DNA from: a virus
DNA: 64,000 nt
Direction: 5' to 3' (one strand)
IMG/VR virus record: IMGVR_UViG_3300034356_001764
Location: 1-64,000 of that record
Positions 1 to 64,000 of the stretch are shown one piece after another. The translations under genes were made by a program, and so were the position numbers. How positions within the stretch are numbered: the stretch's first letter is position 1; each line of letters starts with the position of its first letter. The notes beneath the pieces are model-generated. The model worked only from the letters and a program-made list of their open reading frames with translations, ran no database searches and had not been told where the DNA came from.

Positions 1-3000
1 GTGTACTATGTGTTAGTTCAAATCTACCGTTACCTTCCATACCAAATGTGTAAATACTACCATTTTTTGTAAGTACTTCATTTGTATAACCTTTTAATTT
101 ATCACCAGAAGGAAGATATATAGTATTATAATCGTTAGCAAAAGTCATTCTTCCTTCATTATTATCTACAATACCTAATCCAGAATCATTACCAATTGTA
201 TACACTATTACAGGATAATTTCTTGCTGTTATACTTTCTGTTGTATCTTTATGTGGATATACATATTGATTATCAAGATATATGTTTCCAATTACAGAAT
301 CATAATCTGACATGTCAATACCTAATGAATTTTGAATTTTATCTATTATAGGTTGTAATACACTAATAGAAGGTAATTGATTTCCTTTTTGATCTAAACT
401 ATGATAATTATAATAGTTATTATTAACCCCTTCAAATTTTTGAATTTTAACAGGATTAGCTTTAGGATTATTTCTTGCCCACATTAAACCATAATGAAAC
501 ATTTCATTTGCAAAAGTACCTTTATTTTCTTTATATGTTTGAGCTTGTATTTGTGGTTTTATTAATTCTACAAAATTTTGTGTTTCTTCTTTACTAGGAT
601 TAGTTTCAGCTTGTACAACACCATAATCTTCTGATATTACTTTAACATTAGTAGATGGTTGAGTAGTAATTAATTTATCAAAGTTTTCATGAAACACAAT
701 ATTATTTGGTATAGGTCCCGCAGCAATAAACATATCTGCCATTTCTTGACCTGTATAACCATTAAGATTAGTTCCAGAATAGTCTGATACTAAAAATTCT
801 TTATAACCTCTATTAGCTAAATCATAAAGCTTTTTGATACTAGAAATAATTTGCTCAGGTGATATAGATTTTAAACTGTTATTTTCTTTAACTCTTAAAT
901 CTTTAGTAGGTAAAGCATAACTTTGTCCTTGCAAACCTTCTCCCTGCCCATACATAGCTCCAAAATTATCTTTTGCATATTTAGCAGCACCAGCACCATG
1001 TCTTCCTTCAGGATTACTTCCAAATACAAATATTTGATTAGGTGCCAACTTAGTTACTTTTCCAGAGTATGTTTTTCTAGTAGTAGGTTCAACACTAGTA
1101 GATGATTGAGTAGTTCTTAATTGTTCTACTACTTCAGCTAATGCTGTAGGATGCATACCCTGACCTCTAGCTTCAGATTTACCAGCATATAGTAATGTAA
1201 CTCCATCAAGTTTACCTTGATTAATCTGATCAAGTATCCAGTTTCTTTGTTGTGGTTTTACGTCTTTATGATTAGTTCCTAACAACCATTCTTTATAAGC
1301 TACAACCGCTGCACCTATACTAGGAACTTTTATTGTACCCCCATAACCAGCTTCACTAAAAGGATTACCAAAGTTTTCAAAAGCATTAGTATTACTTGTT
1401 CTCATAGTATTAACACCTTCTGCAGTGTAAACTGGTCTTGACTCTAAATCACCTTTCCATTGTCTTGATGTATCTATTGTAGGTTTAACACTAGTAGCTG
1501 GTTGAGTAGAAGCTTCTTCAGCACTCTGAGCCTTAGCAAGCATGTCTTCAATCATTGGAGTATTAGCATCCATGATTACTTCTTCTTCTACAGGTTGAGC
1601 AACTGGCTTAGGAGCTATGTATGTCTTAGGATCTCTTACAAAATTAGTAAAGTCTCTATTAGGTGAATCAAGCATTAACTCAAAGATGTTTCCAAGAGTA
1701 TTCTCATTTAACTGTTTCTCCATGAATAGTTTTGAAGCAGATTGCATTACACCTAAGAATTCATTATAAGGAAGTGCTTCATTGAAACCATACTTACTGT
1801 ATCCTATACCATGTTGATACATGCTCATTATAGGGAGCAGGCCAAAAAGCTTACTGATTCTTTTGTTATCTGTAGGGTCTGTAACTTTCTTTACATTTTC
1901 ATCAGCCAAGTCTTTCAGATTTTCAAAGTAAATCTCTGCTAACTGAGGATCTTTCAACATTGCTTTATCATTCAAAGTTAAAACTCTTTCTCCAGTCTTA
2001 ATGTTTGGTATAGTAAGCTGACTCAAGATTGGGTATCTTCCTTTAAGTTGAGAGAATTCTTCTATCATATCCAAGACCATGTCTGTATATGATTGACCCT
2101 CAATACCCATAATTGCTTTTCTATTGAATGCATTAATTAATGCTCTTTGATTTATGTAAGCTTCATAAGCTTCTTTATCATTGGCAGTTAACTCACGCAT
2201 TTTTTTGAAGTCTTTGTTTTCTAATACAGACTCAAGTGAATATAAATTTCTTTGATTCTCTCTTTCAAACACATATCTAAAATAGGCAGCTTCTGATTCA
2301 AATATTGCTGAAGTTCCAAACCCTCTTAATCCACTTTCAGAATAATTGCCGGGCATAGTATTATTCCTGTAATACAAACCTTCTTGATATTCTTTTCTAA
2401 GCTTTGCCTCATCTACAAACAATTTCCCATCAATGATCTCTGCACCATTCTTTACTCCAACTTTACTGACAACATCCATCTTATTAAAGTTCTTAGGCAT
2501 ACTTGTTAGTTGGCCATTCTCATCAACAAAGTTGGACATATAGTTTTGGAAGATATAATTTGGAATAGCATTTTTGAACTGAGTAATAAAATTTCTTGTT
2601 CCGTCCTGACCTTTTCCAAATCTTTTTGCAACTGCACCAGCTCTTTCAGTACTTGTTTTCAAGATAAAGTTAGTTACAGTATCATTATTTCTAAGTGGAA
2701 ACAATGGAACAATAAGATCACTGATTAATCTATTGTCAAAGAAAGTACCAAGTACAGTTTCTTTTAATTTATCTACTGTGCCTTCTTCAATCTTAGACAT
2801 TTGTTTAGCATCTTCCAATGACATGTTTCTTCTTATTACTTCTTGTAAAGTTTTAGAAGTCTTAGTATCTGGATTAGATAAGAACTTAAGTGTAGTAAAC
2901 CCGCGGCTAGATTTTTCTAGCTCAATAAAATGAAGGAACATTGCTTCCATATGATTTCTCAAAGCGGGTTCATTTGGATTCTTAATGATTTTTCTCATTA

Positions 3001-6000
3001 GTTCAATATCAAACTCACCTTTAGAATTTAAAATACCTGAAGCACCTGTTGCTTTAGTAACAGCATTATAATATTTTTTCTGACTTACTTTCTGTGCCCC
3101 ATCTTTAATACCAAACTTTGCTAAAGCATTTACTGCTGCCTGGTATTTACCCATGGTTGCTATAAAATCTTCTTCAATTGTTCCTGTAACTTTTGAGTAT
3201 GCACCCTTAATTATTCTTTGTTGTTTTGCATACTCTCTAACAATTGGATTTGACGCAAATAGAATTGCAGTTTCTTTAGGTACACCGGCTTTTAGTAAGA
3301 AAGTAATCATTGGAGTGATCTCATAATTACCTTGAATAAAGAATATCCATGCATCTTTCTCAACATCCACAGCACCATTCATCATTTGTGAAAATAATTC
3401 ACCAATGTTATCCATACCGTCTACAGTATCTGTACCTGAAAGAGAAACTCTACCATCTTGAGTTTTGTTATGAGGCAACATTAGTCTTACATCATAATCA
3501 TTTTTTCCATCAACATATCTTCCAAGACTTTGATCAAACACTGAATCTTTATATGTTGCTGGCATGGATATACCTATTGAATTAAAGATTGGATGTAATG
3601 CATTTTCTACAGCAATCATACCCAACACTCTCTTAGCAATCGTGTTTACATCATGTTTGTGTAAGTTGTAACCTACCTCAAGAATTCTTGTTGGGCTAAT
3701 CACTTTAGCACCTTTCTGATTAACTCTATATTCCTTACTATTCACATTCTTAAATCTGTTATACTCAATAACATCATCTTGAATTACATCAGCTATTTCA
3801 TCTTTTAATAAGTATGTATCATTTGGTCTTACTAATGATGCATAATTATCTGGCAACTCAAGAATACCTTTAATTGTATTGATTAATCTGTTTTCTAAAG
3901 CTGCTTTCTGTTTCTTAATTAAAGCTCTGGCAACTTTACTTCCTCTTTCATTTCCAGATAATTCATTTACTTTTTTAAGAACTTCATCATTAGTCAATCC
4001 TGTTTCAACATATTGACCATTACTATCTATGCTAGGCATAAATGTTGTCAACTTATCAACATCATAATCAGCTCCTGATTTAGCAACAATTTCTGATGGT
4101 GGAATAATAATATTTCCTGCTGCTGGATCTAAGAACTCATAGATTTCCATGAACTCCATTGAGTTAATACCCTGAACTGGGATACGTACTGCAGATATTG
4201 TTACTGCTTTACGGTTATTATTCAAGTCCAACCACTTGTCATCCTTAATCATTTCATTAAGTCTTTCTCTTGTTGCAATAGGTTGACCGTCTAAGTGGTT
4301 AAGTTTAAGCAAGTTAGCAAAGTCTCCTTGAAGTGCAACAGCAACTTTCATTGCTGCCGTCTTACCATCAGCTGTATCATTATTATAGAAAGGTAAATTA
4401 TTAGTACCCATGTACTTTAATATATCTGCCTTAGTAGCTTTCTTAAGTTTGCTATCCCACATTCCATTGGACATAGAACTAGCAACTTGAACTAATGCTT
4501 CACCTTTTACTTTTTGTTTTATTAATCTTTTTTCTACAAGAGAAACAAGAATCTTTTCAATATCATCAGCTTTAAGGTGCAGAGACAAATCTGTTTTAAT
4601 AGATTTATCTCTATTGAGCCCTACCATTTGTATCAAATGCTCAGGAAGATCTCTTCTTTCAAGTTCTCTTTGAACAACATCTAAGAAGTCTTGTATGTTT
4701 CCAGTATACTTACCAGTCTTTGGATTATACTCATATCCAATTTCATGAAGTAATTCAAGCTTTAGAATATTACTATAAGCATCAACGGCAGCTTCATATG
4801 ATTTTACTGCAACTGAGTTTTTAGGATTGATAATTTTACCATTTCTGTACATACCTCCCAAGATCAACTTTCTTAACTGAGTTGAGAACACAGTTTTGTT
4901 TTTAAACTTGTTAGGTACATTAGTTACATTCTTAAGATTCTCAAGGTAAATAACATTTGGTGTAAATGCAATATCTCTTTTTAAAGACTTTTGATCTTTA
5001 TCATCATAAATCTTATCTGCTACTGCTTCACCTTTATCATTTACTTCAGATGTAACACTACCAAGCTTTGAACCAGTTTGGAATGTAACATACTGAATAT
5101 TCTTAGTCATCATTTGTCTATGAAGATTTTCAAGATCTGAACCAGCAATAACACTAGGGATTAATGGAGCTAATGCAAACTTGTGCATTGCATTTACTGG
5201 AAGACCAGTATTGGCTAAGTTACCAAAGTTTTGTACTTTGTATACAGGGAAGAATTCTTTTATCTCACTTGTAGTTACATTGTCTCCTTTAGCAATTCTC
5301 TGAAATAATATTTCTTGCTCATTAGACCAAGCATTTTCAAGATGTCTTAGTGTCCGGTATGCATCAAAAGTGATAAAGCCTTGCCCATCTCCTTCTTCCA
5401 TTCCTTTATACTTACTAAGTTCTATCTCTAATCTTTTATTAATTATCTTTTCAGCATTTGGAATTCCTGCATTTTTATATCTTGCTTCATAGTCTTTTCT
5501 AAGTCCCTTTTCAATTTGACCAAGATATTCTGAATCTCTAATTACATCTTGAATAATTGCAGTATTGAAAGTTCCATTGTAAGCAATTGCAGAAATGCCT
5601 TGTTTTTTAGCATAAGATGTAGTGGCTAAGTAACCATTAACAAATTTTCTTGCTGCTATGTCAGATCTAAATCCAGGGCCCCCAGATGTAGCTCCAGTAT
5701 TTCTCTTGTGCATCTCTTCTTTGTAGTGATTGTATTGAGCAAAGTCACCATAGAAAAGAATACCCATTTCAAAGTTATGTATCCAAGAATTATAAGTATA
5801 AGCTTCAACAAGCTTTTGTTCTACTTGATCATCTGATAGATTAAATATTTTCATTCTATCTTTAAGATCTTGAGAAATATATTTTGATTCCTGAAGCATC
5901 TCAAGATTTTCTTTAGCTTGTCTGTCAAAGTATTTCTTTACATCTCCTCTTAATACACCAAGTGCACCTGTAGTGTCTGCTTTTAGAAATGTACTTAAGT

Positions 6001-9000
6001 TAAATAGAGTCTTATTCTTAACTGCAGAGTCAATAGCATCATAGATTTGTTTCTTTAGTGAATCTGAGATAACATCATCAAAGGCTGTAAATTCTTCACC
6101 TGCCATTCTTCCACTACTGAGCACTCTATTATAGCCAGCATATTTCTTAAACTCATCTTTGTTAATCTTGAATCTGTAGATTCTTTCAGCCTCTGCTTCC
6201 ATGTAAGGAAGTAAATGAGCCTTTAATGCATAATCAAATGCAGTTCCTTTACCAAACATGTCAAGGTCAACCCAAAGTTTATTATCTCCACCTTCTTTAC
6301 CTGGTAGACCAATAACTCCTCCTTCAATTCTAGCACCAAAAGACGAAGACTTAGAAGCATGTCTCATAAATTCTTGCACACCATCTTTTAACATAGTATG
6401 CATTTCCTGAATCATCTTACCATTTACATCTAAACTTGTTGTGTTAAATCCATCTTCATTCTCAACTTGAGTTCCAGAGTTTGCAAATAATAAAAATGAT
6501 CTTGTTGTTCTTCTTGATTGCTCAGGAGACTTCAAGTCATACAATGATCTGATTATACCTAATCTATTTGTGTAAGAGTTAATAGCAGGGTCCATATAAG
6601 ACATATACTTAAACTCATCACTGGTCCAAAGATCAGAAAGTTTCTTTGCATTATTTAATGCATATACTTGTTTGCTAATTGTATGATTGTCAATAAATTC
6701 AGAGACAAGATTCTTTTCAGCATTAAGCACCATAGAATTAGATGTTCTAGTACCATATCTTGCTTCAAGACTTGCAATTGCAATTACTTTATTTTTCTGT
6801 ACAATTTCTGTAGCACCAATAATATTAGCAGGAATTCCTTTTGATAAAACTTCAATTGGGTTTTCTCTAAAATTACTAATCAAACTTCTTACAGTACTAC
6901 TAGTATTTGGAAGTTGTTCTTTCTCATGCAATTTTTTGATGATCTCAAAAATATATGGAAGACCAAACTCTTCAATTGTTTTGTTATCTTTCTTAAGTGT
7001 ATTTTTGATAATACTTAAATCACTCAAGTTGAATCCAATAGCTCTTGCAAAAGCATATGATTGATTTACATCTAACTTACCTTGAGATGAAAAACTATCA
7101 ACTACTTTTCCAAGATTAAGCATTGGTGTATTATCTCTACCAACTCTTTCTACATATGGATTATACTGATTTGCTCTGAAGTTTTCTCTAAACATTCTTA
7201 CAATGTTCCCAACTTCATTAGAAGCTTCAGTTACTTGTGCATCATAATCATAAACAGGAACTGTTTTCTCTTCTCTAGTGAATTGATTGTACTCAATTTT
7301 CTCACCCGTCTGATTCTTAAACACAGTAAGCTGAATATAAGGTACTCTAGTTTTACTAAAGTCTTGCCAGAAAGATGTTGTTGCTTGAAATTCAAATGCA
7401 TTATTAGTAAATACAGTTGGGTTAGCAAGCTTTGACTGCACAAGTTGTTTAAACTCTGGTACAGTTTCACTTTCTTGCATGAGCTTATCATACATTTGCT
7501 GTGGATCCTGAATGCTGCCAATTGCTCTTACTGTATTATTCCAAGTACTTCTAAAATCAGCAAGCTTCTTAAATCCTAATTCATTGTATTCATACTCTAC
7601 TTGACCCGTCTTCTTATTAATCTTTGCTTGATACAAACTTTTTAGAATGTAAAGAGTTTCCTTACCAGCTAATTGAATAAGTGACTTATCATTATTTTTT
7701 TGATCCCCAAATCTTTCAGTATCAGCCGCATTCTCAGGCTCAACAAGATTTCCTTCTTCATCTAATTCTAATGCAGTATACTTTTGTCTTACAAGGTCAT
7801 AAGAACTATTCTCCACATGGTATTGTACAAGTCCGGATTTTGTGTCCCCATAGTTTTCAAGACCAGTTTGTATAATCCTAATTCTGTTTTGTAGTATGTC
7901 CCTTTTATATTCATTCTCTTCATTCTCAGGAGTTTCCTCCAATTGTGTTTCATAACCCTTTAACTTCTCTTCTAGATTTTGCTTAATCATATTATAAAGA
8001 GGCTCACGGTTTCTTTTATCCAAAAGAATACTTAATGTTGCTCCCTTATTATCTCTTTTACTTACTTCATTATCAATGATACCAGAGATAATAGAATCCA
8101 TACTATCTTTCAATAAGTTGGAATCTTGTCTATTTAATACTTGATCTGTCTCAGTACCTGGTTTAACTATACCACTGTTTCTATAGAGCAAGTCAAACAT
8201 AACATTGTCTATAAGTGGTGTGTAGTTATTCAGATTCTTACCTAAATATAAATTATCAAATAATTCTTTTACTGTACTTATCTCAGATAGATTTGTAACT
8301 GAACCTTTTCCAAATAATGCTTTTAAGAAATCAAGTATTTTTCTAAAAAGACTATTTCTTTTTGGTGCATCTTTTACTGTCTTTTGATTCTTTGCATAAT
8401 CTCTAAACTCCTCAGCAAGTAATTCTTCAATTTCAAAGAAGCTTAAGCTTTTACCTGTTCTTCTAAGTACTTCATTGTATAGAGCCTTCTTTTCAGCTTT
8501 AGTGAGATATAACTGAGAGAAACCATGCCAAGCTTCATGATAAACATCAACCATATTTCCAGTAGCTGCAACTTCAATCATACCTAGGTTGCCATTTAAT
8601 GCAGCACCATAAGCAATAAATCTTGCATAAGCATTAGAGTTAACAATGTTTGCTACTTGTTTAAGTCCAATGTGTTTATTTAATGGAGAGTTTGCCCACC
8701 ATTGTTTAGCATCTTCTACCTGCTCAGTAGATACATCAGATGGAAGGTCTCCTTTTCTTAGGAAGAATACATCACCGGCCCCATTGCTTTCTGGAGTTGG
8801 AACATTCTTTGGATCAATATAACTGTTAATCTCATTCTGAACTTCTTCAATTGATTTAGCTTTAGTTACTTGAGGAGCAAATGCTTTATCAAATTCCTTC
8901 TGAATGATTTCCATCTCAGTTTTACTTGGGCTTCTGAAAGTTGAATAAAGATCAAGCACCTCTTGCATGGTTTCTTTTGTAAACCGTCCAGCATTATTTT

Positions 9001-10957
9001 TTAACTGGTTAGTTAAATAAGTTGACATGTAGTAATTATCCTTGTGAGTCTTACCTGTCTCTTGATCAACAACCGTTTTCCATCCTCTTGCCTCTGTTGA
9101 AATGGCTTCTTTCATTAGATTGTTGAACATCTCCTCTCCTGGAGTAAGACTTTCATCCATCATAGACTCAAAGAAGTCATCTTTATTAACTGTTTCAGTT
9201 GACTCTTGAGCTTTTGCTAGTTGTTCTGTGAACTGATTTGGTAAAGCAAAACCCATGTAACTGTTAAATGATCTACTGTTAATAGATATATCTGCAAAGA
9301 TTTTAGTATTGGGAAGCCCTTTAATTAAAGCAAAGTAATCTTGGTAATCATCTGACAATGTGTTAGTTGCCACATCATAATCTTGATAACCTTTCTCTAT
9401 TGCTTCATCACTATAAGTCATTTTGGCCGCATAGTACTTACCATCTTTTCCTGAAGCATTTGTTAATGCATCAGTAATTTGTTGAAATGCTTCTGGTGAG
9501 TTAAGATCTACTGGTTCAAACTCACTATATCCTTCAGCAAAAGTTGTTAGAGAATATGAGAACATTAGTTTATCTGTTTTCTCTAAATAAACTAAATCAT
9601 GCTTTCTTGTATCATTTGATGCCTTGTCAGCCAAGAACTGAGATACATAACCATACTTCTCTTTGTTTGTTAAATTTTTGTTGGTCAAAACAGAAGCAAT
9701 CTTTTTAGTAAGTTCTGCAGTTAAGTTTGGACGGTCAACTTCATATTCAACACCTTTGATTGTAATTACACCTACTCCTTTTTCAAAACCAGAACGTGGA
9801 GATTTAACAACAGATAATGTTCTTATGGCATGATCATTATCTTCTAGTATAATACTGATATTAGATAAGTTTAATGCATTTGGTTTAATCTCACTAATCC
9901 CCTCGCTAACACCAACTATGTCTACTAAAGGTGACTCACCTTTAATAAGCTTTTCTCTAAACTCATAGAGCTCTTTAAATTCATCCTGTTGTCTTTCTTG
10001 TGCTTCTTCTAATGTGATACCTGATTTCTCAGCTAGAATAGCAGGGTCTATAATTTGTTCTGACCTTCCGTAGATATCTGTAACCTTAAACTTATTCCCA
10101 TCCTTTCTAACCTCTCTTAAGAATTGATAAACAAGTCGGCCACCTTCAGCAACTATATCTCCTTGTTCATTAAACTGTAATGGAATACCATCTTTATCAG
10201 AGATAACCATTAGAAATATATTATCTGGTGTTGTTACATAGTCTTGTGCTTTACCTGATCCCTTCAAATAAGCTGCTCTAGTGACCAATCTCTTTGTTGT
10301 CTTATCTAATAGATTCTCATCTACTTCAGATAACCTTACAGGCTTTAACTTAAGTATAGTATCTTGATATACAAGTTCTCTTAATGGAGTATTGTTATTT
10401 GCTTCTTCTCTAATTGCTGCAAGAGTAGAATAAATTGTTCTTCTTCCTGGATCAAAAGTTTCTGTTTGAATATCTTCATTAGGACTCTTAGAAATAAATT
10501 CCTGAAATGTAGTTGACAAAGATGAATATGTCTGATAGTTAAAGGGATCAGCAGGAACTGTATCACTAGTTTTCTCAGCAATATGAAATGCTTTTAATGC
10601 TTTCTTTTCAATAAGTTCTTTCTCAACATCCGGATCTAGCTGTGGTCTAAAAAATTTAATAGTATTATCAATACCATTCTCAGACTTCTTAAACTTTTTA
10701 ATAAGTGGTTTTAATGAGTCTGTTTTAATTTCAAAGTCTTCCAGAGCTGGACGGAAAGATGCAGTTCCAATCATAGATGGAACTTGTTGCATAAACTTAG
10801 CTGCAGTATCTACATCAGAGTTTTTTGCAATCTTATTGAACAAATCCTTCATGTATTGCTCAGGATTGAACGCGTCTCCTTGTTCAACCATGTTTCCATA
10901 CACATTAGAATATAATTTTTTAATCTGAGATTCAGATAAAGCACATTGTATTTTCAT
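1..10957 (-). CDS. Giant virion RNA polymerase polyprotein with zincin and C-terminal enzyme modules (partial, runs off window)
   Basis: An open frame of at least 3652 codons starts at ATG 10957 and is still open at base 1. It follows the previous stop by three bases. Seen in order: a long N-terminal region with no recognised fold; a zincin motif HEAWH at residues 807-811 followed by a helix with EELLAEEF that could supply the third zinc ligand; and DYDVD at residues 2297-2301 within SGADYDVDKLTTF. The last matches the DxDxD metal-binding loop of the double-psi-barrel virion RNA polymerases of crAss-like phages (characterised in Cellulophaga phage phi14:2). The C-terminus has three more modules: DUF4326-like (about 3182-3280), macro-like with VFGSNPEGRHGAG (about 3300-3420), and AlkB-like with HKD at 3569-3571 and a second His at 3650. 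The protein would be packed in the virion, enter the cell and transcribe early genes. The polymerase call is strong for the family; the accessory modules are motif-level calls. Confidence 0.85.
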   Translation of the reverse strand, partial: MKIQCALSESQIKKLYSNVYGNMVEQGDAFNPEQYMKDLFNKIAKNSDVDTAAKFMQQVPSMIGTASFRPALEDFEIKTDSLKPLIKKFKKSENGIDNTIKFFRPQLDPDVEKELIEKKALKAFHIAEKTSDTVPADPFNYQTYSSLSTTFQEFISKSPNEDIQTETFDPGRRTIYSTLAAIREEANNNTPLRELVYQDTILKLKPVRLSEVDENLLDKTTKRLVTRAAYLKGSGKAQDYVTTPDNIFLMVISDKDGIPLQFNEQGDIVAEGGRLVYQFLREVRKDGNKFKVTDIYGRSEQIIDPAILAEKSGITLEEAQERQQDEFKELYEFREKLIKGESPLVDIVGVSEGISEIKPNALNLSNISIILEDNDHAIRTLSVVKSPRSGFEKGVGVITIKGVEYEVDRPNLTAELTKKIASVLTNKNLTNKEKYGYVSQFLADKASNDTRKHDLVYLEKTDKLMFSYSLTTFAEGYSEFEPVDLNSPEAFQQITDALTNASGKDGKYYAAKMTYSDEAIEKGYQDYDVATNTLSDDYQDYFALIKGLPNTKIFADISINSRSFNSYMGFALPNQFTEQLAKAQESTETVNKDDFFESMMDESLTPGEEMFNNLMKEAISTEARGWKTVVDQETGKTHKDNYYMSTYLTNQLKNNAGRFTKETMQEVLDLYSTFRSPSKTEMEIIQKEFDKAFAPQVTKAKSIEEVQNEINSYIDPKNVPTPESNGAGDVFFLRKGDLPSDVSTEQVEDAKQWWANSPLNKHIGLKQVANIVNSNAYARFIAYGAALNGNLGMIEVAATGNMVDVYHEAWHGFSQLYLTKAEKKALYNEVLRRTGKSLSFFEIEELLAEEFRDYAKNQKTVKDAPKRNSLFRKILDFLKALFGKGSVTNLSEISTVKELFDNLYLGKNLNNYTPLIDNVMFDLLYRNSGIVKPGTETDQVLNRQDSNLLKDSMDSIISGIIDNEVSKRDNKGATLSILLDKRNREPLYNMIKQNLEEKLKGYETQLEETPENEENEYKRDILQNRIRIIQTGLENYGDTKSGLVQYHVENSSYDLVRQKYTALELDEEGNLVEPENAADTERFGDQKNNDKSLIQLAGKETLYILKSLYQAKINKKTGQVEYEYNELGFKKLADFRSTWNNTVRAIGSIQDPQQMYDKLMQESETVPEFKQLVQSKLANPTVFTNNAFEFQATTSFWQDFSKTRVPYIQLTVFKNQTGEKIEYNQFTREEKTVPVYDYDAQVTEASNEVGNIVRMFRENFRANQYNPYVERVGRDNTPMLNLGKVVDSFSSQGKLDVNQSYAFARAIGFNLSDLSIIKNTLKKDNKTIEEFGLPYIFEIIKKLHEKEQLPNTSSTVRSLISNFRENPIEVLSKGIPANIIGATEIVQKNKVIAIASLEARYGTRTSNSMVLNAEKNLVSEFIDNHTISKQVYALNNAKKLSDLWTSDEFKYMSYMDPAINSYTNRLGIIRSLYDLKSPEQSRRTTRSFLLFANSGTQVENEDGFNTTSLDVNGKMIQEMHTMLKDGVQEFMRHASKSSSFGARIEGGVIGLPGKEGGDNKLWVDLDMFGKGTAFDYALKAHLLPYMEAEAERIYRFKINKDEFKKYAGYNRVLSSGRMAGEEFTAFDDVISDSLKKQIYDAIDSAVKNKTLFNLSTFLKADTTGALGVLRGDVKKYFDRQAKENLEMLQESKYISQDLKDRMKIFNLSDDQVEQKLVEAYTYNSWIHNFEMGILFYGDFAQYNHYKEEMHKRNTGATSGGPGFRSDIAARKFVNGYLATTSYAKKQGISAIAYNGTFNTAIIQDVIRDSEYLGQIEKGLRKDYEARYKNAGIPNAEKIINKRLEIELSKYKGMEEGDGQGFITFDAYRTLRHLENAWSNEQEILFQRIAKGDNVTTSEIKEFFPVYKVQNFGNLANTGLPVNAMHKFALAPLIPSVIAGSDLENLHRQMMTKNIQYVTFQTGSKLGSVTSEVNDKGEAVADKIYDDKDQKSLKRDIAFTPNVIYLENLKNVTNVPNKFKNKTVFSTQLRKLILGGMYRNGKIINPKNSVAVKSYEAAVDAYSNILKLELLHEIGYEYNPKTGKYTGNIQDFLDVVQRELERRDLPEHLIQMVGLNRDKSIKTDLSLHLKADDIEKILVSLVEKRLIKQKVKGEALVQVASSMSNGMWDSKLKKATKADILKYMGTNNLPFYNNDTADGKTAAMKVAVALQGDFANLLKLNHLDGQPIATRERLNEMIKDDKWLDLNNNRKAVTISAVRIPVQGINSMEFMEIYEFLDPAAGNIIIPPSEIVAKSGADYDVDKLTTFMPSIDSNGQYVETGLTNDEVLKKVNELSGNERGSKVARALIKKQKAALENRLINTIKGILELPDNYASLVRPNDTYLLKDEIADVIQDDVIEYNRFKNVNSKEYRVNQKGAKVISPTRILEVGYNLHKHDVNTIAKRVLGMIAVENALHPIFNSIGISMPATYKDSVFDQSLGRYVDGKNDYDVRLMLPHNKTQDGRVSLSGTDTVDGMDNIGELFSQMMNGAVDVEKDAWIFFIQGNYEITPMITFLLKAGVPKETAILFASNPIVREYAKQQRIIKGAYSKVTGTIEEDFIATMGKYQAAVNALAKFGIKDGAQKVSQKKYYNAVTKATGASGILNSKGEFDIELMRKIIKNPNEPALRNHMEAMFLHFIELEKSSRGFTTLKFLSNPDTKTSKTLQEVIRRNMSLEDAKQMSKIEEGTVDKLKETVLGTFFDNRLISDLIVPLFPLRNNDTVTNFILKTSTERAGAVAKRFGKGQDGTRNFITQFKNAIPNYIFQNYMSNFVDENGQLTSMPKNFNKMDVVSKVGVKNGAEIIDGKLFVDEAKLRKEYQEGLYYRNNTMPGNYSESGLRGFGTSAIFESEAAYFRYVFERENQRNLYSLESVLENKDFKKMRELTANDKEAYEAYINQRALINAFNRKAIMGIEGQSYTDMVLDMIEEFSQLKGRYPILSQLTIPNIKTGERVLTLNDKAMLKDPQLAEIYFENLKDLADENVKKVTDPTDNKRISKLFGLLPIMSMYQHGIGYSKYGFNEALPYNEFLGVMQSASKLFMEKQLNENTLGNIFELMLDSPNRDFTNFVRDPKTYIAPKPVAQPVEEEVIMDANTPMIEDMLAKAQSAEEASTQPATSVKPTIDTSRQWKGDLESRPVYTAEGVNTMRTSNTNAFENFGNPFSEAGYGGTIKVPSIGAAVVAYKEWLLGTNHKDVKPQQRNWILDQINQGKLDGVTLLYAGKSEARGQGMHPTALAEVVEQLRTTQSSTSVEPTTRKTYSGKVTKLAPNQIFVFGSNPEGRHGAGAAKYAKDNFGAMYGQGEGLQGQSYALPTKDLRVKENNSLKSISPEQIISSIKKLYDLANRGYKEFLVSDYSGTNLNGYTGQEMADMFIAAGPIPNNIVFHENFDKLITTQPSTNVKVISEDYGVVQAETNPSKEETQNFVELIKPQIQAQTYKENKGTFANEMFHYGLMWARNNPKANPVKIQKFEGVNNNYYNYHSLDQKGNQLPSISVLQPIIDKIQNSLGIDMSDYDSVIGNIYLDNQYVYPHKDTTESITARNYPVIVYTIGNDSGLGIVDNNEGRMTFANDYNTIYLPSGDKLKGYTNEVLTKNGSIYTFGMEGNGRFELTHST
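644..666 (-). repeat. 23-bp linker repeat, copy C
   Basis: In-frame repeat inside the giant polymerase gene encoding TTQPSTNV (residues 3431-3438). It differs from each of the other two copies at two positions. It lies between the macro-like and AlkB-like modules. Confidence 0.85.
1091..1113 (-). repeat. 23-bp linker repeat, copy B
   Basis: In-frame repeat encoding TTQSSTSV (residues 3282-3289). It lies between the DUF4326-like and macro-like modules of the giant polymerase protein. It is two mismatches away from copies A and C. Confidence 0.85.
1487..1509 (-). repeat. 23-bp linker repeat, copy A
   Basis: In-frame repeat encoding STQPATSV (residues 3150-3157). It lies just before the DUF4326-like module of the giant polymerase protein. 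The three copies are all in the same reading frame, so the peptide as well as the DNA is conserved. Confidence 0.85.
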
Positions 10958-10960
10958 AGC

Positions 10961-13900
10961 TTAACATTTCAAGTCTTCTAATAACTCAGCATCTAATTCT
11001 TTAATTGTTTTATTAGAAACAGTTTTCTCAAGTTCCGTTAATTGGTCAGGACTATTCAGTATAGTATCAGCTAAATCTGATGACTGAGTAACCATTTCCT
11101 GTTCTTCTTTAGTAACAGGTTCTGTAACTTGTTCTGTTGTATCCATTACTGTATCTTTTAATATAAACATTTCATTTAACTTATCAAAGCCTACAGTCAT
11201 TTCTTCTGTACTTCCCATAGGAGTAACTGTAACAGTTTTCTTTGTTTTATCAACTGACTTGACTACAAGAGTATCATTTGTCATTGCAAACATTTTTGCA
11301 TCATCAAAGATAATCTCTTTTGCTATAACTTGAGTACCTTCTGTTAAACCAATTGGATCAATTTTTACAGTTCCCGCTTTTATTTCTGCAGCTTTTTGTT
11401 TAGCTAATTCAGACATTACTTGCAAATCTTCAAATGCAACAACCTCTTCAGAAACTTTAATGTGTAAGTCTGAAACAATTTGCTGTAGCTCATCCATTGT
11501 TTTAACTTTTGCAATATCTACTTTGAAGTCATTAATTGAATATCTTTTACTATCATCAATTACTTCTACTTTTCTAGAATCACTATCCTGTGTTGGTGAA
11601 TCAACATCATCACTTGACTGTGGATCTTCTGGAATTGTATCAGCAGTAGATATTTGTGTTTTAGATAATGAACCAGGTCCATAAAAAGATTTAGCATCAT
11701 ATATTACATAAAAAGGATCAATCTTTTCATTACCGATTATATGATTAATAACCTTTACACCTTTTACTTCTGGATTTGATTCTTGAAAATCATTGAATAA
11801 GTCTATTGCTGATCCTGGACTATCTTTTAAAGTATTTGTATCATCATATTCAGTTTTTGAACTTCCTCCTACATAACTTCCACCTTGAGGTGTAGACTTA
11901 CCCATTTGAGGATTATTAAACTTAAATCCTTTAGCTACCAGCATGTCATACATTGCTTTTTGAGACATGTTAGCATCTATAACTATAAAGTCAGAATCTT
12001 TAACTTCTCCTTTAATAGGATTTCCATATCTATTAACAAAGAAGGGTGTAGTAGTAGAGGCTGCATTTAAACCATCTCCAAACTGACTTATTTGATCAGT
12101 ACCTCTTTGAAAATTACCAAAATTAAAATCTTGAGCTTTTACATTTGTATGATGATAAACAGTAACAATATTAGAAGCAGTAGTAGAACTACTTTCTAAA
12201 GCAGCTAGTTCTGCATCATATTTAGCATTGATTTTATCAGCTGCATTAGGTTTTTTATTACCAGCTTCTCTTGATTTTTTAATAGCTTCTCTTGCTTGTT
12301 CAACACTTTCAAAAATTAAAGTATTAACTTCTGCCGCTTGAACCATTACCCCATCTTTTTTAATTAGTGGTTTAATAGTTCTTGATACAGGTGATGGTAG
12401 ATCATCTACAGTAACTTCTTCACCTCTTTTTTCTAAATTATTTATCTTTAATTCTATTGCATTAGCTTGTTCTTCTGTAAGAATATCTTTTTCACTATTA
12501 TAAAAATCTATACCTTCTATTATTGTATTCTCTCCGTATTTAACTATATTGTAATCTACTATCTCATAACCTTGTTCTTTTAATTTTGCTTTAGCTTCTG
12601 ATAATTGTTGTTCTTGTTCTTTTGAAAGTAGTGTGCCTTGGTTTTTATTTTGTTCAATATTTACTATTGCATTAGCAACTTGTTCTGGTTTAGTTGCTTC
12701 TGATAAACTATTAAAACCTTTTGTTAATTGCTTTTGACCGAGTTCATTTAATTCTTCTTGTCTTCTTCTTTTTATATCAGCTTTTTTAGATTCTATGTCA
12801 GATACAGTTGTTGTAGCAGGTTTATTTAAAGCATCTAATTCTTCATCATATTTTTTATTAATATTTTTAACATCTTCTATTGCATATACTTTAGTTAGTT
12901 CTGCTTCATTTTTTGGAGTACCATCTTTTTTTAGTTTATATGCTTCTAATTCTTCTTGTCTTCTTTTTTCTATCTTAGCTTTTTGTACTTCTACATCAGA
13001 TGGTTTAGCTTTAGCAGCCTCTTTCTCACTCATCTTACGGAGCTCTTCATTGATCTCAGAAGTTTTATCCTGGAACATTTCTTTCTCTTGTTGAGTAAGG
13101 TCTGTACCATTCTTAACTTTTTCTGCAATCTTAGTGATACGGCCAGCTTTAACTATACCATTGTCAACAAAATTATCATACTCATCAGCAGTAATTTCAT
13201 CTGATACCTTAGCATCATTCTTAGTTCTTGTATTGATAAGTTTTTCAAGGTCTTTAGAGATGATGCTATACTTAGACTTGTTAGTCATATCTTCAGTAGT
13301 AGGATTTTCACTCTCACTAATATCCTTAATCATCTTGTCAAATCTTCTTTTCATTTTCTCAAGGTCTTGAATAGTTTTAAGATCTGCCGTCTTAACCATC
13401 TTGCCTTGATACATGAATTCAAATTCTTCTTTCTCACCAGTTTCTTTAGTAGCTTCATCAAGCTTTTGCTCTTTGTTATAAGTATCAATAAGCCCTTTTG
13501 CAATTGGATCACTTTGAAGAAACTTTTCAAACAAGTTTCTTTCTTGCTCAGGATTCATATTTACATACTCCTCAGAATCCATTTTCTTAATAACTCTTTC
13601 ATTGAACTCTTTATTAAGCTTGTTATACAAAACAGGGGAACGTGTAATAATATCTTCTAATGAAGTAGCTGAAGTAATTGGTTCTAATTCTGAAGTCTTT
13701 TTTTCTTTTTCTTTTTTCTCAACCTCTTCTACTTGCTCAGTATACTGATTGATCCTGTCTTCTTTAAGCTCTTCATATCTTTTTTCAATCTCCTGAGTAT
13801 ATTCTGGGTTAGGTCTTTCTGCAATGATATAAGTTTCTACAGAAGTAAATGTAACTGGTACTGTATCAACTTGAACAAGATCTCCCTCAGCATCATTCTC

Positions 13901-16900
13901 TCTAAGATTACCTTCTTCATCCATGAACAATATGAAATTGTCTTCAGCTCCATAACTTGCTTCAGCATATGTATTTGGTTGTAACTGTTCTTGTACCATT
14001 TTAGCAGTAACTTGACCAGAAGAATTTGGTTCTAGCTTACCTTTAGAAACTTTTGTTTCAATCTGAGGAACATTCTTAAGCTCTGCTTCTTTTTGTGATT
14101 CAAGTTTTTCTAAATCAGCATTAAGAATTTTATCTAATGATGATGGTACTGTTCCACTTTTCTCTGCTTTTAATTGAGCAGCTTGATCAAAAAGCATATA
14201 ATATACATCATAGGCTTCTGTTCCTTCAGGTATAACTAACTTTCTTGCATGATCATAAAATTCTGACGGTGGAATACCTTCATTTTTCCAAGCAGCAAAG
14301 TCATCCATACTAATGTACACACTCTTATTAGCTAATGCATTTAAGAGAGCATTATCTACTACAATATCAAATTGATCTGTTATCATTTTCTGATAGTACT
14401 CACCTCTTCTTGCATAAAGATCTTTCATCCATTTCTGGTTTCTTTCTACAAGGTCAAGAAATCCTGCCGGGTCATGTAATAAGTTAACTCCTTTAATAAG
14501 TGATCTAGCTTCAGAATCTAATTTATGATGATCTGCAAGTAATTCAAAGGCTTCATCAACCTTCTCATCAAACAAGTAATCCTTATTTACATTTGCAACA
14601 GTTTTAAGATACTCTTTAAAAGCTGTTTCATATTCAGATGTTTGTTGAATCTTATTATCATCACTAAACTCTCCAAAGTATTCATCCATTACAGCTTCTA
14701 CTTCTTCATCAGTTACAGGTTCATCACCTTTTTCTTTCTGAAGTACTTCTCTAATTTCTGCAGATCTTTCATATCTGTTAAAGAAATTTGTAAAGCTTAC
14801 TGTAGCCTCACCAAGTTTTTGCATTGCAGCAAGTTTGCTTTCTTTCTTTTTTAATTCTTCTTTAGATGCAGGATCTTTTAATTGCTTAAGAGATTCAATT
14901 TCATTTTTAAGTAGACCAACTTCATTACGTAGTTTATCATTATCAAATATAACTTCTGAGTCTCTTTGAGTTAAACTTTGTAAAGGCTTTTGAGTATTAA
15001 ACTTTTGTATAATATCTCTTTTTCTCTTCATTGTATCTTCAAATGTTTCATTGAAGAATACAGCATTCTTAGTTGCATCTTCCCATGCATTATGCAAAGT
15101 CACAGCATTCTCATACTCAGGAGTTCCTTTTGGAGGAAGATTATCTGGATCAATAGGGTTCCCATACTTCTCTTTGTAAGTTTTATATCTACTATTAATC
15201 TTATCCATTTTATCAATGGTATCATTAATCTTCATTTGATACTTAGCTCCTTCACCTTTAGGTACATTAGGAACAGCATCTTCAAACTCTTCTGGAGTTA
15301 GTTGTTGAAGATCTCTCAGTTTCTCTTGATATGATTCTAAACTACCATTTCTGACAAGTAAGTCCATCTGATTTAATAATGCCTCATGATCAGCATCCAT
15401 TGCTTCTTTTTTACTTCCGGATTCTTTTATTTTAGATATGATATCCTGTTGGCCATAATTAAATATTTTAGCATCTAAGAAATCTTTAACATCAATTCCA
15501 TTTAGATTATTAACTAAGTCTTTTGTTATCTCAAGCTTTTTATCTTTTAACTTTTGGTAGTCTTCCTTATTGAACATTCTATTGAAGCCAACACCAAGAT
15601 ATTCAAAACTTTTATTCAAAGGAGATGCAAATGTTCCCATTACAAAACCAGAAGCAAATGTTTCAAAACCTTGTGCAGAAACTTGTCTTCCTAACTCATC
15701 AGAAAAATAATCATACTTTGATACTGACTTACTATAGTTATGAGACTGAACAGCACCGCTTTTAAAAGTATCTGTATAGTATCTTTCATTAGCACCACCA
15801 ATAACTTCTTGTAAGTTTTCTTGAATACCTTCAGTAAAGTTAGATTTAAAGTATCCAACTGTATTACCTACTGATTTATATATTGGATTCTTTGCCCATC
15901 CTTTTACATAGTTTTTAAAGTTATTTTTCTCAAAGGCAAATTTCTTTTTAGTTTGATCATATACAACCTTACCTAATTTACCAAACTTACCACCAGATAC
16001 TTCTGATAATTCTTTAACAGTTGCTTTAGAAAAGTTTCTTAATCCACCTTTAGGTCCAACAATATTTGGAAATGTAATTAAGTTTGACCCATAGATAAGA
16101 CCTGTGTTCCAATAGAGAGTATTTAAAGATCCTTTCTTGGCTTGTTTCATCATATCATACTGAACTTCATCAGATGGAGATTCATTATTCTTTGCATAGT
16201 ATTCATTGTAGAGATTATCATAAATTGAATTCTCTACCATACCTGCTTCAAGTCTTGATTCAGATAATGCCATATTGATGTTTCTTACATCTCTGTAAAA
16301 TCCACCGGCAGTTTTATATGCACGTCCAAGATTTGTAAAGTTGTCAGCTTGATTTGCTAACTTATATGCATCAAAAGTATTACTTAATGGATTTACTGTT
16401 TTAGCAAAACCTTTACTAGCATTCCAAAATTCTCTAGCTCCTTTTACACTATTAACAGTATCAAGAGTTTTATTGATGGCTTTCATACCATCAGTGGCAA
16501 AATTAATTCCTTTATAAACTGCTTTTCCTACTCTTGCAATATTTGCTGCTGTTCTTGCAAACAAAGCTGGAGCTGCTATTCCTGCTGTACCTACAGTAGC
16601 TAATCCTAAAGCAACTTCTTCTAACACAGCTTCAGTAATAATACCTGCTGAATATGAAAAATTCATCATAGCATTACTTGTAAAAGCACCAAAACCTCCT
16701 TTACTAGACTGACCAATAGCAGCAGCTTCTTCATAAGCCGCAGCATCTTCTAAGTCTGTCCCAGTAAAATCACCAGTAAGCATCTTACCTAATGACTTTG
16801 GCCCTGATATAAAACCTCTTGTAAAGAGCGGAACAAATGAGTTTGTCATCATTCTAGAAAAATCATCCCACTGAGTAGTTCTAGCATTAAACAATGCTTC

Positions 16901-17356
16901 ATTATCTCTTATTGGAGAAAAACCAATCTCATCAAATTTATCTTGACCATAGGCTTGATATCTTTTATAAAATGCATTACCATCTGGTCCAGCATTATAA
17001 GAATATATCTTTCCATATTGATTTTTATCTGCATTTGATCTTAATGTACCAAGAGCATAATCCTTCATGGATTTTCTTAACTGATCAAAACTTGCATTTT
17101 TATTTATACCAGGTTTGCTTGGAGGATTTCCTACAACAGTTTTTCTAACTTCAGAAGCAGGATTAGTTAAATTTTCTACATCCGGTAATACTGGTGTAAA
17201 ACTTTGAGTTTCTGGAAAATTTATTTTAGGCATATCAATTCTATCTCCTTCAAAAGCTGCTAAACCTTTAGCATCAATTGTTGGAGTATTAATACTTCCA
17301 TATTCCGGTCCTAGTGAATCTAAAGAACTGAATGGTACATTATCATCTGCTGCCAT
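10961..17356 (-). CDS. Giant virion cargo/ejection protein with ADP-ribosyltransferase-like module
   Basis: A 2131-residue protein. Its ATG overlaps the upstream gene's end by 14 bases, and an AAAGG sequence lies about 9 bases upstream. The N-terminal third resembles cargo proteins of crAss-like phages and has Ala/Gly-rich hydrophobic stretches, one near residues 235-275, suited to membrane contact during ejection. The middle is highly charged and helical, with long Glu/Lys coiled-coil stretches. Near residues 1455-1540 a RRQEEL unit occurs twice, and a KYDxELxAL unit occurs twice, the second near 1710. From about 1733 to 1900 the sequence VYHHTNVKAQDFNFGNFQRG, then FGDGLNAAS and a later YVIYDAKSFYG, resembles the ADP-ribosyltransferase modules found in polyvalent phage proteins. 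The Gln/Thr/Asp-rich tail has no recognised fold. The virion role is inferred from position. The transferase call is tentative because the catalytic Glu cannot be fixed by eye. Confidence 0.75.
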   Translation of the reverse strand: MAADDNVPFSSLDSLGPEYGSINTPTIDAKGLAAFEGDRIDMPKINFPETQSFTPVLPDVENLTNPASEVRKTVVGNPPSKPGINKNASFDQLRKSMKDYALGTLRSNADKNQYGKIYSYNAGPDGNAFYKRYQAYGQDKFDEIGFSPIRDNEALFNARTTQWDDFSRMMTNSFVPLFTRGFISGPKSLGKMLTGDFTGTDLEDAAAYEEAAAIGQSSKGGFGAFTSNAMMNFSYSAGIITEAVLEEVALGLATVGTAGIAAPALFARTAANIARVGKAVYKGINFATDGMKAINKTLDTVNSVKGAREFWNASKGFAKTVNPLSNTFDAYKLANQADNFTNLGRAYKTAGGFYRDVRNINMALSESRLEAGMVENSIYDNLYNEYYAKNNESPSDEVQYDMMKQAKKGSLNTLYWNTGLIYGSNLITFPNIVGPKGGLRNFSKATVKELSEVSGGKFGKLGKVVYDQTKKKFAFEKNNFKNYVKGWAKNPIYKSVGNTVGYFKSNFTEGIQENLQEVIGGANERYYTDTFKSGAVQSHNYSKSVSKYDYFSDELGRQVSAQGFETFASGFVMGTFASPLNKSFEYLGVGFNRMFNKEDYQKLKDKKLEITKDLVNNLNGIDVKDFLDAKIFNYGQQDIISKIKESGSKKEAMDADHEALLNQMDLLVRNGSLESYQEKLRDLQQLTPEEFEDAVPNVPKGEGAKYQMKINDTIDKMDKINSRYKTYKEKYGNPIDPDNLPPKGTPEYENAVTLHNAWEDATKNAVFFNETFEDTMKRKRDIIQKFNTQKPLQSLTQRDSEVIFDNDKLRNEVGLLKNEIESLKQLKDPASKEELKKKESKLAAMQKLGEATVSFTNFFNRYERSAEIREVLQKEKGDEPVTDEEVEAVMDEYFGEFSDDNKIQQTSEYETAFKEYLKTVANVNKDYLFDEKVDEAFELLADHHKLDSEARSLIKGVNLLHDPAGFLDLVERNQKWMKDLYARRGEYYQKMITDQFDIVVDNALLNALANKSVYISMDDFAAWKNEGIPPSEFYDHARKLVIPEGTEAYDVYYMLFDQAAQLKAEKSGTVPSSLDKILNADLEKLESQKEAELKNVPQIETKVSKGKLEPNSSGQVTAKMVQEQLQPNTYAEASYGAEDNFILFMDEEGNLRENDAEGDLVQVDTVPVTFTSVETYIIAERPNPEYTQEIEKRYEELKEDRINQYTEQVEEVEKKEKEKKTSELEPITSATSLEDIITRSPVLYNKLNKEFNERVIKKMDSEEYVNMNPEQERNLFEKFLQSDPIAKGLIDTYNKEQKLDEATKETGEKEEFEFMYQGKMVKTADLKTIQDLEKMKRRFDKMIKDISESENPTTEDMTNKSKYSIISKDLEKLINTRTKNDAKVSDEITADEYDNFVDNGIVKAGRITKIAEKVKNGTDLTQQEKEMFQDKTSEINEELRKMSEKEAAKAKPSDVEVQKAKIEKRRQEELEAYKLKKDGTPKNEAELTKVYAIEDVKNINKKYDEELDALNKPATTTVSDIESKKADIKRRRQEELNELGQKQLTKGFNSLSEATKPEQVANAIVNIEQNKNQGTLLSKEQEQQLSEAKAKLKEQGYEIVDYNIVKYGENTIIEGIDFYNSEKDILTEEQANAIELKINNLEKRGEEVTVDDLPSPVSRTIKPLIKKDGVMVQAAEVNTLIFESVEQAREAIKKSREAGNKKPNAADKINAKYDAELAALESSSTTASNIVTVYHHTNVKAQDFNFGNFQRGTDQISQFGDGLNAASTTTPFFVNRYGNPIKGEVKDSDFIVIDANMSQKAMYDMLVAKGFKFNNPQMGKSTPQGGSYVGGSSKTEYDDTNTLKDSPGSAIDLFNDFQESNPEVKGVKVINHIIGNEKIDPFYVIYDAKSFYGPGSLSKTQISTADTIPEDPQSSDDVDSPTQDSDSRKVEVIDDSKRYSINDFKVDIAKVKTMDELQQIVSDLHIKVSEEVVAFEDLQVMSELAKQKAAEIKAGTVKIDPIGLTEGTQVIAKEIIFDDAKMFAMTNDTLVVKSVDKTKKTVTVTPMGSTEEMTVGFDKLNEMFILKDTVMDTTEQVTEPVTKEEQEMVTQSSDLADTILNSPDQLTELEKTVSNKTIKELDAELLEDLKC

Positions 17357-20333
17357 TGTATGAACCTTTATTAATTTGTTTATACTTTTCCATTAAATCC
17401 ATTGCTTGAAATCTAGCTTGTTCCATATTTTGACCATAGTTGGTTACATTATCACTTACTGTTTCAAAAACATATTCTTTTGTATTACTGTTCCAAACTG
17501 GATACTGAAAAGATGTTATATAATCTCCAGTACCTAATTTATTTTTTTCAATACTAAAAGAATAATTAGAATTTAAAGGGTCAGTATAAACATAAGCTTG
17601 CCCTTTAGTATCTAAGTAATCAACATAAGATTGTAAAGGTGACTGATATGAACTCATATAAACTGAGTTTGTCATGTTTGCTGAATCAGTTATATATGAT
17701 ACACCATTTTTCATGATTTCATCATACTCGGTTGCACTGATTAATCCAGCTGAGGATTTTTCCATTTTTCCATCAGCACCTTTCTTTGTACTGTATACTT
17801 GTTCTTTCAACCATTTTGCATCAGGATAAATAATAACGGCAGCTTTATTAATGCTACCAGCTGCAATAGGTGATACATCAACTCTAAAGTTACCCATTTT
17901 ACTTTTACCAGATTTAGTTAACTCTGCTCTAATCTGATCAAGTAATGCAATACCTGTAGCATTTTTTACTGGTGCTTTATTGAATGAAGTTAAGCTAGTA
18001 CCTTTAAAACTTATTTTATTTTTGTTACTAGCTCCCCAATCAACACCATTCATGTCTGAAAGTATTTCTCCAAATCTAATATTTGATGAGGTATGTCCTT
18101 TTGGATTTACAAATATTGAACTTGAATTAGGAGCAAAAACACCTGAACCTGACATTGATCCTAATTTATCTAAACCAACAACTTGTGCTTTTACTTTTCC
18201 AGTACTGTATACTTTATTAGCAGCACCAACTAGTTCATCATAGTCAATATCTGGTGCATTATATGCGTCAATAGCCATACCAAGCCAATTGGATGGATTG
18301 ATACCCTGAATCAATTTTTGTCCCGTGGTCAGTTTTTGTCCTGTATATGATTTAGCATATTTAGCATCTGAGCTATTTATCTTACCAGCTTTTGCTAAAG
18401 CATCAAAGTATTCTGCTTTAGTTCTTTGCTTACCATTATTATCATATAAATAATCAACATATTTATAACCTAATCTTCTTAACTCACCTTCTACTTGTTT
18501 TGAAGAAGTTGCTTTCCATTCTTGATCTGCTTTTAAGTAATTAGTATAATCATCAAACATTAATGATGACTTTTTAAAAGAATTATAAGCTGTTCCATCT
18601 AAACCAGACAACTGACTATTCTGACTTAACCATGTAGACATTTTTTGTTTTATCTTACTTAAGTCATTCATACCAACTTCACCAGTAACCCAATTTTCTC
18701 CATATTTATTTAGCTTATCACTAAATGTTTTTCTGTTAATGTTTGGATTCTTTTTGTAACCAAGTATTTCAGAAGCTTGTTTTTCTGTCATTGTCTTGTT
18801 TCTCACAAGATCATCAATCAATGTAGTTACATTTTTTAAATAAGGAATAGCAACAGCTTTAGTTTGTGTTGAAACTATTTGCTTACTTACTTTTCTCATA
18901 TCTAATTCTGGAGTTGCCGTCCCGTCTGGATTCTGTCTTGTAAATACTTGATCAAGAGCTTCAATTGGTTTGATCTCTCCTGTTTGCTCATCTTGATAAT
19001 GTGTTCCAGCATCAATTCTAGCTTTATCAAGCATAGTTTTTCTTTCACCTTCATTACGGATTTTTGCAGCATTTGCAAGACCAGCATTTCTAGTTGCAAT
19101 TTGCTGCATGCTATACTTATGCTTATCAGCAAGTACTGCATATGGGTTAGCATCCATGTCTTGTTTTGCATCTTTAAATGCAAATATGTTTGCTGCCTCA
19201 TCTAAATCTTTTTGCATAAGCAAAGAAGCCATACCATTATCAACTTTCCATCTTAGTGATTTAAGATCCCCATAAGGATTAACAAAACCATTTGATGTAG
19301 TTGGTGTACTTGACTGACCACCATTAAGATCTTTTTGTTCTTGCTCTGCACGGGCTAAAACTTTATCATTGATCTCTTTGTTCATCTTGTACTGCTCCAA
19401 AGCTTGTACAGCTTCTGGAGATGCTTTGCCATCTTTTATTTGCTTTTCTATATCAGCAATTTTATTGTCATAGCTTTTAGAATTTTCTTGAAGACCTTTA
19501 TATCTTATAGCACTTTTTTCTTTTAAAACATTAAAGCTATTCTCAAGATATTTTAACTCTGCTGCATTCTTATCTCCATTAAATTGTGCTGCATTAGAAT
19601 ATGCATAATCTTTTCTATTTACAAAAGATTGTGTTTTATATACAGCTTGAATAGCAGGATCACTACCAAGGCGCGCTTCAAATAATTTTTGTAAAGGTTC
19701 AACAAGTTGTTGACCATTCTTAGTCTTTACAATCCATCTACCATCTTTACTAAAGTCAACTGACTCAATTGATAATCCAGCTTCTTTTGCAACATCCTGA
19801 GCTTTCTCAACAGCATTAACATAAGGTGTATACTCTACATTGGAAAAGTTCATTGCTTCATCATCTGTAGCAAGTTTAAACTCATCCTTTAAGTATTGCA
19901 TTTCTCTAACACCTGTTTCCCAATACTGAGCTCTATCTTTTTCATTGGATGAAACCTTAAAGATTTCTGCTCTATTGTTTTGGTTATTGTAATTCTTTGT
20001 CCAAGCCATATCTTTCATTAATGACTTGTCTTCATAGAATGGTTTAAAGATTTGAGTTGCCTGAGTTACATTCTGCTCTAGAGATAAATCTAGCTGTGAT
20101 ACTCTCTTTAAGTTAAATTCAATTTGTTTTAGGTAGTTGTCTTTTTTAGCAACATTCCCATCACGTGTAAGATCAGCATGATAATACTGACCATACATTT
20201 TATTTAAAGACTTCCAGTTTGTATCATACTGGGTTTGCTTAGTTTGCATTACATTACCATAGAAGTTCAGGTCCGGTTGAAACGGCTGAAACTGCGGTAT
20301 ATAATCTGTGACTCCTTGTAAGTACGTTGCCAT
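17343..20333 (-). CDS. Virion cargo protein of crAss-like phages
   Basis: A 996-residue protein starting MATYLQGVTDYIPQFQPFQP, an opening I associate with a conserved cargo or internal virion protein of crAss-like phages. It is mostly soluble, helical and Lys/Asn/Gln-rich, with no catalytic motif and no signal peptide. A second half with Gly/Ser-rich strands (about residues 700-960) suggests a more beta-rich domain. It sits between the 767- and 2131-residue virion genes and overlaps the latter by 14 bases, so the two are probably made together. The likely role is packing inside the capsid or tail barrel and moving with the DNA at infection. No enzymatic function is visible. Confidence 0.75.
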   Translation of the reverse strand: MATYLQGVTDYIPQFQPFQPDLNFYGNVMQTKQTQYDTNWKSLNKMYGQYYHADLTRDGNVAKKDNYLKQIEFNLKRVSQLDLSLEQNVTQATQIFKPFYEDKSLMKDMAWTKNYNNQNNRAEIFKVSSNEKDRAQYWETGVREMQYLKDEFKLATDDEAMNFSNVEYTPYVNAVEKAQDVAKEAGLSIESVDFSKDGRWIVKTKNGQQLVEPLQKLFEARLGSDPAIQAVYKTQSFVNRKDYAYSNAAQFNGDKNAAELKYLENSFNVLKEKSAIRYKGLQENSKSYDNKIADIEKQIKDGKASPEAVQALEQYKMNKEINDKVLARAEQEQKDLNGGQSSTPTTSNGFVNPYGDLKSLRWKVDNGMASLLMQKDLDEAANIFAFKDAKQDMDANPYAVLADKHKYSMQQIATRNAGLANAAKIRNEGERKTMLDKARIDAGTHYQDEQTGEIKPIEALDQVFTRQNPDGTATPELDMRKVSKQIVSTQTKAVAIPYLKNVTTLIDDLVRNKTMTEKQASEILGYKKNPNINRKTFSDKLNKYGENWVTGEVGMNDLSKIKQKMSTWLSQNSQLSGLDGTAYNSFKKSSLMFDDYTNYLKADQEWKATSSKQVEGELRRLGYKYVDYLYDNNGKQRTKAEYFDALAKAGKINSSDAKYAKSYTGQKLTTGQKLIQGINPSNWLGMAIDAYNAPDIDYDELVGAANKVYSTGKVKAQVVGLDKLGSMSGSGVFAPNSSSIFVNPKGHTSSNIRFGEILSDMNGVDWGASNKNKISFKGTSLTSFNKAPVKNATGIALLDQIRAELTKSGKSKMGNFRVDVSPIAAGSINKAAVIIYPDAKWLKEQVYSTKKGADGKMEKSSAGLISATEYDEIMKNGVSYITDSANMTNSVYMSSYQSPLQSYVDYLDTKGQAYVYTDPLNSNYSFSIEKNKLGTGDYITSFQYPVWNSNTKEYVFETVSDNVTNYGQNMEQARFQAMDLMEKYKQINKGSYNGSR

Positions 20334-20370
20334 GCTATTCTAATTCTTTATAAAAGTATCAACATTTTTT

Positions 20371-20395
20371 AAGTTTAATAAACTTCTTAAGTTTA
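20371..20395 (-). other. Alternative hairpins in the intergenic mRNA
   Basis: Three 7-base blocks, AAGTTTA, TAAACTT and AAGTTTA, lie in a row with spacers of 1 and 3 bases. The middle block can pair with either neighbour, giving two mutually exclusive stems. The structure overlaps the stop codon of the 767-residue gene. There is no following T-run, so a simple intrinsic terminator is unlikely. It may be an mRNA-processing or translation-insulating structure. Confidence 0.45.
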
Positions 20396-22696
20396 TAGGA
20401 AGATTGGCCAATCAGTATAGACGTATCCTGTTGTACTACCACCTTTCTTTTTATATTTATTTAAAAGGTATTTTTCAGCAGACTCTTTACTAAATCCTTG
20501 AGACATCAATTCTTTTAATTCTTCTCCCATTGTTGCTTGTTTTGCTCCTGGATCAACTTGTTTATCAGTAGGAGTATATTCTACACGTCCCCCAACACCT
20601 GGTCTAGTTTGATAGTTAGGATACATTTGATTCAATGCATCTGTCTTCATTTTATTAGTAAGTGCTGTATTGTAAGCTTGTCTCATATTTGCAGCACCCT
20701 GTCTTTTAGCATTTTCAAACTGTTGATTAGCAATAACATTTTTGTCATAAACTCTATTAGCCATTTGCTGATTCATCTGGTTCTCTTGGTTTCTTACACC
20801 AACTTGATTTGCTTCAAACTGATTAGCAATGTTTACATTCTGATTGTTAATTCTACCAAGTGTATCTGCTGCTGCTCTAGCTCCTTGACCTTGTATCTGA
20901 GATAACCTTGCATTCAATGCTTGAGGACCTGCAAATGAAGCAGCTGCTTGAGATGCAATATTAGCTTGTTCAGATTGTGCAGCTAGTTCTCTTGTAGGAT
21001 CTAAGAATGTAGGTCTTGGTTCTTCAAGATCAACTCTTGCTTCCCATGGCATAAATTTCTTAGCACTCATCATATCACCAAATGCACCCATAGTATTTAC
21101 AGTATCTTGTAACCACCATTCTGGTTCTCTTTGCGCTGCTGGAGTAACTGCTTGTTGTTCTTCACCTGGTTCTTCACAATCTTTACAACTACCATCAGCA
21201 TTCATACCTGGATCATATGTAGTACCATCTGCTCTATCGCATTCACATCTTTCTTTTGGCTTACATGTTTCAGGCATACATTCACCTTTCTCATTCTTCT
21301 GAGCAAACTTTCCTGCAATAGCTACACCTTTATCATCAAGACACGGACATTCTGTTGATACTGGTTCTTTTTTTACTTCTTCTATTGGTTTTACAGGATC
21401 TAATTGTCTTACACCAAAATAATTATCTACATAGGCATCTTGCAATTGTTCTAGTATTTTAGGATCTTTTAATTGTTCTTCAGTAAATTTACCTGACCCA
21501 TCTTTACTCAATGCTTTTAATTTTGCATTCTTCATACCTTTAGCTGTAAGACCATGCGTTGTCCACATATTCTTAATACTTTCAGGATTGTTTTTTAAAG
21601 TCCACTCATAAATAGCTTTTTGTGCTTGACCTTCTGTCATTTTACCAATACCTGGAATACTACTTTCCCATTGCTTTAAATAATCATTTAAAGATTGTTT
21701 ACGTGCACTAAACTTATTTGATGTACCAGTTGGAGTTACATTTCCTTGTTGTGTTTTTGCTTGTTCATAAGGTGTTATAATTCCATCTTGTGCTTGTGGT
21801 ATATAACCTCCATAAGCCATTTCATTTGACTCATAAGGAAATTCAAAGCCTCCCATTGACATTCCATACATTGCCATTGGTTGACCACCATAAGCCATAG
21901 GAGGTTGTTGTTGCATCATTTCCTGAGCAGCCATATCTTGCTCCATAGATTGAGGTTGAGCTATCTGTTCCCCGTTTGGCATTTCCATTGGTATCTCTTC
22001 CATACCTTGCATTTCAGGAGATTCCCTCATTTCTTGCTGTGGCATCTGCTGTTGTGGTTGTGGTTTTTGTGGTATTAAGTCTTCTTCAGAAATTCCATTA
22101 GACTCCATATAAGGTTTTGACAATTCAGGTATACCTTGAGGAAATCCTTTCTTAGACTCTTGAGCTAATGCTAAGGCACCAAGTTTCATGGTGTAATTCT
22201 TAATCATCATCTCAGCAGTCTTTCTATCCATCTTATCTGAATTAGGATCTTGAAGTATTTTTCTATACCTGTTAAGATCATATTTCTTAGATAAGTCAGC
22301 CGGAGTGTATCCACCTTTCTTAGGATTAGCATTAAACATTTTTAGAATAGTTGGGTCTGAAATCTTCATTGACTTAGTATCACTAAAAATAAAACTATCA
22401 TCTGGTAAGTTTAATGGAACACCTCCACTACTGTGACGTGGGCCAGTAATTGTAAAAAATGATGGCATCATACTACCATCAATATTTCCTATTACAGTTT
22501 CTCCACCTTCAGCTTCTAGATTAGCTTCTTCTCTTGGAACTGCAGATATTGTTCTTTTTACCTCAGATGGTTGCTCACCAATATATGCATTGTAATCAGC
22601 ACCACCAAATGCTGGTACATCATTAACCAAACCGCCTCTAACTTGATAGCCTGTTCTAGCTTTTGGTACAGATTTAATTCTTACTCTTCTTAACAT
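20393..22696 (-). CDS. Virion protein with conserved LEAEGGE domain, Gln/Met-rich linker and Cys-rich module
   Basis: A 767-residue protein. Its opening MLRRVRIKSVPKARTG resembles that of the next virion protein upstream (MKKRVRIYKSPTGEG). Residues about 50-130 hold a motif set including NLEAEGGETVIG, GPRHSSGGVPLNLP and SFIFSDTKSMKI, a conserved block I recognise from Bacteroidota and marine phage virion proteins, of unknown function. A Gln/Met/Pro/Glu low-complexity stretch follows (about 205-290), with repeated YGG and MGG units. A cysteine-rich module at about 445-510 contains CPCLDDKG and later CECDRADGTTYDPG. The C-terminal part is Ala/Gln/Asn-rich and probably helical. The gene ends with KKKGGSTTGYVYTDWPIFL. 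Virion location is inferred from context. No enzyme motif is visible. Confidence 0.7.
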   Translation of the reverse strand: MLRRVRIKSVPKARTGYQVRGGLVNDVPAFGGADYNAYIGEQPSEVKRTISAVPREEANLEAEGGETVIGNIDGSMMPSFFTITGPRHSSGGVPLNLPDDSFIFSDTKSMKISDPTILKMFNANPKKGGYTPADLSKKYDLNRYRKILQDPNSDKMDRKTAEMMIKNYTMKLGALALAQESKKGFPQGIPELSKPYMESNGISEEDLIPQKPQPQQQMPQQEMRESPEMQGMEEIPMEMPNGEQIAQPQSMEQDMAAQEMMQQQPPMAYGGQPMAMYGMSMGGFEFPYESNEMAYGGYIPQAQDGIITPYEQAKTQQGNVTPTGTSNKFSARKQSLNDYLKQWESSIPGIGKMTEGQAQKAIYEWTLKNNPESIKNMWTTHGLTAKGMKNAKLKALSKDGSGKFTEEQLKDPKILEQLQDAYVDNYFGVRQLDPVKPIEEVKKEPVSTECPCLDDKGVAIAGKFAQKNEKGECMPETCKPKERCECDRADGTTYDPGMNADGSCKDCEEPGEEQQAVTPAAQREPEWWLQDTVNTMGAFGDMMSAKKFMPWEARVDLEEPRPTFLDPTRELAAQSEQANIASQAAASFAGPQALNARLSQIQGQGARAAADTLGRINNQNVNIANQFEANQVGVRNQENQMNQQMANRVYDKNVIANQQFENAKRQGAANMRQAYNTALTNKMKTDALNQMYPNYQTRPGVGGRVEYTPTDKQVDPGAKQATMGEELKELMSQGFSKESAEKYLLNKYKKKGGSTTGYVYTDWPIFL

Positions 22697-22704
22697 AGCT
22701 TAAA

Positions 22705-25700
22705 TTATAAATATTCAACTTCTCCACCATTAGCAATAAAGTTTGCTAATTCTTCTTCTGTCATATCAACTTCATCCCCTTCTACATAGTCAGGATCTTC
22801 ATTAAGATAACTATTTTGACCACCCATTTGTGCAGATCTACTATTCCAAGTTTGACCCATTTGATCTGGTCTATACAAACCAGTATTGGTATCATAGTCA
22901 CCACGGTCTCTACTAGGATCACTTGCATATAGATTATCAGCAGTAAGATTTTTATACATTTCTTTCTCGTTCTTTCTATTCTGCATTCTATCAATAAATC
23001 CTAAAGCTCCTTTAGCAGCTGCATTACCTGTTAACAATGCACCTTGTACTGAAGCATTGTTCATCCCAGCTTTAGTTTTAAAGTCATATGTTACATCACC
23101 TTCTGGCTCATAAACTTTTTGAGTTTGCTGTCTTAAAGCTTGATTTGGATCTATAGTATATTGTTTTGGATCTTGTGATTGATTTCTTGTAGGATTATCA
23201 ACATTCATGAAACTTGTTAAAGATGATTCATCTAAACCTTGAATACCAGGGTTAAGAGATAACATATCAACATCTGTAGTTCCTGCCATTGCTGGATTAT
23301 TAGTATATACTACTGGAGATTGAACACCATTCTGAGCAGTAGGTATAAACTTTCTTAGACCACCACCATATTGTTTCTTTATTCCTTTTTGATTAGTTAC
23401 ATATTGATTGTAGATTCTATCATATGTTTCAATGTCTTTAAGATTACTAAAATCAGGAACTACCCCTACCTCTTTTGCAAAAGCCATCCTAGCTTCATTT
23501 GCAGGTATATTCCATTTCTTAGCCCAATCACTAACAAACTGATTTACTTTTGAAGACTTATCACTAATTTTATTAAAAGCATCTTCACTCTCATACCAAT
23601 CACCATCTTTCCATATTCCTTCATTCTCAGGAACTGCTCCTGTTTTTTGAGAATCAGATTCTAAATTTGGCATTTGTTTATATCCCCATGGACTTTTTTG
23701 AAGTTGTTGATTTATCATTAGCTCTTCTGGAGATACAAGAAGGTTATTTAATTTATTACTTTGTTTAGGAGCTGTATCATAGTTAGCTTGACTATCAAAA
23801 TCTTCTTGTGTAGCAGGCACCTCTTCAAAATATTTTTCATATCTTTTACCAGCCATCAACGGTCTTTGTCTTCCTGCTTGTCTATCACCTCTATCCATTT
23901 CTCTTTGAGATAAAGCCATAGGACCTTTTCCAGGTAGTACTCTTTGTTCATCAGAACCATCTAAACTAATCATTGGTTTAGTTGGATCAGAGCTTTCATT
24001 ACTAAAAGTAACTGAATACTTCTTAGGTCTTCCGCTTAATAAACCTGTTTTTTGAACATTGATATTTTTAATCTGTGCATTTTGTCCAAGATAACCAGGA
24101 ATCTGTTGTCCAGTAGCATCACGTGCACCCATATATTGAGTACGGTAATTTGTATTTAAATTGGCAGGAATTAAGTTTTTAAACAAACCTCCTCTTTGAA
24201 AGTAAGCATCTGTTACATCTTCTGAGCCTGTGTAATCAATATCAGACTGGTCAATATAAGCAAGTGATGGATCATCATTTCCTCCATAAACAAATCTTTG
24301 AAGATTACCATACTCATCAGAAAAAGGATCTTGTACAATACCACCCTGTTGGAAAGTTGAACCGCCAAATTTATTTTCTATCATGTCACCACCAAAACCA
24401 TCATTCCAGCTTTCTTCACTTTCCTTACCAGATCTATTTGGTAATTCATTCCAAGGAACATAAATTACACCACCATAATCTTGTGATTGTTCAACAGCAG
24501 CAAAACTTTTTTCAGGAATTATTTTGCCGTTAGCATCTCTTACAATCTGATATCTTGCAGGTTTTACTGTCCCCCAATTTGTTTTATATGTAGATTCAAA
24601 TGAAGTAGCTTGTTCACCTTTTTTAGTGTTCCATTGTTTTTCATCACTACCTTCTTCAAATTTTCCAGTATTAGGATTAAATCCATAGTTTTTACTACCT
24701 ACAGGTCTTCCCCATTGGTCTTTTTTAACTTGAGGAACTGTTGGTTTTACTTTAGCTTTTGGCTGAATGTAGGGTATAGCATTTTTTTCTAATGCATTTA
24801 CTCTACCTTCTACATCTCCAGAAGAAACTTTTTGAAATGAATTTCCTGTACCAGTTGTATCAATGTACCACTGATTATTTTCTTTCTTGTAAATTGCAGT
24901 CTTACTTGGATATGAGTAAACACCATCTGCACGTTTCTGAACATTAACTTCTTTTTGACCTTTTACTTGATCTTTAACAACTTGTTTTTCTTTTGCTGTT
25001 TGAGAACTATTTACAGTAACCGGAGTTTCAGTTCCAGGAGTTTTAACTTCAGTAGTTGCAACTGTTTCTGTTGTACCATCTGGTTTTACTTCAACTTTTT
25101 CCTCAACCTTAACATCTTTATTAGTTGCCTCATTACCTGGGGTAACAGCAGCTACATCTTTATTAGTTTGACTATTTACATAAACAGCATTATCTTCTAC
25201 AATTTTTCTTGCAGGAGTCTTTTTAGCACCAGTATAACCATAACCATAGAAACCTGGTCCACTACCTGGCATACCACTACCTGGCATAACAGATGGCATT
25301 TGCCCAAAGTTAACTGAGTATTCTTTTGGTCTACCAAATATACCTGAACGTCTTACATCCATAGATTCTATTGGTGGATAACCTTGACCAAAGCCTCCTG
25401 GTATTCTTGGAACTCTTGGTTCTCTATTGAACAAACCTCTTCTTTCTTGACCCTCTTGATTTCTTCTTCTAAATAATCCACCAAACTGAGCTTCATCAAG
25501 CATCTCATCATCTTCAGAATAATTCATTGGAGCTTGAGACATCCCCTGTTGCATCATTTGTTGTTGCTGCATCATTTGATCATACTGTTGTTCAGCTTGT
25601 TCTTTAGCAACAGCTATCTGACTTTGATTCTTAAGAGTTCCAATGTAATTATCTAAGATACCTCTTCTTACATTATTTCCAATTGGATCAGATTGATCTG

Positions 25701-26646
25701 CTTTTTTGGTAAGGTCATTAGGATTATTATTTCCTTGATCCCCACCCATTTGTTTTTTAACTAACTTCAATACAGAATTTACATAAGCACTCTTACCTTT
25801 TTTGTAAGCACCACCTTTTCTAAATTCACTCTCATCATAGTTTTCTTCTTGTGGTTCTGAATCATCCATATCCATCATTGGAGAAGAGTCAGGATTCATA
25901 TTGCCATATGAAACACCACTATCTTGTGAAGTTTCAGGTGCAGTAAACTCTGGTCTTTGCCAAGCTTCTCCAGTTGCTACATCATAACCTCCACTCATCA
26001 TGTCAGACATGTTTGCAGGCAAGTATGCTTCAATTCCTGGAAATACAATTGGATACTGACTTTCTACTTCCGCACCTTCTTGTGCTCTCATGTAGCCACC
26101 TCTCATCATTACTACTTGAGAAGCAACATCAGAATCATCATCTTCTATTTCATCATCTTCATTAGCAACTTCATTTGCCATATCATTATTCATGTCATCA
26201 CCATAGAAGTCTTCTTCAGTTTCTTGAACCGGATTCATTACTGTTTCTTCCTGAGCATCTTCTGGATCTCCTCCTGTAACTTCTTCATCTGATGATTCTT
26301 CAGAATCTTCTTCTTTCTGAGCTTCTGATTGTTCTTCAAGATACGTGTATATCTGATTTACCAAGTTAGTTGCTTCCATTGGATCTTTACCATACACATT
26401 CACCAACTTAACAACTATCTCTTCTTTTGGTCTTGAGTTACTAATGTCTTGCATTACTAATGACGCAAGCTGATTATCATCAACTTGTTGTGCTTGTCCA
26501 GCTTGCCCTTGACCAGCACCCGGATATGATAATTCTTCTGCACTAGGTGTACCACCCATTTGAGCTTTACGTAAAAACTGGGCAGTCTTATTTAAAAACT
26601 GTCCTTCACCTGTTGGGCTCTTATAGATTCTGACTCTTTTTTTCAT
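22705..26646 (-). CDS. Large low-complexity virion protein with internal GRPKxYSV repeat
   Basis: A 1313-residue protein. The N-terminal 110 residues look helical and end in a strongly acidic tract (about 110-180, many Glu/Asp/Ser). Many short glycine-pair motifs (AQMGG, MRGG, FRKGG, AQFGG, FQQGG, FQRGG) punctuate the chain. A block beginning GLF and containing SGIFGRPKEYSVNF, and a later block containing TGLLSGRPKKYSVTF, are clear internal repeats. A Thr/Val/Lys-rich segment in the middle (around 520-580) looks like a linker. The C-terminus DMTEEELANFIANGGEVEYL matches the tag motif repeated in the neighbouring 1757-residue protein. No catalytic motif is visible. It is probably virion cargo or part of the internal tail structure. 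Confidence 0.7.
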   Translation of the reverse strand: MKKRVRIYKSPTGEGQFLNKTAQFLRKAQMGGTPSAEELSYPGAGQGQAGQAQQVDDNQLASLVMQDISNSRPKEEIVVKLVNVYGKDPMEATNLVNQIYTYLEEQSEAQKEEDSEESSDEEVTGGDPEDAQEETVMNPVQETEEDFYGDDMNNDMANEVANEDDEIEDDDSDVASQVVMMRGGYMRAQEGAEVESQYPIVFPGIEAYLPANMSDMMSGGYDVATGEAWQRPEFTAPETSQDSGVSYGNMNPDSSPMMDMDDSEPQEENYDESEFRKGGAYKKGKSAYVNSVLKLVKKQMGGDQGNNNPNDLTKKADQSDPIGNNVRRGILDNYIGTLKNQSQIAVAKEQAEQQYDQMMQQQQMMQQGMSQAPMNYSEDDEMLDEAQFGGLFRRRNQEGQERRGLFNREPRVPRIPGGFGQGYPPIESMDVRRSGIFGRPKEYSVNFGQMPSVMPGSGMPGSGPGFYGYGYTGAKKTPARKIVEDNAVYVNSQTNKDVAAVTPGNEATNKDVKVEEKVEVKPDGTTETVATTEVKTPGTETPVTVNSSQTAKEKQVVKDQVKGQKEVNVQKRADGVYSYPSKTAIYKKENNQWYIDTTGTGNSFQKVSSGDVEGRVNALEKNAIPYIQPKAKVKPTVPQVKKDQWGRPVGSKNYGFNPNTGKFEEGSDEKQWNTKKGEQATSFESTYKTNWGTVKPARYQIVRDANGKIIPEKSFAAVEQSQDYGGVIYVPWNELPNRSGKESEESWNDGFGGDMIENKFGGSTFQQGGIVQDPFSDEYGNLQRFVYGGNDDPSLAYIDQSDIDYTGSEDVTDAYFQRGGLFKNLIPANLNTNYRTQYMGARDATGQQIPGYLGQNAQIKNINVQKTGLLSGRPKKYSVTFSNESSDPTKPMISLDGSDEQRVLPGKGPMALSQREMDRGDRQAGRQRPLMAGKRYEKYFEEVPATQEDFDSQANYDTAPKQSNKLNNLLVSPEELMINQQLQKSPWGYKQMPNLESDSQKTGAVPENEGIWKDGDWYESEDAFNKISDKSSKVNQFVSDWAKKWNIPANEARMAFAKEVGVVPDFSNLKDIETYDRIYNQYVTNQKGIKKQYGGGLRKFIPTAQNGVQSPVVYTNNPAMAGTTDVDMLSLNPGIQGLDESSLTSFMNVDNPTRNQSQDPKQYTIDPNQALRQQTQKVYEPEGDVTYDFKTKAGMNNASVQGALLTGNAAAKGALGFIDRMQNRKNEKEMYKNLTADNLYASDPSRDRGDYDTNTGLYRPDQMGQTWNSRSAQMGGQNSYLNEDPDYVEGDEVDMTEEELANFIANGGEVEYL

Positions 26647-26660
26647 ATTATATTATATAG

Positions 26661-26677
26661 TTAATATACTAAATTTT
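26661..26677 (-). promoter_or_regulatory. Candidate AT-rich promoter or translation-start element
   Basis: On the minus strand this reads ATTTAGTATATTAA-like, part of a recurring intergenic motif (ATTT-GTATATTA) also seen before other gene groups. It lies 15 bases upstream of the 1313-residue gene's ATG. That short distance means it could act in translation initiation rather than as a promoter. Confidence 0.35.
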
Positions 26678-26702
26678 AATTTAACTGTTAAACTTTAAAG
26701 AT

Positions 26703-29700
26703 TTAGTCAATTTCTTCAATTACATAACCATCTTTAATATATCTATTAATCTCTGCTTGTGTAAGATTTGCTACCATCCCTCCTTCTTTAGCTTTAACTG
26801 CACCCTTTACTAAGGCTTTAGTTCTACTTCCAGACGGATCTTTTATAGGAACATATGTATTACCTGTTGATTTCCCGGTGTTAATATACCATTTACCATT
26901 TGAATCTTTCTTATAAGTTACTCCAGGTCTTTCAGGATATTTATAAACTGTACTTTGGAGTGTAACTTTCTTAGTATAATCAGGTGCTACAAATGGCTTC
27001 AACTTATTTGCATCTTTGTATGGATTATAAACAGCAGTAGACTCAGTAGGTACAAGTTTTGAATAAGCAAAATTTGGATTACTCTTTTCATACTCAGCTT
27101 GTTTTTTATTTTTTTCTGCTATGTCTTTACGAACCTGTTCTCTTTGAGCATCCTCACTAGCTTTTTCTCTTGCTGTAATTCCTTTTTGTACTATACTATA
27201 TTCTTTTTGTAATTGATTAGTTGAACTTGTATTACCTATTATTTCATTAGCTTGCTTCAATACATTATTACTATAATCTATATCAAAGTTATTAATATAT
27301 TTTTGATACTTCTCTCTCTTATACCAATCAGAACCTGCTTGCCAAGACTTAGCTAAAATATAAGATGCAGGTATCTTTCCTTTGTATAGACCAGTCTTAA
27401 CATTAAAGTCTTTATCTTTTTTAAGTTTTTCATAATTGTCCAAAAGAATAATTGCACCCGCTTTAGTCTGTGCTTCAATATCAAATGTTCCAATATCTTT
27501 AGGATCAACTCCAAGTTTTTCTAACTTTTTACCAAGGGCATTTAATGAACCATCTTTATTTACAAAGTTTAAAGTAGGTTTCATTTGATAATAACCAATA
27601 CTTGCTTCATCTCCTTCAAAGGCTCCTTGACCAAGAACATCTTTATAAACAGTAGCTGCAACTTGTTTAGGAATTCTTTTATTTGATTCACCACCTGAAC
27701 TTTCATTCTGCATGATTCCACCTACAAGGATCTGTCCTACAAAGTTTGTATCCTCTTGACTATAACCTAGATTTTTAATGTTTCTAACATTGTTATTAAT
27801 AACACCTGTTGCTTGTTTTTGACGCTCAGTTGCTGTTTTACCTGCTACTAGTTTTAGTTTAGGATCAACTGTGCTATAATATCCTGTGTTCTGTAATCCA
27901 GATAAGTCAGCATTTTTAAGACTTGGGGATCTTACAATAGATGCAACTTGATAAGTAAATACACTTTTGTCATGATCATCAAGACTTATTGGCTCATCAA
28001 GTCTTTTGATAAAAGCTTTTCCTTTTTCAGAAGCATGCCAAATTAGTGGCGTACCATCTTTATCTTTACCAACTACAAATCCAAGGTGCTCAACATTTTC
28101 ATTTTCTAAACCACCTTTTGTTTCTGAAGCAAACTCTCCACTTGTTTTTGTATTCATTCTATTGAGCTGTACATAATCACCAACTTGTAATTTTGCATAA
28201 ACATCTTTAGGAACCTTTGGCATCTTAGCCATATCTCTTTCTGTAGTTTCATAAATAAGATCTCCACCTTTATTAAGAACATCAGATTTATTAAACCAAG
28301 CATCATTTGCCCATATATCTCCATCAGCTATTTCACCAAGTAAGTTACTCATCTTAACACTTACATTGAATGAACATCCTTTACCTTCAACACAAACTTC
28401 TTCTCCTTCCCCTTTATCAAGATATGGTAAGTAACCTACTCCAAGATTTTTGTTAACCGTATACTTAGTACTTTGTGATTGTTTTTTTGGTTCAATTGTT
28501 TTTACCTTAGATGGAGGAATACCAGAATTAAATGCATCTAATGCCATCTTTGTTCTGTTACCCATAATACCATCAACTCCATCTCTACTTGGACCTGAAG
28601 CTCCAATGTTATATCCAGCTGCTACTAGTTTCTTTTGAATTGCTTTAACATCACCTGATTGTTCAATCTTTGGCATTGCTATTTTCTCTACTTCTTTCTT
28701 AGTAAGTGTTGGTTGATCTACTACTGGAGTGTTCACTAGGGTAGCTGGTTGCTGAACTGTTGTAGCTACCACAGGTTCAGTAACAACTGGAGGTGCAACA
28801 AGATCACCTGTAGGCATCATATCAGGTGCTAACATAGGAGTCACAACCGGACTCTGACTTTGTTGCATAGTTGGAACAGTTGGTACACCACCATCTTGAA
28901 ACTTAACTTCCTCTATAGTAAACCCACCTTTTCTATAGTACTCTATTTCTTCATCATCAAGATCTAGTTCAATAAAACCACCATCTTCTTCTTGTTGTAA
29001 AGCTTTACCTCCTAATGATTTAGTAGATTTTTTAGGAAGCATTTCATAAATACCTTTCTCATTTTGTTTAGCTAAACCTTGTCTTTCTAAACTTTGCCAT
29101 GTGTTTCTTCCTGGAGCTACTCCATTATTTTCAACAAAGGCACCCCATGATCTAACTTTATTTCCTTCTGGTAATGATTCATTTAACTGCTTATAAACTT
29201 CTGTTCCTATACCTTGTCTTTGAAATTTAGGATCAACTCCTATATCCAATGTTTCAAAATCACCACTGGATAATCTATTACCTGAAACTTCACCAACTTT
29301 TGTATCTCCTTTATAAACCCCAAAAGTCTCCATGTCTAATTCTTGAGATCTTACATTATCAGGTAAAAGTTTTATATTCATATTTTTAGGTGCACTTGTA
29401 ATTTTTTTACTAGTTCCAAGTACATCTTCTGCGTAAGAGCCTACTTTACCAAATTTACCAACTTTACCTAACTTACCCAATGAACCAATTCCTGGTAACA
29501 CACCTGCTACATCTAATGTTTTATCTAACCCTGACCAATATTGATTTCCTGTAAGAGGATTTATATTAGTATTTCCTGTACCAAATGCAGAACCTATTCC
29601 TGGATTAGCAGACAGTGCAACATCAGCAACTGTATTACCTACTCCTTTAAGTGTACCCATGGGATCTTTTGCAATACGCAATAATGCTGGAGCTCCAGTT

Positions 29701-31976
29701 AATTCTAGCACTGCATCAGTAACTCCCATATTAGCTTCTTTTCTAGTATTAGCTTGATCTACTGCATCCTGATATTGGCCTTTATAACCTTCCTTCATTG
29801 TAGCTTGGTCATACTTACCCCAACCTCTTTCATCATACAGTCTGGCAAAGTCAGAAGTTGATATCTTACCTTCTTGAACCTTTCTTCTAGCACGTTCATA
29901 ATCTTGAGCTCCTTGATTATGTTCTTTAACTCCTTGTGTAAATCTTTGAAGTTCTTTTATAGAAAAGTCTTTAGGTTTTAAATCTTGATACCAAAGCTTT
30001 CTACCTTGAGCAGTATTCATAAGAGCTTTACTCTTATCCATTAACTCTTTCCAGCGTTCTTTATCTGAAGCTTTTGCATAAGCAAATGTTTCCGCTTCAT
30101 CTTGAGATTTATCTATAATGGGTTGTTGTGAACCTTCTTGAGCTTGAGGTAGTTCTTCTACTATATAACCACCTTTTCTATACTGTTCAATTTCTTGAGG
30201 AGTTAAATCCATTTCAACATACCCACCATCTTCTTGCATGGCCATCTTGTCATTAACTCCGTATGCCCATCTTTTATATGCAGTGCGGCCTTCTCTTAAT
30301 GGAAGACTTGGTATTTCTTCACCACCTTTTTGTGCATGCACTAATCCTTGACCACCACATTTATGACATGTAGTAACATCATCACTACCATCTGCAGCAT
30401 TCCATTTCCAACCACATTTTTTACAGGTTACTTTCTTAGTAAGTAAAGCACCTCCTTTTTGTTCTTTATTTAAAAAAGCTGGTGATACTGATTTATAATG
30501 TTCTGCAAAATATTGGGCATCTGCAGGATTATTAAATCTTATTGCTTCATTAGATTCTGGACCATAATCACCAAGCATTAACTGACCATTCTCATTTTGT
30601 ATTTGAGGTACAGCATAATTATCCATACTAGCCATATAGTGAGTACCTGTATTACCATTTTCAAATTGATATGGATTATCAGTAGGGACAACCATTCTTT
30701 TTGCAGCAGGATTGCCAAATTCATTTGCATAAGCAAGCTTTGCTTTCATCATACCACTTGTATAATCTTGCAAATGAGATGGTAAAGGAATATCATATTC
30801 TCCTTCTTCATTATGTGAATCTACTACAGCTTGTCCTTCTGGAGTAGTTTCTCTCCAGTTTCTATACTCATTAAGTTTATTTTGAATTAAATTATAATCA
30901 TCAAGTGTCCAACCTTTAGGATTTCCAATTTGATTTTCTATGGCTTTAATTTCTTTTCCCCATTCTTGTGGAGTTGTTGAACCACCAAATTGAAACAGTT
31001 GTCCACTAAATCCAAGTTTATCAATTACAGATTGTTTATTATCAATATGTCTATCAATACCAAGCTCTCTTACTTTAGCTACCTTAGCTTCATCTGAACC
31101 CATTGCAAAGATTCTATCTTCTGGGATACCTGCATTACGTGCCCTAGTGATCATATCTGGTGTTACTTCTTCTCTAGCAGATATAATATACTTCTGATCA
31201 CTAGGTGTATTCATTGCCATTTCCATTCCTGCATCAGTTGTAAGAGTATCATCATAGTCAAATGATACAATACCACCATCTGCGTAGAAACTTGCATTAG
31301 GATCAAAGATTTTTCTTTTTCTAGATTTAGGTACTTCAAATAAAGGATTCAATGCAAACAATCTATTTGTTGCTTCAAGACTTCTTGAATAAGCTTTTGA
31401 TTTAATTCCTTTTGATCCAGTAGGTATTCTTACTTTAGGAGTTTGCCCACCTTTCTTAAAATCTTCAGGTTGCTCAAGCTCTGGTTGAAGTCTGTAATCA
31501 GTTGTTAATTCTTCCCCAGCTTTAATATCTCTTTTTGCATAGACATATCTTTCATTACCTTTTTTAACACTATACATGTTAGGTGTGTCAGAGTGATTAT
31601 GCATCTTTCCAATCTCTCCTACTGGTTGACCATTTCTATGCGCTAAACCTATAAGTTGATTTTTTTTAAAAAAAGTATTTGCAAACAATCCTTTATCAGC
31701 TCCTGCAATTTTTGATTGTTTAACTACTAAATGACTGTTAGCTTTATTACCTCCTTTTTTTAATTCAGGATATTCATCAACATACTTAGCACCCGGAAAA
31801 TTATATTCCTCCTCTGGATGCATCATTACTGGTGAACCAAAATCTGGATAAGCCATGACAGGATATGGAACATTGTCCATGGTTATGTCATTACCTGGAA
31901 TTCTAGTTGGTACTCCAGGATGTGCCCACTGACCTCTTGGATCAACAATAATTTTAGATTTAGATTTCTTATTCAT
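26703..31976 (-). CDS. Multi-enzyme polyvalent virion protein: SET, HAD, zinc ribbon, GNAT, PG-binding, NlpC/P60-like, transglycosylase-like
   Basis: A 1757-residue protein whose ATG overlaps the muzzle stop (TAATG). Modules read in order: SET-like at about 81-161 (SKIAGADKGLFA, NHSDTPNM at 127-134, GEELTTDY at 154-161); HAD-like at about 236-330 with DYDDT at 240-244; a zinc ribbon with Cys 518/521/537/540; a hydrophobic Gly/Ala region near 750-850; GNAT at about 865-985 with VDPKFQRQGIGTEVY; a peptidoglycan-binding repeat at about 1102-1158 (DGVDGIMGNRTKMAL); an NlpC/P60-like segment at about 1192-1350 with Cys in KGCSFN, His in VEHLGFVVG and IWHAS; and a lytic-transglycosylase-like segment at about 1420-1560 (NESSGGESNK, ASIGYYQMKP). 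A tag of type EIxxYRKGGxxxEE closes the segments near residues 613 and 1028, and a variant closes the protein itself. The wall modules suggest a role in penetration; the others would act inside the cell. All calls are from motifs. Confidence 0.75.
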   Translation of the reverse strand: MNKKSKSKIIVDPRGQWAHPGVPTRIPGNDITMDNVPYPVMAYPDFGSPVMMHPEEEYNFPGAKYVDEYPELKKGGNKANSHLVVKQSKIAGADKGLFANTFFKKNQLIGLAHRNGQPVGEIGKMHNHSDTPNMYSVKKGNERYVYAKRDIKAGEELTTDYRLQPELEQPEDFKKGGQTPKVRIPTGSKGIKSKAYSRSLEATNRLFALNPLFEVPKSRKRKIFDPNASFYADGGIVSFDYDDTLTTDAGMEMAMNTPSDQKYIISAREEVTPDMITRARNAGIPEDRIFAMGSDEAKVAKVRELGIDRHIDNKQSVIDKLGFSGQLFQFGGSTTPQEWGKEIKAIENQIGNPKGWTLDDYNLIQNKLNEYRNWRETTPEGQAVVDSHNEEGEYDIPLPSHLQDYTSGMMKAKLAYANEFGNPAAKRMVVPTDNPYQFENGNTGTHYMASMDNYAVPQIQNENGQLMLGDYGPESNEAIRFNNPADAQYFAEHYKSVSPAFLNKEQKGGALLTKKVTCKKCGWKWNAADGSDDVTTCHKCGGQGLVHAQKGGEEIPSLPLREGRTAYKRWAYGVNDKMAMQEDGGYVEMDLTPQEIEQYRKGGYIVEELPQAQEGSQQPIIDKSQDEAETFAYAKASDKERWKELMDKSKALMNTAQGRKLWYQDLKPKDFSIKELQRFTQGVKEHNQGAQDYERARRKVQEGKISTSDFARLYDERGWGKYDQATMKEGYKGQYQDAVDQANTRKEANMGVTDAVLELTGAPALLRIAKDPMGTLKGVGNTVADVALSANPGIGSAFGTGNTNINPLTGNQYWSGLDKTLDVAGVLPGIGSLGKLGKVGKFGKVGSYAEDVLGTSKKITSAPKNMNIKLLPDNVRSQELDMETFGVYKGDTKVGEVSGNRLSSGDFETLDIGVDPKFQRQGIGTEVYKQLNESLPEGNKVRSWGAFVENNGVAPGRNTWQSLERQGLAKQNEKGIYEMLPKKSTKSLGGKALQQEEDGGFIELDLDDEEIEYYRKGGFTIEEVKFQDGGVPTVPTMQQSQSPVVTPMLAPDMMPTGDLVAPPVVTEPVVATTVQQPATLVNTPVVDQPTLTKKEVEKIAMPKIEQSGDVKAIQKKLVAAGYNIGASGPSRDGVDGIMGNRTKMALDAFNSGIPPSKVKTIEPKKQSQSTKYTVNKNLGVGYLPYLDKGEGEEVCVEGKGCSFNVSVKMSNLLGEIADGDIWANDAWFNKSDVLNKGGDLIYETTERDMAKMPKVPKDVYAKLQVGDYVQLNRMNTKTSGEFASETKGGLENENVEHLGFVVGKDKDGTPLIWHASEKGKAFIKRLDEPISLDDHDKSVFTYQVASIVRSPSLKNADLSGLQNTGYYSTVDPKLKLVAGKTATERQKQATGVINNNVRNIKNLGYSQEDTNFVGQILVGGIMQNESSGGESNKRIPKQVAATVYKDVLGQGAFEGDEASIGYYQMKPTLNFVNKDGSLNALGKKLEKLGVDPKDIGTFDIEAQTKAGAIILLDNYEKLKKDKDFNVKTGLYKGKIPASYILAKSWQAGSDWYKREKYQKYINNFDIDYSNNVLKQANEIIGNTSSTNQLQKEYSIVQKGITAREKASEDAQREQVRKDIAEKNKKQAEYEKSNPNFAYSKLVPTESTAVYNPYKDANKLKPFVAPDYTKKVTLQSTVYKYPERPGVTYKKDSNGKWYINTGKSTGNTYVPIKDPSGSRTKALVKGAVKAKEGGMVANLTQAEINRYIKDGYVIEEID

Positions 31977-34900
31977 TATCTTAATGATGCTTGATTCTTA
32001 CTATTTACTACTTTAACTATCATGTTAACACTACCAGAAATTTCTTTCCTTAAAGTTATATAATTTAAGTAATGTCTGAATTTTTTTCTTTGTAGTTCAG
32101 CTTTGTTATAATCTAAACTTGTAAGATTTAATTCTCTACGGTAGCCATCAGGTAATGTTATCCATGCAATTTCTTCTGGATAGTTACCAAGTAACTCAGT
32201 TGTTCCTGGAACTAATGGTCCTGTTGGAGGATAACCTGATCCTAGTGGAAACTCTCCTCTATCTCTTGTTACATCCCAGAATTGATTAAATCTATATTTG
32301 TTTTCTTCTTTTGAAAACAAGATATCAAATCCAGGTAGACCAACCACTGTATCCCTAATGATTATAGGAATAGATGGATTGAATTTAGGATACTCTAAAC
32401 TTAGTGTTATATTATTTTTAGGAAATACATTTAAGTTTAAATATCCAGATACTTGTTCTGAGTTATAAATAATTGCTGTGTCAAAGTTATTATCTAGCAC
32501 ATGGAATTGATCAACACAATTAGCTGCTCTTTTGTAAGATTCAAGTATATATTCAAATGATTTAACTACTGTTGGTGATTGACCTGTAATAATAGGAGTT
32601 TCAATTTCAAATGGATAATCTTTTCCATAGAAGTTGCAATAAGAATTACATACATAATTATGTTTCCAGAAACTATTTTTCTTTGTTGTTAAGAAAACAG
32701 TTTTACTTGGCATTACTAAATCCGGATGCCAGTCATGAAATGAAATCCACATTTCATTCTTAGGGTCATAACTTGCTGTCCAAGAAGCACTTTCAAATAT
32801 AGTAGGGTCACCAAGTAAGTATCTTCCTCTACCATCTAATGTAAAGAAATCTCCTTGTCCTTTTTTATAACCTTTACCTTTAATCATTTGACGGCAATCA
32901 ACTACTAATGGAACATAGTCAACTCTATCTAAGTCTATACCATCTTTAACAATGTAATCTTTCTTAGTAAAATAAAGTATAGAGTTTTCATTATCATATA
33001 CTGCCTGTACACCTACTCCAGCTACTGGATTATCTTTCCATGGATAATCAGGAAACTGAGTTGTAAGTTTACACTTTAAGAATAGTGAATACCACCACTT
33101 TAATCCAACTTGAGATATCTCTTTTAATCCTCCTGCATAACTAAATATCTTACCTTGATTCTGTGATGCATAAAATAAGCCTGCTGGAGTAGAGATAACT
33201 GCAAGTCTATTTTGAGATGATCCATACTCATATGGCTTATCTGCATTTGAAACAGACTGACCGGGTTGAGAAAATAAACCACCATCACCAATAGTAATCT
33301 TAGTTCCTAAATCTGTTTGAAGTGTATCAACACCTTGAAACATTTGTGGACTATCATTCTTAAATGTAATGAACAAACCACTTTTGTTTATAGACTTAAC
33401 ACCAGATATTTGAGACTTAAATTCTCTATAGTTATTTGGTAAAAATATAAACCAGCTATCTTTAAATGATTCATCTTGTTGTTGTAATGAATAATAAATT
33501 CTATCTGGAAAATATGTATAACATAGTTGAGATACATTTGGGTTGTAGTATCTATTTTGTAAATTACCAGAAGAGAAATACTGATTGTATAGTTTACTTA
33601 CACTTAATGAATAGTCATATCTAAATGTGTTACCTCTTGTAATGTTTTCTGGATTAATTTCAAACATTCTAGCAAGCTCAGTATAACGGTAAGGATCATA
33701 ATGCTTTTCCCATTCATTATCTCCAGCTTCTCTATAATCTACTATTACATCTGACTCAACAAAGAAGTCTCTTACAGAAGAAACTGCTAAATAGAAAAAT
33801 GAATCCTTTGGTCTAAATACACCTGGATAATCTCCTGCTGTATCATTTGTATAATCATATCCTGGATTTGTAGGTGTTGGACCATGATCCATTCTATAAA
33901 ATCTTGTTGGAAAAGCTCCTGTTCCAGGTACTGGTGAATTCCAGTTACTAGGTCCAAGATCTGATACTTCATATTTTCTGGAGTTAACATAAAATCTTGG
34001 TTCAGGAATCATTTGATGAATTGCATAATTATATTCAAAACCATCAGGTTGACCATATAACCAATCATAGAAAAAGAACATTGAATTCTTTTCTGTATAT
34101 CTATTTACATAAACATCTCCACCAAAAAATATTGGGCTAATATTTATTTTTTTAAGTATTACTGCAAGGTTACATGATCCACATTGATTATAAGGACCCC
34201 AGTTTGATAAAGTATTATAATCAAACTTTTGCTCACATGGAGTTATTACAATTTGTTTTATAGATTGCAATTGACCATACTGATTTTGAATTCTTACTTT
34301 CATTGCCGCATAGTGACTAGCAATTGGTAAAGTAAAATTAGCATCTACAATCTCAAAATTTGGACCTACATTTGGATTAGGAATATAAGGATTTAATGTC
34401 AAGGGATCAACTAAACCATTTTGTTGAATATTACCAAGAGTAGTTAATGACTGATCTACATATCTTGAAGATTCAATAATATAGTTTGGTCCAATTGCAC
34501 CACCAATATAAGGCCCCGCATAATTTGGACCAGCCTCTGTTCTTATTACAACTGTGTCAGATCTTTTAAGATTATTAATACTATAAGATCTGAAAGTACC
34601 TGCTACATTATAATACCCAGGCATTTGCATAATGTTATCTCTTATGTAAGAACTATCTTCAATTTTAAATCTAAATAGTTTTGTACTACTAGGAGATCTC
34701 ATATCTGAGTAGAACCCATGAGCAATCATTTGTGATGCATACTGTGTATAAGGAATAATTGCTCTAATAATATCAGCTGCAATATTTGCTCCTTCAGAAA
34801 AATAATATAGTGCTTGATTCAAACCACCTAAAATTCTAAGAGGGATTGGTAAGTAATCTAATTTAGGTACTGTATAAGTATACTCATCTCCAGATGCAGA

Positions 34901-37474
34901 AATTCCACCTGTTGCCGTTGCTGTAGTTATTGCAGCATCTTTTGTTGTATTGATTCCAGCTAAGATAGGTCTTGTACCTGTTACAATATATGATAATGCA
35001 TCAAGAATTGAACCACCTGCAGAATAATAAGTTGTTAATGCAGCATCATAAGTAACAGCTGCAGCTTGACCAACAACAGCTCCTGCAACAGCAATAGGAT
35101 ATATAGTTAAACCTGTGGCATCTGATGCATAACCTGGTGCTGTAAAGTTTGCAAGTTTTTTATCATACTTTCCAATAAATGAAATTATTGCTTCTGCAAT
35201 ACCAAGTAGGAACATAGGCAAAACAGTAAGATCAGAAAATAATTTAAACTTAGGATGTTGATTGGGTTCAATAAATCTTTGAGTTGATGCTCCTCTTAAA
35301 TATCCATAAAGCTTAAGTTCAGTTCCTGATAAAAATGGAGTTTTAAAACTTGTATCTGGAGAATGAAAACTTACAAAATCTGATGGAACATTCTGATCAA
35401 AAACACTATCATTATCATTAGGATTTGGAATTCTTATATAAGGATCAATAAAATTTCTATTATGATCACTACCACCTGTTGAATTATAAAAAGGTTTAAT
35501 AGTATTAAATGGATAATTTGCATACATGCCTTTTCTTGGAGCTGCTGGATTACTCACCTGCCCAACAATATCATATGTTCTAAAATTGTTAAGCATTCCC
35601 TTAGCAATGATAGACTTATTACCCTCTCTTGATCCTCTTAAGATCTCATAACCAACAATACCAGGAATATCATTACCTTCATTATCTTTTGGATATGTAA
35701 TATTTTCAAAGAAAACTCCAAGCAATCTAATTTTTAATTCATTAGGTTGATTGCTTAATGTTGGTTTAAAATGATTAGTAAGTTTATTTGCACTTGGATC
35801 TAAACAGTTATCCGGAAACTTATGATGTCTGATATTATCACCACATAGATCATAAGTATTACTTGGTTGATTGTAAAAGCCTGTCCAACATTGAGCACTT
35901 GTATTCCAAATTTCTGGTTTATCATCAGGATACTGTTCAGTAGATTCCCAGTAACCCATGTTTCCAACTGCAATTACTGTACCTCCGTCATCTGTTGTAG
36001 TTGATAACCCACTTGGTATTGTTCCTATTGAAGCAGTATTAAATACTTCAAATACATTATCACTTGCACTTAATGCATTTTGATTAAAACTTATTCCAGT
36101 TTCTGGTAATCCATTGTATAATCCTGGAGCTCTTCCTGGAATATGATAAGAAGATGATTTATCACCTGTATCATATACCCATCTAATAAAGAAACAATAA
36201 ACTTCATCTCTTAAGTAACTTGCCTTATTTCCACTTTTTACATAATAGTCAGAAGGATATTCAACTGAAGCCCACTTGGCTGTAATTAGATTAGCTAATG
36301 GTTGGTAGTTAAAATCAAATTTAGAAGTAGGTCCAACTCTCAGTAAGTAATTATTTACTTCAGATATCTGATCAGATTTTTCAAAAACTGGTGTCTGAAT
36401 TGGAAGCTGCTCTAGTGGTACAGTTATTAAATCTTCTTTTATTTGATCTAAAGCAATAACATTTGTTCTAGTAGAATATATACCAACTTGTCTTGCAACA
36501 GTTCCTTGGTTTATATTTTGTACAATGACCAAGATAAACTCATCAAAGTTTACACTGTCAGCTTCTACTTCAAGTACAAGTGAACCTTGTAAATCTTGAG
36601 GAGTCCAAATTTGTTGGTTGTTACTTTGAGAAAAATAGTCTGTAACTTTTTGACCTTTAATGCTATAAGCAATAACTGCAAAGTAAGTTCCATTTCTTAA
36701 TGTACCACCTTGATTACCAAGTGTTAAATTAAGACATGGTGTCTCCATTAATCTTGCTAATCTAATTTTATCACAATCTAACTGATTAATATCAACACAT
36801 GTAATGCAACCTATTGGATGGCCAGAAGGCCAAACATCTGGTTGTGTTTCTGATACACCAGTTTCATCAGTACAAATTTGTTTCCATTTTACTCCTGGCC
36901 ACAAAAGTAGATTTACACCATTTGAGTAATAATTAATATTTACTTGTCCCACCCAACTATAGTTAGCAGCTGGCCAAGTTTGAGGATCTCCTACATTTAA
37001 AACTCTATCTGGATTTAATGCATCTGCAAAATATACTTGCCAAGTACAATCTTCTTTCTCTCTTGAAGCTCCGCTTATTAAATATCTTTTATCAAACTTA
37101 AGACATGCATCTTGTACAATAGGTCTGTAAACACAAGTATCAGTTTCTAGTAAACCAATCTCTGACATAACAGGTATACCAGTTGAATCATGACCTGCTG
37201 TAAACACTATCCACTTATCTGAGAATAATTGTATAGTGCCAATAATGTATTTGTCTACTGCAATTGCAGGCATTGTTAAACCTGCTGTTGCACATAGAAT
37301 ATTAGATTGCTCATTAGAAAGGGTTCCAATATTACCCTCATCTGTATTATTTGTTGCATTTCTAGCATGTGTCCACATTCCTTCTCCTACAAAAGAAGGG
37401 TCAGAATCTTTGTTCATCCCCTTAGAAAAACTACGGGTGACGTTCTGTGTTGTATTTTGTAAACCTTTTGCCAT
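31976..37474 (-). CDS. Tail muzzle/nozzle protein (very large tail structural protein)
   Basis: An 1832-residue, beta-rich, Tyr/Asn/Gly/Pro-rich protein with no signal peptide. The chosen start is ATG 37474, which overlaps the upstream stop as TAATG, the same coupling used elsewhere in this operon. The frame can be extended by 11 codons but only to a TTG. The opening contains RSFSKGMNKDSDPSFVGEGM followed by WTHARNATNNT, typical of tail nozzle proteins that begin by listing assembly-state residues (P22 gp10 / T7 gp12 type and the crAss-like muzzle). It directly follows three connector-type genes, which fits a tail-barrel component. The C-terminal RKKFRHYLNYITLRKEISG segment may contact the rest of the tail. 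The name is inferred from position, size and the opening motif. Confidence 0.7.
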   Translation of the reverse strand: MAKGLQNTTQNVTRSFSKGMNKDSDPSFVGEGMWTHARNATNNTDEGNIGTLSNEQSNILCATAGLTMPAIAVDKYIIGTIQLFSDKWIVFTAGHDSTGIPVMSEIGLLETDTCVYRPIVQDACLKFDKRYLISGASREKEDCTWQVYFADALNPDRVLNVGDPQTWPAANYSWVGQVNINYYSNGVNLLLWPGVKWKQICTDETGVSETQPDVWPSGHPIGCITCVDINQLDCDKIRLARLMETPCLNLTLGNQGGTLRNGTYFAVIAYSIKGQKVTDYFSQSNNQQIWTPQDLQGSLVLEVEADSVNFDEFILVIVQNINQGTVARQVGIYSTRTNVIALDQIKEDLITVPLEQLPIQTPVFEKSDQISEVNNYLLRVGPTSKFDFNYQPLANLITAKWASVEYPSDYYVKSGNKASYLRDEVYCFFIRWVYDTGDKSSSYHIPGRAPGLYNGLPETGISFNQNALSASDNVFEVFNTASIGTIPSGLSTTTDDGGTVIAVGNMGYWESTEQYPDDKPEIWNTSAQCWTGFYNQPSNTYDLCGDNIRHHKFPDNCLDPSANKLTNHFKPTLSNQPNELKIRLLGVFFENITYPKDNEGNDIPGIVGYEILRGSREGNKSIIAKGMLNNFRTYDIVGQVSNPAAPRKGMYANYPFNTIKPFYNSTGGSDHNRNFIDPYIRIPNPNDNDSVFDQNVPSDFVSFHSPDTSFKTPFLSGTELKLYGYLRGASTQRFIEPNQHPKFKLFSDLTVLPMFLLGIAEAIISFIGKYDKKLANFTAPGYASDATGLTIYPIAVAGAVVGQAAAVTYDAALTTYYSAGGSILDALSYIVTGTRPILAGINTTKDAAITTATATGGISASGDEYTYTVPKLDYLPIPLRILGGLNQALYYFSEGANIAADIIRAIIPYTQYASQMIAHGFYSDMRSPSSTKLFRFKIEDSSYIRDNIMQMPGYYNVAGTFRSYSINNLKRSDTVVIRTEAGPNYAGPYIGGAIGPNYIIESSRYVDQSLTTLGNIQQNGLVDPLTLNPYIPNPNVGPNFEIVDANFTLPIASHYAAMKVRIQNQYGQLQSIKQIVITPCEQKFDYNTLSNWGPYNQCGSCNLAVILKKINISPIFFGGDVYVNRYTEKNSMFFFYDWLYGQPDGFEYNYAIHQMIPEPRFYVNSRKYEVSDLGPSNWNSPVPGTGAFPTRFYRMDHGPTPTNPGYDYTNDTAGDYPGVFRPKDSFFYLAVSSVRDFFVESDVIVDYREAGDNEWEKHYDPYRYTELARMFEINPENITRGNTFRYDYSLSVSKLYNQYFSSGNLQNRYYNPNVSQLCYTYFPDRIYYSLQQQDESFKDSWFIFLPNNYREFKSQISGVKSINKSGLFITFKNDSPQMFQGVDTLQTDLGTKITIGDGGLFSQPGQSVSNADKPYEYGSSQNRLAVISTPAGLFYASQNQGKIFSYAGGLKEISQVGLKWWYSLFLKCKLTTQFPDYPWKDNPVAGVGVQAVYDNENSILYFTKKDYIVKDGIDLDRVDYVPLVVDCRQMIKGKGYKKGQGDFFTLDGRGRYLLGDPTIFESASWTASYDPKNEMWISFHDWHPDLVMPSKTVFLTTKKNSFWKHNYVCNSYCNFYGKDYPFEIETPIITGQSPTVVKSFEYILESYKRAANCVDQFHVLDNNFDTAIIYNSEQVSGYLNLNVFPKNNITLSLEYPKFNPSIPIIIRDTVVGLPGFDILFSKEENKYRFNQFWDVTRDRGEFPLGSGYPPTGPLVPGTTELLGNYPEEIAWITLPDGYRRELNLTSLDYNKAELQRKKFRHYLNYITLRKEISGSVNMIVKVVNSKNQASLR

Positions 37475-38517
37475 TACATTAGTCTTGAAGTTCCTACTCT
37501 TCTCCAATATGGATCATTTGGACTATAACTTTTAAACATATCATAGTATTTTGCATACTGTGCTCTTCTGTTTGTCCACCATACTTTTTCCATTTCTCTA
37601 AAGTTTGGTGTATTAACTAAACTTAGTGCTGCATTTCTTGCTGCTCTAAACTCTGGAATAATAAGCTGTAGCTTTTGAGCCATGTCTTCTCCATTGAGAG
37701 CTAAGTTCTCTATGATTCTTTTCTTCAATGCATACTCATAGTAGTCATTAATCAATTCATGATTAGGAACCATTAGATTATTATTCTCATCCGTCAACTC
37801 TCCCTGGTAGTTTATATAAACATGACCCGTTTGAAAAGTTGTATATAAGTAATTGTCTTTTAACCAACCTTGATTAGCTGTATTGTAATAAAGATTTGGG
37901 CATTCACAATCTATGTTCTGACTCTGCTTCATTCTTAGAGGAACTAAAGATTTATAAACTCTTGATTGAACCGGATTAATTACTTGGATAATTTCATACT
38001 GATCACCTTTACAGTTCATGAATACTCTTGGAGCAATACATGTATCCCCGTAAGGATTATTTGGATCATACTCAGTTGGTATTGGATCTACTATAGGATG
38101 ATTAAGATCACATGCAGCAGTCTTGTTACATGGATTAGAATTACATGTTCTACAATTAACTGTAGGAGCTACACACTGATCTACTGTAGCTGGAAATTCT
38201 CTGTAAGGAATCTCTTGAATATTAGTTCCAGAAACTTGTCCACCATAACCGGTCATAACAGTATATTCACCACACACCATTCCATAGTTCCATACATAGA
38301 AATCATCAGGAAGTTTAACTTTTCCATGACAAACTTCTAATACAACTTCCTTAGTTTGATTTATTCTTAAACCAAGATCATAATTTAACCTGCGGGCAAC
38401 TTTAATTAATTGCTGAGGTTCAATCATGTTCTCTAAGGCTAGAGTATTTAAGTCAATACTAACATCTTCTAATAAAGAATCAAATGTCCGGTATTTTAGT
38501 GTGTAATTGAAATCCAT
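37474..38517 (-). CDS. Head-tail connector / ring protein
   Basis: A 347-residue protein, one-base TAATG overlaps on both sides. The N-terminal half begins DFNYTLKYRTFDSLLEDVSID and includes LIKVARRLNYDLGLRINQTK and VKLPDDFYVWNY, as in crAss-like connector proteins whose helical domain is followed by a beta domain. A Cys-rich insertion (CRTCNSNPCNKTAACD and later CECPN, about residues 120-215) may bind metal or form disulphides. The C-terminal helix contains LINDYYEYALKKRIIENLALNGED, then an aromatic tail (MEKVWWTNRRAQYAKYYDMF). A ring between portal and tail is the expected location. Family assignment is by resemblance and synteny. Confidence 0.65.
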   Translation of the reverse strand: MDFNYTLKYRTFDSLLEDVSIDLNTLALENMIEPQQLIKVARRLNYDLGLRINQTKEVVLEVCHGKVKLPDDFYVWNYGMVCGEYTVMTGYGGQVSGTNIQEIPYREFPATVDQCVAPTVNCRTCNSNPCNKTAACDLNHPIVDPIPTEYDPNNPYGDTCIAPRVFMNCKGDQYEIIQVINPVQSRVYKSLVPLRMKQSQNIDCECPNLYYNTANQGWLKDNYLYTTFQTGHVYINYQGELTDENNNLMVPNHELINDYYEYALKKRIIENLALNGEDMAQKLQLIIPEFRAARNAALSLVNTPNFREMEKVWWTNRRAQYAKYYDMFKSYSPNDPYWRRVGTSRLM

Positions 38518-39179
38518 TATCTAAGTGCATTTTGACTATCATCAGGTCCATCTGTTGGAATTGATATAGCCATGGTTAATTCTTTTATTACAAACTGTTC
38601 AACTTCAGAGAATAAATACTCTGGAATAGCAAATGCTGTATCTTGAAATACCTCACACTCATCTGAATCACATGTCTCTAATGCGCCTTCAAAGATTGCC
38701 TCTATTCTGATAGCATCCCAATCAATGTTTGGACAATACAAGTATCCATTAAGATACCAGAAGTATGGTCTCTTATTATATTTGAATGTACTAGATTTAG
38801 TAATTGATATCCAAGTACCAGGTTCTGTTCTAAACATTTCAATAGATCCATCTATAGAAGATACAGTACGTATAATAGGTCCAAACATACCAGCTAATAT
38901 AGTTGGCAGTTTTTCTTTAGATCTTTTAAAATAACATTCAGAATATACTCCTACACACCCTGCCTCAACTTTATCTACATCAATAAGTTCTATATAAGGT
39001 AACACCTTAAATATAGAGCTCATCTTCATTAGTCTAAATTGATTGTCTTCTCTTTTTATCAAAGTCTTTGCATACTTAATAAGTGAAAAGTAAATAACCC
39101 TGTCTGTTAAAAACGGGTCTTCCTTTACTGCCTTTAAAGTATTTCTTACTCTTGATATTGCTTCACCAACTGTTGTCAT
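38517..39179 (-). CDS. Head-tail connector / ring protein
   Basis: A 220-residue protein that starts inside the upstream stop (ATGA overlap) and hands over to the next gene with TAATG. The helical opening TVGEAISRVRNTLKAVKEDP resembles adaptor proteins of short-tailed phages, whose N-terminal helices bind the portal. The middle is beta-rich and includes WISITKSSTFKYNKRPYFWY and LYCPNIDWDAIRIEAIFEGA. The C-terminus (VEQFVIKELTMAISIP) is helical. In crAss-like phages genes of this size sit between capsid and muzzle genes and form rings under the portal. Probable adaptor; no catalytic motif. Confidence 0.65.
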   Translation of the reverse strand: MTTVGEAISRVRNTLKAVKEDPFLTDRVIYFSLIKYAKTLIKREDNQFRLMKMSSIFKVLPYIELIDVDKVEAGCVGVYSECYFKRSKEKLPTILAGMFGPIIRTVSSIDGSIEMFRTEPGTWISITKSSTFKYNKRPYFWYLNGYLYCPNIDWDAIRIEAIFEGALETCDSDECEVFQDTAFAIPEYLFSEVEQFVIKELTMAISIPTDGPDDSQNALR

Positions 39180-39757
39180 AGGTCAAACTCATTATAGTTT
39201 TCAAGGGCCTTTATGGTCTCCTTAAGTTTAATTTCTTTGTATACTGCTTTGTTGTATGCTAACTTCAACCTTTGAGTTGCATCTACAACAACATATGTGT
39301 TCCAGTTTTCTGGATAAGTCTTAGCTACAGTTCTTTTAAAGTCTCTACAAGCTGTAAACCCCCAGTACTCTCTATTGCGCATTCTATGTTTTGGAGCATA
39401 ATTAGTAAAAAAAATCTTTGCTAGCTTACCATCTGTTTCCCAGTTCTTGTTAGTAACTGTTACTCCATACTTCCTGGACTTAGCAAAGTCAACATTTGTT
39501 TTCTTACTTTGTTGACATGTTCCAATAAAAAGCCACCCTAATGATTCTGGTAATTGTACACCATCTCTAGTATCTATAACTCCTTGAAATATTGCATTGT
39601 TGAATTTTCTCATGATCTCTTTCAACAACTTATAATCCAAGTTTTTATACTTAGGATACTTTTTTTTAAAATCTTTTACAAGCTTTGGATTAAACACATT
39701 CAATACATCTGGTCTAAACCTAGCTCCTTTAACATCAGGATTATTAAATTCCCTCAT
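39176..39757 (-). CDS. Conserved connector-region protein
   Basis: A 193-residue basic protein, first gene of the tail block after a terminator. Sequence features include KKYPKYKNLDYKLLKEIMRK, RDGVQLPESLGWLFIGTC, and TDGKLAKIFFTNYAPKHRMRN. I associate this pattern with a conserved crAss-like protein encoded next to the ring proteins. Many Lys/Arg and aromatic residues are consistent with contact with DNA or with an acidic partner. It is coupled to the next gene by a four-base overlap. Exact role unknown; a structural or assembly function is likely from its place. Confidence 0.55.
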   Translation of the reverse strand: MREFNNPDVKGARFRPDVLNVFNPKLVKDFKKKYPKYKNLDYKLLKEIMRKFNNAIFQGVIDTRDGVQLPESLGWLFIGTCQQSKKTNVDFAKSRKYGVTVTNKNWETDGKLAKIFFTNYAPKHRMRNREYWGFTACRDFKRTVAKTYPENWNTYVVVDATQRLKLAYNKAVYKEIKLKETIKALENYNEFDL

Positions 39758-39786
39758 AATAATATACTAAAAATAAATGACTTTAG

Positions 39787-39794
39787 CAAATATA
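39787..39794 (-). promoter_or_regulatory. Candidate Bacteroidota-type promoter (-7 element TATATTTG)
   Basis: The minus strand reads TATATTTG, matching the Bacteroidota -7 consensus TAnnTTTG. A TTG lies about 20 bases upstream, inside the terminator stem. It is 30 bases from the ATG of the 193-residue gene and directly follows a terminator, so it could restart transcription of the connector-muzzle-cargo block. Confidence 0.5.
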
Positions 39795-39800
39795 GGTATA

Positions 39801-39826
39801 AAACAAAACCCCCACAAGTGTGAGGG
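39801..39826 (-). terminator. Rho-independent terminator after the small fibre-like gene
   Basis: Minus-strand RNA forms CCCTCAC-ACTT-GTGGGGG (seven pairs, one of them G-U) followed by UUUUGUUUU. It lies about 45 bases past the stop of the 227-residue gene and separates the capsid/fibre block from the tail block. Confidence 0.75.
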
Positions 39827-39870
39827 CTTTGCCGTTGTTGTTACAGAAACCAACAAACCTGCAACACTCT

Positions 39871-40554
39871 TTAACCAATTATAGTAATTCTTATTCTGAC
39901 AGGTAAATCAAGATCAACAGGTGGCGGATCAAACGCAGGAAATATACCTATGTCACCTGAGAGATCTATACCAATGCCTGTTTTATCGTTATGTGTGAAT
40001 TCTATCCATGCATTTTCATCAATATTAAACCAATAACCTTGAATTATTAAATCTACTACTGTTGGTACAGCAGTTAAAGTACCATCACATCCTACTGTAG
40101 GAATTCCACAAGGAGAATACACAGTATTAAGAATTGTTATTTGTTGATTAGGATTACCATCTGGTAAAGTTTCTTCATAAACAAATTTTCTAAGTAAAGG
40201 TGTTTCAGTAGCTACTGTATAAGTTGTTGTAGTACCAACTGTTACAGGAGTAACATCAATACCATTACCTGCTGCTACAATGGTAATAGGAACTAAACTT
40301 GCAAGATTACAGAAATAACCAACTATATCTTCTAATGCAAGATTTATTGCAGAATTTTGAATAACTACAGTATCATCACCACATTCTAAATCTGGACCTG
40401 TATATACAATACATTCAGCATCAAATACTTCAGAACACGGTTGTCTGTCTGGACATCCTACTGGTGTAGGACATGGTGCCGGTGATGTCAACATTGTGTC
40501 TTGACATCCGCACTTTGGTTTACTGCATCCGCAGTTTGTACATGTTGTTGCCAT
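39871..40554 (-). CDS. Small head-fibre or capsid-surface protein
   Basis: A 227-residue protein. The N-terminus is very Cys-rich (TCTNCGCSKPKCGC, residues 4-17) and may bind zinc. A motif CIVYTGPDLECGDD follows, which matches CVIWQGPDIPC in the 568-residue protein encoded just upstream. The remainder is Thr/Val/Pro/Gly-rich beta sequence without enzyme motifs. The shared motif suggests a common attachment domain on the capsid, with this protein a shorter fibre or cap. It is the last gene before a terminator. Confidence 0.55.
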   Translation of the reverse strand: MATTCTNCGCSKPKCGCQDTMLTSPAPCPTPVGCPDRQPCSEVFDAECIVYTGPDLECGDDTVVIQNSAINLALEDIVGYFCNLASLVPITIVAAGNGIDVTPVTVGTTTTYTVATETPLLRKFVYEETLPDGNPNQQITILNTVYSPCGIPTVGCDGTLTAVPTVVDLIIQGYWFNIDENAWIEFTHNDKTGIGIDLSGDIGIFPAFDPPPVDLDLPVRIRITIIG

Positions 40555-40560
40555 AATATT

Positions 40561-42267
40561 TTATTTACAAGGTTCAGGACTTGGGATTGATATTGTACAT
40601 GGAGATATATATCCCATAATGCCATCTATACCTAGCATAAATCCTCCAACTTCATCTTCATCATTTGCATTGCAACTATATGGATAATTTTCAGTTGCAC
40701 TAAATGATAAATCTACACTCTGAACACCAGGTGTTGGATTACCATTTACTAATGATCCAGCACTTCTAAGAAACTTAGGAACTTGATCACCACTAGATAC
40801 GTGAGAAATTATATAATTTAAAGGACATGTATCATATGCTCCAGATCCACCTAGTGCAGTACTTTCTTCATTATCTTTAACTAAAGTTGCAAATAATACT
40901 CCTGTTGGTAATACAGATATACTAAATAAACTTGTAAGTACAGAACTATCTGATCCAGTATCAATTGATCTAAATGCAAACTTCCATCCATTATAAGCAT
41001 TACCATCTAAACTAATTCCTGCAGGTAATACTTCAACTGGAATAACTGAATCAGGTAAACCTGTTCCAGCATTATAATTCCAACTTATACCACCAGCAGC
41101 ATTTGTCAATACTCCTCCATCTCCTGTACAAGGCGCAACTGTAGTTATATTAAGATAACTGTTAACGCCTGTTTTAAGTGTATATTGTAATGGTAAACCA
41201 GTATCTGGATTATTAAGTGGTACTGTTACTTGTCCTCTAAAATAAATTACATTTCCAATTCTTCTACACTCAGGTCTTTTAATTGAAGATGGATCTGCTG
41301 TATTATAAAACTCAAAACCATTTAACGGCCACCATCCACTATCTTGTATCTCTGCAGATAATACTCCTGCAGTATAAGTAAGATCAATTGTGTTAGTATC
41401 TTGAACTGTTAAAGCTAATGTTTGAAGATAAGTATATATATCACATATTGCAATCCAAATATTTTTAATTGCATTTGCTACTGTACTTTCTGCAGTCAAT
41501 GAAGGATTATTAACCCATGAGCCTGCGTAGTAGGTAGAGAATGATTGTACTGGAGAATCTCCGGCAGCTATTGAAGCTAATGAAGCATCACCATCTGCAA
41601 TACATTGAGATAATACAGAACTTATTATTTGTGCAGGTGTACCTGTTGCAGACAATAAACTACAGTATCCAAGTATATCATCATTCATTAATGCATTAAG
41701 AACCTGGTCTAATGGGTAATTGCCTGCTGGTAAAATACAATCAGCTGGAATACTTGGTAAAGTATAAACAGGAAGATTATCAATTTGATATTGTAAATCT
41801 ACTAATGTATCATTAACTATAACAAGTTCATTATTAATAGCAGCTATCTGATCAATTATAGTACAAACTCTATTTGCAATCATTTGAACATAATCAACTA
41901 ACTGCATTGTAGTTTGTATACCTTCAATAAAACAAGGAGCTACTGAAACTACACAATCTGGACATCCTGCTGTTTTTACTACATCTGAAGGAATACCATT
42001 AAGTTCACAAATTCTTGTGATAAGTAATTGAATTAAACCTTTAAAATCTGTTGGTGCACAACCAGTTAAATCCAAACATGAAAGATCATAATTTGTAACA
42101 TTCAACTGATCCATAATAGCACACAGCTCTGTAGCTAGTTTAAATACAACATCAGATACTGTATCACCACTACATAAATTAATGCATGGAATATCTGGGC
42201 CCTGCCAAATAACACAGTTACTTGAAATTGGACTACAGGGTCTATTATCTAAATTTAAAGGTTTCAT
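40561..42267 (-). CDS. Head-fibre / appendage protein
   Basis: A 568-residue protein. The N-terminal region (about 1-90) has CVIWQGPDIPCINLCSGD, a motif shared with the neighbouring 227-residue protein, and two further Cys pairs, suggesting an attachment domain. A helical section follows with VQMIANRVCTIIDQIAAINN and VNDTLVDLQYQIDNL, likely a trimeric coiled coil. The second half resembles a fibre tip: GWWPLNGFEFYNT, CRRIGNVIYFRGQV and a beta-rich end. Such layout is typical of trimeric phage fibres. Host receptor or glycan binding is possible but not shown. Confidence 0.6.
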   Translation of the reverse strand: MKPLNLDNRPCSPISSNCVIWQGPDIPCINLCSGDTVSDVVFKLATELCAIMDQLNVTNYDLSCLDLTGCAPTDFKGLIQLLITRICELNGIPSDVVKTAGCPDCVVSVAPCFIEGIQTTMQLVDYVQMIANRVCTIIDQIAAINNELVIVNDTLVDLQYQIDNLPVYTLPSIPADCILPAGNYPLDQVLNALMNDDILGYCSLLSATGTPAQIISSVLSQCIADGDASLASIAAGDSPVQSFSTYYAGSWVNNPSLTAESTVANAIKNIWIAICDIYTYLQTLALTVQDTNTIDLTYTAGVLSAEIQDSGWWPLNGFEFYNTADPSSIKRPECRRIGNVIYFRGQVTVPLNNPDTGLPLQYTLKTGVNSYLNITTVAPCTGDGGVLTNAAGGISWNYNAGTGLPDSVIPVEVLPAGISLDGNAYNGWKFAFRSIDTGSDSSVLTSLFSISVLPTGVLFATLVKDNEESTALGGSGAYDTCPLNYIISHVSSGDQVPKFLRSAGSLVNGNPTPGVQSVDLSFSATENYPYSCNANDEDEVGGFMLGIDGIMGYISPCTISIPSPEPCK

Positions 42268-42281
42268 ACTTCTACTGTTAT

Positions 42282-42295
42282 TATAATATACAAAT
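42282..42295 (-). promoter_or_regulatory. Candidate phage promoter or start-region element
   Basis: The plus-strand 14-mer TATAATATACAAAT is identical to the one before the scaffold gene. On the minus strand it reads ATTTGTATATTATA. It lies 15 bases from the fibre gene ATG, close for a promoter. Confidence 0.4.
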
Positions 42296-42300
42296 TATTA

Positions 42301-44097
42301 TTAAGAATTACAAGTGTTAGATCTACTATTACATCCACATCCACAAGTTGGAGTATTATTACAACATGTTTGAACAGGTGTACATGTATAGTTTGGATCT
42401 CTTGCTCCTTGTAAATCTGCTAGTTCTTTTTTAACAAGCCACTTTTCTCCAAGACTTGTATCAGGACAACAATTGCTTATACCATATCTTCTTTCAAGAA
42501 CAGTTTTATATAAGATGTCTGCTGAGTTACATGCAAATCTCTCATACTTTTCTGTATCACATGCTGGTACAAAGTATCCAGGTCTGATAAATCTTTTAGG
42601 CAAAGGTTCAACAGGACATTCTCCATTAACACAATCTCCAAAATAAATTGGTTCTCTTGCTGTTATCCATTCTCTTACACATAACTTTTCAGATTGTGTA
42701 TTAGGATCTAATCCTCCAAGAGTAACTGGGGCACCGGTGCAATCTATATATGATAATACTCCAGAAGTATTTGGCCAAGCAACAGAACATCTACAAGCAA
42801 GTTCTGCAAGACATGCTGGACAATCAGCATAATCAACTACTACTGTAACTTCTGTAGCTATAGAAGATTGATCAAAAGTTGGAAGTTCTAAAATATTAAC
42901 TTCCCAACATATATCACAGTCTTTCAGTTTTATTACATTGCCTATTTCTGCACTTAAATCTGTATAAGTATAAATAGTTGGTTCAATACCACTGCAATCT
43001 GTTAATTCATAATAAGTTCTACTACAAGCTAAACAAGATTCAAATGATGTAATGATATTAATTACTTGTGTTGCCGGTGGCATATAGTTAATCAAATCAA
43101 CAAACCAACATTCTCCACAATCAAGTTTTACTGTTTGCCCTACATAAGCAGAGTAATCATCTAAACTATACTTAATGATAGACTGATTATTACAGTTAGT
43201 AAATTTGTATGCAACTATAGGTAGACAAGTTGGACAGTCAGCATATACTTGAAGTATTGTTACATTTACTGCGCAGTCACAAGGGTCTTCTGAAATATCA
43301 ATTGTCCAACAACCATCATAACCTTGTATTGTAACAACATTATTATTAGCATAATAACCAAGTACTGTTGTTGTATTAGATATAATTAATGTTTCTTCAG
43401 TTATACAATTAGTAAAAGTAAAACAAACCTCTGGACATACTCCGTCTACACATAGTCCAAAATTATATACAATACCATGAGTTCCTCCTGTTACAACAGG
43501 TACAATCAAAGAACAAATTGTTGTACTTCCACTAGTTACTACTAGTTCTAAGTCTTCATTTACATAAGTAATAGATGTTGGATTACCTGTAATTGAATAA
43601 CAATTAAGTGCACATAAACATTCTACATCAGGATCAGCACTTATATTTAACGCACCTTCACAATCTCCTAGATCATTTTCTACAACAAAGTAACAACTCC
43701 CATATCCAACTAATCCTGTAAACTGACCAATGTAAGGTATTAGTGTATCACTAGTTGATACTAAAACTGGTAAATCTGGTTCACATGGATAAAGTGTATA
43801 ACACTGTATCTCAACCGCACATGGATTACATAACTCTATATTTTCACATTCATCTGCTAATGCAAAATTAGAAAATGAAGGAGTATCAGGATAATCAGAA
43901 AAACTAGTACCAATGTTAGTAATTGTATAGCATTTATTTGGTTGAAAAATAATTCCATTTATACTTGTTATTGATCCAGTATAAACATATACTCCATTTG
44001 AAACAACACCATCTCCTATTGGAAAATTAAAATAATCCAACGCAGGTCCTAAATTAGAACAACAAGGAACAATACTATAATATGGTTTACCAGCCAT
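42301..44097 (-). CDS. Cysteine-rich tandem-repeat virion protein
   Basis: A 598-residue protein with repeats of roughly 65 residues. Each unit has a Cys-bearing aromatic strand (CFTFTNC, AYKFTNC, TYYELTDC), a Gly-containing turn before a second Cys (GYDGCWTID, DCGECWFVD, DCDICWEVN), and a closing CPxC or CxAC pair (ADCPTCLP, ESCLACSR, ADCPACLA). At least three clear copies fill the middle, with weaker ones before. The C-terminal 190 residues are different and end CCNNTPTCGCGCNSRSNTCNS, which may bind metal. A virion surface or decoration role is inferred from position between capsid and fibre genes. The Cys pattern suggests metal sites or cross-links. No enzyme motif is visible. Confidence 0.6.
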   Translation of the reverse strand: MAGKPYYSIVPCCSNLGPALDYFNFPIGDGVVSNGVYVYTGSITSINGIIFQPNKCYTITNIGTSFSDYPDTPSFSNFALADECENIELCNPCAVEIQCYTLYPCEPDLPVLVSTSDTLIPYIGQFTGLVGYGSCYFVVENDLGDCEGALNISADPDVECLCALNCYSITGNPTSITYVNEDLELVVTSGSTTICSLIVPVVTGGTHGIVYNFGLCVDGVCPEVCFTFTNCITEETLIISNTTTVLGYYANNNVVTIQGYDGCWTIDISEDPCDCAVNVTILQVYADCPTCLPIVAYKFTNCNNQSIIKYSLDDYSAYVGQTVKLDCGECWFVDLINYMPPATQVINIITSFESCLACSRTYYELTDCSGIEPTIYTYTDLSAEIGNVIKLKDCDICWEVNILELPTFDQSSIATEVTVVVDYADCPACLAELACRCSVAWPNTSGVLSYIDCTGAPVTLGGLDPNTQSEKLCVREWITAREPIYFGDCVNGECPVEPLPKRFIRPGYFVPACDTEKYERFACNSADILYKTVLERRYGISNCCPDTSLGEKWLVKKELADLQGARDPNYTCTPVQTCCNNTPTCGCGCNSRSNTCNS

Positions 44098-44103
44098 TGC
44101 TTT

Positions 44104-44343
44104 TTATTTTGTGAACTTACCTAAGTTCTTATATCTTTCTCTTCCCCATACATCTAATGATACAGGTGCTTTTCCTTCAATTGTTACAGGAGCTTTTCTT
44201 GCTTGTTTTATAACAGGTACTGGAGCTTTACTTGCTCCTGCTGTTTTTCCTAGACAGCTAGTGCATCCTTGAGATCCGTTTGGTAATGTTCTTTTCTGAC
44301 ATGAGCATGTCATTGCACTACCACAGTTTGAACATTTTGCCAT
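44104..44343 (-). CDS. Small zinc-ribbon-like protein
   Basis: A 79-residue basic protein. Its opening MAKCSNCGSAMTCSCQKR has four Cys in a ribbon-like arrangement, and CTSC follows at about residues 27-30. The rest is Lys/Ala/Pro-rich (KAPVPVIKQARKAPV) and ends RERYKNLGKFTK. A similar MAKCxxCG opening occurs in the 114-residue protein at 48.2 kb. It may be a minor virion or assembly protein; function unknown. Confidence 0.55.
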   Translation of the reverse strand: MAKCSNCGSAMTCSCQKRTLPNGSQGCTSCLGKTAGASKAPVPVIKQARKAPVTIEGKAPVSLDVWGRERYKNLGKFTK

Positions 44344-44364
44344 AATTTATTGGTTTTTAATTAG

Positions 44365-44931
44365 TTAACAATTTGTACAAGTCATCTTATTCAAAAGCTT
44401 AAGGGCATAATTATATAAGCTCATTCCCTTTTGAGGCTCATGACAAAATTCTACTTTAGATATTGCAGCATCAAGATACATCTTTATGAAACGCAACTCT
44501 TCAAGTTTTTGTTTTATTATTAATGGTGGATCACATGCATTTGCATCAACACTACAAAGTACATTGTAATATTTATTCATTGCTTGTGTGATTCTCATAT
44601 GGTTATACTCTACATATACTTGGTCATTAGGAGATACACTGTATTTGATTATGTAAATCCCATCTGGAATATCCACATACTGTGTACCACAATTTGTAGT
44701 TTGTAGTTGTAAATCACATGCTGTTAAAGTAATATGTCCACTATTAACAAAATCAGTCATTACAGCTCCCTCAATCTGATTTGAATAGCCAAATCCTGGT
44801 ACTGTTATATTAAGAGTAGGACAAGTAACTGGGATTAAAGGATTCACTGCATAAACACTTGTATCAAAAATCTTTAATACACATGAGTTCATTACAAAAG
44901 GAACCTCTAAGCTTAAGACATGATTTGCCAT
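44365..44931 (-). CDS. Conserved capsid-region structural protein
   Basis: A 188-residue protein with a beta-rich first 110 residues (HVLSLEVPFVMNSCVLKIFD, FGYSNQIEGAV, VDIPDGIYIIKYSV) and a helical end (KQKLEELRFIKMYLDAAISK). It contains several Cys residues, including a terminal CTNC. It follows the terminator of the 564-residue gene and precedes the Cys-rich repeat gene. The combination suggests a minor virion protein or fibre-attachment adaptor. I do not recognise a named family beyond crAss-like synteny. Confidence 0.55.
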   Translation of the reverse strand: MANHVLSLEVPFVMNSCVLKIFDTSVYAVNPLIPVTCPTLNITVPGFGYSNQIEGAVMTDFVNSGHITLTACDLQLQTTNCGTQYVDIPDGIYIIKYSVSPNDQVYVEYNHMRITQAMNKYYNVLCSVDANACDPPLIIKQKLEELRFIKMYLDAAISKVEFCHEPQKGMSLYNYALKLLNKMTCTNC

Positions 44932-44942
44932 AATTTTATATT

Positions 44943-44979
44943 AAAAAAAGGGGAGGAGTATGAAACTCAGCTCCCCTTT
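44943..44979 (-). terminator. Strong rho-independent terminator
   Basis: Perfect nine-pair stem AAAGGGGAG / CTCCCCTTT followed by a T-run on the minus strand. It lies about 40 bases past the stop of the 564-residue gene. Placement implies that gene is expressed at a high, separately set level. Confidence 0.85.
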
Positions 44980-45016
44980 CTAGTTATTAATTAGAATTAA
45001 TTAAATACCTAAGACA

Positions 45017-46711
45017 TTATAATTGTCCACCTGGACGTGGACCTGGTCTAAAACCTCTTGGAGGTAGTGGAGGAAATATAATTGGAACAATACATTCTGT
45101 TTCACATGTAAAGTTATCAAATTCACAAACACCACATGCAGTTAACCATTCAGTAGTAACATCATTAAACTCAGACAGACCAGTATTATCTGTTGCAACA
45201 ACTTGCAATAAGTATTGATCATTATCAAATGTACTTGATGGGTTGTTGAAACGTGGAACACTATGTTGTAAACATGATTGGAAGTACAAACCATTACGGT
45301 TAATTGAAGCAATGATTTGGTTTCCTTGAGTAATTTCACGGATACGTAAATCAGAATGTAAGAAGTTTTGTCTGTATGCTTCTGACAATGTTAAGTCACG
45401 TACAATTGTTTCACCAAGTCCATTAGCTTGAGTACCTAAACACTCATGAACTACACAAATTCCATCAAATGTACATGGATCACCATTTAAGTCAACCTCT
45501 GATGCATAAAGTTTAACTGGTTCAACTTCATAGAAGTCAGTTAATTGGAATGTACAATCACCAAACTTAGTATCAACATAAGCACCATTTAATATCATAC
45601 CTGCACATGCACCATCAATATATCCTGGAGATACATAGTTATCCCAAGTATCACCACCTAAAGCAACTAAGTCAGCAGCAGAAGTTCCTGGAGCATACCA
45701 AAGAACACCAGTCTGATCTTGTACAATAATTTGTACAAAAGGATTTACTACTGGGTAACGTAAGATTGCATCAGCCCATTTGATAAATACTTCAGTTGAG
45801 TCAACCGGAGTTGGTGCAATTGAACCTTCTGGACAACATCCTGTATATGCATCAGCAATATAGTATGCATTGTGATTCAAGTAACGTAAAGCAGGAGAAC
45901 CTTTGATATCAATACGTAATGAGTAAGTCTCACCACATAAGAATTCTTTACAACATGAAACACCACCTGAACCTGTAATTGGATCTACATTAGCTGTAGT
46001 AACGTCAGTTACAGTAATTTCTGCAAGACCATCACCACCACCTGTAAGAGTAATTACATCAGCAGGAGGAATACCAGAACCATCACTATATCCTTTTCCA
46101 GGATTAATAATTGTAACAGATGTAACTGCGCCACCCACTCCAGTGCCACTTATTTGAACTACAATTCCAATACCAGCTCCTGTAGTAGTTGTTGCTGTAA
46201 TAACTTCACCTAATACATATCCAGAACCATCATTAGCAGGAACTACAGCAGCAGCAAGTACACCACCACCTGCAGTCCAGAATGTAGAACCAACATGAAG
46301 TACTTCATTTTGAGGTTCACATGGATCTACTGTGTAGAAACGTGATACATACTTAGGATTGATCATCTTAGACTTGTTAGTCTCAGTGTATCCACCATGG
46401 AAAGGACCAATTTTGTCATTAGTATAAATTGCAGAACCTGCAAGTATTACATTACAACAATTGTCAGGAATAACTGACAAGTTAGTTTTTGGATTAAAAT
46501 ATCCAATATACCCACTGTAGAAAGCACCAAAAATATTTTCTGCTTGAGCAGATAATGAATTTAATGCATAAGTTGGTAAACCAGTAGTAGTTAAAAATCC
46601 ATCAACTGTAACTGCTGGAGCAACTGTGCCATCAAGCAAAGTTACAGTTGTTGTTAAAGACTCTCCTGTTGCAAGGAATGTCTTTCTAAACGCGTGATTA
46701 AAATAAGCCAT
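45017..46711 (-). CDS. Auxiliary capsid / abundant head protein with inserted Gly-rich beta repeat
   Basis: A 564-residue protein. The opening MAYFNHAFRKTFLATG and the beta-rich, Cys-containing body (PDNCCNVILAG, CCKEFLCGETYSLRIDIKGS) are like abundant structural head proteins of crAss-like phages. Residues about 150-240 form a Gly/Thr/Val-rich insert with GSGYVLGEVITATTTTG and INPGKGYSDG, typical of repeated beta modules in phage appendages. It ends in a Pro/Arg/Gly tail (PPLPPRGFRPGPRPGGQL). A strong terminator follows and an AT-rich leader with an A-rich stretch next to the ATG precedes it, both suggesting high expression. The auxiliary-capsid name is inferred. Confidence 0.6.
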   Translation of the reverse strand: MAYFNHAFRKTFLATGESLTTTVTLLDGTVAPAVTVDGFLTTTGLPTYALNSLSAQAENIFGAFYSGYIGYFNPKTNLSVIPDNCCNVILAGSAIYTNDKIGPFHGGYTETNKSKMINPKYVSRFYTVDPCEPQNEVLHVGSTFWTAGGGVLAAAVVPANDGSGYVLGEVITATTTTGAGIGIVVQISGTGVGGAVTSVTIINPGKGYSDGSGIPPADVITLTGGGDGLAEITVTDVTTANVDPITGSGGVSCCKEFLCGETYSLRIDIKGSPALRYLNHNAYYIADAYTGCCPEGSIAPTPVDSTEVFIKWADAILRYPVVNPFVQIIVQDQTGVLWYAPGTSAADLVALGGDTWDNYVSPGYIDGACAGMILNGAYVDTKFGDCTFQLTDFYEVEPVKLYASEVDLNGDPCTFDGICVVHECLGTQANGLGETIVRDLTLSEAYRQNFLHSDLRIREITQGNQIIASINRNGLYFQSCLQHSVPRFNNPSSTFDNDQYLLQVVATDNTGLSEFNDVTTEWLTACGVCEFDNFTCETECIVPIIFPPLPPRGFRPGPRPGGQL

Positions 46712-46741
46712 TTTTTCTTTTTTTTAATTTATAAACAATAC

Positions 46742-46755
46742 TATAATATAATAAA
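46742..46755 (-). promoter_or_regulatory. Candidate AT-rich promoter before the abundant head protein
   Basis: TATAATATAATAAA on the plus strand, a variant of the repeated intergenic motif, 31 bases from the ATG. Between it and the ATG is an A-rich stretch suitable as a Bacteroidota-type ribosome-loading region. Confidence 0.35.
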
Positions 46756-46774
46756 ACTTTTTGAAACTTCCAAA

Positions 46775-47287
46775 TTATTTTAAGAAAAGTAATTTGTATT
46801 TTGTAGAATTAATAGAATCTTTTATAAGATCTAAATTATTTACTATTTCTGAGTATGGCATTTTACCTTGTAGTTTAGTTACCATAGCATAGATATCTCT
46901 TAGGTAAGCAACACCATCTGCAACTGTGTCAAGTGTTCTTGGTGCTACATCTTTACACTGAAGTATTTTTTCAGATACTCCTTGGTAACCTTCCATAAGA
47001 GTATCTACAAAATCAGGTAATACATCATAAAATTTATTAAGAGCTTTATGAGCAGCATATGATCCTTCTCCTGTTACTTTAAGGTGTAATTTATGAAAAC
47101 TATTTCTTGCATTCATTAATTCCATTGCACAAGCTGCTACCATTGTATCTAAAGAACTTCCACCAACTCCTGAATCTGGAGTAGGTTCAGGTTTAGCTGG
47201 TTCTGACTTAGGCACTATTGGTAATGATTGAGGTCTACTAATATTTGCTGACTCAGGATTTCTTTTTAACATTCTAGGTTTTTCCAT
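46775..47287 (-). CDS. Ferritin-like (DUF5856-type) protein
   Basis: A 170-residue protein. The first 45 residues are Pro/Ser/Glu-rich and disordered. The rest is helical, with FHKLHLKVTG (His65, His68), then SYAAHKALNKFYDVLPDFVD (His80, Asp88, Asp95) and Glu99, the spacing of metal ligands in Dps/ferritin-like four-helix proteins. I associate it with DUF5856, found in many phages. It lies among capsid genes. It could be a virion-linked four-helix protein or an iron-binding protein. Family call is from the motif; metal binding is inferred. Confidence 0.6.
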   Translation of the reverse strand: MEKPRMLKRNPESANISRPQSLPIVPKSEPAKPEPTPDSGVGGSSLDTMVAACAMELMNARNSFHKLHLKVTGEGSYAAHKALNKFYDVLPDFVDTLMEGYQGVSEKILQCKDVAPRTLDTVADGVAYLRDIYAMVTKLQGKMPYSEIVNNLDLIKDSINSTKYKLLFLK

Positions 47288-47292
47288 TATTT

Positions 47293-47991
47293 TTAGTTGT
47301 TACGTTCAGCAGTTTCTGTTCCTCTAGAAAATTGGTTTCCTGATTCAATATCTCCGGCCAGAATAGCCACAGCCTCATCAATTATTACTTCAATTATATC
47401 ATCTTTAAATTCACAGTTTACTTCTACAGTAGAAGCAAGTCCAGTATATGGATCTACACAACCTTGTACTTGAATTTTAATTGGCTGTCTATAGTAAATA
47501 AGATCAGCTGTTCCAACTTCAAAATCTCCATTAGTGTAGATGTTTACTCCATTGCCTTTTAATGTTGCAAAAGTTTCTGCCCATTCAAAGTTAGGCTGCT
47601 TTGCTTTATCTCTAAGAAGCTGATTAAGATTTCCCTCTTCTGCTAAGTATACAGTCATACGTCTTTTATCACAACAACCTTTTTTAGCAAAAACATCAAC
47701 TCTCTTCCATTGTAAATAGTCTGCTGGTATATTCCCCCGGAAATAATACTCCTTATTGATCAAGCCTAAACCATTAGTAACAAGTAATACTTGGAGATCA
47801 TCCTTTCTTCTTGTAGACTGTTCATCACCCTCTCTCACAGGATTAATCCCATGAAGCTGTCTTCTAGCCCACTCTACCTGAGCTTTATTAAAGGACTCAA
47901 CAATTTGCCAGCATTCTATGTTGTCATAGTCTTGACTGTCAAGCTTATTAAGCCTTTGCTTCATCTTAACGGTTATAACACTGTTATTCAT
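47293..47991 (-). CDS. Conserved crAss-like structural protein
   Basis: A 232-residue protein. It begins NNSVITVKMKQRLNKLDSQD and contains WQIVESFNKAQVEWARRQLH, a Cys pair (AKKGCCDKRR), a beta section (VNIYTNGDFEVGTADLIYYR) and a helical end (DDIIEVIIDEAVAILAGDIE). This order resembles head-completion or connector-type proteins of crAss-like phages. It lies three bases from the small 74-residue gene and five from the ferritin-like gene, in one operon. Exact role unknown. Confidence 0.6.
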   Translation of the reverse strand: MNNSVITVKMKQRLNKLDSQDYDNIECWQIVESFNKAQVEWARRQLHGINPVREGDEQSTRRKDDLQVLLVTNGLGLINKEYYFRGNIPADYLQWKRVDVFAKKGCCDKRRMTVYLAEEGNLNQLLRDKAKQPNFEWAETFATLKGNGVNIYTNGDFEVGTADLIYYRQPIKIQVQGCVDPYTGLASTVEVNCEFKDDIIEVIIDEAVAILAGDIESGNQFSRGTETAERNN

Positions 47992-47994
47992 ATC

Positions 47995-48219
47995 TTAGTT
48001 TCCTTTTCTTGCTTTAGCCATTGCTTTAAAAGTTTTGGCTAATGCTTTACGTTTTGGTGTACAAGTTGGTTTTGACATGGGAGTGCAAAAACCTTTATGT
48101 TTTGGATTAACAGCATCCTGTATCCAGTTCTTATCTTTTACAGCACCACCTTTTTTATACTGGTTTGTTCCACGGTTTGTCTTAATTATTTGACTAAGAC
48201 TAGTATCTCCAGTTGCCAT
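47995..48219 (-). CDS. Small basic protein, paralogue 1
   Basis: A 74-residue basic protein. From about residue 28 it reads KDKNWIQDAVNPKHKGFCTP and continues through MSKPTCTPKRKALAKTFKAM. This half is nearly identical to the 49-residue protein at 49.35 kb. The N-terminal part has TNQYKKGGAV, an example of the KKGG motif common here. A high Lys content suggests nucleic-acid or acidic-protein contact. Probably a minor virion protein; function unknown. Confidence 0.6.
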   Translation of the reverse strand: MATGDTSLSQIIKTNRGTNQYKKGGAVKDKNWIQDAVNPKHKGFCTPMSKPTCTPKRKALAKTFKAMAKARKGN

Positions 48220-48221
48220 AA

Positions 48222-48566
48222 CTATTTCTTTTTAAGGGAACCGCCTAGTTTTTTAATAACTCCACGGCCTTTAAGAATATCAGCTTTAGTAACTTTACCA
48301 TCTTTGTTTAAATCTGGAAAACCACCTTTAGCCATTTTACGTGCCATTACACATCTTCCATTTTCATCTCTAACCATACCACCTTTACAAGAAGATTGTA
48401 CTGCACGGTTAGGAGCAAATGCTACTGACCCACCTTTTTTAAGCATGCGTCCTTCATCAGTACGTGGGTTATTACCATACTTAGGCATTCCAACAATTTC
48501 TGCTGATCCACCTTTTTGCATTTTCTTCATTTTTGTGGTACCCCCACATTGCATACATTTTGCCAT
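48222..48566 (-). CDS. Small basic protein with zinc-like start and EF-hand-like loop
   Basis: A 114-residue protein. It opens MAKCMQCGGTTKMKKMQKGG and has further Gly-pair motifs at LKKGG, CKGG and MAKGG. Residues 85-96 read DLNKDGKVTKAD, matching an EF-hand calcium loop (Asp85, Asn87, Asp89, Gly90, Val92, Asp96) as in dockerin-type single loops. The small size and position in the capsid cluster fit a minor virion protein. Calcium binding is possible but untested. Confidence 0.6.
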   Translation of the reverse strand: MAKCMQCGGTTKMKKMQKGGSAEIVGMPKYGNNPRTDEGRMLKKGGSVAFAPNRAVQSSCKGGMVRDENGRCVMARKMAKGGFPDLNKDGKVTKADILKGRGVIKKLGGSLKKK

Positions 48567-48578
48567 GATATATAGTTT

Positions 48579-49046
48579 TTAACAATTCCATTTTTTTAGT
48601 GAAAGAGCCTTTCTTGTAGGTCTTCCTTTTTCATCCTTCATAGGCCCAGGCATTCCTGACATTCTAGCACAGAAACTCTTACGTCTCTTAGCATCTTTGC
48701 TTCCAGCTTTAAGCTTTGAAGGTTTAGTAGTTACAGCTGTCTTAAGTTTACTACCAGGATTAGCTGCTCTATAGCTTGCTACACCTTTAGCATTAAGACC
48801 TCCTGTAGGATTCTTACCTTCTTTCCTTGTCCAAGCGGCTGTGCTTCCACCATTTTTCATGGCTTTACCTTTGTATGTAGATTGTCTATCAAAACCTGGA
48901 TCATTTTTTATTCCTCTAGATTGATATGAATTAGGGGGTGTATAATTAAAACCTGGATCATTTTTTTTTTGTTGTTTAAATGTTTTACCCATTTGATTTT
49001 TTAGTAACCAATCAATTTTTCTTGTCCAAGCTGCAGTCTTTGCCAT
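48579..49046 (-). CDS. DUF6321-like virion protein
   Basis: A 155-residue basic protein. TAAWTRK occurs at residues 4-10 and 69-75, and KNDPGF at 28-33 and 47-52, so the front half looks like a degenerate duplication. The second half, from AAWTRKEGKNPTGGLNAKG to RRKSFCARMSGMPGPMKDEK and the terminal LSLKKWNC, is what I recognise as DUF6321, widespread in tailed-phage genomes. The function of that family is not known to me. Its place beside other small basic proteins suggests a minor virion component. Confidence 0.65.
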   Translation of the reverse strand: MAKTAAWTRKIDWLLKNQMGKTFKQQKKNDPGFNYTPPNSYQSRGIKNDPGFDRQSTYKGKAMKNGGSTAAWTRKEGKNPTGGLNAKGVASYRAANPGSKLKTAVTTKPSKLKAGSKDAKRRKSFCARMSGMPGPMKDEKGRPTRKALSLKKWNC

Positions 49047-49060
49047 TATTCAATATTTTA

Positions 49061-49345
49061 TTATTGCTTCTCTTTAAGCTTTTTAACCCCAAAGTAAACT
49101 CCGGTTCCTGCAGCTCCTGCTCCAAGAATACCACCTACTACACCAGCACCTTTTTCTTTAAAGTTACTCCAAGCTCTAGCTCTCTTATTCTTTTTCTGGG
49201 CACGGTTAAAATTACATCCTCCGCGTTGCGCTTCAGGTAGTGAATTCATATTACCTATCATGGCTCCGTTACTAGCTTTCTTTAATTGAGCTTCTTTAAC
49301 ATTATTAAAATGTGTAAGCGGATTTACTTTCTTTACTGCTTTCAT
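49061..49345 (-). CDS. Small basic protein with C-terminal membrane-like glycine helix
   Basis: A 94-residue protein, basic in the first 65 residues, then GAGVVGGILGAGAAGTGVYF, a Gly/Ala-rich hydrophobic stretch long enough to span a membrane, with a Lys-rich end (GVKKLKEKQ). A holin-like or virion membrane-active role is possible, but the gene sits in a capsid cluster rather than next to lysis genes. It starts two bases after the 49-residue gene. Confidence 0.55.
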   Translation of the reverse strand: MKAVKKVNPLTHFNNVKEAQLKKASNGAMIGNMNSLPEAQRGGCNFNRAQKKNKRARAWSNFKEKGAGVVGGILGAGAAGTGVYFGVKKLKEKQ

Positions 49346-49347
49346 AA

Positions 49348-49497
49348 TTATCTTTTTTTTGCCATTGCTTTAAAAGTTTTGGCTAATGCTTTACGCTTTG
49401 GTGTACAAGTAGGTTTAGACATTGGAGTACAGTAACCTTTGTGTTTAGGATTTACTGCTTTTTGAATCCATTTGTCATCCTTCTTTTTAGTTGCCAT
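49348..49497 (-). CDS. Small basic protein, paralogue 2 (49 residues)
   Basis: An ORF of 50 codons filling the gap between two annotated-length genes, starting at ATG 49497 and ending with TAA at 49348. It reads MATKKKDDKWIQKAVNPKHK and continues GYCTPMSKPTCTPKRKALAK. It matches the C-terminal half of the 74-residue protein at 48.0 kb almost residue for residue, and the two genes share long stretches of DNA. It is packed with two bases to the next gene and two to the previous one, consistent with a true gene. Function unknown; likely a minor virion protein. Confidence 0.7.
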   Translation of the reverse strand: MATKKKDDKWIQKAVNPKHKGYCTPMSKPTCTPKRKALAKTFKAMAKKR

Positions 49498-49499
49498 AA

Positions 49500-49838
49500 C
49501 TATACTTTTTTAACTCTTCTTCCCATACCTACTCTAGACTTCTCAGCTTTTTTAGCAATTAGTTTAGAAGGTGTAATTTCACTCTTTGTTTTAGGTGTAT
49601 CTTTAGATACTCTTCTTGTAGGCCGGCAGTATTCATTTTTACCACCGGCTCCACAAGCTTTACCTGATTTTGTATCTTGCCATTTTTCTGCTTGCCATCT
49701 TTTTAAGTTTGTTCCTTCTTTAGTCTTTCTTACTGTACCTGAACCTTTACGGCATTTGGCAATAGCCTGAGAAGCTCTAGCTGAAGGAAACACAGCATAC
49801 TGTGCTTTTACTTTACTATAACAAGCATCTTTAGGCAT
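49500..49838 (-). CDS. DUF5872-like protein
   Basis: A 112-residue basic protein. Features: ACYSKVKAQYAVFPSARASQ, AIAKCRKGSG, KRWQAEKWQD, then ACGAGGKNEYCRPTRRVSKD and TPKTKSEI. The conserved serines, Cys pairs and RPTxRVS motif are those I recall for DUF5872, found in phages and large DNA viruses. A nucleic-acid or virion-assembly role is plausible. No enzymatic residues are visible. Confidence 0.6.
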   Translation of the reverse strand: MPKDACYSKVKAQYAVFPSARASQAIAKCRKGSGTVRKTKEGTNLKRWQAEKWQDTKSGKACGAGGKNEYCRPTRRVSKDTPKTKSEITPSKLIAKKAEKSRVGMGRRVKKV

Positions 49839-49841
49839 AAT

Positions 49842-51014
49842 TTATTTCTTTTTCATTCTCATCATTCCACCCATTTTAGCTTTAGGTGTAGCTGTTTTAG
49901 GAGCTGCACTAGTACCACCAGTACGTCCTTTAGCAACATTAGATGCAGCAGCTTTTGGATTTACTCCAGACTTAACACCTTTTGATCCTGCAACAGTTTG
50001 TTTTTTAACTGTAGCATTAGGATTTACCATACCACCAGTCTTATAACCTAAAATAGTTTTAGCAGCTGATTTTACTCCATCATAAAAAGATCCTTTTTTT
50101 GTGTAATTAGGATATCTTTTTTCAATAGCATCATCAACTTTTTTTGCTCCTGATCCAATAGCTTTATATGCTTTGTATTCAGGAGTAGCTTTAACTGCTG
50201 CTTTAACTACCTTCTTAGTATTTTTAGCAGAGTCTGTTACACCTTTACTAACACCTTTTGCTACTTGCTTAACACCAGCTTTTACATCTGACATTGCTCC
50301 ACCTTTTTGCATTTTTAGACCAGAACCTTGTTTCTTTGCATAACGCATAGTTGCATTAGTTTCTCTTTTAGCTTGTCTTTTTTCTTTAGGTGTCATTGGT
50401 GCATCAGTCATTCTAGTTGAGAATGGTGTTGGTCCACCTTTTTGAGCCATCATTGGTCTTGCCATTGGTCTGTCCGGACCTGTCATTCTAATTTTACTAT
50501 CAATGTATCCTCTTGTTGAATTTTTTTTAATAGTTCCTTTTGTAGTTTTTACACCACCTTTTTGAAATTCACCAGGAGCACTAGAACCACTTGTTTTATC
50601 TTTAACAGCTTTTACTATGTCAGCTGCAGAACCTGCAGTTTTAGCTACATTGCCTGTAATAGTTGCTGCTTTTTCATAGGCAGTAGGTTCAGTACCAGCT
50701 TTAATACGGTCTGTCTTTGCAGTTATCTTTGCAAGCTTTTGATCTTGCTTTGCAGATTTTTTGATATCCTTAAAAGAAGCACCACCATCTTGGTATTTAG
50801 CTTTAGTAGTACCACCATATTTCATTTTACCTGATGCTTCCATTTTTGCTTTTTCTTCAGCAGCTTTTTTAGCTTTACGTCTATTTGAAATATTCTTTCC
50901 AATACCAGCAGCACCTGCAGCAGCAGCACTAATACCAGCAATGATTTGACTTGCTTTAGCACCTTTTGATCCTTTTACCTCAGACCCAGTCTGATATTTT
51001 TTCATTGTTTTCAT
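49842..51014 (-). CDS. Lys/Gly/Ala-rich virion protein with repeated GG motifs
   Basis: A 390-residue very basic protein. Near the start SQIIAGISAAAAGAAGIGKN looks like a glycine-rich hydrophobic helix. Then come charged helical stretches and many Gly-pair motifs: MKYGG, YQDGG, FQKGG, AQKGG, MQKGG, YKTGG, AKMGG. The Lys-rich character suggests DNA contact inside the head. It is next to the conserved protein that follows the capsid gene. No known fold recognised; a minor head protein is most likely. Confidence 0.55.
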   Translation of the reverse strand: MKTMKKYQTGSEVKGSKGAKASQIIAGISAAAAGAAGIGKNISNRRKAKKAAEEKAKMEASGKMKYGGTTKAKYQDGGASFKDIKKSAKQDQKLAKITAKTDRIKAGTEPTAYEKAATITGNVAKTAGSAADIVKAVKDKTSGSSAPGEFQKGGVKTTKGTIKKNSTRGYIDSKIRMTGPDRPMARPMMAQKGGPTPFSTRMTDAPMTPKEKRQAKRETNATMRYAKKQGSGLKMQKGGAMSDVKAGVKQVAKGVSKGVTDSAKNTKKVVKAAVKATPEYKAYKAIGSGAKKVDDAIEKRYPNYTKKGSFYDGVKSAAKTILGYKTGGMVNPNATVKKQTVAGSKGVKSGVNPKAAASNVAKGRTGGTSAAPKTATPKAKMGGMMRMKKK

Positions 51015-51026
51015 TTTATTTTAAAT

Positions 51027-52046
51027 TTAAGAGTTCCAATACTTTTCACAAGCAATGTTTAGATCCTTAAGAACATCCTCATTTAAAGGATTTTTTAAGT
51101 GCTCTATTACATCAGACACATTTCTTCCAAGCATTGCTCCAGTTTTTGTGTGATAGATATAACCATCTGCCTTACTTATAATATACTTAAAAAATACGGA
51201 ATCTCTAACAATTGATTTAATTTTTAATGTTTCCATATCTAAGTTTGTTGCATCAATGAAAGTTTTTGCTGCTCTTTCCTTGTTGCTTTCACCACCTTCT
51301 CCATTAATATATATATCCATGTTCTCATAGATAACATCATTTGGAGTTGATTTTCTATACTGTGTACTATTGATATCTACAACTTTTGCAATGTAGAATA
51401 ACTTAGTACTGTTTTTATCAAATAATTTCTGAAGTTCAGCTAATGCTTTGTTACGCATTTTCTTGTATTCAGTTCTTACCATTACTGTTTCCTCAGCTTT
51501 ATCTAAGTAAAACTTAGGCGGAACAGCTTTTGATCTTGCATCATCATAACTTTTTGAAACTATTGAAAACCCTCCGGCCTCAATTGCAAATAGTTTGATT
51601 CTATCATATGGATCAGCTGGATCTAAATAACTAGGCTCATTACCACATGATACACTTATTTTGTTCCAGAATTCAGCATTGTCAGGTTTTAATAACTTAA
51701 CTTTATTCCAAAATTGTGGATCTTCAATTTCAATTACATTTGCAGCTAACTCTTTCTCTAGCTCAATAATTGCTTCTCTTACTTGTCTTACTTTAGCTTC
51801 TTTATCTTCTGGATTTAAAAGTCTAATTTCTGGAGCAAATTCATTAAGACCTGTTACGTATCTTACTACTCCATTGTTTTCTAAACAAGCTAGTTGTTCA
51901 TTATGTGTTACTCCGTCAAACAGAGATAAACCATAAGATTCAAGACCCATGTTTGATGCATTAGCATCAAAGTAAGGACGGATGGCAATTGCAGTTTTCT
52001 TAACTGTTCCCTTGCCTGTTTCTACCATTGTGAATTGTGCTTCCAT
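51027..52046 (-). CDS. Conserved structural protein following the major capsid gene
   Basis: A 339-residue protein beginning EAQFTMVETGKGTVKKTAIA, with helical charged sections (AKVRQVREAIIELEKELAAN) and a beta-rich second half (KLFYIAKVVDINSTQYRKST). Two WNKxxxLKPD/WNKISV units near residues 108-132 suggest a short duplication. In crAss-like phages a gene of this size commonly follows the major capsid gene. It lies after the capsid terminator and so is expressed by read-through or its own start. Probable minor head protein. Confidence 0.55.
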   Translation of the reverse strand: MEAQFTMVETGKGTVKKTAIAIRPYFDANASNMGLESYGLSLFDGVTHNEQLACLENNGVVRYVTGLNEFAPEIRLLNPEDKEAKVRQVREAIIELEKELAANVIEIEDPQFWNKVKLLKPDNAEFWNKISVSCGNEPSYLDPADPYDRIKLFAIEAGGFSIVSKSYDDARSKAVPPKFYLDKAEETVMVRTEYKKMRNKALAELQKLFDKNSTKLFYIAKVVDINSTQYRKSTPNDVIYENMDIYINGEGGESNKERAAKTFIDATNLDMETLKIKSIVRDSVFFKYIISKADGYIYHTKTGAMLGRNVSDVIEHLKNPLNEDVLKDLNIACEKYWNS

Positions 52047-52082
52047 TTTGTTGTTGGTTTTTTGTTGATTTTTAAAATTAGT

Positions 52083-52123
52083 AAAAAAAGGGGTAGATGC
52101 TGTGCAACCACCCCCGTTTTTTT
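52083..52123 (-). terminator. Rho-independent terminator after the major capsid gene
   Basis: Minus-strand RNA can fold GGGGGU ... ACCCC around a 15-base loop, followed by UUUUUUU; the stem is flanked by A and T runs, so it could work in both directions. It is about 12 bases past the capsid stop, the usual place for limiting read-through from a highly expressed capsid gene. Confidence 0.85.
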
Positions 52124-52134
52124 ATATAGTCTGG

Positions 52135-53751
52135 TTAGAATGATCCACCAGTAATTGGATTTCTCATGACAATCTTCAATACTTTAGTTGGATCTTTAAC
52201 CCAAATAGCTGGCATTGTTTGAGACATCATTACACGGTATCCATTGAATTGTCCAGAAGACTGGAATCCTTGAGAACGTCCCATATAATCCATAGTACCA
52301 TTCTGATACCACCACTTCAATTGATTATCCCAAGACAATTTCAACAAGAAGATGTTATCATTTGTGTTGTCTGTGATATCAAAGATAATGAATGAGTAAG
52401 AAGATAATGGGAAACCATCAATGATTGGGTTCTCAATATCATTTGTATGAATGTTGTCAAATGCAGGATTCAATACAAACTTCACGTTAGCCAAGAATGG
52501 AATAACATAAGAAGTGTAAGCAAATCCAAAATTCAAGTCCATACCTTTACCAGTGATAGCACCAATATCAGCAGCCTGAATCAAAAGACCTGAAGATACT
52601 GCTTCTCTTTTGATGGCTTCATTTACCATACGCATACCACCCATACCAGTTTGAACAACTAAGCTACGCTTAGGATCTGGACCTTGGAACTCAACCTTAC
52701 CATTGAAGAAGTTGTAGATTTCTCCACGGAACAAATCCAATGTAAAGTTATTCTTATTGTATACTCTTTTGAAAGAGTTATCCAATTGCTTCCAAAGACC
52801 CACTGACATTCTGATATCATCTGGTCCATCTTGCTTAACACGTCCACCGTGACCCCACATAAGGTAAGTCTCAATATCTGTAGCAATTTTAGACAAGTGA
52901 GCAGATTCCATATTTGTCAAGAATGATCTAGAAAGATCTCCATTGTCAAATGCTTTCTTCACTTTGTCTTTACCCATAACCTTCACCATGTCTTCCAAAG
53001 AAGTAACAGATGGATCAATGTTTTTGTCAAATGTTCTCCAGATCTCAGTTACTGGAACTGTACCATCTGCATTCATTCCACCTTTAATCATCAAGTCAGC
53101 ACGTGATGAGATAGAATAATGTACGTGAGCTTCTGCTCCTCCTACATAGTTGTAGAATTCACGGAAACCTGTTTTAGTGATGATGTCAGAGAATCTTTCA
53201 CCATATTCACCACGTGCAGAACCTTTACGGAAAACTTTAGTACCATTTGATAAGTACTTGTTCTCTAAGTATTTGTAGTTGTCATTGTTTACTAACTGAA
53301 CAGTATAGATATAGCCATCTCCAATTGGAAGGATATCTTCATCTGTAATGTACATCTCACAACCATTGTATTTGTCATATGTGATGATATCACCATGTCC
53401 AAACTCACGTCTGCTTAATTTGATGCGGAAAGTACTTCCATCAACACCTTTAAAAGTATTGTCTGGTTCAATATCCTCAATTACATAAGGAAGCTCATTA
53501 GAGACAGGTGTTTGCCACTTGTACTCTCCACGAGCATTATCAACCATTATTACATTCTTTCCACCGAAGCTAGACATTTGGTAAAGAGGCATTTCAACCT
53601 TCTGAGCCATAGCCCAAAGGTCCACTGGACCTAGATCCATTGGTTCTGCATCCTTCAACATGTTAACCAAGTGGTAGGAATCTACGTGTGAACTAGCATT
53701 GTAGTTGGTATCCCGTAGAAATATACCATTGTTTAAAACTGGAGTTGCCAT
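52135..53751 (-). CDS. Major capsid protein (HK97 fold)
   Basis: A 538-residue protein opening MATPVLNNGIFLRDTNYNAS. It contains LVNMLKDAEPMDLGPVDLWA, SSFGGKNVIMVDNARGEYKW, a middle with YFAEYVGG-type aromatic-Gly sections, and the end KDPTKVLKIVMRNPITGGSF. This length and opening resemble crAss-like major capsid proteins. The gene lies directly after the scaffold candidate and ahead of a strong terminator, the standard head module order. Assembly into a T=9-type head is the family norm, not shown here. No cleavable N-terminal delta domain is apparent, which fits the use of a separate scaffold gene. Confidence 0.85.
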   Translation of the reverse strand: MATPVLNNGIFLRDTNYNASSHVDSYHLVNMLKDAEPMDLGPVDLWAMAQKVEMPLYQMSSFGGKNVIMVDNARGEYKWQTPVSNELPYVIEDIEPDNTFKGVDGSTFRIKLSRREFGHGDIITYDKYNGCEMYITDEDILPIGDGYIYTVQLVNNDNYKYLENKYLSNGTKVFRKGSARGEYGERFSDIITKTGFREFYNYVGGAEAHVHYSISSRADLMIKGGMNADGTVPVTEIWRTFDKNIDPSVTSLEDMVKVMGKDKVKKAFDNGDLSRSFLTNMESAHLSKIATDIETYLMWGHGGRVKQDGPDDIRMSVGLWKQLDNSFKRVYNKNNFTLDLFRGEIYNFFNGKVEFQGPDPKRSLVVQTGMGGMRMVNEAIKREAVSSGLLIQAADIGAITGKGMDLNFGFAYTSYVIPFLANVKFVLNPAFDNIHTNDIENPIIDGFPLSSYSFIIFDITDNTNDNIFLLKLSWDNQLKWWYQNGTMDYMGRSQGFQSSGQFNGYRVMMSQTMPAIWVKDPTKVLKIVMRNPITGGSF

Positions 53752-53780
53752 TTGTATTTATTTATTTAAATTGTTACTAA

Positions 53781-55049
53781 TTAAAATCTCTTGAACAGAT
53801 TGTTATTCTGTCTAGGGATTGTTCTTTGAGGTTTGTTAGAAGGTCTTGTCTTGAAGTCATCATCATCTGTTTGACTTGATGATCCAAGTTTTCTAGCTTC
53901 CTCAGTTTTTAATTGTCTTACTACTTTTTCAGTAGCTACTCTTCCTCCTTGATCTTTTACTTTAGTTCTGTATCCTTCTGGATCAGAAAGTAACCAAAGA
54001 GCTTCAGCAATTAAACCATGATTTGGTTCCACAAACTGATACTTTTCAAGTAAGTGGCCAAGCAAGTTTGTTTGCTTTCCAGAGATTGATGGATAATTTG
54101 GTTGAACCAATCCTGAATATAACACGCTCTGTGTTTTCTTATCAAGTTTAATTCCTCCAATCTCTCCTCCAAGTAAAGTATTATATACACTATCAGTGTA
54201 TGCTCTAGCTTGTTTAGATTGTTGATCTTTTTTCATCTCTTGCTCTGCAAGTTGACGTGCAACAATCTCTTCTTGCATTCTATCCAACTTTGGTTTGAAC
54301 TGATTAGCTTTTTGACCAAGCTTATCAAGATCTCTCCAGTCTTCAACCTCAGATTCAATTTCTTCTGGAGTACCAAAACCTGTTGCATAAAGATACTGTC
54401 TTGCAATTTCAGCTTGATCATATTCATCATCTGGATCTAACTGACGCATCTCCTCTACTTGAGCAAGTGTTCTGAACAAACCTTTTAAGTCTTGACCTCC
54501 ATCAGCAACATACTTTGCTGCTAGTTGAAGTTCTTCTGGTAAAGCATTAAAGAATTCTTTTGGAGTATTCTCTTTAATCTTTGCAGCTCTTTCTTCAAAG
54601 TTTGCTTCAAACAGTTCTCTAAAATCTTTAGTGGTGTAATCCTCTAATGATTTATCATCATCAAAAGGAATTAACTCACCTTCTTCAATCATTTTAGATG
54701 CTAATTCAAATAAACCTGACTTGTCAACTTTAGGTCTTCCTTTGTTGCCAGCTTCTTCTTCTTGTAAGATTAAGCCATCAAGTTCAGCAATAGTTTCATC
54801 AGCTTCTGCTTTCTTATCTGCTATCTCCCTTTTTTCAGCAGGAGTTGCAGGTGTCTTTTCAAGGAACGAGGTGTCAACATCTTCTCCTTGTGAGAATAGT
54901 GACTTTGGTTTCTCTTCTTTGCCATCTTCTGGAAGCATCACATTCTCTGCCCCAGGTGCCCCAAATAAGGCATCAATGTCTACTTCTCTTTGCTCTACCG
55001 TTGTAGAGTCTAATACCTGATCATCAGGGTTGTTGTTGGTTTTTTCCAT
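53781..55049 (-). CDS. Candidate scaffold / head assembly protein
   Basis: A 422-residue protein starting at ATG 55049; a GTG one codon upstream is less likely. It is very acidic and predicted helical: EADETIAELDGLILQEEEAG, KFEDYTTKDF-like charged runs, and a coiled stretch QFKPKLDRMQEEIVARQLAE. The C-terminal tail is basic (KPQRTIPRQNNNLFKRF), the usual capsid-binding end of scaffold proteins. It lies between portal and capsid genes, the classic scaffold position. No enzymatic motif, so a separate maturation protease is not implied. Scaffold function is inferred from composition and place. Confidence 0.7.
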   Translation of the reverse strand: MEKTNNNPDDQVLDSTTVEQREVDIDALFGAPGAENVMLPEDGKEEKPKSLFSQGEDVDTSFLEKTPATPAEKREIADKKAEADETIAELDGLILQEEEAGNKGRPKVDKSGLFELASKMIEEGELIPFDDDKSLEDYTTKDFRELFEANFEERAAKIKENTPKEFFNALPEELQLAAKYVADGGQDLKGLFRTLAQVEEMRQLDPDDEYDQAEIARQYLYATGFGTPEEIESEVEDWRDLDKLGQKANQFKPKLDRMQEEIVARQLAEQEMKKDQQSKQARAYTDSVYNTLLGGEIGGIKLDKKTQSVLYSGLVQPNYPSISGKQTNLLGHLLEKYQFVEPNHGLIAEALWLLSDPEGYRTKVKDQGGRVATEKVVRQLKTEEARKLGSSSQTDDDDFKTRPSNKPQRTIPRQNNNLFKRF

Positions 55050-55072
55050 CACTGTTGGTTTTAATGATACAC

Positions 55073-55086
55073 TATAATATACAAAT
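55073..55086 (-). promoter_or_regulatory. Candidate phage promoter before the scaffold-capsid genes
   Basis: TATAATATACAAAT on the plus strand (ATTTGTATATTATA on the minus), identical over 14 bases to the element before the fibre gene. It lies in the 93-base gap between portal and scaffold genes, 24 bases from the ATG. Confidence 0.45.
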
Positions 55087-55142
55087 AAATCTTTTAAATT
55101 TAAAGTGCTATTTGTAATTTTTTTGCATTATATAGCTACAAA

Positions 55143-57893
55143 CTATTTTTTAGTTTTACTGTCTTTACCAGAATCATATTTATTCTTGTTAATTCTAGCA
55201 ATTTCAACTTGTTTGTTTGCTATATCTTCTTGCACTTGAAGCTTTCTTTCTTCAATACTCATCTTTTGAGAATGTCTAATATTGTCATCAGATTGTTTTT
55301 CTCTTTGTAAATCCATTTGACTTTGGTACTGTTCTGTCTGTCTAATGTTTTTCATTTCATCCTGATAATCTGATATCTCATTCTTATTGATATCCTGCAT
55401 TGCACCAAATCCAGCAGATCTAATTTCAGCAACAGTAATATTATTTGCAAGCTCTCTTTCTTGTTTATCAGCATCAGCTTGAATTTTAGCTTGTAACTGT
55501 TTCTCTTGAGATGCAAGTTGTTCTTGTTGCATTTGTTGTGCAGCTTGTTGCTCTTGTTGTTTCTGTTGTTGTATCTTAGCTTCAGAATCTTTAAGCACTG
55601 AGTTAAGCTCTGAGATTGAATCTGACTGAACTAATTTACCTAAGTCATATATAGAGGCCCCTGTTGTATTATTCTGCATTGCCATAGACTTTAATTGTTC
55701 TAGTACAGCTCTGTGGTTTGCAGTAGTTGTACAGAATATATTAAGATCGCGCATTAGAAGGTCTGTGCCATTGATTTGAAAGTTTACCTTTTCATCATTG
55801 CCGGTTATGTATGTTAGTCTACTGGAAGGTTTTGTAGAATGATAATACTGTGCAAGGTCAGTTCTCATCTGATGTACTCTTGGCATTAGATAATCACAGT
55901 GTTGAATAAAGAATACTTCTGTTTGAGCATAAGATGCTGCGGCAGCTTGTTCTACTCCGGTAGCAGTCATTTGTGATAACTGAGCACCCATACGTTGTGG
56001 GTTTACTCCTATAACTTCATAAGCCTGTTGCTTAAAGTGGTTAGCTAATTGTACCCTTGACATTAATCTTTCTGTCTGAGATAGATCTAGTTTTTGGAAA
56101 TGCTGAAAGTTTAATGCATTCTCTGTATTTGTAATACTAGTATCAAGAGGTAGAATTTGAAAATTCTTCATTGCTGTATAGGCATTAGCATAATTTCCTT
56201 TTCCCCAGTCTTCACCCAAGGAATGCTTTGGTAAAGTATTTTGGTCAAGCATGATGATAGTACCAAGTTCATCTACCAGGATATCAGCTATTTGATTGTT
56301 GACAATGTTATATCCAATCTGGTATGGCTTCATTAAATCAATCAATGCAGTAGACTTTGTATTTCTATCAGAGAACACCGCTCCTTCTACAGGAAGCTTG
56401 CAACCATAAAGAGTATTATCACCTTTAAATTGAAACTTTAAAGAGCTAATGTGGTTCTTATCTATACCTACATAGATAGGAGAGAATCCACCGGGGTTAT
56501 TCATACCCCAGAAAGAAGGAATGTTTGGTCCAATTTTTACACCACCCCACACTTCATTAATCCAAATCCAATCAATATGCTCACCATATACTAAATTGTC
56601 TTTAGTTTTATTCTTGAAAAGTCTAGTATCATAGATTGGTTTTTCTTCAACTTTGTAGTCTTCAGTTATTACTTCATTAATAACTTCTCCATTCTCAGCT
56701 ACTTTAGTTAAGTTACCAACTTTACGCTGAGACTTCCAATATACTGTTGATACTCTTAATAAGTATGCAGTACCTTGATCATAATAATCTTCTCCCTCAG
56801 ACAAAATCTGATTGATTATGTCTCCTTGGTTGATAACACTACCGTTCATTGCTGAGGTATACTGTCTGTAAGCAAGAGAAGGCATCTGAGTATTCCACTC
56901 ATGTGATTTAGTTCCATCATACATAGAACCATCATTTTGGATACCACCAATTGTATATCCTGCAGATCTAATTGGGTAAACAGCTTCTAGTGCTTCTAAT
57001 TGTTCAGTTGTCATCTGATAACCATAACGGTCAATAACATCTGATGCTGTCATCATGTCTGTTTTACCAACCCATTGTGACTGAGAAATATATCTTGCAT
57101 CTGGAGATTTGTGGTAGAAAGTAATAGCTGGATTCCATAACTCTACTTCATAGTCATCCTCCATCATTCTAAAATGCCAGAATTCTCTATCTGTAATGAG
57201 CATGTCCCTGAAGCCTCTCTCTTCTAGTTCATCCATTTTAAATCTTTCAACATCTACTTTGTGCTGGTGAGTTGCCCACTCTTCAACCATTGATCTATAA
57301 TCCTTCTTAAAGAATTGCTCTATCTCTGGTAAAGTTTTAAGATTCTCTGGATTTAATTGTTGTTGTGCTTCTTCAGATTCTGGATCAAGACCTTGCTCTA
57401 ACAAAGCTGCAGTAAGTTTAATTTGAGCATCTGCCATAAGAACTTCTTCAACTGCAGCACGTTTTTGTTCCATCATCTCATTGTATGAGAACTCATCAAC
57501 AGCTCTGTATGTTAATTTAGTTGATCTCTTAGCAAATTCAGCTACTAGAACATTAATAACATTAGGTATGATTGGGTAGAATCTTAACTCTAAAGCTGAC
57601 TGATCCTCTTTAGTAAGAACATCAACCATGTCTCTATAGTCATTATCTTCTTCAACTATATAATCTGATTTATCAATTACACCTTTAGCCAACTTATAGT
57701 TTTTCATAAGTCTTCTAGCATTTCTTCTAATCTGCTTAAGTCCTTGCCACTCAACCCAGTCTAGATTCCATGCTGCCCACTGCTGATCTTTCTCAGCTTT
57801 TGGTAAAAATTGTAATGGCTGAGTAATACTACCAATTCTATTAGGTTTAGTTTTAGCCCCAGCTTTGGCTTGCATTGCGTTAATTATCTGCAT
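55143..57893 (-). CDS. Portal protein
   Basis: A 916-residue protein immediately after TerL. It has a beta/alpha N-terminal region containing KQIRRNARRLMKNYKLAKGV, a helical section with FKKDYRSMVEEWATHQHKVD, and long aromatic beta stretches (DDYEVELWNPAITFYHKSPD). The C-terminal 180 residues are a Gln/Glu/Lys coiled coil (KIQQQKQQEQQAAQQMQQEQ), the long portal barrel expected in crAss-like phages. Size, position and layout all match the portal of these phages. It forms the dodecameric DNA channel at one capsid vertex. Confidence 0.8.
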   Translation of the reverse strand: MQIINAMQAKAGAKTKPNRIGSITQPLQFLPKAEKDQQWAAWNLDWVEWQGLKQIRRNARRLMKNYKLAKGVIDKSDYIVEEDNDYRDMVDVLTKEDQSALELRFYPIIPNVINVLVAEFAKRSTKLTYRAVDEFSYNEMMEQKRAAVEEVLMADAQIKLTAALLEQGLDPESEEAQQQLNPENLKTLPEIEQFFKKDYRSMVEEWATHQHKVDVERFKMDELEERGFRDMLITDREFWHFRMMEDDYEVELWNPAITFYHKSPDARYISQSQWVGKTDMMTASDVIDRYGYQMTTEQLEALEAVYPIRSAGYTIGGIQNDGSMYDGTKSHEWNTQMPSLAYRQYTSAMNGSVINQGDIINQILSEGEDYYDQGTAYLLRVSTVYWKSQRKVGNLTKVAENGEVINEVITEDYKVEEKPIYDTRLFKNKTKDNLVYGEHIDWIWINEVWGGVKIGPNIPSFWGMNNPGGFSPIYVGIDKNHISSLKFQFKGDNTLYGCKLPVEGAVFSDRNTKSTALIDLMKPYQIGYNIVNNQIADILVDELGTIIMLDQNTLPKHSLGEDWGKGNYANAYTAMKNFQILPLDTSITNTENALNFQHFQKLDLSQTERLMSRVQLANHFKQQAYEVIGVNPQRMGAQLSQMTATGVEQAAAASYAQTEVFFIQHCDYLMPRVHQMRTDLAQYYHSTKPSSRLTYITGNDEKVNFQINGTDLLMRDLNIFCTTTANHRAVLEQLKSMAMQNNTTGASIYDLGKLVQSDSISELNSVLKDSEAKIQQQKQQEQQAAQQMQQEQLASQEKQLQAKIQADADKQERELANNITVAEIRSAGFGAMQDINKNEISDYQDEMKNIRQTEQYQSQMDLQREKQSDDNIRHSQKMSIEERKLQVQEDIANKQVEIARINKNKYDSGKDSKTKK

Positions 57894-57898
57894 AACTC

Positions 57899-60103
57899 TT
57901 ATTTAATATTTTTGAATGGTGATCTTTTAAAATTCTGACCATTGCCAAGTTGGCCTCTTCCCATATGACGGAAAGGACTCCTATTTAATTTAAACAAATT
58001 TTCTGACTTTTGCAAGTTTTTAGCTGCATCATCCATGATTACTCTCTTTGAATAACCTCTGTTAGCTTGTTGAATTCTCATGAAAGCAACAAGTGCACAA
58101 AATGAAACCAGCCTATCCACATTGACTCCATCTGAATATTCTCTCATTTCCTTTAGAAGCATAGGATCTGGAATCCTTTCAATACCATATTTGGTTCTTA
58201 CAATAGTTCCATCAGGTTTTGTTTCTACATCTAATTCTTCTTTAGTGTATTCAATCGCATAACTTAACAAGTGAGCTTTAAATAATACACCTGTATTCTT
58301 CCAACCATACTCCTGGAATACATTAGCATTGGCACCAAGATCTTTCAAGAAAAGTATTTGACTCTTAGGTACTAAGAATCTTTGCTTCTTTCTAGAAATC
58401 ATATACTGGATAAAAAGAGAAATGTTATTCTCTATTACTGTCCATGCATTGTACCATTCTATGATAAGCTCTAATTGCTGGTGTGTTTTATTGATATCAT
58501 CATATCTACCACACCATGATGCTACAATTCTATCTTGTTCAATGAAGGTCTCTGTCTCAGTTCCAGAAATCTTAGTTACCTCTACTGGAGCTTTCATTAT
58601 ATAGATAGAACATAATGATTCTGATGTTGTTGTTTTACCTTCTGATACAGGGTCAATAGAAGCGTAATACTGTCCGAAGGTTGGGTCAGGAATTGGTCTT
58701 TCCCATACAACAATACAACCAGTTTTATCTTCAGTCTTTTTAGATACTGGAAATTCAGAGATAGGTCTTTTATTACTAGTCTTTACACTTGGTTTTCCGT
58801 TCTCATCTGTAGAGATATCTAAAAACTCATAAGCATATTCTTTTTCTTCTATTCTTCTTTCCTGAGCTCCAATAAGATGTGTAGGAAATACAGATACAGT
58901 TCTATTAGCAAAGGCCTCTTCAATGTTTCTAGGATGCTGAGAGATTCTTAACTGGTAAGTTTCCGGGTCTAATTCTTTTTTCCATTTATCAAACTGTTCA
59001 TCTAAAGCCTTTAATGCTTCTTCTACAAGTGAATTACCATATTGATCTATGTATGGTGGCATTGACCATTGCTCAGGAATAAATAATCCAGATAATCCTA
59101 CAGTTCTATTCTTGTCTAGTAAGTTAGATTCAACAGCATAGATATCATTATCTGAAGGATGTAATATCATTTTTCTTAGTGGTTCACATTGTGATAAATC
59201 ACCCACAGATCCTGCAGCTATAAACATTCCTGTAGTAGTCAAACCAGATCTCATAGCAGGACGCATGTACTCATATGTTTTATTCATCTTAGGAGCAATC
59301 CCGGCCTCTTCATGAAAGAAGTATTTAACTGGACCCCCTACACCATTTGTAGGATCCTTTTCAAATGACATACCTTGTATAGTTCCTTTAAGACCTACTT
59401 CATTTTTTCTGTCACCTTTTCTTACCTCAATCTTCTGCTGCCACATCATTACTTTGCTTGGATTCATTGGACGGTACCAAGCTGTGTGCTCATTTAAGAA
59501 TGCTGCATATTCATCTAAGAATTTCCAAGAACCTTTTTCATTGATGTAATCTTTAAGACTTGCTCCAATCTTTAGTGTGACCCCTGCCTCAAACCATTGT
59601 TGACAAAGTAACTTTGCCATGTGATAATATGAAGATGCAATCTGACGTTTCTTTAATACTGCAACATGTTGATAATTAAGTTCAGCAAGCATTTCATAAA
59701 GAGCAAGATGATACTGGGCATCTCTAATATCTGCAAATCCAAACTGTTGTATCTCTTTGTTAAAGATAGGTAAGAAGTTTAACCACATGTAATACTCCCG
59801 CGCTAGATACCAGTTCTTTTCTCCACTCTTAATTAAGACACCTTTTCTGCACTTAGCTTTTTGATCATCCCAATAATTTAAAAAGTCTTTTGATTTAAAT
59901 GGAGCCATGGTATAAACATTCTGCATTTTAAATCTTCTTGATTCTACTGTAAATAGATCAGCACTTACTTCATCAAACTGATATTCACCTGGTTCTTTAA
60001 AAATGCTAAATAAAAAAGTAGCAAACTCTTCTCTAGTTTCAAAAGAAGTTATTGTCCAAGTACCGTTATCCCACGTAGGAATATCTTGATATATCTCACT
60101 CAT
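57899..60103 (-). CDS. terL: Terminase large subunit
   Basis: A 734-residue protein starting at ATG 60103, one base inside the upstream stop (TAATG). The Walker A-type loop is degenerate (LKKRQIASSYY, residues 150-160). Walker B is YFFHEEAG at 261-268, with Glu pair catalytic, and FIAAGSVG follows as a coupling motif. The nuclease half has ASIDPVSEGKTT near residue 480 with a metal-binding Asp, KDLGANANV further on, and VNVDRLVSFCAL near 663 with a late Asp. It cuts and pumps DNA into the prohead with the portal and small subunit. It lies next to the portal, the usual place. Confidence 0.9.
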   Translation of the reverse strand: MSEIYQDIPTWDNGTWTITSFETREEFATFLFSIFKEPGEYQFDEVSADLFTVESRRFKMQNVYTMAPFKSKDFLNYWDDQKAKCRKGVLIKSGEKNWYLAREYYMWLNFLPIFNKEIQQFGFADIRDAQYHLALYEMLAELNYQHVAVLKKRQIASSYYHMAKLLCQQWFEAGVTLKIGASLKDYINEKGSWKFLDEYAAFLNEHTAWYRPMNPSKVMMWQQKIEVRKGDRKNEVGLKGTIQGMSFEKDPTNGVGGPVKYFFHEEAGIAPKMNKTYEYMRPAMRSGLTTTGMFIAAGSVGDLSQCEPLRKMILHPSDNDIYAVESNLLDKNRTVGLSGLFIPEQWSMPPYIDQYGNSLVEEALKALDEQFDKWKKELDPETYQLRISQHPRNIEEAFANRTVSVFPTHLIGAQERRIEEKEYAYEFLDISTDENGKPSVKTSNKRPISEFPVSKKTEDKTGCIVVWERPIPDPTFGQYYASIDPVSEGKTTTSESLCSIYIMKAPVEVTKISGTETETFIEQDRIVASWCGRYDDINKTHQQLELIIEWYNAWTVIENNISLFIQYMISRKKQRFLVPKSQILFLKDLGANANVFQEYGWKNTGVLFKAHLLSYAIEYTKEELDVETKPDGTIVRTKYGIERIPDPMLLKEMREYSDGVNVDRLVSFCALVAFMRIQQANRGYSKRVIMDDAAKNLQKSENLFKLNRSPFRHMGRGQLGNGQNFKRSPFKNIK

Positions 60104-60618
60104 TATGCATCATATGCTAGTCCTTGACCTCCGCGTACTTTGCTAGATTGCTCCTCTTGTAAGTCTTTATAAACTCCTTTGAATGAGGCTCTTATCTGAT
60201 CAAAATTCTTTGCGGCTGCTACAAGTGAATTAATATTTCCATCTCTTCCTGCTGTGATGGGTGTAGTTTCCATATACTTTCCAAGCCTATCAAGCATTGA
60301 AGACATTCCTTTATATGCTCTAGATGTAGGAGTTTCATACATTCTTTCACAAAATCTTAATGCTGCAAAAACTGTAGCATCTTCTGTTGAGAACTCTCCT
60401 TCAATCTCACGCATTATTATAGATTCTTTTTCAACTTCTGGAGTATGAAAGAAAGGATTCATATCTGGATTAGGACAAGTCATATAAAACAGATACTGGT
60501 AAATCTTAAGATGCTCTTCTGGATATTCATCCATTACATCTTTTAATGCCTTCAGTGTATAACAGTGCTCAGTAGGGATTACTGTTCTGTTTTGAACATC
60601 AAATAGTTTTATTAACAT
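60103..60618 (-). CDS. Candidate terminase small subunit / packaging accessory
   Basis: A 171-residue helical protein translationally coupled on both sides (TAATG with TerL; TAATG with the nuclease gene). It includes CYTLKALKDVMDEYPEEHLK, EDATVFAALRFCERMYETPT and AYKGMSSMLDRLGKYME. No classic helix-turn-helix is obvious, but size and position before TerL are those of a small terminase. Alternatively it is another conserved crAss-like packaging protein. The TerS name is an inference. Confidence 0.5.
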   Translation of the reverse strand: MLIKLFDVQNRTVIPTEHCYTLKALKDVMDEYPEEHLKIYQYLFYMTCPNPDMNPFFHTPEVEKESIIMREIEGEFSTEDATVFAALRFCERMYETPTSRAYKGMSSMLDRLGKYMETTPITAGRDGNINSLVAAAKNFDQIRASFKGVYKDLQEEQSSKVRGGQGLAYDA

Positions 60619-61451
60619 TAGTGTTTTGTTTTAAGTTTATCTCTGTTGTCATTAATATAATGAATAATTGCCAATACTTCATCAACTAAATAAGGTATTG
60701 CAATTGGTAAAACTTCTTTTACTATAGGATCTCCATGAAGATCACGCTTTGTTATTGGGTATCCCCAGTCATCTTCACCTTCAACTTCAAAAATTACATG
60801 ATGAACAAATATTCTTCCTGGCTTAAGTTTTGGATTATGCTTAAGTATAATGTACATGTAGATGCTTAACTGTAAAGCATAGTGATAGAAATGACAATCA
60901 TCAAGATTATCTACTGGAGGTAACAACTTAGTTGATTTACCTTCCCAGTCTACCCATGATTCTTTTTTAATTTCTTTGTTAGTTTTATAGTCAATGATAT
61001 TTACTTTACCATTGACTACTTCAACTAAATCTGATTGTCCACAAATACCTACTGAACGTAGATATACCATGTGCTCAGGATAAACTCCTGGTTCAAGCTT
61101 TTGAGATGGAGCATGTCTTATTCCATTATTCTCACCGGATGGTTTAAATACAGGAATAGTTACTCCTTCTCTTTCAATTGAAGCAAATGAACATATGTCA
61201 TCTTCTCTTTGGTTATGATAAAATGTTCCAAGAGTAGTAGATCTATCTGCTTCATTTTTCCAAATTTGTTGTATTATAATAGGATCAACACCAGCCCACT
61301 TTGACTTCTTGTTTTTAGAAACTCTTTCTGCAACCTTCTTTGTATCAAAAGGTATTTTAAAATGAGAGACAAGTGTTGTTACACTTACCCAATCAATGTT
61401 ACTATCTTCAAGACTTTTGTAACTGTGATCATCTGCGTTAAATACTATCAT
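60618..61451 (-). CDS. PD-(D/E)XK nuclease (RecB/Cas4-like)
   Basis: A 277-residue protein. Motifs in order: TTLGTFYHNQRE (His79 region), GQSDLVEVV with Asp141, NIIDYKTNKE with Asp154-Tyr-Lys156, and ALQLSIYMYI with Gln194 and Tyr198. This is the set of the RecB/Cas4 superfamily of exonucleases. No Cys cluster for an iron-sulphur site is visible. Such enzymes serve in phage recombination or end processing. It is coupled to the TerS candidate and lies among DNA-binding genes, so processing of phage DNA before packaging is plausible. Confidence 0.8.
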   Translation of the reverse strand: MIVFNADDHSYKSLEDSNIDWVSVTTLVSHFKIPFDTKKVAERVSKNKKSKWAGVDPIIIQQIWKNEADRSTTLGTFYHNQREDDICSFASIEREGVTIPVFKPSGENNGIRHAPSQKLEPGVYPEHMVYLRSVGICGQSDLVEVVNGKVNIIDYKTNKEIKKESWVDWEGKSTKLLPPVDNLDDCHFYHYALQLSIYMYIILKHNPKLKPGRIFVHHVIFEVEGEDDWGYPITKRDLHGDPIVKEVLPIAIPYLVDEVLAIIHYINDNRDKLKTKH

Positions 61452-61463
61452 TTTTTTTAATTG

Positions 61464-61814
61464 TTAAGCATTTTCAATAATTGAATCAGCTAATGTTCTA
61501 GCTGCCTTATCTTCTGACATGAACATTTTTTTAATATTACTTATTTCTTCTTGAGTAAACTTACCTTCCATACCAAGTATTTTGAGTCTTAGAAGTTTAT
61601 TATCTAATTCAAGTTTATCCATTCTTTCTTCTAAAAGAGTTGTAGGTGATCTATAAACATTTTTATGAGCTTCTGTTATTTGACTCCATAAACCATCTGC
61701 CATTGAGCCAGGTATTCTTTTAGTACTTATTATTGTTTCATCTGAAGTTGTTATTGAACTTGGCTTATATATTTCTTTTGCCCAATCATCTTCATTATTT
61801 GGATAGTCATACAT
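61464..61814 (-). CDS. Hypothetical protein with helical C-terminus
   Basis: A 116-residue acidic protein. The front half is Ser/Thr-rich and likely disordered; the second half has LLEERMDKLELDNKLLRLKI, a short coiled coil, then EISNIKKMFMSEDKAARTLA. It lies between the Cys-rich zinc-binding gene and the nuclease gene in one operon. No known family recognised. Oligomerisation or partner binding through the coiled coil is possible. Confidence 0.55.
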   Translation of the reverse strand: MYDYPNNEDDWAKEIYKPSSITTSDETIISTKRIPGSMADGLWSQITEAHKNVYRSPTTLLEERMDKLELDNKLLRLKILGMEGKFTQEEISNIKKMFMSEDKAARTLADSIIENA

Positions 61815-61818
61815 AAAA

Positions 61819-62127
61819 TTAATCTTTAAGGTTATCTAATGCATCTTCATCTTCTTCTGATATTAAAGAATTCCAACGTAAGTCAGGACAAGATGTAGAT
61901 AGGGCTCTAACTTTAAAATGTAAAGAGCATCCACATAAATTACAACAAGGTTGAGTTCCTTGTACTACACAAGATTTACCTTCTTCATCTTTTCTAACAC
62001 AGATATTACATATGGCCATACGCTTTTCAGCAATATGCTCAACAAACTCATCTCTTATAATAGAGTTAGTTATCCCCTCCAGTATCTGTTTTCTGTTCTT
62101 CCAAATTTCTTTAAGATTTGCTTTCAT
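61819..62127 (-). CDS. Zinc-binding Cys-rich protein
   Basis: A 102-residue protein. ILEGITNSIIRDEFVEHIAE precedes a Cys-rich half: Cys40, 43, 53, 61, 62, 65, 67 and 80 in CNIC, CCNLCGC and STSCPDLRW. The arrangement suggests two zinc sites. I associate it with a small conserved Cys-rich protein found in crAss-like genomes. It overlaps the HU/IHF gene end by 17 bases. A transcription or DNA-binding role is plausible. Confidence 0.6.
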   Translation of the reverse strand: MKANLKEIWKNRKQILEGITNSIIRDEFVEHIAEKRMAICNICVRKDEEGKSCVVQGTQPCCNLCGCSLHFKVRALSTSCPDLRWNSLISEEDEDALDNLKD

Positions 62128-62482
62128 TTCTTTTAGATTTAATGTTATCCTTTTTGATTTCCTGATCTGCTATTCTCTGCTCTAGTTTGATCAGTAGATC
62201 AAGTTTGTTTTCTACAGCCTTCTTATTAAAGTAAGCTCTGAAAGTAGAAGTATCATGATTACTTAAACTCTTGGTATATTTGGGTATTGCTTTCCTAATT
62301 AATCTAGGTTTTGCTACAAACTGACCAAGACCATCCACATTTATTCTAGGATGTGCTAAGTTACTCATGTTCTCTCTTACTGCTTTATAATAGAATTCAA
62401 TAAAGTCTTCTACTAAAGGTTCCGGAACATCTAGTTCATCAGCAACCTGTCTGTAAAGTTTATTTGCCTTCTTGGGATTCAT
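62111..62482 (-). CDS. HU/IHF-like DNA-binding protein
   Basis: A 123-residue protein. A helical front (KKANKLYRQVADELDVPEPL) is followed by HPRINVDGLGQFVAKPRLIR at residues 44-63, the strand-turn-strand of the HU/IHF fold, and then a Lys-rich C-terminal helix. IHF-like proteins are a recognised feature of crAss-like genomes. It would bend or compact DNA, in replication, packaging or transcription. It overlaps the upstream winged-helix gene by 23 bases. Confidence 0.7.
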   Translation of the reverse strand: MNPKKANKLYRQVADELDVPEPLVEDFIEFYYKAVRENMSNLAHPRINVDGLGQFVAKPRLIRKAIPKYTKSLSNHDTSTFRAYFNKKAVENKLDLLIKLEQRIADQEIKKDNIKSKRNESKS

Positions 62483-62840
62483 GTGCTAAGAACTTATAAT
62501 CTAATAACACTGTACCTTCTGTTTGAATCTTTAATGCTGGATTAAGCATAATCAACTTCTTATTCTCTGAATCTTTAACTACTAAACCATTCTTCTCAGA
62601 TTTGTTTATAGAATTTCTTACAGTTTGTGGAGACTTAAATATCCAATCCTCATCTGTAGAAGTATCAACACAAAAATGACTGAGCTCTATTGGCTGGTTA
62701 AAACTAAGCAATGTCAAACAGTTAAGATCAGACTCACTCATTGCTATATGATTAACATAACAATGAGTTAAAATCTGAAATTTTACTACATCCCACTTTG
62801 GCATCTTTACACGTTTCTCAACTTGATTTACTAATGCCAT
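62460..62840 (-). CDS. Winged-helix DNA-binding protein
   Basis: A 126-residue protein. The pattern WDVVKFQILTHCYVNHIAMS, then SPQTVRNSINKSEKNGLVVK and a short beta wing (KKLIMLNPALKI), is that of a winged-helix domain with the recognition helix at TVRNSINKSEKNG. It lies next to the HU/IHF-like gene and overlaps it, so the two are made together. A regulatory or architectural role on phage DNA is inferred. A distant IHF-family relation is an alternative. Confidence 0.6.
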   Translation of the reverse strand: MALVNQVEKRVKMPKWDVVKFQILTHCYVNHIAMSESDLNCLTLLSFNQPIELSHFCVDTSTDEDWIFKSPQTVRNSINKSEKNGLVVKDSENKKLIMLNPALKIQTEGTVLLDYKFLAHESQEGK

Positions 62841-62844
62841 GATG

Positions 62845-63123
62845 TTATCCCTTTTTTAGTTTTCTTTCTTTTGGTTTATCTTCACTCTCTGGACCCTCTG
62901 CTGGTCTCTCTTGAGTTTCTTGCATCATCATTGCATACTGTATACCATACTGAGCACGTCTAAATCTTTCATGATCAATGTCAGCTAATAGTTTTTCATA
63001 CTCATGTTGTGCTTTAAGATAAGGAAGAGACTCAGTGTAGAAAAGTAACATTTCTTCTTTTCTTGCTGTTAGTTCTTCTGCTGATAACTGTTGCTCAGCT
63101 TCATTAAATTGTTGGTTGTCCAT
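62845..63123 (-). CDS. Hypothetical helical protein
   Basis: A 92-residue protein, first gene after a terminator and a candidate promoter. It is strongly helical, with EQQLSAEELTARKEEMLLFY and AQHEYEKLLADIDHERFRRA, then a Pro/Glu/Lys tail. No named family recognised. As the first cistron of the packaging and head operon it may be a regulator or assembly factor; the sequence does not show which. Confidence 0.55.
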   Translation of the reverse strand: MDNQQFNEAEQQLSAEELTARKEEMLLFYTESLPYLKAQHEYEKLLADIDHERFRRAQYGIQYAMMMQETQERPAEGPESEDKPKERKLKKG

Positions 63124-63146
63124 CTTATTATATTTTAAAGTTTACA

Positions 63147-63155
63147 CAAATATAC
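63147..63155 (-). promoter_or_regulatory. Candidate Bacteroidota-type promoter
   Basis: The minus strand reads GTATATTTG, containing TATATTTG, a match to TAnnTTTG. No clear -33 TTTG is at the right distance. It lies between the terminator and the first gene of the head operon, 24 bases upstream of the ATG. Confidence 0.45.
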
Positions 63156-63180
63156 AATTTTTGTTTAAACATATATAATG

Positions 63181-63217
63181 TAAAAAAGAAAATCCAGGCA
63201 TACAACACACCTGGATT
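63181..63217 (-). terminator. Rho-independent terminator
   Basis: Eight-pair perfect stem AATCCAGG / CCTGGATT with an 11-base loop, followed on the minus strand by UUUUCUUUUUU. It follows the 52-residue ORF by about 20 bases and closes the transcript of the wall-enzyme gene. Confidence 0.85.
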
Positions 63218-63235
63218 ACTATACTTTAAGTAGAC

Positions 63236-63394
63236 TTATCTATTTTTAATGGTAAAGTTGCAAATAGTTATCATATAAAATTCTCTAGATATATCAATCT
63301 CTACGGTAAAAAAATCAATTTTACCAATTCTAAAACGAATAGCAAACTTATCCCATTGCTTATTCTTTACTTTCCAGTTGTTTCTAAGTATCAT
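63236..63394 (-). CDS. Small coupled ORF (52 residues)
   Basis: The ATG overlaps the stop of the upstream wall-enzyme gene (ATGA), and the frame runs 52 codons to a TAA just before the terminator. The product is basic and aromatic: MILRNNWKVKNKQWDKFAIR, ending FYMITICNFTIKNR. No family recognised. Coupling and the terminator right after it support a real gene. Confidence 0.55.
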   Translation of the reverse strand: MILRNNWKVKNKQWDKFAIRFRIGKIDFFTVEIDISREFYMITICNFTIKNR

Positions 63395-64000
63395 ACAATA
63401 TCATTTGATTCAATTAATGTATATGTAAAGTTGTTTCCATGTGCAGCTTTTGCTTTACGGCAAATTGCCATAAACTCTTCAAAGTCTGCGGCCTTCTTAA
63501 ACACTTGACATCCTTCTGACCAGTTTTCTACAAAAGTAGAATCGGCACCAGCTTTATGAATATTGATACCAAAGAGACCTTCTTGAATAGACTTCTCATC
63601 ATATATCATATCCTTGTTTGGATCACGGTATACTTTAACTGGTTTGTTTTGTCCTAGTGCTTCATACTTACCAGAATGAAGACGCATTATATGAGAGTTA
63701 ATATATTGTCCTTCAACTAATCTAGCTACACCAGCTTTGTTTCCAAATTGCATTACACCTTTAGTTCCAGGATCTGTAGTTGCTGGCCAACAATGAAAAT
63801 GCTCTACATCATCAACAGTATAAGTTAAAGTTAAATGATCATCAAATAAGTTAGTTACTTTTTGACCTGTAGAAGAGTTTCTTACTCCTACAATATTTAA
63901 CATTAAATCTTTACCATCAAACCACTTGTGTCCTTTTGATGCTACTGCTTTTTTTATTTGAGCTGCTGTGTACTTAGTAGCAACTGCAGGTTTACTATCT
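63391..64000 (-). CDS. L,D-transpeptidase-like (YkuD-type) wall enzyme, C-terminal part; 5' end outside window
   Basis: The frame is open to the window edge, so the ATG at 63903 is probably internal: upstream residues KYTAAQIKKAVASKGHKWFD continue the domain. Conserved features are LNIVGVRNSST, FHCWPATTDPGT, FGINIHKAG and SEGCQVF, the last two giving the His and Cys of an L,D-transpeptidase-type active site. Similar single-domain proteins occur in crAss-like and other Bacteroidota phages. It probably cuts or remodels host peptidoglycan for lysis. The transpeptidase name rests on the His...SxGC pattern only. Confidence 0.7.
   Translation of the reverse strand, partial: DSKPAVATKYTAAQIKKAVASKGHKWFDGKDLMLNIVGVRNSSTGQKVTNLFDDHLTLTYTVDDVEHFHCWPATTDPGTKGVMQFGNKAGVARLVEGQYINSHIMRLHSGKYEALGQNKPVKVYRDPNKDMIYDEKSIQEGLFGINIHKAGADSTFVENWSEGCQVFKKAADFEEFMAICRKAKAAHGNNFTYTLIESNDIV

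Follow-up and report, generated by a model that had tools for sequence, protein, structure and literature searches.

The C-terminal end of a giant phage gene contains three near-identical copies of a 23-bp sequence, raising the question of whether this DNA merely spaces the neighbouring domains or marks the point at which they are exchanged. The gene lies in a 64,000-nt stretch (the window) of an 80,203-bp IMG/VR virus record. A preliminary description, made from the sequence alone, had taken the gene for a polymerase and the repeats for the seams of a cassette insertion. Comparison with further phage contigs makes it probable that a conserved 23-bp seam, common to many environmental crass-like phages, marks the exchange of modules by pairing of linkers, and that these modules are injected effectors. 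The features of the window that bear on this question are as follows (all on the minus strand).

2..643 (-): module M3, AlkB-type 2OG-Fe(II) dioxygenase (PF13532, PDB AlkB-family matches, invariant ligands)
644..666 (-): linker 3, CTACTCAACCATCTACTAATGTT, read as T-TQPSTNV, between M2 and M3
667..1090 (-): module M2, macrodomain of the A1S_2505 / phrog_2072 family (profiles and predicted structure)
1091..1113 (-): linker 2, CTACTCAATCATCTACTAGTGTT, read as T-TQSSTSV, between M1 and M2
1114..1486 (-): module M1, uncharacterised, about 125 aa (87% aa identity to the L004 module)
1487..1509 (-): linker 1, CTACTCAACCAGCTACTAGTGTT, read as S-TQPATSV, between polymerase body and M1
1510..10957 (-): body of the giant Crassvirales RNA polymerase polyprotein (single open frame, homology to L006)
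4052..4075 (-): DxDxD catalytic motif GADYDVDK in the RNA polymerase beta'-like part (motif match)
60618..61451 (-): PD-(D/E)XK nuclease (PF12705, E 1.1e-4; phrog_298 exonuclease, E 6.7e-23)

The open reading frame 2..10957 (-) encodes 3652 aa and extends past the contig start. Its catalytic motif is the DxDxD motif described for crAss-like RNA polymerases (PMC7886860), and the same genome carries the crass structural genes Crass_capsid, CrAss_Ring_1, CrAss_Ring_2, portal and TerL. Motif and structural genes together bear out the assignment to a polymerase and identify the linker-bearing ORF, at the level of sequence, as a Crassvirales giant RNA polymerase protein. The polymerase body is 94.5% identical to that of contig L006 across 2,033 residues (1120-3152) and is homologous to most linker-bearing ORFs of testable length. 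All contigs in the comparison are fragments without host or taxonomy.

The three linker copies lie on the coding strand and are read in the frame of this ORF (TTQPSTNV, TTQSSTSV and STQPATSV); any two of them differ at exactly two bases. In a repeat search they formed the top direct-repeat family of the window. A 22-mer core with up to 3 mismatches occurred 3 times in the 64 kb, compared to 0 occurrences expected from 100 shuffles, which rules out a chance repeat. No further copy of the core was found elsewhere in the 80,203-bp record. Coordinates, frame and shuffles thus agree with the near-identical in-frame copies first described.

As had also been claimed, the linkers fall between three distinct modules. 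M3 was assigned through its family: all 7 of the 7 aligned members matched PF13532 (best E 1.1e-20), and the window copy alone scored under the Pfam cut-off. Its PDB matches are AlkB-family proteins, and the iron ligands, an HxD motif and a distal His, are invariant in the family alignment (H131, D133, H212). The window copy ends at the contig start after the distal His; at the C-terminus, where an Arg for 2-oxoglutarate is expected, relatives have TFRR or a similar motif. M2 matched phrog_2072 (E 1.1e-32) and NF049995 (E 2.3e-30), and its structural model (pLDDT 83) aligned with TARG1, viral and other macrodomains at a Foldseek probability of 1.00 and a TM of about 0.65. ADP-ribose binding or hydrolysis is predicted for this module. 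M1 matched no family in Pfam, PHROG or NCBIfam, and its model (pLDDT 82.5) had no fold match in the PDB. An assignment of M1 to DUF4326 (PF14216) was rejected, with no match in 6 contigs at E up to 1. Its counterpart in L004 (87% aa identity) is bordered by the same linkers. In L029 (residues about 2728-2989) M1 is split by another module (YGFGDNTQRAGTGGQAQ...) without a 23-bp linker, a nested insertion. The macro module of L005 (residues about 2010-2150) has conserved ends and a replaced middle segment, which suggests exchange within the domain.

The linker is widespread in phage DNA. A degenerate DNA pattern identified it in 54 further IMG/VR stretches, in every case in the same frame of a long ORF. 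The same pattern had 1 match in 257 Gb of cellular genomes, and a spread of the linker from cellular genomes was rejected on this count. That match, L063:2579-2601 (-) in a Lachnospiraceae contig, is probably due to chance. When 50 whole contigs were searched with a 21-mer, the copies of each contig were on one strand and formed one cluster of 1 to 7, and a reversed control 21-mer gave 0 matches in these contigs. The longest array seen (L044:6133-9540) packs seven linkers into 3.4 kb and joins AlkB-like, macro, NADAR and further modules one after another. A second array site lies on the N-terminal side of the catalytic motif and is followed by a YHEAWHGF-type domain (L015, L033, L014). The block conserved across 82 non-redundant linkers is CTACTCAAYCATCTACTAGTGTT; it has about 2 bits per base except at Y, and its edges at -2 and +20 are abrupt.

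Where linkers of two different contigs have homologous flanks, the homology is mostly on one side. In 112 pairs only the left flank is common and in 135 only the right (247 one-sided), while 19 pairs share both. Among 362 homology ends, 67 had a linker at most 15 nt away in both contigs, where random positions gave 0.26, and 85 had one that close in a single contig, compared to 18.7 at random. When right-sharing pairs were aligned on the linker, base -3 had an identity of about 0.31 and base -2 already 0.92. In 24 pairs the downstream 120 nt were at least 90% identical next to an unrelated upstream flank. Individual pairs illustrate this switch. L027 and L054 are 100% identical to the right and 22% to the left in a 60-nt display. 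The window and L004 have the end of M1 in common up to the linker (98% of 58 nt) and then drop to 36%. Between the window and L020, homology is limited to M2, on the downstream side of the linker (95% over 120 nt); in the 60-nt display the two are 94% identical to the right and 31% to the left. L006, with its 94.5% identical body, has a different module from the position of linker 1 on. In total, 86 distinct junctions were counted among 96 linkers. Because homology between phages starts and stops at the linker, these data support an exchange of modules with breakpoints at the seam. The predicted gain, loss or reordering of modules exactly at the linkers was indeed seen in relatives (the switch in L006, the 247 one-flank pairs, 67 ends against 0.26), and the breakpoints favour the linker DNA as a recombination seam, recombination itself being deduced from sequence.

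A conserved coding sequence between domains might simply reflect selection on the peptide, or convergence, with TTQPSTSV being a good flexible linker. Linkers rich in Thr, Ser, Gln and Pro suit interdomain spacers, and related TQQQ and TQPT linkers were also found at module borders. However, the conservation lies in the DNA. A synonym-tolerant pattern for TQPSTSV gave 68 in-frame matches, 56 of them in linker arrays, and in 48 of these 56 all synonymous sites were identical, compared to 4.9% expected per match from codon usage; these are counts only, and since related copies are not independent a binomial P value was set aside. The V codon was GTT in 48 of 48 cases, and alternative serine codons were unused: a control with swapped serine codons had 3 in-frame matches, 0 of them in linker arrays. 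At the 5' edge, judged on a linker set whose search pattern left base -2 free, the upstream codon was NCT in 39 of 48 distinct contexts (ACT, CCT, TCT, GCT). Its first base is free and its second and third are kept, therefore the conserved block cuts a codon; the first residue varies between T, S, P and A across linkers while the CT bases stay. Linker identity was about 0.97 whether the neighbouring modules were 30-50% or >85% identical in DNA. Conservation of the peptide only was rejected on the synonymous-site and codon-cutting evidence and is considered highly improbable, and the linker appears as a sharp-edged 23-bp DNA element. Another explanation is that metagenome assembly joined unrelated sequences at a short repeat. 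The data consist entirely of assembled contigs, and the repeat is close in length to the smallest k-mers that assemblers use. Against such chimeras, six junction sets are base-identical over 1.2-8.2 kb in separate IMG/VR records, which may share a site, and linkers flank modules of 30-100% identity, in frame and with a contig-specific variant preference. Assembly chimeras are thus regarded as an extremely improbable source of the pattern.

During co-infection or replication, phage or host recombination enzymes would pair two linkers, and a crossover at the paired linkers would swap, add or remove whole modules with the frame intact. A length of 23 bp would be enough for annealing-type recombinases: the breakpoints are confined to the 23-bp block, whose length is the smallest in the 23-27 bp range given for the minimal efficient pairing segment (MEPS) of Red-beta (PMC3945230). 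We infer short-homology or annealing recombination to be the best mechanism. The window's record yielded no annealing protein; in 27 fragmentary contigs, RecT gave weak matches below the cut-off in 2 and ERF gave none. The PD-(D/E)XK nuclease at 60618..61451 is a possible exonuclease partner for annealing recombination. The sharp edges and near-invariant sequence of the block, the cassette-like arrays with up to 7 modules and the placement of all copies within a contig on one strand would also suit a 23-bp core site for a dedicated recombinase of the integron or shufflon type, with cleavage at a fixed base. However, no tyrosine or serine recombinase domain (PF00589, PF00239) was present in the 27 contigs, where positive controls were detected and where, these being fragments, such a domain could be missed. 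Furthermore, a C/T variant at position 6 inside the linker does not track the module on either side (concordance 0.27 for the left and 0.33 for the right, vs 0.51-0.52 by chance), which argues against a recombinase with a fixed crossover and is expected if crossovers fall on either side of the variant or if linkers are converted. Site-specific recombination is therefore judged unlikely. Cutting of the linker by a homing endonuclease or another break-inducing factor, with repair from a second phage importing modules, has precedents: introns, inteins and homing endonucleases can be abundant in crass-like phages (PMC7886860), and in other phages nuclease genes lie where exchanged segments meet (PMC10448857). 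The arrays that were read contained no homing endonuclease, and a fixed cut alone leaves the sharp 23-bp conservation in both partners unexplained, making this explanation very unlikely.

The conservation of the linker DNA could stem mainly from the recency of the exchanges. Within genomes, linkers were concordant at 0.78 vs 0.49-0.52 (p 0.0014-0.0045; p 0.10 without L044), which is suggestive of homogenisation. The 23-bp sequence might also be a dedicated in-frame coding recombination site, a shared docking point through which the injected RNA polymerase, as a chassis, is rebuilt from a common pool of counter-defence modules by cassette exchange between lineages, i.e. a protein-domain counterpart of the integron. 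We put this forward tentatively, as the less likely case.

The 23-mer is not the only join between modules. A second seam type, TQQQ (ACTCAACAACAA), was a module border in all 8 cases seen (L018, L029, L047, L056), and TQPT-form linkers join modules in L005 and L061. In the gut phages frurule, cr112_1 and cr126_1, modules occur without the linker. The preliminary description had regarded relatives with the same three modules but other linkers as evidence against its proposal. Single modules with unrelated linkers do occur (L005, L061, L018 and the gut phage frurule). Because of these single modules, the 23-mer is taken as one of several seams, and modules can be exchanged without it. The TQQQ seam has the same ACTCAA start as the 23-mer. 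In gut Steigviridae (L199-L201), macro and NADAR modules are found in RNA polymerase genes at other positions, likewise without the linker.

What the modules do may be read from their content. The arrays contain macro, AlkB, NADAR (PF08719), DUF7831 and DprA-like domains, and several effector-type domains can be combined in one polypeptide, macrodomain and AlkB in the window and NADAR, DUF7831 and DprA-like domains in relatives. Of five modules analysed with PADLOC, only NADAR was matched. Macro, NADAR, SLOG and related phage domains have been described as tools against NAD+/ADP-ribose signalling that are often packaged (PMC9503650). The macro, NADAR, SLOG/DprA-like and AlkB content suggests a reversal of, or defence against, host defences that are based on NAD+/ADP-ribose or modify nucleic acids; effector roles of the individual modules are predicted. 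Virions of phi-crAss001 contain RNA polymerase-associated proteins, as shown by mass spectrometry for that phage rather than the one in the window (PMC10172136). From this literature on virion RNA polymerases, we infer delivery into the host together with the DNA. The polymerase would be packaged and injected, each module travelling with it as a passenger effector that enters the cell as infection begins. The modules are thus probably injected effectors, and the likely benefit would be a changeable set of injected counter-defence enzymes.

Several known systems resemble this arrangement in part. Integron gene cassettes are likewise exchangeable units lined up in arrays, with a short repeated site at each join. 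Unlike in integrons, no tyrosine recombinase was found in the 27 fragmentary contigs, and the units are in-frame domains of one protein instead of separate genes. Polyvalent proteins (Iyer et al. 2017, PMC5512222) are also large, multidomain and thought to be injected, with domains active on NAD/ADP-ribose and nucleic acids, and a cassette-like recombinational variability was raised as a possibility for them (PMC5512222). However, no shared DNA seam was found in that report (the terms 'linker' and 'shuffl' are absent from its text), whereas here a crass RNA polymerase chassis is combined with an identified breakpoint element. Recent domain shuffling between otherwise unrelated phage proteins is likewise the subject of Smug et al. 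2023 (PMC10684548), which is agnostic on the genetic process and lists receptor-binding proteins, endolysins and replication proteins. In the phages compared here, the crossover is marked by a single conserved coding sequence. Rad52-like phage recombinases also allow exchange over very short identity (De Paepe et al. 2014, PMC3945230). In such relaxed recombination homology is incidental, whereas here the same 23 bp are kept across divergent phages, in frame between modules. In polymorphic toxin cassettes, effector-encoding ends are swapped by recombination onto a conserved carrier in a similar manner (PMC3482391); the present arrays differ in having multiple tandem modules inside a virion-type RNA polymerase, with a near-identical 23-bp sequence between them. 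In the open-licence literature searched, neither an account of such a seam nor anything relevant on collagen-like repeats as recombination hotspots was found.

Mosaicism of phage proteins is well known, but the point of exchange is rarely visible. Here a short coding sequence marks it in about 50 phage contigs, which makes the mechanism directly testable. Small modules such as a DNA-repair-type oxygenase or an ADP-ribose-binding domain have been swapped like interchangeable parts between otherwise unrelated phages. The linker also provides a search handle, since reading outward from the 23-mer lists likely injected effector modules, many of them without a family match.

Next to the polymerase gene, a 2131-aa protein (10961-17356) has a YHHTNV... 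stretch near its C-terminus with a putative resemblance to the start of an ADP-ribosyltransferase. Beyond the window, the remaining part of the record (62001-80203) carries genes for a ferredoxin-type phrog_3704 protein, a DNA methyltransferase and an endolysin.
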